Shown here in pieces: positions 1 to 64,000 of a stretch of DNA of 64,000 bases. The notes under the pieces are model-generated. The model was given only the letters and a program-made list of their open reading frames with translations, was not told the origin of the DNA and searched no databases. Location of the stretch: contig JAUPFP010000016.1 of assembly GCA_036925085.1 (NCBI GenBank), positions 961,501 through 1,025,500 of the forward strand, read 5' to 3'. Position 1 is the stretch's first letter. Each line of letters begins with the position of its first letter. The position numbers and the translations under genes are program-made. The DNA is from Brachycybe producta. Lineage: Eukaryota > Arthropoda > Diplopoda > Playtdesmida > Andrognathidae.

Positions 1-1518
1 AGTACGGAGTTGATGTTCGACAAATACGAACTGACATCAATTAGGGAAAGGTTAATTACGATCAACCGATGATACGTACATCTACGTATTTATATAAGTT
101 CAACTTGTGATTCGTATTCATAGAGTTAGGACGCATGCAATCTATGAAGATCCGTTAAACTGGATGAAAACTACGGATCCATCGCCTAATCTAGGCTACG
201 ACACGGATTTACACGAGTATCTAAAAACGAAGGACAGAGAGGACCCAAAGAAGACTGTGATTGTTATCGACTCTCTCAGTGTTCTACTTCTAACTAATGG
301 GATCGGTTTCGTTTGCAGAATGATGGCAAAGTTGAAGCGAAAGGGTTTGTCAGTAGTATGATTTTACAGCCAGCGATCACTTCGAAACTAATTTTAGCTA
401 ATGGTCTCGTTAAAAGGAGCAATCATCTGTCTTCTTCATTTGGACGTTCATGATGACTACGTAACAAACTCTATAGAACACTTATCTAGTACGATACTAA
501 GGCTGAGTCTCTCTGACCCGAAGTCTGGTTTCGGTCACCCATAAATATCAAACGGGGAAAATAACGAAAGAGGTTCATGTTACTCAGATCCTCCTTTTAG
601 TTTTTTATAAGCAACTTTTAAAAATAAGAGATTTCTAAATTTGTAGAAAGTATTTGTAAAAGAATGCAATAATGATATTTTCACAATTATATTTAGCCTT
701 CAATATGAATTTTAATGGTAGTTTGAAAGAGACCATAATTTGCATTTTTTATGGCTAATTTGTAGGAGTCGATCGATATAGCGACAAGCCGATAGTTAAT
801 GTTTTTAATAACATCGGTCTCTGCATTTTAATATGGCTTATGCTGGTTCTTTTTTTAGTTTAACAAAAATAGAGAATTTAATTAAATTAAATTTTTAATT
901 AAATTAATTTCAGTAATTTTAAATAAACTTTGTTTTATTTATAAAAGTTGCTTCTAAAAAAAGCGAAGCGCCTAAAATTTATTTGGAAAAATACTAACGA
1001 AGCACAAGTAGATTTGTGTGTGTGATTTTGTCGCAATAATAAGTTATCTTTCCTTGTAGCTTGTCAAATTTATGATCTCGTTCAATAAACTCGAAATCTC
1101 CGAACTTACAAAGTCGAATACAGTTACGAGAACAGAAACTGCCGACGAAGAAGTGAGAAAATTTAAATTTACCAGTGATCAAAATCAAATGTGTTAAGAG
1201 TGTTTCTAATAATTGATTTTTTGTAGGTTCACCAGTTGGCATCAAAGTTAACCTTTGCTGTGTCGCTAAAAGAAGAAGAGAAAAAATCAAGAGCAAAGTT
1301 AATCCTGCCATACGAGAGGTGACATTTCCCACTGAAAACAAATCTATCGATCGTTATATTAATTATATTAAGAAATGTTGAAACTTATGTTGTGTAGGGT
1401 GTCATATGCCGCAATGAACAAGAGTGTTCCTAGTACGAGCGGCGGGAAAATCATCTACGAGCCAGATGCTGCAGATGACTTTGACGACGAAGATCCTGAC
1501 GATGACTTGGATTTGTAA
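1..1518 (+). CDS. ELP5: Elongator complex protein 5 (ELP5), 3' part; 5' end outside window
   Basis: ELP5 is a RecA-like subunit of the Elp4-Elp5-Elp6 ring of Elongator, which is needed for wobble-uridine modification of tRNA. Exons I can place are 124-344, about 417-540, 1060-1152, 1227-1318 and 1398-1518. Seen: a segment with EDPLNWMKT, then VIVIDSLSVLLL (the Walker-B-like strand of the family), then CLLHLDVHDD, then KLTFAVSLKEEEKKSRAKL, and the signature acidic tail DDFDDEDPDDDLDL before TAA at 1516-1518. The order and the tail match human ELP5 closely. The 3' end of the second exon is not settled, because no donor keeps phase cleanly. The third exon is open but weakly conserved. A poly(A) signal AATAAA lies at 1584-1589. 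The gene is convergent with MTHFR, about 1.2 kb apart. Confidence 0.85.
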
Positions 1519-2729
1519 TAAGTTACTAATAATGTGCTAACCGACATTTCTAAAGTATTATTTTTCTACTTGATTGTAAATATAATAAAGAAAATTATTT
1601 TATTGTTTGTACGAAGACAGTTGGCTTTATTTGGTTTGTTCTAGCTGCTACAAAAACATAGAACATTCTACATAAAAATTGATCAATAAAAATAACTATT
1701 GTTAGTATTTTTCTTATATCTACACATTACAGAAATCATCAGAACTTTAGCCTTATTTCAACGTTAACCCAAGTACGGATGTCTCATTCTAAAGCATTGT
1801 TTCCACTTGTACTCGTGAGCCTGTAAACATTTTTTTCTATAAAAAGATACACAAAGTCCAAAGCGATTTCTGCGTCTCCATAAATAAATGCACATTTTAG
1901 TGAGGTCTTCATGGGAAGAGGCTGTCCCCCTCCCCACATCTACATCGACTTATTTTCCCCTTCTGTACGTTTGTTTAGGAAGCAACAAATATTTTAATTG
2001 CCTTTTCAAAATTTGCAATTTATTAACAGTATTTTTGTCAAGGTCATGTAACAACACTTGAGTCAAAGTAGAAACGAACCTTTATGAATAGCTTTAAAAT
2101 AATCCACTAGTTAATTTAGAAACTAAATTAGTGCACAATTGTGCTCGTATTATCAACATGATTAAGCAAGAAAATAGCACATTTAACAAGTTTGGCATTT
2201 CAAAAAGCATATTTGATGACTTAGAAAAGAAGATTTCTGGTTGCATTAACGGTATTTAAAAATAATTATTTATGTCTCTTTTTGTTGCTGTTATTTTGAA
2301 ACGGTAGCAAGGAGTATTTGCATCACTCCAGAGAAACATTCATCTTTCATTATATTACAGAGCTGGAAACACATATATGGCTTTCACATAGAAATACATT
2401 TAAATACAAATTACCGGTAAAGTAGACAGTATTGGGAATTAATTTGTCAAAAATAATGTATTCCTGTAATCAAAATACATTATTTTTATAAAGTAATCAG
2501 TAAATCACCACATTTACTTTTGAAACTTTGTATATTTCTAATGGAAACACAATTACTTTTTAATTAGTTTTGCATTCAAATTTCTGTCCTCAAATTGCAG
2601 TAAAAAAAAAAAAGTGATCTGATCATTTCTGATAAAAAAAAGTAAACTCTCGAATCACACAACGATATATCCGATACAATCAAAAGTTACAAAAACGATA
2701 CCACTCTCTATACTTACATGAATTGATTG
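1519..2729. other. Intergenic spacer between ELP5 and MTHFR 3' ends
   Basis: The spacer lies between two convergent genes. It holds the ELP5 poly(A) signal at 1584-1589 and otherwise AT-rich sequence. I see no ORF of substance, RNA gene or clear transposon in it. Confidence 0.6.
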
Positions 2730-5462
2730 TTACTCTTCATTACTTGCTGCATAATCGCTTCGTTCTATTTGCTGTTTCCTTTCAAACATTGCTTCAATGA
2801 CATCCCAGAGGCAACTATCACGAACGAAATCATTATCCACCAGATTTACCAAATAGTAATGATCGCTTATGTAAGCGATCAGATTCCGAGAAGCAGAGTT
2901 CTCGGGATAGAGATGGCCCCACTGTTGCTTCCACAGAGCAAACGCTTCCTCCTGAAAACAAATGAAATTACGTTCTAGCTTCCTGAAAATTCTTTATCTT
3001 TGATGCCGTCGATGGAATGAGAAAATCGCACAACCTTCCAAACTTTAAAGCTGTCTGGATCGACAACTGTTGGTTGAATTATTTCTCGACCTGGAAACAC
3101 CCCCCCAAGTGACCGCAATCGGACGATGTTTGTGACAGTTGGTATAATCTTCGTCACCCTACATAAAGGAAAAAAAAAATTCAAACAAAAGCATCACACG
3201 ATTGAGATGTAACCAGGCTAAATTTTGCTTAAACTCAAGTTCTTAAAGATTCTTCCGAAACACTTTTTCTTTAAATTTATCGCAAGAAAATACAGGATTA
3301 ATTATGAAATAACTTCATTACGAAATATTTTAAAATAAACTTATTTTGGAGCTCTGGTTATTCTGCGTTTCAGAAAAACTGAAAGTGAGTTACAATCTAG
3401 AATAACTTTTTATGGACAAAAATTTAAAAAAAATCTCACCTTTAATTTTCAAAATGACATACAAAGCTTATTTTAAAAGATAACAACGTCAAAGTATGCT
3501 TAAGTGATTGAGCTACCCTTATAGTTGCAAAAACACTAAACTTTTCTTTATGTTTTACTTCATTTACAGTTTAAAACAACCTTAAAACTCTCGTCATAGA
3601 AGTTCCTTTTCATAGGAATCGTCATAAAAATGCCATTATCATTCATGCTTAAAACTTTGTTAAGGAAAATCAATGCTGGTTACATCATATGAAATAACCA
3701 TTAACCTTCCCAATGCTCCAGCATACCTTGTTATTTATAATATGGTAATTAACAGTAGGAAACCTCGGAAGAACTTCCATCAAAGCAACGACATTTTCTT
3801 TGCAAGTGAAAAATTCCAAATATGCCTGTCAAAATTTAAGTTACAAAATAAATAATTTTATCAATAGAAAACGTTAAAAAGAGATCAACTTTTTGATAAA
3901 TGTATCCTCCAGGTTGACCCCATCCTACAACAGGATCAGAAGATGGAAGACCGTTAACGTTTGGCTGCGAATTAATTGTCAGCACTCCACGTTTGTTCAC
4001 ACTTATCAACTGTGCCTGAAGAACATTCGTCTCCGGACGAAGTTCGTCATCGTTCCACGGAATGCGAGTCACCTGAACGAGCGAGTTTTTAGATTAAGAA
4101 ACTATTGACGTTATGCTGATTTCGATTTGAATCGCTCAAGAATCCCTTTGAAAAATAATTTGAAATTTTTTTTTGTCTAAATTAATTAGATAAAAATGTT
4201 TACAAAATTAATTTAAACAACGTTAAAACCCACAATAAATAACGAATAATAATAATAATAAAAAAAAATTCGCCACCATGATTCAAGTGATTCAGAACGT
4301 AAAGATAAGAAAAAAACAAAAACCTTTATGTTATTCTTGTTGCATTCCATCGAAACATAACACGAAAAAACATCAAACACATCTTGTTCGCATGTTAATT
4401 CTTCACTCCACATCTGCAACAGTTCATCATTACTACTTTTACTTTGCATAAAGAACAGATAATAATCCTTCAGATCTCCAAAAGCCGGAGAATCCGAACT
4501 TCCCCAACGACCGTTCGGAAACTCGTCCCAATTCTGAGTCCGATAAATGTAACTCCTTGGACGAGATGACCAGAAAATGGGTCTCACATCCTCGCTACAC
4601 CTTCTCGCATTTGCAGCCACCTTCCAAGGAAGAGACCTTCTTACGTCCTCGCACCAGAGACCGACTTTACGCAAGATTGTAATCGCAGCAAACTCGCGAT
4701 TCAAAGTGTATATATGAATTCCAGGAACGCGATCGTCGGCCAACAGTTCGTTAATCATATCGACGGTTAAAGATATTCCGTAATTACGGATCGCTTCATC
4801 GTTATCTTTCAAAGTCTGAACACAATCGAGAACTTTTTCAGGTATGTCTACTTTAGAAAGCCTCATGATGTGTTTCAACGACTCATAATTCTACCCTCAG
4901 AAAAGAATACATGCAAATTAAAAACTATGAAAAAAATGAACCCTTTAAGAGGCTAGAAACACTCCAATGTGCACGTAGCTGCATGACGTCATCGACGCAA
5001 TGTTAAGTGAAAAATTTGATGCCTTCAAAAACATGGTATCGATTCTGGCCCCCTTTTACTCTTTCAAAGTGAGTGTTGAAAAATAATTCAAATCGCAATC
5101 GCTTCTTGAATATTGTGTAGCCAGGTATTCATTTTTTTGTTGTAATATTCTAAGGACTTTTTATTGATTTACACGAATTTACTCGACAAAAGGTCCACTT
5201 TGCCAACTAGGTTACTGGATCTTCAGAAACGTTTTCAAGCATTCAGAAAAAAAAGTATGCGTATTCTTTAAAATGTGCATCAGATAATTTCATGATGTTT
5301 CTAATTACCATTTGGTTGCTGGAGTCATTTGAGTAACTTTGCAACCGAAAAATTAACCACGTTTCACAGCAAGTGCAACTCAAAGTGTCTAGGGCTCTCA
5401 AAAATAAGCTCCGATTAAGGTTTACCTGAATGGGCATAATGCCATCCACAAAGGATTCATTC
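2730..5462 (-). CDS. MTHFR: Methylenetetrahydrofolate reductase, C-terminal half only, with a frameshift
   Basis: MTHFR reduces 5,10-methylenetetrahydrofolate to 5-methyltetrahydrofolate. The part present is the end of the catalytic domain plus the linker and SAM-binding regulatory domain. Exons in transcript order: about 5462-5426 (ending DGIMPIQ), 4890-4324 ([31 protein letters not shown]), 4072-3890 ([21 protein letters not shown]), 3825-3727 (AYLEFF...NYHI), 3158-3035 ([14 protein letters not shown]) and 2951-2730 ([11 protein letters not shown], stop TAA). Junction phases agree, and the protein follows human MTHFR almost residue by residue. Oddities: the exon at 3158-3035 has seven Gs (plus-strand Cs at 3100-3106) where six keep frame. 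The first exon has no acceptor AG and an in-frame TGA just upstream. No sequence for the N-terminal TIM barrel was found before RCC2. It may be a pseudogene, a deletion haplotype or an assembly error. Confidence 0.9.
3355..3545. repeat. Degenerate palindromic MITE, family B, in MTHFR intron
   Basis: The right end reads GATTGAGCTACCCTTATAG and continues to AAACACT, matching the inverted terminus of family B (GTGTTTTAGAAACTAGAAGG facing its complement). The left end is decayed. It lies between the two MTHFR exons at 3158 and 3727. Confidence 0.5.
4945..5400. repeat. Palindromic element, family A, in MTHFR intron
   Basis: The sequence shares stretches such as the AACATGG-TC/A-TCGATTCTGGCC run, TGTGTAGCCAGGTATT and the end ...ATTAACCACGTTTCAC with the better-preserved copies at 55790-56640 and 58485-59300. 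It fills the intron between the DGIMPIQ exon and the next MTHFR exon. Confidence 0.6.
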
Positions 5463-5784
5463 AACAATCATGTCACGGTCACGTGTTATGTCACGGCCAT
5501 TTTGGATCCACTTAACCCATTTGTCATCATAACAATTAATAACTATATAATTGCAATTTCTTTTCATCGGTATTTCAGTTGATATTTCATGAAACAACTC
5601 AAATATATTTCTTTAAAAATACTTTATAATTTGTATAAAAATGCACTTAAATTACAAAAAAAAAACCATGACAACCTCACAAAGTTTCATAAATGTGGAA
5701 GAGAAAATAGCTATTCAAACTAGGTGATATTTCGCATACTGCTAGCCTCAGTGTACAAGCCTTTTCACGAATCCAACTTTTGTC

Positions 5785-8700
5785 TTACAGGAGGAGGCTA
5801 GTCGTGAGACAAATAGCAAATTTCTCCGATAGCTGTTTTCTCTGTATATACAGAGTGTCTCCAAAACCCCAATAGTAGCACCTTTTCTTGCTGTCCAAGG
5901 CCACCTGCAGATTTCAAAATTATCAACAACAACGGTTATCCAGTTACACCTACAACTACTACCGTGTGATTAGGTCCACACGAAATCGAAACGATGTGGA
6001 CATCGTCTACAGGAATAACATGACCCTCTCTTGTTCTCTCAACGTATATCATTATTCTACGAGGAACTAGTTCGCAGCGATAGGCCAGACGATTACTCGT
6101 GACGAAATATCGCCCATCCGTATTATGACCTATAAATGGAAAAAAAAAATCGCTGGTTGTTACTGACTTATTTTGTTAAACCTTAAAAAATTGAAACAAT
6201 TTTTGGTGATGGGATTTTTTTAAAATCGCACCACCAAAAATTGTTTCAATGAAAAATATTTCAATGGATAAATACTTTTGAAATACGTCAAAATAATACT
6301 GAACACGTAACAACTTATTTAATAAGTTCCAACCTCCAACAAATGCTAAAATTAGCAAAATGATATTAGATACACATTGTAAAACTAATACTTTTTCTAC
6401 TTTGCCCAACTATTGTTGGGAAGTTTGTTAATACACCACTTGTTCCTCATAACAAACAAACTGAACACTTCCAGCAAACGTATAGCAAACGTGCACTTTT
6501 GGGCAAAGTTACACTGCTGTGCAAAGTTACCCACCAAGTACCAAAATTCACAAATAAAATAGTCTCAAGTATTTACTAAACAGTAAATTATCGTTTTTGT
6601 CAGGCATTTCAAGCCCAATAAGTGTTATAAAGTATTTAATATGAGGGCAACCTCCAAAGTACATTGATAATTTGATATTGCAATGGGAGTATGCAATTCA
6701 CTTGTTTTTCTTTCAGGATTGACTAATCCCAGAATCCAACAAATCGAGGAATTCAGTGAACCCCAATGTCCACTTCGCCCAGGACTTTACCAAGCCACAA
6801 GGTCCACTGAACCTAGGTAAATGGCAAACAAACAAGAGCGCAAAAAGCAAGGACGCGATATGCAATATTTACCCCTGAATGGGCACAAACGATGTCACAG
6901 CAAAATGGCGACTAAAAATTAAGATATCGCCGTTGCTCAATGATACTAAAACAATGAATGTCAAATTAAAAAGGACCACTTGCGTTTGAATTTCCCTAAC
7001 TTGTTATTAATGGTATGACCTGGGCAACGTATCGACTCATACAATACATAAGTGTGCCCATAAAAAAGTTCTGCTACAAAAATAAGATTAACACCAAACT
7101 AACTACCTAGCTGTCCGTATTCTGGGCAGCCAAACGAACAGACGTTCCCCTTTGCGTCAACAATCATGCTGAATTCACCTCCACAAGATAACGTAACGAT
7201 GGGTCGTCCCTTGTACGCTATCTGCACGAAACAAGATACAAACAGACGCAAAATAACATCGTATAGCTTAATAAACAATACTTAAATAAAGAGCCGAAAA
7301 TACAAAAAAAAAAGATAAAAGCTTCAATGCAGTAGCCACAACAGCAAAGTGAAACTGATTGGTTAGAACATGTAATTATATATAATCTCACCTTCTGAGG
7401 CGAAGTGACCATTGGACTATTACTGCCAACTCCACACTGTCCATTCTTATTGTCTCCAAAACTATAAACATGGCCATGATCTGAAACAATAACACAGCAA
7501 ACGGATCCGTTCCCGTATTACATGCAAATGCTATTTACGAAATACATAGAAAGTGAGCAAGCATTCGTCGTTAATTACTTCCGAGGCTGTTAACCAAAAT
7601 TATAGAAGAAAAAGCCAATAAAATATTAATCACTGTTAATTTTGTTAAAATGGTCTACAACCATTAATTAATATAAAGATACACTGGACCAAACAGTTTT
7701 GTAAGGTGCGTTCGCAAACATACATTACATAATTTAGAATAAAAGCTTAAAACATACCTTTCAATCGCTTTCAAACTACAGGAATACGCAATTCAAACAA
7801 ACAAAATCGTCTATTGAAAAGTTTGTCATTCTAAACAATTTACAAAATTACGTTTCAGACAATTCCATTAACAGGATTTTTTAAAAATTCTCCCTCGTAT
7901 TGTACACTTGCGAATGCACCCTTAAACCTGTGCTTTAAACAAAACCAAAGTTAAAATCTTTGTTGTTGTGGCTACCTAACGAAAGCAAACTTAAAGTGTT
8001 GTAGGTAGTCATCAATAAAATACAGTGCAATAACTAGCAATACTGAATTAAAAACGAAAGTGATTCGTAGTCTATACAGAAAACAAAGACAGAAAGAGAG
8101 AAAATTAGAAAATATTTGGAAACCAGGATTGATGACTTCATTTAGAAAGAAACTCAAGAGTATTGTATCTCTCTCTCTCTCTCTCTCTCTTCACTCTCCT
8201 GTAATCCGCTAGTGTACTTTCAGAGTTCCCACTAAACATTTATTTTCATCATGACAGTTTTTTTACAGGTTTTTCCGGATCATTTTCTCTATTTTTCCAA
8301 TAAAAGGTAGCCTAATCTCAAAAGCACAAAACTGTGTTGAAGCTTTGAACGTGAACACAGCGAACGACTATTTTAAATTTCTGATGTATGCAATTGAAAT
8401 TAATAAAAAAACATTGCCATTAATTTTTCCTCCTGAGTTTTCCACTTTTTCCTTTTCCCCATACATAAATTCAGCGAGTTTTTTCTTTAGTATATTCTCA
8501 AAAATTTAAATCATATTTCAAATTCCCTGAGAATTGCAGGCATTCCATGTTAGTGAGAACCCCATTGAAGAAAAAGACGTGATTTTCAGATCTCACCTTG
8601 GAAGGAACTAAAACTCCCGACGTCTGAGTTCCTAACCCACATTGCCCTTGACTGTTGTCACCAAAGCTCATCACATGACCATGTTCTAAGGAACAACAAG

Positions 8701-9594
8701 AAAAAAAGAAGAGAAAAAAACAACAAGAGAGCAAAGATTCGTTGCTGTAATATTTTCAGAAAACGTTAAAAAAAAACTTCTAAAGATCTCGTTACGATTC
8801 TGAGTTCACCACAATTATGGTCCAGTGTATCTAAATGTTATTATTTTAAAAAAGCTAGCTAGTAAACCTTAAAACGAAGCTCGTATAATCTTTTAAAATA
8901 AACGTAAAAAATAAATATACAAACCAGTGAGAACGAGCGTGTGAGAACGTCCACACGCAGCATCGACAGCAACAACGTCCCGAAGACCTTCGACGTAAGC
9001 GGGATTGTCCTTCCGTTTCGTATCACCGTGTCCCAATTGTCCTTTATCGTTACGTCCTATGAAAACAACAAAAACAACTGATGCAGTCGCATTCTTTTTC
9101 GTATTGCTACTACTAGTTTTCCAAGTTTCTTTTAACCCCAAGTCATGACTTTTCCATCTTCTGTGATGATGACGTTGTGACTTGCAGAGTTTCCAGAGAT
9201 CGCCTTCCGAACTCTGATTCCCTTCAGCGCTTGGAGACGATGAGGACCATAGAGGTTACGCTCAGGTTTCGTATTGGCTGAAACATAAAAAGGGATTAAT
9301 TTGAAAACAACCAAGCAAACCTCCCCATGAATAAGACATCCGTAAAACGCAGCAATCACAGAAATCTAGAAAAAAAGAACAACAATTTCTGCAGGACTTT
9401 TTCTCTTTTTAGCAGTTTTTCGGTTGGTTCTCATGGTTTCCTGCAGATGCTTCTTAATTTCTTGCCGTTTCTGCGTTTTAGAGGTGAATCGAGATTTACA
9501 AATAACGACACTTACAACGTTTACGACCCAACTGGTCCCAGTTCGTTCCACCACAAAACAGAAGCGTTCCACAATTCTCATTCAACGGAATTCT
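5785..9594 (-). CDS. RCC2: RCC2/TD-60 homologue (RCC1-like beta propeller), lacking start exon and C-terminal third
   Basis: RCC2 is an RCC1-superfamily propeller tied to mitotic centromeres, the chromosomal passenger complex and small GTPases. Exons in transcript order: 9594-9516 (GTNWDQLGRK), 9277-9137 (NLYGPHRLQALKGIRVRK), 9056-8925 (RNDKGQLGHGDTKR, CGRSHTLVLT), then either 8685-8597 or 7480-7392, then 7221-7107 (CGGEFSMIVDAKGN, CPEYGQL), 6129-5963 (RCELVPRR, ISCGPNHT) and 5904-5785 (LDSKKRCYYWGFG). Phases agree throughout. Human RCC2 continues about 170 residues after WGFG. Here the frame runs into about 20 unrelated residues and stops at 5785-5787. No ATG exon was recognised upstream of 9594, and the leading Lys-rich tail typical of RCC2 was not found. 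Its broken 3' end faces the broken 5' end of MTHFR. Confidence 0.85.
7392..7480 (-). CDS. RCC2: RCC2 alternative exon, version 2 (89 nt)
   Basis: It follows a TTTCAG acceptor and ends at a GTGAGA donor. It encodes DHGHVYSFGDNKNGQCGVG and eleven more residues. By eye 17 of 30 residues match the exon at 8597-8685. It enters in phase 1 and leaves in phase 0 like its twin. Because 89 is not a multiple of three, joining both exons would shift the frame, so only one can be used per protein. Confidence 0.85.
8169..8191. repeat. (TC)n microsatellite in the long intron between the two RCC2 alternative exons
   Basis: An uninterrupted CT dinucleotide run on the plus strand; in the RCC2 transcript it reads (GA)n. 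It lies in the 1.1-kb intron between the alternative exons. Confidence 0.85.
8597..8685 (-). CDS. RCC2: RCC2 alternative exon, version 1 (89 nt)
   Basis: The exon is flanked by an AG acceptor and a GTGAGA donor. It enters in phase 1 (codon split G|AA) and leaves in phase 0. It encodes EHGHVMSFGDNSQGQCGLG and eleven more residues, an RCC1-type blade equivalent to human ETGSVFAFGENKMGQLGLG. It has the same length and phases as the exon at 7392-7480. Confidence 0.85.
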
Positions 9595-10550
9595 CTGTAT
9601 ATAGTTTAAATACTCAATTAATTTCAGGTTAAATGTTTATTGTATTTGACAACATTTTACAGAAGTTGGCATCTACATAATATTTGAAACTACACAAAGC
9701 GACACGGCACACTGCCCTTGCACGATCTTTGTTCTACATACACACACACTATAGGGTTGTAGTAATTTGCCAAGAATAGCAAAGAGGAGGATTGCCTCAA
9801 TAGAATTTTTCTTTTTTTTATTCCCACTTAAAAACTAAGGTCTGATTCACACGGAACACTTTGGTTGCCACAGAAGTGATCCATTAATTACTATGGAGGT
9901 GTTCACATGAGACACCGCCCCCTTTTTTCTCTACAGTGTCGATGGAGTGTTTGAATTCAGCCACGAGTGGTGAACACCATTCTGCTGGCAATGGTGACCA
10001 AGGTCGTCCTGTGGAATGTACTGGGCAGCATTTCATTGTTTCCTATGTTGGTCCCGTGTGAAGCAAGCCGCGTCAAACACTTCCAGCTACTTTTAGGAAG
10101 CAAATTATTGTTTTAGAAAATGTGTATCAAGTATAATTAATTTTCCAGATAAGACATTTAATGTTACACGTTTAATAGAAGTTGGAATGTGAAAATATGT
10201 GATTTTGTCATTCAAGTTGTTTAAATTTCCCACCAAATAATATGAATTTTTTTCCTTTTTTCAAAAGTTTATATAAAATTCATTTCTAAAGCTATCGTTA
10301 TGAAAATACGGTCATTCTTTTCCTTGTTTGTTCTAATTTACAATTAAGTTTTGATTTACTTTTATATCAAGTTCTGAAAATTGCATAATTGAACGGAGAA
10401 ACGTCTTATCGCAAACCAAATCCTTTTAGCAATATGACGTCTTGCGCAGATCAAGCAAACGGTAGTCGCTATCTGCGCACGCTCATGGACCCTCCTCCCC
10501 CTCCCCCCCTCTATCGAGCAATCCTCTTCTCTTTAATATTCCTGAGTTCT
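9595..10550. other. Divergent intergenic region upstream of RCC2
   Basis: The region should contain the RCC2 first exon and promoter, but I could not identify an ATG exon. At about 9842-10070 a weak inverted repeat (TCTGATTCACACGG ... CCCGTGTGAAGCAAG) suggests another MITE. The rest is AT-rich with a C-rich run near 10490-10511. Confidence 0.45.
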
Positions 10551-11240
10551 ATGGAAGCCCGTTTGGGACATTTCGCACAATAATTTACGTTCAATAATAT
10601 TGCGTGCGCGCTCAATAATATTGTGCACACGCACAATAATATTGCGCGCACACACACAATAATATTGCGCACACACACACAATAATATTGTGCACACACG
10701 CTCAATAATATTGTGCGCACACGCTCAATAACATTGTGCACACACACACACAATAATATCTTACGTTTGTTCTTAGCCACCTTATATTATATACCTACGA
10801 ATACGAAGCCGCATAAGTGACAGGTAGTTAGAAATAGGTGAAAACTTCAGTTGGCTCCGCCCTTGTTATGACGACTGGCAACTTCTAATTGGCTGGTTAT
10901 GAAGTCTGACGTCATATGCTCTGCCCTTTTCAACGTCAGATTACAAAACCAGCTAATTAGAAGTTGCCATTCGTCATAACAAGGGCGGAGCCAACTGAAG
11001 TTTTCACCTATTTCTAACTGCCTGTCCATAAGTGTGGCCGTATCTTTTTTTGGCGCCATAAGTGGTGCCTTAAGTGTGGCCATGTCTTTTTTTTTAACTT
11101 TATTTAATTTTGTGTATGTCCTTTACATGGCTTCGTACACAATATTATTGTGAGTTTGTGCACAATATTATTGTGCGCGTACGCAATATAATAATATTGT
11201 ACATAAATTATTGTGCGAAATGTCCCAAACGGGCTTCCAT
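10551..11240. repeat. Foldback element with internal CAATAATATTG tandem repeats
   Basis: The arms ATGGAAGCCCGTTTGGGACA (10551 onward) and their complement (ending 11240) define an inverted repeat of about 690 bp. Inside both arms are repeats of CAATAATATTG joined by GTGCGCACACGC-like spacers (10593-10760 and 11125-11205). A separate 206-bp MITE of family C sits in the middle. The short minus-strand ORF here only translates the repeats. Confidence 0.85.
10820..11025. repeat. Palindromic MITE, family C (copy 1), nested in the foldback element
   Basis: Nearly perfect inverted halves starting ACAGGTAGTTAGAAATAGG and ending with the complement CCTATTTCTAACTGCCTGT. Each arm carries GTTGGCTCCGCCCTTGTTAT. 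Four other copies lie in the window at 14069, 30070, 31945 and 32318. Confidence 0.9.
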
Positions 11241-11304
11241 ACCAGATGGCGTATCCTGCCGTATTGAGATGGGAGAAAAGTAAACTACTGAAGTAACGTT
11301 AGGG

Positions 11305-13175
11305 ATGTCTTTAGAACAAACTGTCGGCGAAGGTAAATGCTCTTGTGTTACGTTTTAGTCTATTTAAATGCATTTATGTAACATTAAATTAAATTAATTA
11401 AGGGTTCGTTTGTTTCGAGTTTATTGTACGTTCAATAAAAAAATCAATCACTTTGCCGTAGACGAATTGATGTGACATGCCGTCACATTTATGATGTCAA
11501 ACTATATTACTAATAGGGGTCCTAATATGGCCTTTTTCTTGCGATTTGGATGTCAATTCGACTCCATATTAGTTTATAAGTCTTATATTAATATCTACGG
11601 CGTTCTGTATTTTATGCTTCTTTAATCGCTGCTGTAGAAGAGATGGTTTCTGTCACAGACTCACAGTATTATTACTTTTCAGATTTGAAGGCATTTGAGC
11701 GCCGTCTAACGGAGGTTGTTTCAAACTTACAACCGGGAACTTACAGATGGAGGAGTACGCTTTTTAATTAATTATCAACTAAATTCATGTTTGAATGGTA
11801 ATAAATTGCTTATTTCTCAACCGTTTGCGTTGTTTTTTTTTTAGTTATTTTATTCGTCATTTCTGTTTGTACGGCAATTGGTGCTTGGCAATGGCTCGCA
11901 GATTCTCTAACATACCAAGTAACTTAATACCTTTGCAGCAACTTGATTTGCAATCCCATCTGAATATGATTATCTTGTTTCAGGTGACGTTCTTCCAGTC
12001 ATTAGTTAATCATCCGTTCTTTGCCATCAGTAGTGCCATGTTATTGACTCTTTTCTTGGCTGGAATACATAAACGAGTCGTTGCACCGACAATGTATCTT
12101 TTTTAAAACTGATGAAACAAACTTAATTATTACTCATGATGTCTATAAAGGTCTCTAGGATTCGGACTCGCTGTATCTTGAACAGAACACAGAACTTTAA
12201 AATGGTTTATGAACAGGTGACTTTCGAATTCCAATTATTCTTGCATTCAACGGGCTTTCCAGTGCAAAATGAAGAAAAATTTAAATGTGTTTAGAAACTA
12301 GAAGGGTAGCTCAAGAACATAAGGGCATTTTTCATGTTGAAATTTTTCTAAATAAGCTTTTTATGTGAGTTTGAAAGTGACTGTACTTTAATAAGATGCT
12401 ATTATTTTTATCTTTTGTCTATAAAATGTTTATTTTGAAAGATAACAAGAAAATAATCTTAACCCCCCCCCCATATTTCTAGTTTCTAAAACACTTTCTT
12501 GATTCTTTTCATTTTGCTCCTGAGCAATCAGAATAATTAAGTTTGAAAATCAGGTGTTCATAAATCTTCAACACCATCAAACTTGGTAAACGGGATATAG
12601 GGGCATTGTGGGGTCTGTGTCAGTTTGGCACAAAATTGAAACGAGTGGAGAGATGATGATGATGATAAATCTTAATTAACAAAAGTTTGATTTTTTTAAA
12701 AAATATGAAATCGTGAATATTAACAACTCTGCTTTTAGCAACTAGAAATTACTGAATCGAGGGAAGGTTATTATCATATTGACACCTCACAAATGAAAAA
12801 CATATGCTTTTTTTTTAAATGATGAAATGACATTTTTAATCTAAAATTTACAAATACGACAAAAGGTATATTTTGAACGATATCAACATTAGTTATTTAC
12901 AAGTCAAGTTTTTAATACACTGCTTAACTCAAACGTGGAGTCTCTTTAAGTTTTATTGGCGTTGTTGTTACATTTTTTTTGGTCATTGCTGCTATTTACC
13001 CTTAAACCAAGTAAAAAACAGCGTTACCTCAAGGGTAAGGCAAGTTTTACAAGATTTTAACATGTCCTGTGACAATGTAAGCCTTTTACGAACTACAAAA
13101 CTCGAAAAACATTTTAAAACCTTTTTTTCTTAGACTGGAAAGTTAATATTGAAGCCGAGACCGACCACAACGTAA
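11305..13175 (+). CDS. CNEP1R1: Nuclear envelope phosphatase regulatory subunit 1 (CNEP1R1/TMEM188), complete
   Basis: CNEP1R1 is a small two-helix membrane protein that binds and stabilises the phosphatase CTDNEP1, which dephosphorylates lipin at the nuclear envelope and ER. Exons: 11305-11332, 11683-11754, 11845-11918, 11984-12093, 13022-13076 and 13134-13175. They sum to 381 nt (126 residues plus stop), against 125 residues in human. Seen: [20 protein letters not shown] near the N-terminus, a membrane segment [17 protein letters not shown], a second one in [24 protein letters not shown], then [11 protein letters not shown] and the end [10 protein letters not shown]. All introns are GT-AG and phases agree. 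The fourth intron is the long one and holds a family B MITE. The gene is convergent with MED10: the stop codons are about 150 bp apart. Confidence 0.95.
12288..12502. repeat. Palindromic MITE, family B, in CNEP1R1 intron
   Basis: The left end TTTAGAAACTAGAAGGGTAG faces the right end TTCTAGTTTCTAAAACAC, near-exact complements, about 215 bp apart. The interior is AT-rich without an ORF. Confidence 0.85.
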
Positions 13176-13327
13176 AGAAACGACGCAAAAGGAAACTTTC
13201 CAATAACTTCAATTGAAGTTTTTTAAAACTGTAAAATGTGTTTATTTGCTGCCATACTATTTCTCTGTTCGTTCATCATTTGTATTTGTGTTACATTATT
13301 CAAATAAATAGTTTTTTTCGCCCGAAT

Positions 13328-14017
13328 TTACGATCCTCCTGGTCTGTCGTCGCCTCTCACAGCTCGATACTTTGCCATTTCGTTGGGAAACACTTTCGTC
13401 AATTCGACCAGAAGCAGAGCTCGGAATTTCTACATTTGAAACGACAATTAACGGTAATACGTTTATTTGTAGATTAACGTTCGAGATCTTCATACTCTAT
13501 ATGCATCCATTTTCCCTTTCACAAGTTCGTTCTTAGCCAGTGCTTTTTCCATACAGTCCTTTGTATACAACTGAGGATTTCGTCCTTGATCGATGTAACT
13601 GTTCGAAACAAATTTATCAATTAGTGTTAATTTTCAAAGGTTTATGTTTTGCGGTAAACTTACTCGAATACTTCAAGTGGAACTTGTACGTCTTGAACAT
13701 GATTTCTACATTTTTCAATCTCTATCATCTCGAACACCATGGAATTACTACAGAACGAACATAAAACAATTTCATAAATTAGATGTTGTGCGTATAAAAA
13801 GCTGACGTTTTTGACTTGAGTCCATTACCCTAAGCCCTATAGGGGGTAATAAATGGCGTTTTGAATCGTTTTTCATACTCTTTAAAAATACATACATCTT
13901 TTGATTAAGAACACTCTGTCCCTGAGGTTGAAAGTCGCTCACAATAATACCCATTTGGCGAACATTTTCAATGAATTTCTCTAAATGAGATTCCAGAGCT
14001 TCTAGAGAAGACGCCAT
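13328..14017 (-). CDS. MED10: Mediator complex subunit 10 (MED10), complete
   Basis: MED10 is a middle-module subunit of Mediator, linking transcription factors to RNA polymerase II. Exons in transcript order: 14017-13896, 13747-13664, 13598-13496 and 13429-13328, giving 136 residues (human 135). Seen: LESHLEKFIENVRQMGIIVSDFQP near the start, IEKCRNHVQ then VPLEVFDYIDQGRNPQLYT, the conserved core, and KFRALLLVELTKVFPNEMAK near the end. Every junction keeps phase. The first intron donor GTATGT is why the apparent longer reading frame past 13896 is not real. The start ATG is 303 bp from the VIRMA ATG on the other strand, so the two probably share a promoter. Confidence 0.95.
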
Positions 14018-14320
14018 TTTTTGAGTTTTGGGATTTCTTGTTTTTAAGAAATTGCCCGGATGTACGGTACAGGCATCTGTAGACAGCTTTATAATTTCTT
14101 TGGCTCCGCCTTTTTATGAGCGTCACCAATTTCTAATTGGCTTCGTTTTCTGGGTCTGCTGTCACGTGCTCCGCCCTTTTTATTGTTAATTGGTTGATAT
14201 TTGGTCTGACGCTCAAAAAAGGGTGGAGCCAAAGAAATTCTGAAGCTGTTTACAGGGTGGTTGTCTATTTTTCCTCCCCTCAATGGGTAATTGTTTTGAA
14301 TTTGAAATGTGAATGAAAAA
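14018..14320. promoter_or_regulatory. Divergent MED10/VIRMA promoter region containing a MITE
   Basis: The region is 303 bp between two opposed start codons, so both core promoters and 5' UTRs must lie here unless noncoding exons exist. Most of it (14069-14258) is a diverged family C palindrome. No TATA box is obvious at a position favouring either gene. Confidence 0.65.
14069..14258. repeat. Diverged palindromic MITE, family C, in promoter
   Basis: The arms TTTCTTTGGCTCCGCCTTTT and the opposing AAAAAAGGGTGGAGCCAAAG are complementary. Inside are CCAATTTCTAATTGG and a complementary GTTAATTGGTTG. The outer ends read ACAGGC / GTTTACAGG. It differs from the other four copies enough to be a subfamily. 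Confidence 0.75.
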
Positions 14321-17300
14321 ATGGCGGCGTCTGAAGGGATGAAATTGTTATTTTTTGACACATTTTCACATGAAAACAGCGATGTAAGTGAATTTCTTAA
14401 CATTTTTAGTTATATTATGTTAGTATTTGTCATTTTAACTAATGTGTATTGTTTCTCAACCGTCTAGAATGCATAGTTTCATTCATTTTGTCTTTTTTTC
14501 TAAATTTTGTAGGATTTCAACCTTGATTTGGTTCAGTTCCCTGGTCCTGTTTATATCACCGAAGTGAGAGTTATTCCTTTGGGAACGAGGGTTCAGGCAG
14601 ACTTTCCAGGAGGAGTTCGGCTTGGGTCTTGATATAATTTTTTTTTTTCGGTTAACGAACATTCTCTAAATAAAATTATTCGTCTAATCAGATTTCATTT
14701 TTCTTTCTTAACATTAGAGCTACGAATCCTTCTCAGTTTCACGTTGATTTTTTCGTAAATGATTTGAGTAAAAATGGAGCTGCGACGTTTCAAACGTTGG
14801 GAAGGTTAAAACTTCACTGTTTTCACTTTAAAACAGTTTTCAAATTTTGAATTTACTGTTTTTTTTTTATTATTTTTCGTATCAGCCTTGAATACAAGCA
14901 TAACGTCGAGATTCAAGTTTCCAGTTCGACAAAGGTGAAAAAATTGCAAGACCATTTAAGACTATAATCGTCCTATTTTATTTCTCGATATGGCGCTCAA
15001 AACCGATTTTTTAAAGCAAGTTTTAAAAGAATATAGAAACAAATCAATTTGCATTTAGTGAAAGCCGTTTAAGGCGAAAACTGATAACACGAAAAATTGA
15101 TTAACACAAAATACGTTTTTGGCCCGGTTTCTAAGAATAGAATAAAGCATTTTCTTGTAACACGATGAAATATTCCAGTTTTTTTTTTCATTTTTTTTAA
15201 ATAAACCTTTTATAATAACGTGAAAATAATTTTTAAAAATATTTTTTTCCCTAACAAATTACCATAGGTTTACGATACGTTTTTAAATGTTGTTTCAAAA
15301 AATTGTTCTAATCGTAATTCTGTGCCATAAATATAACAGGTTTTTCGTAAGTAAAGTTATGTAAATTATTTTTCTTTTCTTTCGTAGATTCCGACTGATG
15401 GACTTGTACTTAGAGGATTCTACAGTACGATAACATTGGCTATCTATGGAGCAGTCACGAAGGTCGTTAAGGAGAAACAAGCTACTCCACCACCTCCAGC
15501 GACGGTGACTGCGGTTAAAACGGCAAACTCTGTAGATGTCACAGAACCATGTGTGGTAAGTATTGTATGACAATAACGTAATTGTTCTCGTTTTCGAAAT
15601 TCGTGTTCAGATAGATGGTATCTTTTGTAAAATACTTTTCATACTTGAGAAAACAGATAAATGCGTTCACAACTGATTTTTCGAATTTGATCTTATCGTT
15701 CTTCATCCTGCTTAAATACATAATATTAAAATACATATTATATAAAAATGAATATTAAAAATAATGTTTGTATTATTTGTTTTACCGTAAATGTATTTTA
15801 AAATAACTGTTTAAATGTATTGTTTTTAATACAAAAAATATTTCCGTCTTTTCAAATTCGTGTTTAGTGGTTTCCACTGTATATGTTCTGGTTTTTGACA
15901 ATATATTTTGCATGCGGCATTTGGTCTGTTGTCTCTCTGCCACAGGCCTTCATGTCTGTTTGCACAGTAATTTAAAAAATTCAAATTCAAAAACAGGAAA
16001 TGAAGAATGAAGACTCAAAGAAGGTTATAAAGGTCGAGAAAAAAGAAGAGGAGATGGTCGTTTCTGTAAAAGAACCTGCAAAGCCTCGTATTGCGACGCC
16101 TGAACCTTTACAACCATTGATGGTATTGATATTGATCAGTTTTTAAGAATCTCCGCTTTTGACCGCTTTCGTTTTCTGGAAATTTTTTCTCTTTATTTAA
16201 GGCTTCTGACGGTCACTATTCGAATAGAAGCAGAGAAGACAGTTCGAATGTTCCTTCTGAAGTTGGTGCAAAGAAAGACGATAAAGTCATTTCCAAATCT
16301 CGATTGAAAGATGACAAAGATGATACTGATAAAGTGAGACGTGATTCGTGGTCTCATCGCGAAAGGAATAGATTAGAACGGGAGGGTTCGAGGGGTCGAG
16401 AGAATGATCGGACTAGAGATAAAACACGCGATAATTTTGGTAGTGGTTGTGGAGAAGGTGGCGGTGGAGGAGATAAGATGAAATCAGGATCTACAAGAGA
16501 CAAACAAGATTCGAATGTGACTGTTATTCCTTCGCTAATATCTTTAGTTCATCAGGATACGAGGAGCCACCCACCTCTGCGTCGTAGTCGCCCTCCTTCG
16601 CCGAAAGTACGGAGACCGTGCACACCGACGTCTCCACATCCATCGGAAGTAAATCCTCCGATTCCATCTCCTGCGGTTACTGCTTCTGTTTCTGCTACAG
16701 CTGCAGCAGTTGTTTTACCAGAACAAGAAACGAACAAAGCAACGGAAAAGGATGCTGGTTAGAATTTTCTTCTTTTAAGAGTTTAGAGTAGTGAACATAC
16801 ACACACGATACGGCGTAGCAGATCGTTTCAATTATCATCGAAGAGCATTTGGCTTTGAAATGCCAGGGTGAACAAGAATTGATCGTCTGTACCCGGCCTT
16901 ATGATTTGAAAAAAATTAAATTTCACTTTTAACTTCCCTTTTCTAGTTTCAATGAAATCTTAAAGTTATACTTTAGTCGTTCGCTTTCTACACCATTTAG
17001 AAAAATTAACTACGTGTATTTCGATCTTAAAATTGTTTATCAACAACTGATTTTTGAACTTTGATACTTCTATTCTTCAGAAGCAAAAATACGAGATACT
17101 AGAAAGTGTTTTAGAAACTAGAAGGGTAGCTCAATCACTTAAGGGTATTTTCGTATTAATATATTTTAAAATAAACTTTTTCTTTTTTTTTTTACTTAAA
17201 GTTGGGCAATTTTCAAACTTATGAAAAGCTTATTTTGAAAGATATTAACTTGAAAATAACCTTGCGTGATTGAGCTACTCTTCTAGTTTTTAAAACACAT

Positions 17301-20300
17301 TGAAGTTTCTCTTCATCTTGCACCTGAAAGACAGAATAATCAAGAGTTCGTAAAGCGTTTATACCTTATAACCGTTTGAAATTGTTTTGTTTTTTTTCAG
17401 CTGCCAATGATCAGGGTGAGATATTCGAACCTCTCACTCCCGAAACTTCACCAACCACTCAAGGTGAATTGTTGTCTGATAGCGAGGTTCAAGACGCAGG
17501 TTACAACGATTATTATGAGGAGATTCTCAGCGATGAGGAGGAAATGTTTGAAAGTGAAGATCGCATCATGGATGTAATTGTGCAGTTTATTAAATTCAAT
17601 ATAATGCATTTTATATTTTATGATTATTTCTCTTCTAGTTTCAGGGCGAATTAGATTATGATGTTGGAGAAGATTCTTACGTCACATCTTTCAATCCGTA
17701 CCAATGCGAATTTGCTCCACTTCTTGTAAATAATTTAGTCTAATGAAGAGTTTTCGACAGCCAAATGTTTATTTATCATTTGTGTTCTTTCTGAACGTGT
17801 TTATAGCATTTTTCAGATCCGAGTTTAACACCCTTTGAAGCAGTGGCCGCTAAGAAGTTGTCCACGAGAAACGAACTTACGAAAGAAGCTTCGCAGGCCT
17901 CTTATGATCAGTTGGTCAATTTGATTCAACAAGTGGACAGAAACTTGGCACCTGAAAGGTTAGTTTTATTGTTTATAAATCATGAAATTTTTGTTATTTT
18001 TTAAAAGAAATCTGCAGAGGTCAATGGCTATTTCCTGTTTTATATTAAATGTGTTACAACCATGAGTTGAGCATTGGGATCACAGATTGCATTATTTCAA
18101 TTTAAACCGTTAGCCATTTCTTTAAATGCACTAGATAATTAATGTATCATTTGTCAGTGTTAATTTTTGTACTTTTAATAAGAAGAGAATCATCTAAGCT
18201 AGTAGAGAAATTAAATAAAATATTCAACCAATAATTAGTTGATTCAGCGTTATATATAAAAATGTGATGAATTTTGTTGTTTCTCTCAAGATCTCAGATG
18301 AAATGTTTAAAAAGTAGCAGAGTAAAGATTACAGTTGGGTAATTTTAGCTTATGTTGAAAACCTGAAAAAGGACTTTTGCTGATTGGTATTAAACTGTTG
18401 TTTATTATTTTTTTTTACTGAAATTGCCTTTCTGGAGCATTTCAAATATTGCTATCGAATGAAATATAAAATATTGTGTATACTAGAGTATGATCAGTTT
18501 TATAAGTGTTTTGTGTTTTCACTCGGGGGAGAGCCTATAAATTCCAGAGTTGGACGTGTCATGAGTCAGGGTTCAAGATAAAAACATCACAGCAATGTGA
18601 AACGTCATGAAAAATTTTCGTTTACATACACCTGAAATTTCTTAAAGCTGAAATATGTTGCTGAAGATCGAAAGCTAGTTAGGAAATTGGACATTTTTTA
18701 GGTCGATGACGTTTAACATGGGTCAAGAAAATTAGCATAATTTAAAAGGGTATAATATTAAAAAAAAACTTTAAATATTGCAACCAAAGGACTTGTCCAC
18801 AAGATTTAAGAACCGTTTGCAAATTCAAGTATTGTTCAAAAAAGTTTGAAAACAACGATATGTTGTTAGAATCGAGTGCACATGTTAGATTTCAATTAAC
18901 AATTCCGTTTGTGTCGTCTTGCAGTACATGAGTGATTCAGTCATGGGTAATATTTTCTATTAGGTGGGTTGAGGTGATCGAGATAATCACTACTTTTTTG
19001 GTTCCTGCTGCACAGATTCTCTCGATTGGCAATGACAGAGAAAGTAATTGCATTTCAGTATTTAGTTTTTATTGTCGTTAAACTTTTCATTAATTTTGTT
19101 ATAAATGAATCTTTCAGGCATTCTGGATGTTCTAGTTGATTGGTGCTGCAAAGCATTGGACTTTGACTTAGCATTGAGTCAACCACAAGCTGTTTTTAAA
19201 GTTCGGCAGCTGAAAGCGGGTATTAAATTAGCTACAGCGCTTTTTAATTCTAACAGGGAAATAGTTCAAAAGCTTCTGGTGAGAAATATTCATTATGAGG
19301 TGCATTCTTCAAGCATTTATGATAGATGAGGTGTTCTTTGTATTAGGGAAAAGACATCCAGATAAAACTTCTTCGCTTGTATACGAAAGAGTATATGGCA
19401 TTGTCTTTGAAGCTTCTCATTCTTAAAGCTATTGACGCATCTGTTCACTCAAAAGAAGGAATGCTTGCGTTTGTCGATAATAAATCTGTTGGTCAAGGCG
19501 AGGAAGAGACAAATGTTAAAGAGGATGTCATGGACGTTACTGATGAAAACAAGAGCAGCATAACTGGATATCAAACACTGTTAAATATTTTTCTTGCGAA
19601 ACAGGTAGATTGAAGTCTTGGAATTTTGAAAATTTAAGCCGCTGGGTATTAATTTATTCGGTTATTTAAACAAATATGGTTTCCTCGCCGTTCTAGTCTA
19701 CTAGAGCTACTGTTGCTATAACAGCCTTGCTGAATAAAGTTCATTTTTTCGAAGTTATTCAACAATTTGCGAAGAAAACAGAGTCGTGAGTAGATTCGCC
19801 ATTTTTGTTTGCTTTGATTGCAACATTTTTCACCTTTATTTTCTTATTTCTAATATAAAAGATTATTTAACATTTTATCAACGTTTACTCCAACTCGTGC
19901 GAGGGTATCAACTGAAATGGTTGATGATGAATTTCAGCAGCAGTGTTCTGGCGTTGAAACGGACGATGCTGATTTGCAGAACCTCGTTAGCATATCTCGA
20001 GATGTTTCCGATTCTCAGAAATCTGATTTAAAAGATATTGCATCTTGTCTTTTGGAAACACTTAACTTTCTTTCTACTGCTCAAACTGCTCTTGTAAGTG
20101 TCAACTGTGTGTTTGCTTACAGACGAAAGCATTGAAATGATTGATAAAAATTATATTTTAATACATTTAGGTACAACCTAGACGTTCGCTTCCCGTGAAG
20201 ACTCAGTTTGAAATAGCCAAAAATCCAAACAGTTGTTACTCTCAGCTGTATTCCCTTCTTAATGATTGGTATTTTATTTTATCATGGCTTATGAGGAAAA

Positions 20301-23300
20301 TCTGTCGTTGTTTCAACATGGTTTTAAAAATCATTCAAAGCGTTTTTTAAAAATCAGTCTGAAAAGACTAAATGCTGAGATGTGTATCGTCTGACATTTT
20401 TTTCTTCTTCAAAATAACTTGTTATGACTCGCAGTATAATTTTTAATTTTTTAAATTCATTGTTTTAACAAGTAAGACAATTTTTTATGTTATATATATT
20501 GTTTAAATATTAATTAACCCATATTTTTAACAAAATGTCTTTAAAGGGTCGAAATTGTGATCAAAACATCAGCAATCTTGTTCATATTAAAATTCTTGTA
20601 GAAATTATAGTTTTTAATTGGTTTATTAATTATTCAAAATTTATTTTATTAATTTTTGAGTTCATCTAAAAAGAATTTGTAATGTTTTTAAAAAAATCAT
20701 TTTCAAAAGTTGATATAATATATCATTAGAAAAATACACAATGCGTCTTTCTTGATTTTCTAATAAACCTTGAAATATTTGCAAAACTTCATTCAAAGAG
20801 GTTTTTTTACCATGTTGAAAAAGGAAATACAGGTTGAAATAGTACCATATTTTTTCATGTTTTGTATCGTTGTGTTTAGTCATTTCATGGAATCATTGCT
20901 GCTGCTGTTATTAATTTCTTCAGCATCGCCACAACCCCAACTGATGCCGTTAGTGTGTGGTATTTTAAACGAGTTTCTTGCATCTCAACACGGCATGCTC
21001 TTCTTGCTGTCACATACCGAAATCTGCAATGCTATACACCGAGTGTTGCTTCAAGGGAGTGTACGTTAGTTTCATTTTTTGTTAGTAAATTGAGAGAGAA
21101 TTTATTGTCGTTATTTTACGGCAGGAGGAAGTTCGAGATGATGTATCGGAAGACACAAACACACTCATGCAACTTGGCCTTCAAATGGTTCATTATCTTC
21201 AGGCCTTGCAGTGTGTTGATGCTCTTCTTTCAGAAGTACAGAACGTTGATAGTCTTGCCAACAAAGAAATTGATGATCCCGAGATACTTTCCAACCTTCA
21301 CGTTCTTTACACGATGACTTTTACATCGTTGGGCCGTGCGGCAGTTGTCAATACTTTGTCTTCAGAAAGAAATTTGGAAGCGATTCTACCGTTTGTGCAG
21401 CCAACATGTACGATATACGTTTTTAATGTATCTCGATTCTTTAAAGTTTAAATTAACAAGGAAGTCAATTTCTTATTATATAAGGTAACGAAGAGCACGA
21501 CTTAAAGTTGCGAAAGTCTGCGTGTATCGGATATGCCAGTGAACTTCTACTAATGACTGTGAGGCAGTCGGAGAACATTAATCTCTTGGAAAACTTTGCA
21601 GAAAAACTTTTGTCTATTTGCTCTCAAGGTTTGTTTGATTTATTCATATTGATCTTCAGTTTCAACTTGTGTTTTTGGCAGTTACATTACACTAATCTAA
21701 AGGTTAGCAATGCACTGAGGGATTGAAATGGGAGGTTAATTTATTTTCATTTGATATGCGGATGCATAAAAGCAAGGATAATAATTGTGCAATTTTGCGA
21801 AGTTTATTGAGTCATAAACGTTTATTGCGCTCACAGACGAGCGACTTTTTAGTGGTTGAGATGGACTGCAAAAAATGTTCTGTGTGGGGCCAAAACCGAC
21901 CGTCAAGAGTCTATTCTACATGGCTAGCTTTGCAGTTCACTCAGCTACACTAGGGCCACTTCATGACCGCTCTCAGTCAACCCAAGTGTTCAGTCCATTT
22001 TGTTCACTAAAAAGTCACTCTTTTGTGAATGTGCTTGCTATATTCACATATTTTTCAGTATGTGGGTGATTAACTTTGAAAGAATATTTTTAGTGAGGTC
22101 TTGTGTATAAGATTAATATTAAGAGAGTAGATCAATTTCTCCGTTCTTCAAAAATTGGAACAATGATTCCGGTCATACTAATTTAGTCATATCTTACCAG
22201 TTATGCATTTACTATGTATGGAAGCTTAATCAAATACTTTGATAAGAAATTTAAAATTAGTCAAAGAACTACATTTTCTGTTAAACTCGAGAAATTAATT
22301 TTTAGTTTTAGTTTTAGTTTTTTTTTCTGTAAAATACAAATTATTTTTTTATTAATGTTTTTTACTTTAAAGTTTGTATAATTCTAATGAAGTTACTGAA
22401 ATATAGTTTGTGTTTGTCTTTATGAGTCTACCCGTATGATGCAGAATAATTTTTACCAATTATTTGTTTTTCTATTTCACAATAAGTAGAACTGACATCA
22501 AAGGTTCACGAACTTGGGATCTGGTTGGCACCCACCCGTAAATTGAGTGGTTACAATTACGATGCCTTGCCGCAACTTTGCGTTATCGTCGTTGCTTCGA
22601 TCGAGGATGTTGTTTCATGTTCTGGGGAGCTGATAACGACTTTACGAATTCTTCACCATCTTTGTGTTCCATCTGAAAACCAGACGTTGTGTGTTTGTCG
22701 TGATGGTAAACGTCACTCTAAAAAGTCAGTGTAATAGGGTAATCTCATACCATATCTATGTTATTCCTTCACAGATTCTCAAGAAGAGCTAAAATACAAG
22801 TACGCTATATTACAGCTGTTTGCAAATGATATGTTATCGTCTTTTCTCACGATCTTGCAGGTTAAATTGTATTATAGCTAAAGGTCTCGCCTTCGTAACT
22901 TAATTAACAATCTTTTTTATGTTTTCTACAATTAGAAACTATGTGATGCACATCAGTATCCCACTCTTCATGCACCTTCTTTAGTCGGACAAAGAGGTCT
23001 CGTGTTGGTGGCAGTTATTAAGCCAATCGTTAGCATTGTGAGGCACATGTTATCCAATCTAATTCAGTGCCGTAATGCAGAGGTAGCACAGAGAATTGTA
23101 CACTTTTAATAAAAAAATGTGAATAGTAAATTTTGAATATATAAGACTAAAAAAAATCACATATTCGTATTTTCATGATTTTCAAGTATCAACATGAAAA
23201 TACACTTAAAACCCAGTACAAATTACAATAAACACAAACTCAACTGTGAAGACGTAAAAGTTAGAAAAACATGCCAACATTGTATTAGAACGCAGAAAAA

Positions 23301-26300
23301 ATGAATGTTTTTCAAGGTAAAAAAAGACTGTTGACGTTACGTCTAGTTCAATTTTTTTTTGGAGTCCTGTACCGTCTTCTTCTGTGTCGTACCCGGTCTT
23401 ATACCTTAGATCAGAAACACTGCTCCACTTTCCAAGTCTTTACATCAAAGAGGGTGACGGTTTTCCCTTTTTTTTTGTAAATGGTTTTTTTTAACACAGT
23501 CTGTTTTTGATTTTTATATTCTAATTTTGATACCAGCACCAGTCTCAGCAGTTGGGTCTCATTTTGTTGTAATGTGACTGCAGACTAAGTGATTTATATA
23601 CTAGTCTAATTTCTAAAACACTTTCCATTTCTTTGTAATGTTGCTTATAAAACACAAAGTATAGCAAATACCTATTCCATTTTTTTACTTTTGCATATTT
23701 TGCAAAGATTTACTATACAATGTGTGTTAATTTTATTGTTTAGTTCAAAGATGTGACATCTGTTAAGATTTTACTTCGTGTGTACACTTTGTTGTCAAGT
23801 TTTCCTGCATCGGGTGCTCAGTCAACAACGATTCAAAAGATTCAGACTGATATTATCGATACGTTGTTAACGTTTACGCAGCCTGTTTTAGATGGAACTG
23901 AATCAGAAGAAGGTTCTAGCATATGATAAAAGTTTCACGTGTAATCGTATTTATGTCATTTTATTGTTTATTTTTTAGCTTTAAATAGCAGCCTTTGGAC
24001 GCAAATGGTTCAGGAAGTATTTCGATACGTCCTTACATCTCCTAAAATATTTATAAGTGGAATGAGTGTCATTTCAGAGTTACTTCCTTTGCCATTCCCC
24101 ATTCATTCTCAGGAAGTGAGTAGTTAGATTTGTTAACGGGTTCTTGTGATTATCGGTTAATAGTTTTGTTTTGTATTACGTCGTAGGCTCTTTCTTCCGA
24201 ACAAATAACGAAAGCCGTTAATTATCGCAAGTTATGGAGCGCTCATTTACATTCCGTTAGCCAACTTATTCAAGATGTCGTCACTACGTTGGGTGGGACT
24301 GGCGATTCTGTTCTACAGCAATTAGTACGAAGAGTCAGTATCCAGCTTGCGGATCTATCGGCTCCCACAGCTTTAGTTGTTGTTCGGTAGTTCATTTCTT
24401 ACTATTAGCTTGGTTCTTGTTTTTATATTTTTTTTGGAATTTTTTAGAGGGCTATTGGATGCAATTTTGGACGGTATTGCTGTCACTGATGACTTATCCA
24501 GAGATAACGTTCATCTTAGTCACCTTTGCAGACTTCTAAATCTTTTGGCCATTTTGTTGTCGAATGCATGCGTCAAAGCGGCTCTTTTACATCTAATAAG
24601 ATCAACGTATAATGATTTTTTAGAATTGTACTTTGCATGATTGTATGATGTGTACGAATTGCTTTTCATTTCAGGGCAAAGATCGATAAGAAATATGGTG
24701 AACTGTTGTCAAAATTGGGAAAGAATCTGAACTCTTCTCCACCTTTACTCATTCCGCAAAACGCTGAGAAAACATTTAATTTGCAACCAACTCATGAATG
24801 CATTGCTGTAAGTTGGTTTTTTTAAGCGAGTACAATTGTTCATTGATTGTTTTGTTGCTTTCGAAGTCTATATTTCAGTCGCTTTGTGATGATGAAATTA
24901 CATTGATATCGACGGAGGTCCAACTTCCGCACGTTGAACAAGTACGTTTTTTGTTATTTAGCTTGCTGGCTTCAGCTATTACTCAATCAGTTTTTACGAA
25001 TTTTAATCGGAAAACTTGGATAACATGAAATATATTTTTGGACTGGTCCATTAGAATAACAAATTTTATTGCCAACGAATGATTCTTGTCTATTCCCTTT
25101 CTTGTTAAACGGTTTCTGTTGTACTCAGCTTTTAACTGAAGTTCAAAGTTTATTTTAAACTAGTACATATTGTTGTGATAGTTTTTTTATTGTGGGAATG
25201 TTGGTTTTCAAAATGTAAAATATGGTTTCTTCGTTTCTGCCAAATGTCAGGATTTTCACGCAAACGTTTTTCAGAAGAAACATTATGTAAAAATTCAGAG
25301 TGTTTTAGAAACTAGAATAGTTTGTGATATTGCAAACGTTTTTTCATTTTGATATTTTGCAAAATAAACATTTTATTGCATTTTGAAAAAGACGAAAATA
25401 ATTCTCGTGAAATGTTGATGCAAAAAAGCAAAAAAACACATGAAAACCGATTATTTTCAAATTGCTATAATATGTTTATTTTTTATATATTATCATGAAA
25501 ATTGTATCATACTGATTGTTGAAAACATTTTGAATTTTATCCTAACATGGAAACGACAGATTTCTATAAACGTGAATATTTCTTTGCAGCTTGCTAATAG
25601 CCTTCCATCGAAAGAGAAAATGGCCGTCATTTGTGGTGCACTGTGGGATCATCTAGCCAGTGGTTCTTTTAGCAATGCTTCAGTCATTATCTGTTTGAGA
25701 ACTCTTGTGATGCTGACGGAGCACGACTATGGATTCTACAACATTAAAATGTTTGACATTGTGTTTCGTTATATAATTATGTAACTCAAGTTTGTAATTT
25801 CTGGATTAATGATATTTATTTTAAAGATGTCTGGACAAGAGGCCTATCTTTTTTCATTCAATTCTGTCATCCGTCTGCAGCAATTTCATTAAGGATAACA
25901 CAGATTATCTTTCAGGATTATCTACGTTTTTAGAATTGCTTCGTCTTTTAGTTAGTTTGGAGGATGAAGGACCGAGAGTATGTATCGAGTCAATTAGGGT
26001 GGTGAGATTTAAATCTATTGATTTTTTGTCACATGATTTATGTTGTTATTTTTTTTTTAAGAAAGTAAGAATTTAAGTATGTGTTAAAGAAGTTTAAAGT
26101 TCATTTGTCGTGAAATTTTAAAGAGATAATAAGAGTCAAAGCCTCTCAAGTAAAACTTGCGACGATAGACATGTGTAGTTAATATTGCACCGTTAAACGT
26201 TATGTCTAGGGCAGGCCTTATCGGTATTTCATTTTGCTACGAATATATTTATTCTACTTATTTAATATTTTGCTGAAAGATTAGCTACTAATTTCACACG

Positions 26301-29300
26301 TTTAAACTTAGTAAGTGTTAATTTCTCTTAAAGTATTTGATGAAATAAATTGATAAATCCTCCACCCGGGAACTTGATTTTAATTGACTTTAAATTAATA
26401 ATTAACTTTTGATTATTGTAGAGGTCGCTCGAAATCTCGGCATTGGAATTGGCGAAATATCTCAAATGGGAGCCAGTTCAACCGAAATCTAGTGTACCGC
26501 CGCCTACTTCAGAAAATGACAAAGTTGACGTACCGACTGAGGAGGTTGTTCCATCTGTTTTACATCAGTTGGTGAAGTTGCTGGTAACTGTGTACCTTTT
26601 GAACACATTTAATTGTGATATGTTTTAATTTTTTTTATTGATTTGTAAGGATTTCGGGCGAGAGGAAGATAGTTTAGAAAGTCAGACGTTGGAAAATGTT
26701 CAGTGGCTTATACAGTTTCTAAACGATAACAGTCAGGCGCAGCCGTTACCAGACAAAGGTACGTGAATCAATTGTGTTTTCTTGCTTAGTTATAACTTGT
26801 TCTTGGAATATTTCAGAATGGCAAGAAGTTGTTTTGCCACCGCCGGAGAAACTTTTGCAACAGTTTTCAATGAGACTTAACTGTCTTGTTGGAGACGTCG
26901 ACGAGGAAGCATTGAGTTCATCGTACTGGATGCCACAGTCTGGTGATGATTCCGATCAAGAATCAGAACAGGTGAAGTCTAAATTGTATAATTTCATTTG
27001 TAGATTGATTTATATTTACGCGCGTTTCTTCTCGAACTTTTTTCTCAGTGAAACTTCTTTATGCCTGTTCAAACAAAACATTTTTTGTTTGTTTAAGGTG
27101 AAACCTTGAAAACCTTAAATTTTCTCTTTTAAGAAAATTTAAGATTTTCAAGCAAACTTTTTTCAGGAGAAACATAACAAAAAATGAAATCTTATAAAAT
27201 AAACTTTTTCTTAAAAAATTAAAATCCGATCCATTGAACTCCTATTACACACATTTTCTCTGGACCATTTCATCTGGCCCTGACGTGGTGTGATGTTTTG
27301 TTTTTATATGGCTGAACGGTAATGACTGAAACAACAATATTTTTGTTATTTGTTTACAGGTCGCTTGCGATCTTAAAGCCATGGCTGAGGAATTCTGTGC
27401 TGGTCTAAATATCGTCAGTGAACTTGAGAACTTGTTTCTTCAAAAAGATGACAACACAAACGATAAGGACAGAAAGAATCTTTCTGCCGGCAAACGGAAA
27501 TATCAGCCACTTATTAACCCCGGAAGCAAAGAACAACAACCACGAAAGAAACCGTTTAGTTAGTTTGTTTTTCTGTTTTGTATATTTTTTCAACTTGTGG
27601 TTGCTGACATAATTGTTTTTGGTTTTGACAGTTGCTCCGATGCGAGGGAGGGGCTATGCTCGTGGAATGATACATTCTTCGAGAGCAAACGACCCGTTTC
27701 GTTCTCGTCCGCCAAACACATCCCGTCCACCGTCGATGCATGTTGATGATTTTGTTGCATTAGAGATATTTCAACCACCAACTTCGACATCCAGTCAGTC
27801 TTCAAAGCGAGTAGTTAAGGAGGGAAGTAGAGGAGGAAGAGGACGTGGAAGTTTCGATGCTTCGGTTCGTGACTTTGGCACCACGAGGACACACTTTTTC
27901 CAGCAGGAAACTTCTGGAAACTATGGCCCCAGAGATGAGAGGGGACGAGGTTAATTGTCGACATAATGATCGGATTTTATTTCTTGAATTATATAATGCT
28001 ATTAATGCTGGTAAATTCGGGAACAAAATGGCTAAATTTGTTAGGTATTCGGAATTTAAAATATCTAAAAATCGTGAAGAAATTTGAGAAGAAAAACATC
28101 TCATACCGAAAAAAAAATGTAATAAATAATATCGAGATTTAAAGATCAAGATAATTAATTTGAATAACGAGTAGTTTTTTCATGTTTTCTTTAAACAAAC
28201 TTGACAAAAATCTACTGGTCAATATATGACATAGCCTCAAATACAGGGCACTTTTATAGTATTATCTTATATTTTTATTGATTATAAAGTTGGGTAGGTC
28301 ATATTTGTTGAGGCAAAGATTCAAAATTAAAAAAACCCACTGAAAAATAGTAATAAAAAATGTAAAACAGGGATTAAAAGATCACTTTTGGAAATTCGGA
28401 AATAAAAGTTTTTTTTGGGAAAATCTGGATTTTAAATATAATTGCAGTTAGCTTAATTATGTGTAAATATTCTAATGCACCTCAATTCCTTATGAGTTTG
28501 AAACGTTTGTTGTTTCGCAAAATGTTCCCTAATTTCTGAGCACATTAATATAATATATTACTGTATATAATATTATGATTTGAATTGTTTCTGTACGTTT
28601 GCTAGGTGGTAATAGAGGTTCTTCTCGACCACTTTCTGCAAATGTATGGACTCGCGAAAGTGCTCAGTCACCGCTTACAATTACACAAACGTCAAAAGTA
28701 TCTCAGAAGTTCGGTCCCGTGACTCCTCGTTCCTATCTTCATCCACCGTAATGTCATTTGCAACTTAAATTAAATTTATCTTAACAGTTTTTTAACGTTT
28801 TGATTTTCCTGTTGGGTATTTTCATATTTTTTCAGTCATCCCGAGTCGCGTTCCGAACCTCGTAGTCAGACTAGCAGCCGTTCTACAGATCCATCGACTG
28901 AACGGTTTGCACGTGTCGTACGTGGAGCCGTAGGATCGAGTAGTTCGTCCAGCAAAAGTGGAAACCTGGGTTTTTGGCCTCCAAGAATTCGTAACAAAGA
29001 AAGGGACAGCAGGTAATTTTCTACGACCAATTAACTTATATTTTTATTAAGTTCTTCCAGGAGCTCGATAAGAAAAATTCCAAATTATATGATTCCAATA
29101 AGAAAATACTCCACTAGAATGGAGTTTCAAAAGTGATTTTCTGCCGAAGACTCCAAAACAAAAAGACTCGAATAAATTTAAGATGTTTTTATAAGTAGCT
29201 CATTTCCGAACGCTGGTTATTTTGTGTTTTAGGAGCAACACTAAAAATAAATTGAAAGTGTAGACCGAAAGTAAAAAATAACATCTGCTTATAGTTGGTT

Positions 29301-29685
29301 TTTTTATAAAATCACATAAAAATTTATCTTAAATGATTGAGCTACGTTTCTAGTTTCTATAACCCTTTCGAACTTCCCTTCATTTTTGTTTCTATAAGAC
29401 AGATTAGAGTTTGATAGGTTTTTATACTGAAAAACCTGTTCTGTCATTTTGGAGTAAAATTGTGGTAGATTTTAACATTATTTTAGAGTACTCCTAATTT
29501 TTTACTACAAAGAGAAACTTCCTAAACTCGTCGTTTTTTTAGGAATGTTTTTTTTTTATCAAGCTCTGAAAAGGCCATCAGAAACGTTTAACAATATTAT
29601 ATTTTTTAGGTTGCCTTTAACTGGGAGTCAAAATAGGGGCTGCCGTGATACGTCAGGTCGCCATGCTCGTACATTTACCAGATAA
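14321..29685 (+). CDS. VIRMA: Virilizer / VIRMA, m6A methyltransferase complex scaffold, complete in 38 exons
   Basis: VIRMA is the large scaffold of the m6A writer-associated complex with WTAP, HAKAI and ZC3H13; it guides mRNA methylation, and in flies controls sex-specific splicing. Exons: 14321-14383, 14513-14625, 14718-14804, 14886-14934, 15388-15555, 15997-16122, 16202-16757, 17401-17573, 17639-17725, 17807-17958, 18964-19043, 19118-19278, 19347-19604, 19697-19785, 19904-20093, 20171-20268, 20880-21060, 21125-21407, 21485-21628, 22490-22705, 22775-22860, 22936-23082, 23744-23912, 23979-24115, 24187-24386, 24448-24606, 24675-24807, 24879-24941, 25590-25750, 25827-25977, 26422-26583, 26650-26758, 26817-26971, 27360-27558, 27632-27949, 28606-28747, 28836-29012, 29610-29685. 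They sum to 6018 nt (2,005 residues; human about 1,812). Seen: N-terminal KLLFFDTFSHENSD and TDGLVLRGFYSTITLAIYG, an acidic stretch near residue 400, a long helical-repeat body (ELLPLPFPI, EHDYGFYN), then SRPPSMHVDDFVA, RG-rich segments and the end GRHARTFTR. Confidence 0.95.
17107..17312. repeat. Palindromic MITE, family B, in VIRMA intron 7
   Basis: The ends AGTGTTTTAGAAACTAGAAG and TTCTAGTTTTTAAAACACAT are complementary, about 205 bp apart. The interior has an A/T-rich symmetric body (AAAATAAACTTTTTC ... AAAGCTTATTTTGAAAG). Confidence 0.85.
18600..18905. repeat. Fragment of family A element in VIRMA intron 10
   Basis: Shared runs with the copies near 56000 and 58650 include TTTCTTAAAGCTGAAA, TTTAACATGGGTC, AAATTAGCATAATT and TTGTCCACAAGATTTAAGAA. 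Only about half of the element is recognisable. Confidence 0.7.
21825..22040. repeat. Terminal-inverted-repeat MITE, family D, in VIRMA intron 19
   Basis: The left GACGAGCGACTTTTTAGTGG faces the right CACTAAAAAGTCACTCTTTTG. Related copies are at 51425 and 54245. Confidence 0.75.
25300..25345. repeat. Half copy of family B MITE in VIRMA intron 28
   Basis: One terminus, GTGTTTTAGAAACTAGAATAG, is present. The opposing end was not found before the next exon, so this is a partial or decayed copy. Confidence 0.55.
29210..29372. repeat. Palindromic MITE, family B, in last VIRMA intron
   Basis: The right end GATTGAGCTACGTTTCTAG is followed by TTTCTATAACCC. The left end is degraded around 29225. The AT-rich body resembles the copies at 12288 and 17107. 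Confidence 0.6.
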
Positions 29686-29689
29686 TAAA
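29684..29689 (+). terminator. Possible VIRMA poly(A) signal overlapping the stop codon
   Basis: AATAAA overlaps the TAA stop; another AATAAA-like site (GAATAAATTAAAAG) lies near 29768. The second is the likelier cleavage signal because the first would leave almost no 3' UTR. Confidence 0.4.
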
Positions 29690-30069
29690 CTATTCATTCA
29701 CTGAATAGAATGGCGGGTATTTTGTTGTATAAATTGAAAATTCAGAATTGGCTTATATATTTGTTTGAATAAATTAAAAGTCACAATTCATATATTTTTG
29801 AGTATATTTGTTAAACTCCACGGAATACGCCCAAATAAGAAAAAAAAACATCCATTAAAATGCTTGTAAAAATAATTTTAATAATCGGAAATTAACCGAT
29901 TCGATTTTTATAACATAAGGGTGGGACTAGGAAATAAAAAGTAATCTTTCTCTAAAATGTCATGATTTTCCTAAAAATAGAATAATCAAGGGATTGAAAC
30001 TTGAAAAATAACAAAACCAAACAACAAGAGAAACATTAATAAATGGTAAAAATTATGGAAGCCCATTTG

Positions 30070-30275
30070 ACAGGCTATTAGAAATCAGGGAAAACACAAG
30101 TTGGCTCCGCCCTTTTTTATGACGACTGACAACTTCGAATTGATTGGTTATGTAGTCTGACGTCACATGCTCCGCCCTTTTCAACGTAGAACCACACAAC
30201 AAACCAATTAGAAGTTGCGTTCGTCATAAAAAGGGCGGAGCCAACTTGTGTTCGTCCCGATTTCTAAATGCCTGT
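30070..30275. repeat. Palindromic MITE, family C (copy 3)
   Basis: Runs from ACAGGCTATTAGAAATCAGG to TTTCTAAATGCCTGT, with GTTGGCTCCGCCCTTTTTTA in both arms. Flanked by ATGGAAGCCCATTTG on the left and CAATAATATTGCGCACAC on the right: the same larger element that hosts copy 1. Confidence 0.9.
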
Positions 30276-30439
30276 CAATAATATTGCGCACACTTGTTAC
30301 AGCGACAACTATAGCTTCTTCCTTCGACCCACCAAAATTTAAGAAATTTGTTTAATGGAGATGCCAGCGCCATCTATTGTTATTCTCTTAAACATGAGTT
30401 ATGTGTAAATATTTCTTCGAATTTTAAAGTTTCCCTCTT

Positions 30440-30562
30440 AAACTCTCCCGCCCCCCCCCCCAATAACACACTAACATCAAACATCTCTTTGCTAACATAG
30501 TCTAACCCCCCCCCCCCCCCCACCACCCCCACTAGCCCAGAAACATAGCCTAACCCCCCCCC
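30440..30562. repeat. C-rich tracts alternating with ACATAG(T/C)CTAAC units
   Basis: Three runs of 11 to 17 Cs are separated by short CTAAC-containing spacers, followed by CACTAACCCACTAACC. The G-strand could form a quadruplex, the C-strand an i-motif. Confidence 0.8.
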
Positions 30563-30839
30563 CAGTAACATAGTATAACCCAACACTAACCCACTAACCT
30601 AACTTAAACATGAACTCTTTGTAATAGTTGATATAGCGCCGCCTATAACTGAAAAATAATTAAAAGTTCTATGTTAAAAATCCTATACCTCAAAAAAAAG
30701 TTTTTGCTTTTTGGCAATAAATTTTTAATGGAGACGGTGGCTCCATCTACTTTGGCTGATTTTTTTTATTTTGGTTTAGAAAACATTAAAGGTTGGACAG
30801 GTTCCTAAGTACAATTTATTAGGTGCAGTGTTACAGTTG

Positions 30840-30910
30840 TCTGTTTAGCAATGGTGTTAACATCACTGCTTTGTGAATCTGTGTTCATAGGTTCAAACCT
30901 CAGTGGTGTT
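30840..30910 (+). repeat. tRNA-like sequence, probable SINE head
   Basis: TTTAGCAATGG resembles a pol III A box, and about 40 nt later GGTTCAAACCTC matches a B box. No clean cloverleaf or acceptor stem is seen, so a functional tRNA is unlikely. Confidence 0.5.
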
Positions 30911-31944
30911 TGTTAGATTTTAATGTTTTTAAATTGTTAAAATAGTCTTAAATACATTTAATTTTTTGTTTAAGTGCAGTTGGCAAGGAAGCTGCAAGGT
31001 TTGTAGATATATATCTAATAAAATATTATATATTAACAAGAAACAATTCTTATTTTCTCCCAATCGCGCTTCCATATAAAAAAATAAATAATGTTGAATC
31101 GATTTGGTTTGAATCGATTAATTGAAAGGTGTTGAATCGATTCAACTAATCGATTATTTAGACCCATGGAATCGATTCTCCGTTGATTCGAATCGGACAT
31201 CCCTAGTTTTTAGTTTTGCCATCCCCGTAGAATTGTAAACAAAGGAGGAAAACGGAAACGGAGCGTTTTTTCCTCCCTCGTCGGCCTCCTGTTCGTCATT
31301 TTATTCCTGGTTGTATGCCGTGCTGTATTGTTGTAACTTTCGGAGGGATTTCTCGCTTGCTAATTTAACCGTTTAAGGTATTTCTGCTTGAGTAAGTTGT
31401 TTGTTTCACGTTCTATTTGTTTCTTGTTTTGTTTTAAGCTTTTTTTCCGGGATTGTTTTTGTTCAGGCTTGTTTCTTAAGTAGGTTCTATTATTAGTAGC
31501 GTTATTTTTCTCGTTTTTTTATTATCGTTCTGTGCCATTAGTTTTATTTTAGCTGAAATATTATAACAGAGTTGCTGTAAAGAAATTGTCTTGTGTTGAG
31601 TTTTTTTGTTCATACGATTGCAAACAAAATGGCGGATCGGTAAAAATTTTACGTTGCCATAAAACCCACTTTCCGTTTCGTTTTTGGGCTAGTAACGTTT
31701 ATTGATATCATCGTCCGGTAATTTTACGTTTTAATTGAAAAAAAAAAAGATTATCGTTTCGTATTGTCTGATTTTTTTATTTTTCGTTACGAAAAGCAGT
31801 GCTTTTAGTGAACAAAGGGAAACATGAACGGATCAAACTGGGAATTTTTGTGATAAAAAAAACAGGCCATTCACAAATGGCGTACAAAGAGTACTAGACT
31901 AGGTACAGCTACATAAAGCAAGTGGGCGCCGCACGGTTAAAAGT

Positions 31945-32145
31945 ACAGGCAGTTAGAAATCGGAGAGGACTTCAGTTGGCTCCGCCCTTGTTATGACGAC
32001 CGGCAACTTCTAATTGGTTTGTTGTGTGATTCGACGTTTAAAGGGGCAGAGCATGTGACGTCAGACTACATAACCAATTAGAAGTTGCGTCCGTCATAAC
32101 AAGGGCGGAGCCAACTGACGTTCTCTCCGATTTCGAACTGCCTGT
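31945..32145. repeat. Palindromic MITE, family C (copy 4)
   Basis: Starts ACAGGCAGTTAGAAATCGG and ends CGATTTCGAACTGCCTGT. Both arms contain GGCTCCGCCCTTGTTATGAC or its complement. Among the best-preserved copies. Confidence 0.92.
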
Positions 32146-32317
32146 TTAAAAGTTATCTTCCTCCATTTCTGTTATAGAGGGAAGGTTAAAAGAACAGCCG
32201 ATGGCGCATTAGCGCTATCTATTGATCGCAAGTGGAAAGAGCCGTCTTGCTATTTTTTATATCAGCTGTTTATTATGGGTACCTTTTAAGTGGCATTGTG
32301 GCTGGTAACGTTAATGT

Positions 32318-32522
32318 ACAGGCATTTAGAAATCGGGAAGAACTTCAGTTGGCTCCGCCCTTTTTTATGACGACCGGAACTTCTAATTGGTTGGTTATGT
32401 AGTCTGACGTCACATGCTCCTCCTTTTTCACTGTCGAACCACACAGCAAACCAATTAGAAGTTGCCGGTCGTCAGAACAAGGGCGGAGTCAACTGAAGTT
32501 CTTGCTGGTTTCTTTTCATGTG
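32318..32522. repeat. Palindromic MITE, family C (copy 5)
   Basis: Starts ACAGGCATTTAGAAATCGGG. The right arm carries GGGCGGAGTCAACTGAAG and ends imperfectly (TTTCTTTTCATGTGT), so the terminus is decayed. Only about 170 bp from copy 4. Confidence 0.85.
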
Positions 32523-33062
32523 TATGCTTCCATTGATTAGGAGTTCGCGCAGCATACATTTTCGAATTTTTCTCTTGTTTATTGTGGGGAACTGATAAAT
32601 AGGTTAGGTTAGGATATTTTTATTATTTTATTGTTTTAGGCGACTTTTTATGACTCCTATGATGTACCCTAGGCTGTTCTTTTAAACACGCACCTTCCAT
32701 CTTTTTTTTGGCGCCATAAGTGGTGCCTTACCTGTGGGCATACCTTTTTTTTAAATTGCTTTTTTAATTTTTATGTTGCTGTGATAGGAAGTCACGCAGG
32801 AGGTCTTTATTTTAACCAGCCGCCATCTTGAAACTGTGGGAAGACTCGGTATATACTCTAAATAGCGCGGTTTACGCGAGTCTATTGTTGAATTCATTTG
32901 AAATGAACACGAATTGAACATCTAAACTCGGATTTAATGCCATTCAACTGACACAAATTATTGCGTTTAGACATTCAACACTAGCGTTTGAGCATTCTAA
33001 TTTGGTGTGAGCATGCGCATTACCGTCTATTGCTTTACTCAGGAAAGTGATAGCAGATTATC

Positions 33063-33133
33063 GTTAGCAGCGCCATCTATTGTTTAATGTACGCAGTTTA
33101 CTGTAAAGTCGACCAATAGATGGCGCTGCTAAC
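33063..33133. repeat. Perfect 20-bp inverted repeat (hairpin)
   Basis: GTTAGCAGCGCCATCTATTG at 33063-33082 is matched exactly by its complement at 33114-33133, with a 31-nt loop. Fragments of the arm (GCGCCATCTATTG-like) recur near 30369, 30640 and 32210, so it belongs to a dispersed family. Confidence 0.85.
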
Positions 33134-33749
33134 TAATCGGCCAGAGCCATAGATGATAGTTGTGCCAACTAATGGTACAACTCAACTTTTATGTGAATGG
33201 CTGAAGGCTGTCACGTGGGTACAGGACGCCATGAGCAATGGAGGTATATAGGATCATGCAAGAAAAGGGGCAAAAAAGGATGGCTGTGTGTGTGTATGCG
33301 TGTCCGGAACCCCGATTTGTTCCTCGAACAACTCAAGAACGAAACGAGATAAAGACATGCAGTATTTTTTATTTGATTCCGTGGATCAATATGAAGCTCC
33401 TGACAAAAACTCAAAAACGGGGACACCTACAATAAGATGTCATCAGACCTAAAATGATGTACACATTCTGACGATGAAACTGGAAAAAAATTGGAATTTT
33501 AGAGCGATTCGATATATAAAATTTCGATTTTTCAAAATCGTAATTTTTTTTAAAAAAAATCTCGATTCTTCCTCTTTCCAGTTGTAGCATTCGAAAGGGG
33601 GGACTTTTCTATTATTTAGGAGGGGTGTTCCTTTTTATGTTCTGTTATTATTTTTGTATATTAGGATACATGTGACGTATTTTCATTTTAAACCCATATT
33701 ATTACAAATGAATTGTAACTATGTCATGTACATGAGTGTTTATCTATAT

Positions 33750-33906
33750 ACACATGCGCACACGTGTGTAAATGTGCGTACGCATGCGCACACGTGTGTT
33801 CATGTGCGCGCGCATGTGCACAAGTGTGTACATGTGCGCGCGCGTGCGCACAAGTGTGTACATGTCCGCGCGCGTGGGCACACGTGCGCACGCGTGTGCA
33901 CACATG
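33750..33906. repeat. Alternating purine-pyrimidine minisatellite
   Basis: About five units of roughly 32 bp, each like CACAAGTGTGTACATGTGCG plus a CG/CA alternation. Almost every step is purine-pyrimidine, the signature of Z-DNA-forming sequence. ORFs on both strands here are by-products of the repeat. Confidence 0.85.
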
Positions 33907-34084
33907 TAACAATGAAAAAAAGTAGGTTATTTGATATATGAAAGCAATGGAGGTTTATAGGGTTCCTTGAATCTCTTGTTTCCAAGAGGACCATAAGTTC
34001 ACTAATTAAATAATAACTTTGGTTATGTTTACAATTAAGAAAGAATTCAAATTGTTTTAAAAACTAGAAGAGTTGGAGATTAAC

Positions 34085-34942
34085 ATAGAGGTGTCAGAGC
34101 TCACTCATTGTATCAAGTTTGTGTTCATTTAACTTGAACCAAGTTCAATTAAAACAAACTTAAGAGGGTGTTTGGTAAAAAACAAGACATGCATATTTTT
34201 GACGGTTGTGGACTGCGTCGACTTTGAAGTGTAGGTGAGGCTCAGCAGTTGACGAAGAAAAAGATTCGTCATAGAGACCGTTGAGTGAGGGTTGTTCTAT
34301 TTCCAAACAGGAGGAGTGCACGTTGGTCTTTTTAAAAAAAGGGAGGAGCGCACGAATTGCCAGCGCGCCAATTCGTGGCTGAAAACACTGATTGGTTTTT
34401 TTCTTTCTAGAATTCGTTTGATAGTTCTGGTATGTAAACTGCTCCTCCTGATCAATGATAATCGATTTTGAAAACTGTTTTCAATACTTTAATAATATGA
34501 AATACAAATAAAAGAAATTTTTTAAATCAAAATAGCTTAGAAATAAACTTTTTATCGATCGTTTTATTTTGATTTATTTGCATTGAAAATACATGGGACA
34601 TTTATTTAACAATCAATAAAAAGTTTATTTAGGATTTTTTTTAATCAAAATCGTTTCATATTGATTTCGTATCATTGAAGTATTGGAAACAGTTTTCAAA
34701 ATCGATTATCATTGATCAGGAGGAGCAGTTAACGTACCAGAACTATCAAACGAATTCTAGAAAAAACAACCAATCGGCGTGTTTTTCATATTTTCATAGA
34801 GAAGCGAGAAGTCATAGAGATAGTGCTTTCCACCTGTATCAACTACTCACACCGCCTACAGGCAAAATAATCGACTCGTCGCATATGCATGTCTTCTTTT
34901 TTATCAAACACCCTCTTAATACAATGAGTGAGCTCTGACAGA
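34085..34942. repeat. Large foldback element, arms about 400 bp
   Basis: The left end GTCAGAGCTCACTCATTGTAT is repeated inverted at the right end. Nested inside, AAGAGGGTGTTTGGTAAAAAAC pairs with TTTTTTATCAAACACCCTCTT, and GATCAATGATAATCGATTTTG pairs with its complement near 34700. The centre is near 34590. No transposase is visible. Confidence 0.85.
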
Positions 34943-35315
34943 AAAGGGAACTTTGTTTTAAACATTTAAAAAATCCCGTACTTTTTTTAAATTTTATACG
35001 ATTGATTCTATACTAACAAAATAAGTTTTATACGTCACGTATTATATGGTATAAAACCACGTAAAATACGTGACGTATTATAAAGCTACCCATCCCTGAT
35101 AACATTCCTCGTAATGTGCGGATTTAAGGCATAATTAAAACTAAAGTTTTAGTTATGTTGACTAATTAGTCGACTATATAATGTAACAGTGTTACATCTC
35201 TGATCAATGTGTGCGTGTTCATCGTCATAATGGCTGAAAACCAGTTCGTCCTTGAACGATTTTTATTATATATTTTTAGGCATTCGTTTCTGGTGCGTTC
35301 ATTTGAATCTTTAAA

Positions 35316-36012
35316 ATGGCGGACGACTTCGATGTGGAAGCCATGTTGGAGGCTCCTTACAAAAGAGGGGTAAGGATCTACCACCGTTTTATTTTTTTCA
35401 TTATTGCTCATGTTTTTGTTTTTAGTTTTTTTGTCCATTTAATAATACAAAGTCAAAAGTTTAAAAAGTTCTGATTATTTTAGTTTTATTTTTCTTTGTA
35501 ATTTGTTAGTTTTTTTTTTTCTTTCTTGTTTTGCTTTTTTTTGTGTTTACTTTATTGTTTCCAAAATGATTTTGCCATTGGTTTATAATTCTTATCTAGA
35601 CCTTGGCTGCAATTATTGTCTTGAGGTCAGTCGTTTGTCGTAACCACAAAGGTACATCTATCCACCATCCTCATAAATATAAAATGAAATATTGCCCCTT
35701 CCCGTCTTTGTTTATGATTTTTCTCTATCCTTTAATGAATTGAATCTTACCTTTTTCTCCTTTTCCCCCCTGAAATAGAACAAAAATCTTTGTATTTTGA
35801 CATATTGACTACAAGGGTTTGCATTTTTGTCTTTGCAGACTTCCTGAATGAATTACCAATGGGGTTGTTTGAGGCTTAGATTCATTGAATCACAATTGGC
35901 ACCACATTTTGGTGGAATTATCCATATGTCTGTGTGCGTGTGTGTTATCATTTTTGTTTCGTTTTAGGTACGATTTAAGTTTACTCAGTCGGCACTAAAA
36001 CTCAAAAGAGAA

Positions 36013-36048
<36 letters not shown>

Positions 36049-39000
36049 GTGTTTTTGTTGGTTGTAGACAGGAATTTACAAAATGGTGTTCGATTATTAT
36101 AATATATCAACATCAACTATGGGGGCAAATATATGGTTCTTTCGAATCTTAAATTACAGCTACATTTTTAGAAAGGCTCTCTAATGGAGTATACTTTTGA
36201 TTAGGGGTCCGTTAGCCACTAATTTGCTATATTCCTTGCATTGAGTCAGTGATAGATGCTTGTACTTAGAGGCTAAGTGGGCTCCTAATCAAAAGTATTC
36301 CTCCTTCGTGGAATATGAAACGCCGTTGATGGCATTTTTTTTACAACGTACAAGCTGCGATATTTCATTGTTGGAATGAAATACTAAAAAACATTGAACG
36401 TGGTTGTTGACGGAAGTCAAGTGTTATTGATTGAAAACAAGGCTTCTGTGCTTTAAAGGGGCAATTTGAGTGGATTCAGTGCTAAAGAACTGTCTCAACT
36501 TGATCTTGACCTAATCTGTTCATTTTCTTATATTATAAATATTGTTCAATAATTGCCAAAGTATTGGAAATTGTTAAATTTGATTAGCCGTTATTTTACT
36601 TCATCTACACTGACGGCAGTTCCCAATATTATTTAACTATGGAACCCGTTTTATAATCTTTTATAATATTACGGAACCCCAATGGTACTTCTACATAATA
36701 ATCTACCATAGGAGTGTAAAAACGTCGGAAAAAGTAGTTGTGTATATAACTCGATAAAATAACCTTCATTGGAATGTCTGAAGGTAGACAGGCTGTTACT
36801 ACTTAAATTAAAATTTAAATATGATATATTATATAATGTACTTTTAACAGTGAAATTTGTTTTTAATTTTCTGGGGGTATCCCGTACCTCTTGGGGTATT
36901 GGGACTCAGTTTCGGAATAAATTTATAAATGTGATAGTTCTTGTGATTTTCTGTCAGCTGTTCTCTTCCTAGCTTATCCATATTTAAAATAAAACCCAGC
37001 TATTGACATTATGAACTGGCGATGACGGTGATTTCGATAGTCGAGGTGACGGGGGTATGGAGACACATTGGATAAATACATTCGGGGTCAAGGTTCATCC
37101 CTGGTCCATGCTATGGGGGTGTGCTGTAGTCGTCATTAAGATGTCGTCAGTAAGATGTTGGTTGCTGTGAAAACGTCATTTGCAAAACGTGGCTTTACTT
37201 CGTAAATTTCAAATGTTGCTAGTAGTCTGTTTACAGCAGTGGAGAACAGCAGCAGATCAATAAATACTAATTATGACTATTAAATATTTAATTATTTCTG
37301 TTTTAGCACTTCTATGAACGTAAATCTGCATTTTTGCTCTTAAATTTTTTTTTCCCCGCTGAAATGAAACATGCGAGATATATTTAAACTGGTACAGCAC
37401 TTTTTACAAATCCTTTTAAAGCACAGAAGCCTTAAATTTCTAGACATGTCAAAGTACATTTTTCGGGGTAATAATTAGCACTGTTTGAGTGAACCGCATT
37501 TTAATGAAGACATAAGAGGCTGTATGAATAAAAAGTTGAGTATTTGCTCCTGGGATCGAGCACAAAGCAAAAGAGGATGCTTCTGTGACGAATGATTACG
37601 GTAGGAGCATTTTTTTTCCCAGTAGCGCAGAGTATTTTCACGTTTTAAAATTATCTTTATGAACAAAGTGGAGCAAATTCCCCAAGTAGTGGGCAATTGG
37701 TCTCAAAAATTGAGTGTGCGAGATCAACAAAAGCTTTAACATCGCCTTTTGTGTATTAATCATAATTTGTTCATACGCTTGTTTTGTCAAACAAGCAGTT
37801 GTAGGCTAAATTTTAACTTCTTTTTGGTTTTAAAGTCATCATGGCTGTTCTAAATTTGTAAAAATCAAATTTGGGCCTAATCTACAGTTTAATAAATGTA
37901 CGTTCAAATGAGTTCGATCTGGGGGCTGTAACCCCGTGCAACAAGCTAAATTTAATGTAATCCCATCTAATCATCTATATATATAAAACCTAAGTGGCTT
38001 AAGATTAGTATGTTCCCAACCATTTTCATAGTTGCAATGATTTTTTTTTTACCTTTTGCTCGTGCTCAGGATTAATTGCTCTTTTTTAATCATACGGCCC
38101 ATTGAAGCAAACCTTGGTAAAGTCTTCGTAATAGACAACTTTAGTGGTAAACGATTGTTCGTAAGAATTCGACAAGTCGTTCGGAGTGTTGTATATAACT
38201 GTGCACTTTTATTTTCAGTTACCTGGTCGTTATGGGCTTCAACATGGAATGTTTTTGTTTTTTTGTGTTTTTATTTTGATATATGTTGAATATGAGCAAT
38301 ATTTGAATAACTTCTCATGAGTGAATTCCCCGTTTTGTATCTTGTAGACATATCCTCCCCACAAGACTTTGACACAATTATCTGTTGTTGCCTTGAACAT
38401 AATCTTGGGACATTCGCTAAAGAGGTAGTTTGACAAAGCAACTTAGCCGGGTATTCGATCTGTGTGTGTGTGTGTATTTGTGACAAGGGGACCTTTTGGC
38501 CCCTTTTTTTATCTACTTTCTTTGGGGTGTGTGCTTAACTTTAATTATCAGGTTTTAAATAATGTTGGGTTCTGTAGAATTATCTTGCCGTTTATTAATA
38601 TTTTTTACTTAAATAATTTTTATTTAAATTTTGAATTTAACTTCTAAGTGAGCCACTGGGGAGGGTGGGTGGTTGTATGGGTTAATGAAGCGTACTCTTT
38701 AAGAACTCGGATACTCAAATAGTATCCCTTCCTCTCACTCAGGGTTGGCTCCACTTGTGACAACCACAGGATCGCCGTTCGTGGACTAAAGAGTTTGGAA
38801 AGAACGATCGTACTCCTTTCTCCTTTCCTTCGAAGAGGTTCATAAAGAGATCTTGCCCCCGTTTGCTTTCCCCACTCATCCACTAAATTTAGGCCTTGTT
38901 AAACTAGTCTAAACCAATTGGATTCGGTTCATTAAAATGTATATGGAAGGTGGACATACACGGTCTCATTTGCTGTATTTGACAGTTTTGAAATCAACAA

Positions 39001-42000
39001 ATTTTAGTGTTTGACCAAATCTACTTCTATCCAGCAACCCTATCACTAACACTAAGATTGGCTGCTGCGGGAATAAATCATCCGCGATAGCGAAATAAAA
39101 GCAGCCCTTAACTTCTTGATTCCCGGACTTTCAGGGTGGCGTTATTCTATTGTTGAATATATTGGTTTGTTGATTTCAACAGTGTTATTTACTGTAAATT
39201 GGACCGGGTATGTCCAACTTTGCTTCCCTCTTTTAGCTACCATTTTCGTGGCGGGGTTTGCTCACACAATTATTACTGGTTTGGTTATTTAAAAGAGCCA
39301 CTTCCACCGTTTGGTCATGTGGGTTCTATATGCGCGCACTGGTACAACTTCCAGAAGAAGAAAACAAGCTTAATTCCTCATTAAAATAATTTAACTAGTA
39401 TAAATTAGCATTTAACCTGCTCACCTCCGACTGTAAAATCGAGCGTTAGCTTTTTAATTGCTGCGTCTCATTAATGGAAGAGGTAATATCAAATCAAGTC
39501 TGTCATATATATGCTATGTTAAACCTTTTAATTCTTGGGTTTAGCACAGTAAAAGTCAGATACAAATCACTAGTTTAAACGTTAAGGATTGCTATTTTTT
39601 GTCTTTTAATGTCCCTAAGTAGGCTATAGTCATCTTCCTCAAATTGCCTTAAATTATCTAAACGTTTAGCGCATCTTGCGATAGGTTTAATCTTATTTTC
39701 ATTTGACCCCGTTCGAAACCCAATTTTTTTTTGCAGCTTTCCAACGAAAAGTCGTCTTAAATACGTTGTAAGGTAACCCGTTATAGTGTATTAAGTGGCA
39801 ATCCTCCTTTTCTTTTCTTTCGTCTCTTATCAGAGGGTGGATTTTGCCACTTTTGTCATGTTTCAATCCGATTGTAACCTAATATTGTTTTTCTTTCTTT
39901 TTTTATTAATCCTGTTCCCCGTTTCTGAATCGATCCTGTTTCTAAACCTTATTCTTCCTTGACATTCCCATCGCCTTGCTTTGAAATACCCTAATCTCTC
40001 GTCCTTGCTTCCATTCCTGAACACTTGAATGTCATCAATATCTGCTGTTTTTGACCATCGCAGGATGAAGCAAGTCGATCCAAGGAAAATGGAGATAAAG
40101 AAGAACGGAGGTTTGCCGTAACATTGTTTTGCATTGGTTACACTCATTCATGATTTGATTTTTCGAACAGCGCCAACGGGAAGTCCTCACACGCTTACGG
40201 ATCGGATGAACCGAATACGTCTAGAAAATCACGACGAAGCCGGTCTAAAAGTCGCGACCGTGATGGAAGGCGTCGAAAAAGTCGAAGCCGCAGTAAAGGT
40301 CGGGATCGTGAACGAGATGGTCGCAGAGATAGGCGACGTAGCCGGTGGGTTCCTTGCAGTCTTTCTTGTCCAAAATGAGAGAATCTTGAATTTTATTAAC
40401 TGTCATTTGACTTACTGTGGAGTAAAAGTTTTAGACCTTAACAACCAGTTGCACTATAATTTAGCTGAAAATTTTATTTTTTTCTAACCCTTGTCGTTCA
40501 TTTTGTCTTTCAGGAGCCCTATTGGTGATCGTCACAGGGGTCGTCGTGGTCGATATTCTCGTTCTCCTCCACCTCGTCGGGATCGAAGAGACAGAGACAG
40601 GCCTCGAAGGCGATCGCCGAGTCCTATTAGGTGATTTTCTCGCTTTTTTTTTTAAATAATTACTTGTTGAGCAATTATTAAAATAACCCGTGATGATATG
40701 TGCACCACACTTAGTTTTCATGCTGAAAAAACATTGCAAACCACAATTTAATCTGAGGTTTTTTAAATAGTTTAATGACTCTTCAACCAGGTTTTTTAAA
40801 ACTTTTTTATTAGTGCTAATAAGGTGATTTGTTTTCCCCAGAGATCCTCTTCCGAGGCGTATTCCTGAGCCAGAACTGAGTCCCGAAGAAAGGGATATGA
40901 GAACTGTTTTCTGCATGCAGTTGTCGGCACGTATCAGAGTACGTGATTTGGAGGAATTCTTTTCGTCTGTAGGAAAGGTGAAAGACGTGCGTCTCATAAC
41001 CGACAATAAAACGCGTCGATCGAAAGGAATTGCATATATCGAATTCAAAGACGTTGAATCTGTAACGTTGGTGTGTTATTATTATTATAATACTGTTGTG
41101 TCGTTTTGTGATTTAAATTTAATATTTTTAATTTGTTGTTTTTATAAGGCTCTTGGATTGAATGGACAGAAACTTCTGGGTGTTCCGATCATCGTTCAAC
41201 CTACACAGGCCGAGAAGAACAGAGCAGCCGCTGCCAGTACGACCCTACAGAAGGGTAACACGGGTCCGATGAGACTATATGTTGGTTCTCTGCATTTTAA
41301 TATTACGGAGGACATGATGAAAGGCATATTCGAACCTTTCGGAAAGGTAATCTAAAGCATACTTTGATTTTATGGTTAAGATTCAGGGTTTTTTGGTTAA
41401 AAGACAGAAAAGTTGTGAATTTTATGACTGATTATTGTAGTTTGGAAGGCCAAAATGTTCTTGCAAATTGTTTTTAAAAAAATAAACCCTACAATATGCA
41501 AAAATACGGTTTACAGCCATGTGACAGGGTTAATTGCTCCTGATCATAAACGATTGTCATTTAGACAAAATAAGACATTGTTGACGTCGTTTGTTTACCG
41601 TATTATAATAAGGAAGGGACATTTTTTATCAAATGTTGCTTCTATAATGACTGTTGCTGTTAAGTCATTGGAGCCAATAACAAAATGTAAAATGAAAATT
41701 ATTTGGTTTTAGAAACAATTAGTAGATTTTGTTTTCTGACAAGAAAATGTTTTTTCCAGACTTACCCAACGATTGCCAAAACGTTTTTTAAATTTTAAAA
41801 TAAGCCAATAAAACCATAAAAAACTTAAAAATGATGTGACTTTTCATGAGTCATGAAACGACGCCATTTAAAATTTCCAAAAACGAAAGTCCCCCCCCCA
41901 TTTAAAGTGATCACTTCACATTTCCAGAATTCCTTAATCAAATACATGTATCCCCTATTCATATTCAACTCAATACAACCGTCTATGTGGAATAATTCAA

Positions 42001-43556
42001 ATATTAAATCCAGGGTTCATTCAAACAAAAGCAATGTGAGGTGACAACACATCACAATTTGAGTAGAGGAGGAGTATACTTTGGCGGGTTTTGTTACCAA
42101 TGCCTGTTGTTCATTTTCATGAAGTCAACTGATTTTTAATTTTTCAAATTATCACTTTAAATTTTAAAAATCGTTGGGTAAGTCTTGACAATATTTTGGC
42201 AAGAAATTTCTTCTCTCTTTTTAGTTAAACTGATTGTTATACATAAGACACTTAAGACCAAAATTGGTGTTGAAACTAATTATGCGTTTTGTGCATTGTC
42301 TGCAGATAGATCACATTCAACTGATAATGGACCCTGAAACTGGTCGTTCAAAGGGCTACGGCTTCATTACAGTGAGTTCCTTTCTTTTTGTTTAAGACTA
42401 AGTTGTATTTAATGAATTTTTGGGGGGGGGATTTGCAGTTCCATGATTCTGAGGATGCAAAGAAGGCATTAGAGCAATTGAACGGTTTTGAATTGGCCGG
42501 TCGAGCCATGAAGGTGGGCCATGTAACTGACCGTTCGGACATGATTCAGGGTCCCTCTTTCTTGGACAGTGACGAGTTGGATCGTACGGGAATCGATCTC
42601 GGAGCGACGGGAAGGCTTCAGTTAATGGCCAAACTAGCGGAGGGAACAGGATTCGAGATTCCGGCTGCCGCTGCCAACGCTCTAAACCTCAATCCTTTGG
42701 GTGGTCTTCCTGGACAACAGCCGCCGACACCTCCAATAACGACGCAATGTTTTATGTTGTCAAATATGTTCGATCCGCCCTCGTCAGTATTCCTTGGAAA
42801 CAATTTTATTTCGTTATTTGTTTTTGCAATTTAGGTTTTTTTTCTTGAGTTTTAGAGAGTCAAATCCGACGTGGGATGTAGATATACGTGACGACGTTAT
42901 CGACGAATGCAATAAGCATGGAGGAGTACTGCACCTCTACGTGGATAAAGCGTCGCCACAGGGTAATGTGTACGTCAAGTGTGCGAGTATCTCTTCGGCT
43001 GTCGCTTCTGTCAATGCACTTCATGGACGGTGGTTTGCAGGTAATAGATTCAGTTATTTTTTTCGTTAAGTACGTTTACTTTAGTCAGTGGTTAAATTTC
43101 GGTGGAAAGTCGGGTTTGTCGAATATAATAAAAACCTTCGTGTCAGTGTCATTCTCCGGTATAAGCATAGTTTGAACCAAAAGCACTTAATATAGCGCAA
43201 TTACTAGAGCAGTGATTCCTAAATTCCAATCATAATACCGGCCCTAGACGTGACAATTGACTGCACATGTCTTCCAATTTGTGCCACGTCGTTCATGTGA
43301 AAAGTAATCTGACTTTAGCGATTTCTCTTTATGAATTACAGATATATTATTAGGTCATGCTAAATTTGAGGCTGCGTTATATTCGGGCTTAACTACAGCG
43401 TTCTAAGCAGCTGGAACTAAACTAAATTGTTGCCTTTTTTTCTTTCTAGGTAAAGTTATTACAGCTGCATACGTTCCTCTGATAAACTACCACAGTTTGT
43501 TTCCTGATGCATTAACTGCAACGGCTCTCTTAATGCCATCGGTTAATCGACAGTGA
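35316..43556 (+). CDS. RBM39: RNA-binding protein 39 (RBM39/CAPER-alpha), complete
   Basis: RBM39 is a U2AF65-related SR-like splicing factor that also co-activates nuclear receptors. Exons: 35316-35369, 40064-40110, 40171-40344, 40514-40630, 40842-41070, 41149-41346, 42306-42371, 42439-42782, 42856-43040 and 43450-43556; total 1521 nt, 506 residues (human 530). Seen: start MADDFDVEAMLEAPYKRG, an RS domain about residues 19-131 (RRSRSKSRDRDGRRRKSRSR), RRM1 from TVFCMQLSARI with RSKGIAYIEF, RRM2 from MRLYVGSLHFN with RSKGYGFITF, and a C-terminal UHM-type RRM (CFMLSNMF ... GNVYVKC ... HGRWFAGK). The eighth exon ends at TC|GTCAGT, the only donor keeping frame. The first intron is 4.7 kb, far longer than the rest. 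The poly(A) signal is at 43933-43938. Confidence 0.95.
35600..35651 (+). other. RBM39: Candidate cassette exon in RBM39 intron 1
   Basis: A 52-nt stretch sits between a pyrimidine-rich acceptor (CTTATCTAG) and a good donor (AAAG|GTACAT). It is open in the incoming frame, but its length (3n+1) would shift RBM39 out of frame. Human RBM39 is known to limit its own level through a frame-breaking exon; whether this is the equivalent is inference. Confidence 0.3.
36015..36042. repeat. (GA)n microsatellite in RBM39 intron 1
   Basis: A run of about 14 AG dinucleotides, purine-rich on the transcript strand. Confidence 0.9.
36185..36303. repeat. Short inverted-repeat element in RBM39 intron 1
   Basis: GGAGTATACTTTTGATTAGG faces CCTAATCAAAAGTATTCCTCC about 115 bp away, with GTTAGCCACT / GGCTAAGTGG as further inner pairing. 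Confidence 0.8.
38945..39214. repeat. Inverted-repeat element in RBM39 intron 1
   Basis: TTGGACATACCCGG-type ends: GGTGGACATACACGGTC on the left pairs with GACCGGGTATGTCC-like sequence on the right, and TGACAGTTTTGAAATCAACAA pairs with TTGTTGATTTCAACAGTG. About 270 bp. Confidence 0.75.
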
Positions 43557-43932
43557 AACGGAACTTTCTGAGTGTGTGTTGTGTCAAACAATTGTGTGGA
43601 GTTGGGTGCTATTTTGAAGTTGAAGTTTTCTTGGCACAAATACCATTTTATACCGTATCAAGTTACATGTAATGGTTGAGAACTGGAAACTCTTTTAAAT
43701 ATGTTCCCTTTCGACTTAGGTTCTGAGATAGAGATGGAATCTCTTTTCATCACACAAACCAATCTGTTTTCATAGGACAGTTCGTTGAAATGTCTTAACC
43801 ACCGCACACTTCGCAGTTGGCTTGTGTCTGGTTTGTGTTTAAAAAAATCTTACTTGCGACCTTTTGTTTTGTATGATTTAACGTTTTCCTTGTTAAAAGG
43901 ATGTTTGTTGCATCTTTTATCCTTTCTCTGTA

Positions 43933-43938
43933 AATAAA
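43933..43938 (+). terminator. RBM39 poly(A) signal
   Basis: AATAAA about 380 bp after the RBM39 stop, followed by T-rich sequence. Confidence 0.7.
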
Positions 43939-44444
43939 GTTTTACTCCTACTTATGGTTAATTCATGCACAAAATATTGGTTTTAATAGGACAAAGGGGT
44001 TTTTTTCTTCAGTCATTAGAGGTCGTCTTGCATTGATAGGCGCTCACTTCCAGAAGCTTCAGGTTGGTATGTTTAATGCTTGTTAACTTAAGCTGAGGCT
44101 AAGCTGAAAGTCCTGAATTAAACTGAAACAATTTCAGGCGAATTTGTTTAGGTGAATTAAGCTTATGAAAGAAAAATCTTTAGATGAAAAATACTTTAGG
44201 TAAAATGGTTTACCAGAAAAATGTTTGGGTGAAAAATATACTTAAGATGAGAACAAATTGATGTGAAATAGTTTGGTTAAATGTTTTTTTTTTAAGAGGC
44301 TAGATACATCGTTTAATTCGAAATTTCTCCGAATGTAGGAGCTGCGATCGTTGTTGATTGAAAAACGGTTTTTTAAGGTTTTTTCTCCCGGTTTGAAGTC
44401 ACATAATAATTAATAGAAAAATAATTTCGCGTGCTAATCTTATA

Positions 44445-45025
44445 AAAAGGAAACATTGTGAAGCCAATAGATTAATGCACGTGCTAATTACTATGTGATT
44501 GTTCTAAGTCGTTTTTAATGGGAGTTCTTCAAATGTTTGGATGACGGTTTTTTTGGTCCTATGGGAATTAACATGGAGTTAAAAAAACGTAAGATTTTAA
44601 ATGTTATTTAAAAATAGAAAGCCCTTTTAAAATTTAGAAAAAGGAATAATCCTGAAGGCAATAAACACGTGTAAGTACGTGCTAATTTTTTTTGGTTCTA
44701 AATCATTTTAATGGGAGTTCTTCTAATGTTTGTGGGACGGTGTTTTGCTCCTATGGGACTTAACATGGAGTTAAAAAACACTATTTTAAACGTTATTAAA
44801 AAATAGAAGAACCTTTTTAAAATTTATAAAAAGGAAACATCGTGAAGCCACTACATGAATATATGTGCTAATTATTTTGTTATTCTAAATCGTTTTTAAC
44901 GAGAGTTTTTCAAATGTTTGTGGGACGGTTTTTGATCCAATGGGATTTAACATGGGGTTAAAAAAACGAACGACTTTGAACGTTGTTTAAAAATAGAAGG
45001 ACCTTTTCAAACATTATATAAATCG
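44445..45025. repeat. Tandem repeat, three units of about 190 bp
   Basis: The block GTGCTAATTA..., GGGAGTTCTTC(A/T)AATGTTTG, GGACGGT, CATGGAGTTAAAAAAC, AAATAGAAG recurs at offsets near 44481, 44679 and 44865. Units differ by scattered substitutions. Confidence 0.85.
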
Positions 45026-45357
45026 AGCACGACAAGAACAATACTTTTTATTGCGTTTTGCGCTTTACTGCATTCTAATTGAGCGATTGTGAGGCGATTT
45101 CTTGCAGTTTTAGTAACACCATATAAGAACACTCATTTGTCTCATTGTCGTCTGCTCAAAACATCAAGATGGCGGTGTACCTAGGCTCTTAAATGAAAGT
45201 ATAAGAAATTAGTTGTCATTATTAGCATTGATATTCAAACAGATTCAATTTTATTATAGTGCAACTGTAGGCCTGCTCCTCACACTTTGCTAGTAGAGCT
45301 ATGGTGACTTTTTAACACCCTGTATACTTGAGCTCATTTCTCAGTGAACACTGGATT

Positions 45358-45514
45358 TACAGGGTGGGCATAAAAAAGACGCGTGGAAAATCCCACCATT
45401 TATGATAAATTACATTTTCATTTATACATTCATATTTGTCCTGTTAAATTTTCGTTCAAAGCAAGTTTAAAAAAATGGCCACTAGGTGGATGACTTTATG
45501 CTTGCCCTGTATAA
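45358..45514. repeat. Mariner-type MITE
   Basis: The left end TACAGGGTGGGCATAAAA and right end TTTATGCTTGCCCTGTA are imperfect inverted repeats, about 155 bp apart. TACAGGGTG ends with TA target duplication are typical of Tc1/mariner-derived elements. Confidence 0.7.
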
Positions 45515-45683
45515 TAATGTCTTACTAAACCACTAGGTGTCGCTGTAATGTTACCATGACAACGAAACCAAACTAAACATTTGTAGAAATTTCGCGGGAA
45601 GTAATTTTCGTTGAGAATTTTACCTGAGTTTATGCGTTTTTTTTAACAAGTTTGTTTTTAAAATTATTTGAAAACTTATTACT

Positions 45684-55028
<9,345 letters not shown>

Positions 55029-55675
55029 AAATTGCAACGGATTTAATTGTCAAAATAAGTGTTTTTAATTCGTACGGTTTTTACTAGTCAATTTTACAGA
55101 CTGTGACTAAAAGTATTTGTTTCTGTCTGATAACTTTTAAGGTGTCATAAGTTGGAAACTCGTACAACGAATACTCATTCTCAACAGTTTTCAAGTTTGT
55201 TATAAAATACTGTGATTATTGTTGATTGATTTAAATAACCGGATTTTTAAAAAGAAGAAAAAATCAAGAAAGTCAGATTTTTTACTTGTATTTTTTTTTA
55301 GAAAATACAAAAATGGGGGATTCTTGAGATGAGGTGTATGGTATGAGCCATAGGCCTGTTGTAAGTCAGTAATAACCATGGCTGGGAAAATAGCCAAATT
55401 TATGAGGGATTCAAGATTCAAAAAATCCGGAAAAAAAAAATAATTGTATGTTTCCATGAAAAAGAAAAATCAAAATTTATACAATGTTCAATTAAATTGA
55501 ATAACAAGTAAGTAGATATTCAATATTTTCTTCCAGCAAAGTTGACGATTATCTACTGAGAAATCTATGGTGTGGTTTGAATTTTGTGGGCTTATACATG
55601 TAGGCCTACAGTATATCTACCGTGTTAGGCCTTAAAGTTGCGATCACTTTGACAATATTTAAAGCAAGATGGTTG
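55029..55675. other. TMEM67 3' flank
   Basis: AT-rich sequence between the TMEM67 stop and the CPQ pseudogene. I see no gene or clear element. Confidence 0.5.
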
Positions 55676-56915
55676 CTTTCCCCTATGAATTCCGTGCCCC
55701 ATGCATCCATTTTCAGTGTCACGGTCACAGTTTGATTTTTTGATATTTTTGCCAAAAAAAATGGTAAAATTTTTTATTCGTTCTTCTTAAGATCTTAAGG
55801 ACGCTAGAGTTACAAGTGCCATGAGACATGGTCGATTTTGTAGTTCCAAAGTTGCTTCAATTGGCTGTAGCAACCATGCGGCAATTCCAAACAGAATTTA
55901 CACCACTTAACAGAAGAACGTATTAAGGAATACACACAATTTTTTTAAAGCTGAAAGATGTTTCCTGAAGAACCTGTTTTGTTGTTAACAAACTGGACAT
56001 ATTTGAGATCACTGAACTTTAACATGGGTCGAGCAAATTAGCATAATTCACAAAGGTGTAAAATAAAAAAATCTTTGAATCAATAATTGCAATTAAAATG
56101 ACAGTATTAAAAACCTGTCCACAACATTCAAGAAGATATTGTGACTTCAGTTACGGTTCAGAACTAAGTTTGTAGACAGTGCATGTGCATGTTTTTGGAC
56201 ACATCAAATTAAACTTAACATTGTATCGTACAGTGCGTGCAGGCTTGAGTGTCTAGGCACTTACGAGCTGCATAGACGCCATGTCAAGTGCGATTTTGAT
56301 GTGTCCGAAAACATGGTCTCGATTCTAGCCATCTTTTGTGCCTTTAAATTTAATTTTTAATGATAATTGAAGTTGCAAATTCTTCTTGTATGTTGTGGCC
56401 TGGTATTAACATATGTTGATTGTAATATTCAAAGGGGTTTGTTATATAATTTTGAATTTGCTAACTTTCTCGACTCGTTTTAAAGTTCATTGTTCTTTGT
56501 ATGTATTCCTCAATATGTTTTCAGGTACTAAGATAAATTTATGACGTTTCGAATTCTTCTTTGGTTGCTATAGCCATTACTTCGCAAAATTGACCACATC
56601 TCCAGAGTGTCTCTAAGCTCTTAAATACTGAGAATGAGTGTTATAGTTACTTATTATTTATTTAGTGCCTTGGAAAGTGATTTTGGGAAGCATCTCGGCA
56701 TTTACGACTTATGCATGCATTACCCCATCGTCGTATCTTTGACATCTAGTATGTGGTGAGTATATCCATTTCGGTGTTATATAGATCGTACTAAAGCAGC
56801 TAGTGCTTTGTAGCTAGAAGCTGTTGATGTGCCTTTGCTTCTGTAAACGACCGATGTTTCATAACCGATGTAGTCTTGATTGTAAGCTACTATTTTACCC
56901 GACACCTAAATTTGA
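55676..56915 (-). pseudogene. Decayed duplicate of CPQ exons 3 and 4
   Basis: Two blocks match the functional CPQ gene: 56912-56665 (like exon 59593-59344) and 55757-55676 (like part of exon 58421-58315). Between them lies a family A element at the same place as in the live gene. Exon 3's copy has an extra AT dinucleotide (GATCTATATAACACC versus GATCTATAACACC), giving a shift and a stop, and has lost several bases near the conserved ITVEDAEM region. The exon 4 copy is truncated. It cannot encode a working peptidase. Confidence 0.9.
55790..56640. repeat. Family A element inside the CPQ pseudogene
   Basis: Near-palindromic: ATGAGACATGGTCGATTTTG at the left end pairs with CAAAATTGACCACATCTCC-type sequence at the right. 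The middle contains CATGTTTTTGGACACATCAA and its inverse GATGTGTCCGAAAACATGG. No transposase seen. Confidence 0.8.
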
Positions 56916-56949
56916 TAAATGTTGTTGCATGTGTGGACATAAAATGGTA

Positions 56950-57410
56950 ACACGTGATTATCTTTCTTAATTTTACCGACATCATCCAAAAATCTTTCCC
57001 GACGAAAGATGTGAGGATTATCTCAGTATTTACAATCGTGATGTATATTCCACATGTTTGTTAGAAAAGTTGTTTCTTTTGGAATTTTATATCCAATGTA
57101 CCAATTAATGTTTGTTTCTTTTATAGACATATCGAACCTCTGCCGAAAGAGTGGCACAACTCAAAGAAACAATTTTTTTGGGTAAATGAGTTTAAAGTTG
57201 TATTTTTTCTACTGCAATCTATTGTATGGGAGCCAATTAAACGGATATTGTGAATAGTTAAGATGGTTTTGGACTTGATAAGCTCAGCAAAACAAGCCAT
57301 TAATCTTCTCTCAAAAAGTGTTTTTTTTTAGTTGTGCCACTCTTTCAGCCAAGGTGCGATATGGGAAAGTGCAAGTGGGCCGATGGTAGTCCTCGAGTTG
57401 GCAGTGTAAT
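56950..57410 (-). pseudogene. Decayed fragment of the neighbouring cytochrome P450, with a MITE inserted
   Basis: Sequence at 56955-57128 and 57358-57395 matches the P450 exon at 62229-62488 (the PERF-motif region and the GPLALP segment). Substitutions and indels destroy the frame, and a 228-bp element at 57131-57358 splits it. Together with the CPQ pieces it forms one duplicated segment in the same order as the intact loci. Confidence 0.85.
57131..57358. repeat. Inverted-repeat MITE inserted in the P450 pseudogene
   Basis: The left CTGCCGAAAGAGTGGCACAA faces GTTGTGCCACTCTTTCAGCC. The undisturbed sequence is visible in the live P450 gene (GACATATGGGGAAG), which shows the empty site and suggests duplication of ATAT. 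Confidence 0.8.
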
Positions 57411-57626
57411 AGTTTTGCAAAATAATTTGGTATAAAGATTACAGTTATGAATGATTTATTCTAATGGATTTAGTGCAATTTTCTTAAAAAAATCCTTTAT
57501 AGTTTATAATTAATTAGTCATGCATTCAATGTTGTGTTGGTGCTTAGAAGATTACAACTAAAATGTATCAGCTTACACTTTACTAGAAATTATGAACAGG
57601 CTAAGGCCTCAAATTATTGCCTGTTT

Positions 57627-60535
57627 TTATTTAACACTATTGGTTTCAATGTTATTTCTCATTGTCATATTATTGCGTGGAAGACGTATGCTTAGGTCTG
57701 CCAACACATATCCAACAAATGACCAGACTACAAGGCAACGATCGAGAGAATCGGGGTCTTCTTCAGTCATAGTGTCCCCATTTGAATGATGAAAATAGAA
57801 ATATTCCGAATTTTTATTTGTGAGGCTTGCAGACGGAATTCCAATCGATCGGAACACCGAAGTGTCAGATCCTGTGTCTGGAACCGAAAGATCGGTTGCA
57901 TTGAGGGTTCCAGCTGTTATATTTAGAATTGCCTTAAGAATACACGCTGCGTCGTCTGTTCCCGTGAAGGATAATCCTGTCGGGTCGTACGTTCCTTCGT
58001 CCGATTCCATAACGATGTTGATTTTGTCGAGTTCTGATTTATGAGTTTCGCGATAACTAAAAGCACCTATAAGCCCAGGTTCTTCACCAGTCCATAAAAC
58101 AGCTCGAAGGGTTCGTTTTGGACGTAAATTCAATTTCATCGGGATGTAGGGTGCAATTGCAGAGATATACATTCCGCCTCCATCGTCCATTGCTCCTTGG
58201 CCGACATCCCAACTGTCCATGTGACCACTCAAAATAACTACCTGTGATGTAAAAACATATAATTATGAGTAGTAATAATTATTACAGCGTCTTTGGCGTT
58301 CAGAATATATTTACTTCTTCAGGGTTGCTTTCCCCCGTGAATTCCGCCAAAAGATTACGAGATACTCCATCAGGAAATGTTTCTGCATCCATTTTCAGTG
58401 TTACTGTGACAGTGTGGTTTTCTGATGTTTTTGCAAAGAAACAAATAGTACAAATTTGTAGTCACTCTCTTTAAAAACCTAGGGACTCCAGTGTTTCAAG
58501 TGCTATATGAGACATGGTCGATTTTGCAGTCCCTAAGTTGCTCAAATGGTTCTATGGCAATTCCAAACATCATGAATTTACTGAAGAACGTATTAAGGAA
58601 TACACATAATTTTTTTAAAGCTGAAAGATGTTTCCTGAAGAACCGACAGGTTGTTAACAAAATGGACCTATTTGAACACTTTGAATATTGCAATCAAAAT
58701 ACTTTAAAACCTGACCACAACATTCAAGAAAAAATTGCAACTTTAATTATTGTTCAAAACTCAAGTTTGTGTGGTGATTAGAATCAAGTCTTATGTTTTT
58801 GGACACATCAAATTGCACTCAACATTGTGTCTTACAGTGCACCGCTTGAGTGTCTAGGCACTTACGAGCTGCATAACATGGTCTCAATTCTAGCCACCTT
58901 TAGTGCCTTTAAATTTAATTTTAATGATAATTGAAGTTGCAATCTCTTCTCGAATGTTGTGGCCAGGTTTTAACATATTTTGGTTGTAATGTTCAAAGGG
59001 GTTTGTATTTTATACAATTTTGAAATATGCTAATTTGCTGAACCCGTGTTAAAAGTTCATTGATCTTAAAAAGGTTCGTTTTGCTAGCCACATTTCAGTT
59101 CTTTAGAAACATCTTCAACTTTAAGAAAAATTGTGTGTAGGCCTATTCCTTAATATGTTCTTCAGGTAAAGTCATGATGTTTCAAGTTACTGTTAGGTTA
59201 CTGGAACCATTTGAGCAACTTTGGAACCGCAAAATTGACCACGTCTCATGGTACGTGAAGCTCTGGAATCTGGAGTGTCTCTCTAGGCTAATTCTGAGAA
59301 TGAGTGTTTTTAATTACTTATTAATTTATTATTTATTTAGTACCTCTCAAAGTGATTCTGTGAAGCATCTCGGCATCTTCGACTGTTATGCATGCCACTG
59401 GAATTTTAGTTACTCCGTCGTCGTATGTTTGCCATCCAGTATGTGGTGAGTATATCGATTTGGGTGTTATAGATCGTACTAAAGCAGCTACTGCTCCGTA
59501 ACGAGAAGCTGTCGATGCGCCTTTGCTTCTGTAAACGACCGATGTTCCATAATCGATGTAGTCTTGATTGTAAACTACTATTTTACCCGACACCTTAACG
59601 AAAAAAATTGTTTGTTGTATAGAAAAGTAAGTGTGCAATAAGTAAGTTTTGCTTACTTCCGATGCTCGTTGCTTTAGTTCATCAAAACTTCTTACGACTA
59701 CCACATCGGCTGTAATTCCTTCCGATGGTGTTCCTATGCTACCTCCTAATCCCAGTAAGGCTAATTGATGCAGCCTCGGCTGTATCATAAGTAGGGATTC
59801 GTTACCTCTTAAATTATAATTTTGAAAATTATTAAGGTTATTTTAAAGAGTAAACGCCTCTTGAATTCTTGATTACTCTGTTTTTCAAGTGCAAAATAAA
59901 GAGAAACTTGAATGTGTTTTATAAACGAGAAAGGTAGTTCAATCACTTAAAGTTGATATATTTCAAAATAAGCTTTTTTTTGTAAATTTGAAAATGACCC
60001 AATTTTTAGCAGAAGACATTTTTTAATCTTTGCCTCTAAATTGTTTATTTTGAAAGATATCAACGTGAAAATGCCGTTAAGTGACACAGCTACCCTTCTA
60101 GTTTCTAAATTATCTTAATTTATCTTAATTTTGCTTCTGAAAGACTATTAGAAATAATATTAGAAATTTTGTTTTGTTTTACCTTTTCCAAACTGGAACA
60201 GTAACATTCTCTGTATGAACATTTTCAAGTCCATTTTCTTCTAATATGTACTTGATTCTGTCGATGACGTTTTCGAGGTTTTCCGTTCCGACTAACCTAG
60301 AACCGTACGTGTCAGTGATGTCACTCAGACCTTTATATGCAACATGCTTAAGTGGGCCGTTTAGAACCAAGTCACTGAACTGTTGATATATTGGTTCATA
60401 ACTAGCAATTTCGGTTTGAATGTTTTCGGAAAGTGACGAGCAATCGAGTTCCTCCGTATACTTTTTAGATTGAAAACCAGTCACTACAGCAATTGTGCTG
60501 ATTAATTGCAATACTTGTTGCAGTCTGACATTCAT
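57627..60535 (-). CDS. CPQ: Carboxypeptidase Q (plasma glutamate carboxypeptidase), M28 metallopeptidase, complete
   Basis: CPQ is a secreted or lysosomal di-zinc exopeptidase that releases amino acids from dipeptides. Exons in transcript order: 60535-60183, 59807-59657, 59593-59344, 58421-58315 and 58241-57627; 1476 nt, 491 residues (human 472). Seen: a hydrophobic N-terminal signal (LQLISTIAVVTGF), GSRLVGTENLE, ALLGLGGSIGTPSEGITA, SIYSPHTG, ITVEDAEML, and the metal and catalytic motifs GHMDSWDVGQGAMDDGGG (about residues 293-310), WTGEEPG (about 337-343), MESDEGT (about 365) and FHHSNGDTMT. All expected zinc ligands and the catalytic Glu appear present. Junctions are phase-consistent. Intron 1 holds a family B MITE and intron 3 a family A element. 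The C-terminal tail after RLPRNN is longer than usual. Confidence 0.95.
58485..59300. repeat. Family A element in CPQ intron 3
   Basis: The left GAGACATGGTCGATTTTGCAG pairs with the right GCAAAATTGACCACGTCTC. The inner part has AAAGCTGAAAGATGTTTCC and its inverse AAACATCTTCAACTTTAAG. It occupies the same intron position as the copy in the upstream CPQ pseudogene. Confidence 0.85.
59910..60115. repeat. Family B MITE in CPQ intron 1
   Basis: The left TGTGTTTTATAAACGAGAAAGG and right CTACCCTTCTAGTTTCTAAAT are complementary, about 200 bp apart. Confidence 0.8.
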
Positions 60536-61967
60536 CTTTTTCGTTCTGATGTTGTCGGTTGTGCTTTTTTTTTAAATATACTGAAAACAATTTTTTTTGC
60601 AATGGTTGATTTTCATATACTGTAATGGTTTCAGTGATTTTGATATCTGTAAAGTGGTTTATTTGTCTTATTGTGGTTCATATCTTATGGTGACATTGCA
60701 CTTTAGTTTCAGGATAAAAGTTCAATATAAAGATAAAAAAGAATCTTCACTTTTAACAAGTAGGCTACACACATTTATAAAGAAAATTTAAAATAAAACA
60801 TTACAATTCGTATTTTTCTCCGGTTTCTCTTCAGGAATTTCTATTTGTATAAAGTAGACAAACAGTTCTTTATTTGAAAAGAAATTCATAGAATATGAAT
60901 GAAAAAAGTTCGTGAAGTTAACTGTAGTTGTTAGTTTAATAATGCTCCAATGTGCCCGGCTCATGTGCCATTGGGAAAATTGGTGTTTTTCCAATTTCAG
61001 TAATTACAGTGAAAACCGTTTAATATGAAAACGGATAACACGTAATATTTCTTTGTCTTGTCCCTCAATATTGGGTTTTAAATCGTTTAGGACGAAACGG
61101 ATAACACGAAAATATATGTTAACACGAAAATTTTCGGTCCAATACAAAAAATGAATTGGCAGTTTTATGTTAAAGATTCATGGGCCTTGTGGGCCTGGTG
61201 GCCTTCGTGCGCCTGGTGGGATTCATGGGCTTGGTGGGCTTTGTGCGCCAGGTGGGCTTGGTGGGCTGGGCCCAGTATAAAATTTCATTGGCTGTGCTGG
61301 GCTACAAATTTTTATACAATGTAGGTCTCTACTGCAAATAGACAATAGTCACATGTACTGCATAAACTGATTTAAATTATATGGAAGTATTCGGAATTGT
61401 CATACACTAGTGCGGCACATGTACATGTTTCATGACATAAACTGCATGTGGTAAATTGTGCGTGTCTTTTTGTAGTATTTCTCGTGAAAAATTGACAAAA
61501 CAAGTATGATGAAGACTGATGATCCTTTGTTTAAATACTGAAATAATAATGCAAATGTGCACGATCAAGAGATATCTAACATATCCATTAGTCTATGTTT
61601 CATGTTTCAGGCATTCTTGGTCTACTAGCTGCCTTAAAGATAATGATGACATATAGCTGCAAGGCTGAAAATCTCCTTAGAACACATCAGAACAAAATTA
61701 AACTCAATTGCCAAAATTTAAGTTGAAAAAGTTGTTGTTCAAGGTAAAAAGGCTGTTCAGATTTCGTTTTGCGCAGAAAAATAAGTCCCAACCCGGATGG
61801 GGAAACAGGGCTCAACTTTCCTATTCATTACATTAAGAGTGGATGGTTTTTTCCACTATATTTATTGACAGCATTTGATAAATTTTGTTAATAGTGTGAA
61901 CATAAAATATAATCATTACGATTGTTTTTGAATGCGGAATGGCAGACTGGTAAGGAAGGTGACGTTT
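60536..61967. other. Spacer between CPQ start and P450 end
   Basis: Contains the CPQ promoter side, a family E fragment at 61007-61145 (ACAGTGAAAACCGTTTAATA, AACGGATAACACG twice), and a G/T-rich minisatellite at 61175-61275. No other gene recognised. Confidence 0.6.
61175..61275. repeat. GGGC(C/T)TNGTG minisatellite
   Basis: Roughly ten imperfect copies of a 9-10 bp unit like GGGCTTGGTG. Strand-asymmetric, G-rich on the plus strand. Confidence 0.8.
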
Positions 61968-62898
61968 CTAGTTTCTTCGATAAACCATCACCGAATATGG
62001 TTTTGGAGAAACCGTCATTCCACCTGTTGGTTCCAATGAAGGTTTCATTTCTCCCGGTATTACTTGAAAAGAAAAGCGTTGCATTAAACATGTTAAAAAC
62101 AGGAATATTTCCATTCTGGCTAAATGTTCTCCCAAACATAATCTGGGACCTAAATCGAAACAATTCATATTTTGCAATAAATATTTAAATAAACATTGTT
62201 TGACTTGTTTCTATATATGTTACAATACCTGCCGAAAATGGTAACATGTGGATATCTTTCTTAATTTTACCGACATCATCCAAAAATCTTTCTGGACGAA
62301 AGATGTGAGGATCACCCCAATATTCATCATCGTGATGTATATTCCATATGTTTGTTAGAAAAGTTGTTCCTTTTGGAATTTTATACCCGTTAATGTTTGT
62401 TTCTTTCATAGACATATGGGGAAGTGCAAGTGGGCCGATGGTAGACATTCGTAGAATTTCTAAAATAGTTGCTTCTGTGTATGGAACTCTGAAAGAAGTC
62501 ATCAAATAGAATTTGTAGAATGGACTTAATGAATGCTGTTCAGCTCTAATGAAATATTTTTTTTGTATTGAACAGTGAATGCTGAAACTTGAATTTCTTA
62601 ATTTTTCTTTTGCACAATTAAAATACATATGAGACGAAATAAGAAAAGTTCGTAGTCTGACCAAGAAGAAATTTTTTTCAGTGTTAGAAATAGTAAAATT
62701 TAGAAGATTGTCACCTGTTTTCTAACTGAAAAGTAATTTAAGTGCTTTGAAAAAATAAGTAATTGCGATTAATTATGTTTAATTGAGATTGTGGATACTT
62801 TACCACTGGATACTTACAAAGACCTCGAAGTAATTGACAAATACTCATTTTCTCCAATGACATTTTCCAATTCTTGTTGAACTTTTAATTGAACATGT
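61968..62898 (-). CDS. CYP2-clan cytochrome P450, C-terminal part only
   Basis: P450s are heme monooxygenases. Exons in transcript order: about 62898-62818 (QLKVQQELENVIGENE), 62488-62229 and 62149-61968. The second exon has the K-helix EILR (ExxR) and the FRPERF (PERF) motif and ends at PFSAG. The third completes the heme-binding loop as FSAGPRLCLGEHLARMEIF (FxxGxRxCxG with the Cys ligand) and runs to the end SVMVYRRN. The HMLPFSAG and LARMEIFLFL context points to the CYP2 clan. The I-helix and the whole N-terminal half are absent: upstream of about 62899 the sequence turns into an LTR retrotransposon. Either the rest lies beyond the insertion to the right, or this is a truncated gene. The heme loop itself is intact. 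Confidence 0.85.
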
Positions 62899-63308
62899 TG
62901 TAACGAATTCACCGTTTAGAATTCGTCCGTTTTTGTAGACACCCTGTAATCAAGTTGTATCGATGAAAGGTTCTCACCTCATGCTTGGGGGTGGCCGGGA
63001 GGTCATTACGACGATGACTCCCTGCCCTCCAAGATGAGAAGAATAGCCCAAAAGTACTACATCGATGGTTAATAGGATAGATCCTAGAAGAACCATCGAT
63101 GCAGAACTTTTGGACGTGAGAATCTTTACAAATTGTTAATAGGAGGATGATCGTACATCCTTCTGTATTGTTATAATTTATACATCTTATAGATGTTTTC
63201 GTTTTCTTGTCAAGTGATAGTTCACTTCTAGGTCCGAGTGTGTCCAAGAGACTTGGACACACCTGGAGCCTTTGTTATCATAATCAGATGTTTGTATTGT
63301 ATTTTGAG

Positions 63309-63316
63309 TATAAATA
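63309..63316 (+). promoter_or_regulatory. TATA box of the LTR promoter
   Basis: TATAAATA about 120 bp before the LTR AATAAA. Transcription would start near 63340, just at the left arm of the R-region hairpin. Confidence 0.6.
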
Positions 63317-63696
63317 CAAGAGGTTGTAGATTGAGAGGACAGATCGGATAGATCAGGCAGATCGGACAAACCGTCTTTATGCTTAAGACCGATGCGATAT
63401 CTCTCAATCTACAGGACTCTCTGTTTATTGAATAAAAGAGCATTTTCATCATACGAATTCAATGTGTGGACTCAGTCATTTTATGGGAGTGGGACTTAGG
63501 ATTATAGCCGCCACGTAGCCGATGTTTCCACCGGACAACGAAGTCTCCAGCAGCCGAGTGTAAGACGACATCTCTACAATATTCTCTACCACAGGTCTCC
63601 TGAGGTACCGACCCTTGTGTCCCTGGTGGTTAAGTAGCAACACAGGAGCCAATAGACCGAAAGACTTAATCATCAACATCCATTCGACACTTCTAG

Positions 63697-64000
63697 ATGG
63701 CTAGTAGAGATCTCTCTACTAACCCTACGGAAACGGGGATGTTACAAAATGGTGGAGGTGCGGGGTACCTCACTACAGATCCAGTAGAGAATACCAATGA
63801 TGTCGGAGTTACACCAGGTGGTAAAGGAAAGAAAGGCAGACCGAAATCGAAGTCGAAGACACGGGAGAAGGACGATACAAACCAAATGGATGGAGAAGAT
63901 CCACTTGAAGGTATCCTTCAAAATCTAAGTGCTGAAAGACGGGAGAGACTGATGGCCTGGTTCGAAGCCCAGCAACCATCAGGATCGATGTTACTCCGGA
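63697..64000 (+). CDS. Gag-like ORF of the LTR retrotransposon, N-terminal 101 residues, runs off the window
   Basis: The frame begins MASRDLSTNPTETG and stays open to the window edge. It is polar and low in hydrophobics, with a basic patch GKGKKGRPKSKSKTREK and then an acidic, helical segment LQNLSAERRERLMAWFEAQQ. No zinc knuckle is reached. The product is called gag-like because of its position right after the LTR leader, not by homology. I cannot tell Ty3/gypsy from BEL-Pao with no pol in view. Confidence 0.6.
   Translation, partial: MASRDLSTNPTETGMLQNGGGAGYLTTDPVENTNDVGVTPGGKGKKGRPKSKSKTREKDDTNQMDGEDPLEGILQNLSAERRERLMAWFEAQQPSGSMLLR

Follow-up and report, generated by a model that had tools for sequence, protein, structure and literature searches.

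The RCC2 Copies and Their Surroundings

The window considered here, i.e., the whole stretch of 64,000 nucleotides that was analyzed (C16:961501-1025500), carries on its minus strand part of a gene for RCC2, a conserved protein with reported roles in the cell cycle and the control of Rac1 (PMC7838589, PMC4179493). When three complete relatives were used as tblastn queries, residues 82-341 of the 504 residues of P0001 were matched in order in the window, and beyond this interval only weak matches to repeated blades or to unrelated places were found there. The exons are listed in Table 1, together with the other features discussed below. Exon 1 and the sequence past the middle of exon G are absent from this copy, which therefore cannot make a complete RCC2.

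Table 1. Positions of the RCC2 exons, the duplicated block and the complementary intron arms (window coordinates unless C16 is given).
Feature	Position	Strand	Basis or remark
Exon A	9516..9594	-	tblastn; start taken from the complete gene
Exon B	9137..9277	-	tblastn
Exon C, upstream neighbor common to D1 and D2	8925..9056	-	tblastn
Exon D1, divergent version of the blade segment	8597..8685	-	AG/GT borders, phases, open frame
Exon D2, conserved version of the same segment	7392..7480	-	AG/GT borders, phases, open frame
Exon E, downstream neighbor common to D1 and D2	7107..7221	-	tblastn
Exon F	5963..6129	-	tblastn
Exon G, first 46 nt (copy ends here)	5859..5904	-	181 nt in the complete gene
Partial inverted RCC2 duplicate	5859..10549	-	blastn to L009 3180-7992
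Complete-gene stretch with D1 and D2	C16:1651676-1653742		
Arm a, C-D1 intron	8818..8840, core 8818-8832	-	inverted pair I12, 23 nt, 87%
Arm a', D1-D2 intron near D2; pairs with a, encloses D1	7669..7691	-	inverted pair I12
Arm b, D1-D2 intron	7958..7986, core 7958-7975	-	inverted pair I13, 18 nt, 94%
Arm b', D2-E intron; pairs with b, encloses D2	7321..7349	-	inverted pair I13

A search of the genome (295.3 Mb in 442 contigs) revealed a second RCC2 copy, this one complete, approximately 0.68 Mb from the first on the opposite strand of contig C16. It consists of exon 1 and exons A-I (C16:1649766-1656720) and encodes 523 amino acids. The original prediction had treated the gene in the window as the working RCC2, a view that must be given up, as the window holds a truncated duplicate of this distant gene. 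The two copies are 95.3% identical over 4824 columns (blastn), and the breakpoints of the window block fall inside intron 1 and inside exon G. Between them, 3 of 855 aligned exon sites and 57 of 2868 intron sites differ (Fisher P 0.0003); exons B to F are identical, and D1 and D2 each show 0 differences in 89 positions, the absence of change in D1 being a weak signal (with the intron rate, P 0.17). Of the three exon differences, two alter an amino acid and lie in the cut exon G; in one case the complete gene has the residue of P0001 and P0002, and in the other it is the nearer copy. In our view the copy in the window is a young partial duplicate of RCC2, an assembly error being a possible alternative origin.

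In Pfam comparisons the complete gene scores 237-242 bits for the RCC1-like domain PF25390 and contains five RCC1 stretches. It alone of the two copies both encodes an RCC1-like propeller and groups with RCC2 proteins, thus resembling the RCC2 (TD-60) of other animals; residues 77-505 of the RCC2 of Chamberlinius match human RCC2 (PDB 5GWN).

The complete gene contains exons C, D1, D2 and E in this order, with one set of flanking exons, and the D1/D2 pair is thus not an oddity of the broken copy: a real feature of an intact, distant gene can show in a truncated one. The same arrangement speaks against a joining of D1 and D2 from different RCC2 paralogs by rearrangement or assembly, an idea that draws its appeal from the setting of the window copy, itself a rearranged fragment: it lies next to a truncated piece of MTHFR, and the region contains inverted copies. 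Neither of two further results sits well with such a joining: the divergence ratios, computed with 16 of the 120 relatives introduced below, lie between 0.93 and 1.01 for exons A-C and E-G, with D1 alone raised (1.12), and the 1.7-kb C-E region, used as a query against the genome, found the two copies along with eight matches of 30-63 nt. We regard this origin of the pair as very improbable.

The MTHFR fragment follows the RCC2 copy at 2781-4887 (minus strand) and corresponds to the C-terminal half of the protein; no N-terminal half was found in the window with a human MTHFR probe. MTHFR-like exons occur on C16 at about 0.947 Mb (minus strand), at about 1.605 and 1.631 Mb (plus strand) and in the window (eight matches). 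The MTHFR and RCC2 matches together indicate that pieces of the 1.60-1.66 Mb region recur, inverted and rearranged, at about 0.95-0.97 Mb. The upstream end of the RCC2 duplicate is adjoined exactly by an inverted-repeat element (10550-11241) with 52-nt arms (10550-10601 and 11190-11241, 94%) and inner tandem and inverted repeats. Note also that a 16-base perfect palindrome, recognized by eye, lies at 5840-5855, four bases past the end of the RCC2 copy.

Architecture and Reading Frame of the D1/D2 Exon Pair

Both in the window copy and in the complete gene, D1 and D2 are 89 nt long, are entered in phase 1 and left in phase 0, and have AG/GT splice borders. The original prediction had given the coordinates, the equal length and these phases exactly. 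It had also proposed that the use of both exons or of neither would break the frame, and this holds for both copies. In the window, C-D1-E and C-D2-E are open and C-D1-D2-E and C-E run into stops; the complete gene encodes 523 residues with D1 or with D2, meeting a stop at residue 283 when both are joined and at residue 238 when neither is. The rule that both or neither leads to a premature stop is a property of the sequence itself.

The two encoded segments are identical at 17 of 30 residues, the figure first obtained by eye, and 13 residues differ, nine of them at positions 18-29, past the GQCG turn, where most had been placed from the start. According to the original prediction, such differences might alter a face of the propeller that binds partners. 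Their BLOSUM62 score of 99 amounts to 58-61% of the self-scores, with a maximum of 30 in 5000 shuffles of D1. An origin of D1 from a different propeller blade was rejected: the best 30-residue match of D1 within the protein is the D2 segment (99), and the next five matches are shifted windows of that same segment.

Equal length, shared frame, compatible splice sites and homology are the features by which Pillmann et al. characterize mutually exclusive exons (PMC3228551), and D1 and D2 resemble their exons in each of these, the comparison being one of sequence. The lengths (89 and 89 nt) lie within the default tolerance of 20 amino acids (PMC3228551), the splice sites are compatible and the frame is shared, and the homology of 58-61% of the self-score, calculated with our own BLOSUM62 settings and not with the program of Pillmann et al., compares with a minimal score of 15% (PMC3228551). 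According to the same source, these features also recur on the fly X chromosome, in 90 of the 16180 exons there that lack an annotation as mutually exclusive. The proposal that D1 and D2 are mutually exclusive exons derived from tandem exon duplication has thus agreed with every sequence criterion applied and has gained by the finding of the pair in the complete gene; on this sequence evidence it is very probably correct.

Two causes of exclusive splicing were considered for the pair and set aside. Steric exclusion was rejected, the D1-D2 intron measuring 1116 nt in the window copy and 1231 nt in its complete counterpart. As for mixed U2/U12 splicing, the introns touching D1 and D2 are GT-AG, and none looks U12-like by eye.

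Conservation and Possible Constraint of the Two Versions

In the 120 relatives listed of 4379 matches, each protein has one version of the segment, and here there are two. D2 shares 26 of 30 residues with the RCC2 of Chamberlinius and 21 of 30 with P0001, and D1 shares 17 and 16 of 30, respectively, with these two closest relatives; by these comparisons D2 is the conserved form and D1 the divergent one. Raw identity over the 120 listed relatives and the two window rows places 59 sequences nearer D1 and 47 nearer D2, with 16 ties, and many vertebrate and mollusc sequences among those listed are slightly nearer D1 by shared residues. D1 retains G3, G9, Q15 and G17, which are invariant in all 120, as well as V5, N11, G14 and G19, which are present in 116-119 of the 120 listed. 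It deviates at two conserved positions, K12 (K in 117 and R in 3 of the 120 listed) and residue 6, where 114 of them have F or Y. At position 21, D1 has the Q of 108 of the 120 listed relatives, and D2 and Chamberlinius have N.

At the nucleotide level, the differences between D1 and D2 are distributed over codon positions 1, 2 and 3 as 9, 8 and 22, and pS is 0.79, which is beyond correction, versus a pN of 0.34. In a neutral simulation D1 was allowed to change freely from D2, and runs were kept if the frame remained open with at least 17 identical residues and all eight conserved ones. The fraction of runs kept was 26% at 5 substitutions, 8% at 10 and 1.7% at 15, falling to 22 of 4000 (0.55%) at 20, 3 of 4000 (0.08%) at 30 and 0 of 4000 at 40. 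Up to 10 substitutions the neutral model is still compatible with D1, as the 8% of runs kept at 10 indicate. Because D2 is its starting point and any change along the D2 branch is left out of account, the simulation speaks for constraint without giving it a date.

These observations bear on the possibility that D2 is constitutive and D1 a relict or a message-destroying poison exon, so that one protein only would be made. Such a role would fit the conserved character of D2, seen best in its likeness to Chamberlinius, the deviation of D1 at two conserved positions, and the stop that follows when D1 and D2 are joined. It would also fit the outcome of two protein searches, neither of which turned up a protein with three five-residue words in common with D1; in these searches isoforms differing by this exon only would be merged by the 90% clustering. 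A relict or poison exon would, however, have no need to retain the open frame, the matching phases and the conserved residues of the blade; the excess of third-position differences and the rarity with which neutral runs of at least 20 substitutions keep these features tell against it as well, and the scores on the RCC1-like domain are close, 237.4 bits for the D1 isoform and 241.5 bits for the D2 isoform. We consider this explanation improbable, and an alternative use of both exons the better reading of the pair.

Phylogenetic Position and Age of the Exon Duplication

A tree built without the D exon, in which 29 relatives from the 120 listed were included, groups the complete gene with Chamberlinius, a millipede, and P0001 (98% bootstrap), placing it outside the pair formed by these two (93% bootstrap). 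The natural reading of this position is that the host is a myriapod. The fly RCC2 gene is presumably the one named CG9135.

The attachment of D1 itself was evaluated over its 30 sites. The best position is the stick-insect branch (log-likelihood -1116.66), which is not a credible history, followed at -1116.74 by the branch between all other sequences and the group of this gene, Chamberlinius and P0001. The arrangement with D1 as sister of D2 reaches -1119.43 and is not rejected (AU test 0.167). As D1 has at position 21 the Q of most listed relatives, it may be an early branch. The exon may have been duplicated before this lineage and Chamberlinius separated; the likelihoods decide neither point.

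Complementary Sequences in the Flanking Introns

A repeat search of positions 2700-12000 yielded 18 inverted pairs. Two of them connect introns that flank D1 and D2. Another is an AT-rich imperfect palindrome (7365-7396, minus strand), which spans the 5' splice site (donor) of D2 and could mask it. Arms a and a' contain 15 consecutive complementary pairs; b (7958-7975) and b' (7332-7349) pair at 17 of 18 positions, 12 of them consecutive, with five further pairs outward. The order in the RNA is a-D1-b-a'-D2-b', each exon being enclosed by its own pair and the two pairs crossing. Genome-wide, there are exactly four occurrences of the a 15-mer and four of the b 18-mer, namely both arms in both RCC2 copies; being confined to these, the core arms of a/a' and b/b' are not dispersed repeats. 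The local duplexes have calculated energies of -28.5 (window) and -28.2 kcal/mol (complete gene) for a-a', and of -34.2 and -34.9 kcal/mol, respectively, for b-b'.

Because this pattern had been noticed before the tests, all counts of stems given here are descriptive. In 3000 dinucleotide shuffles, a run as long and complex as the observed one was found 0 times for a-a', 6 times for b-b' and 0 times for both. The same geometry was moved over 1492 overlapping genomic placements covering about 259 kb (the window apart from 5801-10700, plus 20 stretches of 10 kb each), of which 43 reached a-a', 53 b-b' and 1 both; when the arms had also to be unique in this corpus and no longer than 25 nt, the counts were 17, 20 and 0. 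With a looser score, 35 and 18 of 240 genomic placements were as good, 5 of them for both, and inverted repeats are common in this genome. A further genomic control gave 18 and 27 of 520 placements, with 0 for both.

Two earlier tests may be added. In the first shuffle test, the best pairing between the C-D1 and D1-D2 introns was not a-a' but that of the D1 pyrimidine tract with a GA repeat (as high in 1 of 1000 shuffles); b-b' was reached in 2 of 1000, and the control introns C-D1 and D2-E were ordinary (307 of 1000). This tract belongs to the acceptor of D1, and the GA repeat, which is complementary to it and of low complexity, lies at 8168-8189 in the D1-D2 intron. The first genomic control, in which the arms were partly masked and which was later replaced, gave 58 and 223 of 585, with 25 for both, or 18 and 35 of 585, with 1 for both, when judged by perfect run length.

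Partition-function folding gave mean pair probabilities for a-a' of 0.34 in the window and 0.41 in the complete gene, and for b-b' of 0.61 and 0.55, respectively; either stem can be forced at a cost of 0 to 1.8 kcal/mol. When the whole region was folded as a control for 31 shuffles and 32 genomic pieces, 11 of the former and 9 of the latter had helices above 0.3 at both positions, and the partition function was dropped as proof of a switch, given such comparable helices. A total hybridization energy as low or lower was found for the C-D1 with the D1-D2 intron in 162 of 599 shuffles and 306 of 598 genomic pieces, and for the D1-D2 with the D2-E intron in 409 of 599 and 308 of 598, respectively. 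The folding and hybridization controls do not single out this locus.

It could be argued, from these global controls and from the frequency of inverted repeats in the genome, that the exons are alternative but that their exclusivity comes from the frame and nonsense-mediated decay alone, the stems being incidental; the frame rule, true in both copies, would be enough. What such an account leaves aside is the presence of two crossing, exon-enclosing arm pairs whose sequence is unique in the genome, and the rarity of the joint pattern in the shuffles and in the 1492 placements. We think it unlikely, while giving it some weight.

A Model for the Choice between D1 and D2

The explanation that we favor, and hold to be probable, is that D1 and D2 are mutually exclusive exons of a myriapod RCC2 whose choice is aided by crossing intron pairings; if the exon pair is accepted, a contribution of the pairings to the choice appears reasonably likely from the arrangement of the arms. 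Formation of a-a' would loop out D1, bring exon C near D2 and favor D2, and formation of b-b' would loop out D2, bring D1 near exon E and favor D1. Because the pairings cross, the two would compete. Messages with both exons or with neither would be removed by nonsense-mediated decay, and the products would be two RCC2 proteins with 13 residues different, mostly in one propeller loop. A stronger version, in which two crossing intron helices would act as a bistable pre-mRNA switch choosing the version of an RCC2 propeller blade, outside insects, is offered tentatively and may well prove too strong.

A layout of this type is known from the srp gene of Drosophila, where two complementary sets, one per exon, were described by Yue et al., one of them being suggested to form at a time, and where the crossing layout makes the pairing combinations unequal (according to PMC6071210). 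As in srp, each exon lies here within its own complementary intron pair, and the arm for the second exon is upstream of that for the first, so that the pairings cross (PMC6071210). Differently from srp, the present case concerns another gene in another animal group, with putative stems derived from one genome and two near-identical copies.

The exon pair is a feature of a known kind, and the RCC2 case was not met in the open-licence literature: among the titles of open-licence papers surveyed, none described a mutually exclusive exon pair in RCC2, RCC1 or millipedes, which agrees with the original statement that no such pair had been described for RCC2. If the model is true, two swappable versions of a blade would constitute a natural experiment on the roles of the propeller faces, and crossing, exon-enclosing stems in a myriapod would allow the bidirectional pairing model to be compared outside insects.

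Other Genes in the Window

A long gene at about 16-29 kb looks virilizer-like by eye only, two of its open reading frames having no Pfam match. Between 40828 and 62721, exons of RBM39, meckelin (TMEM67), an M28 peptidase and a cytochrome P450 were recognized by Pfam.
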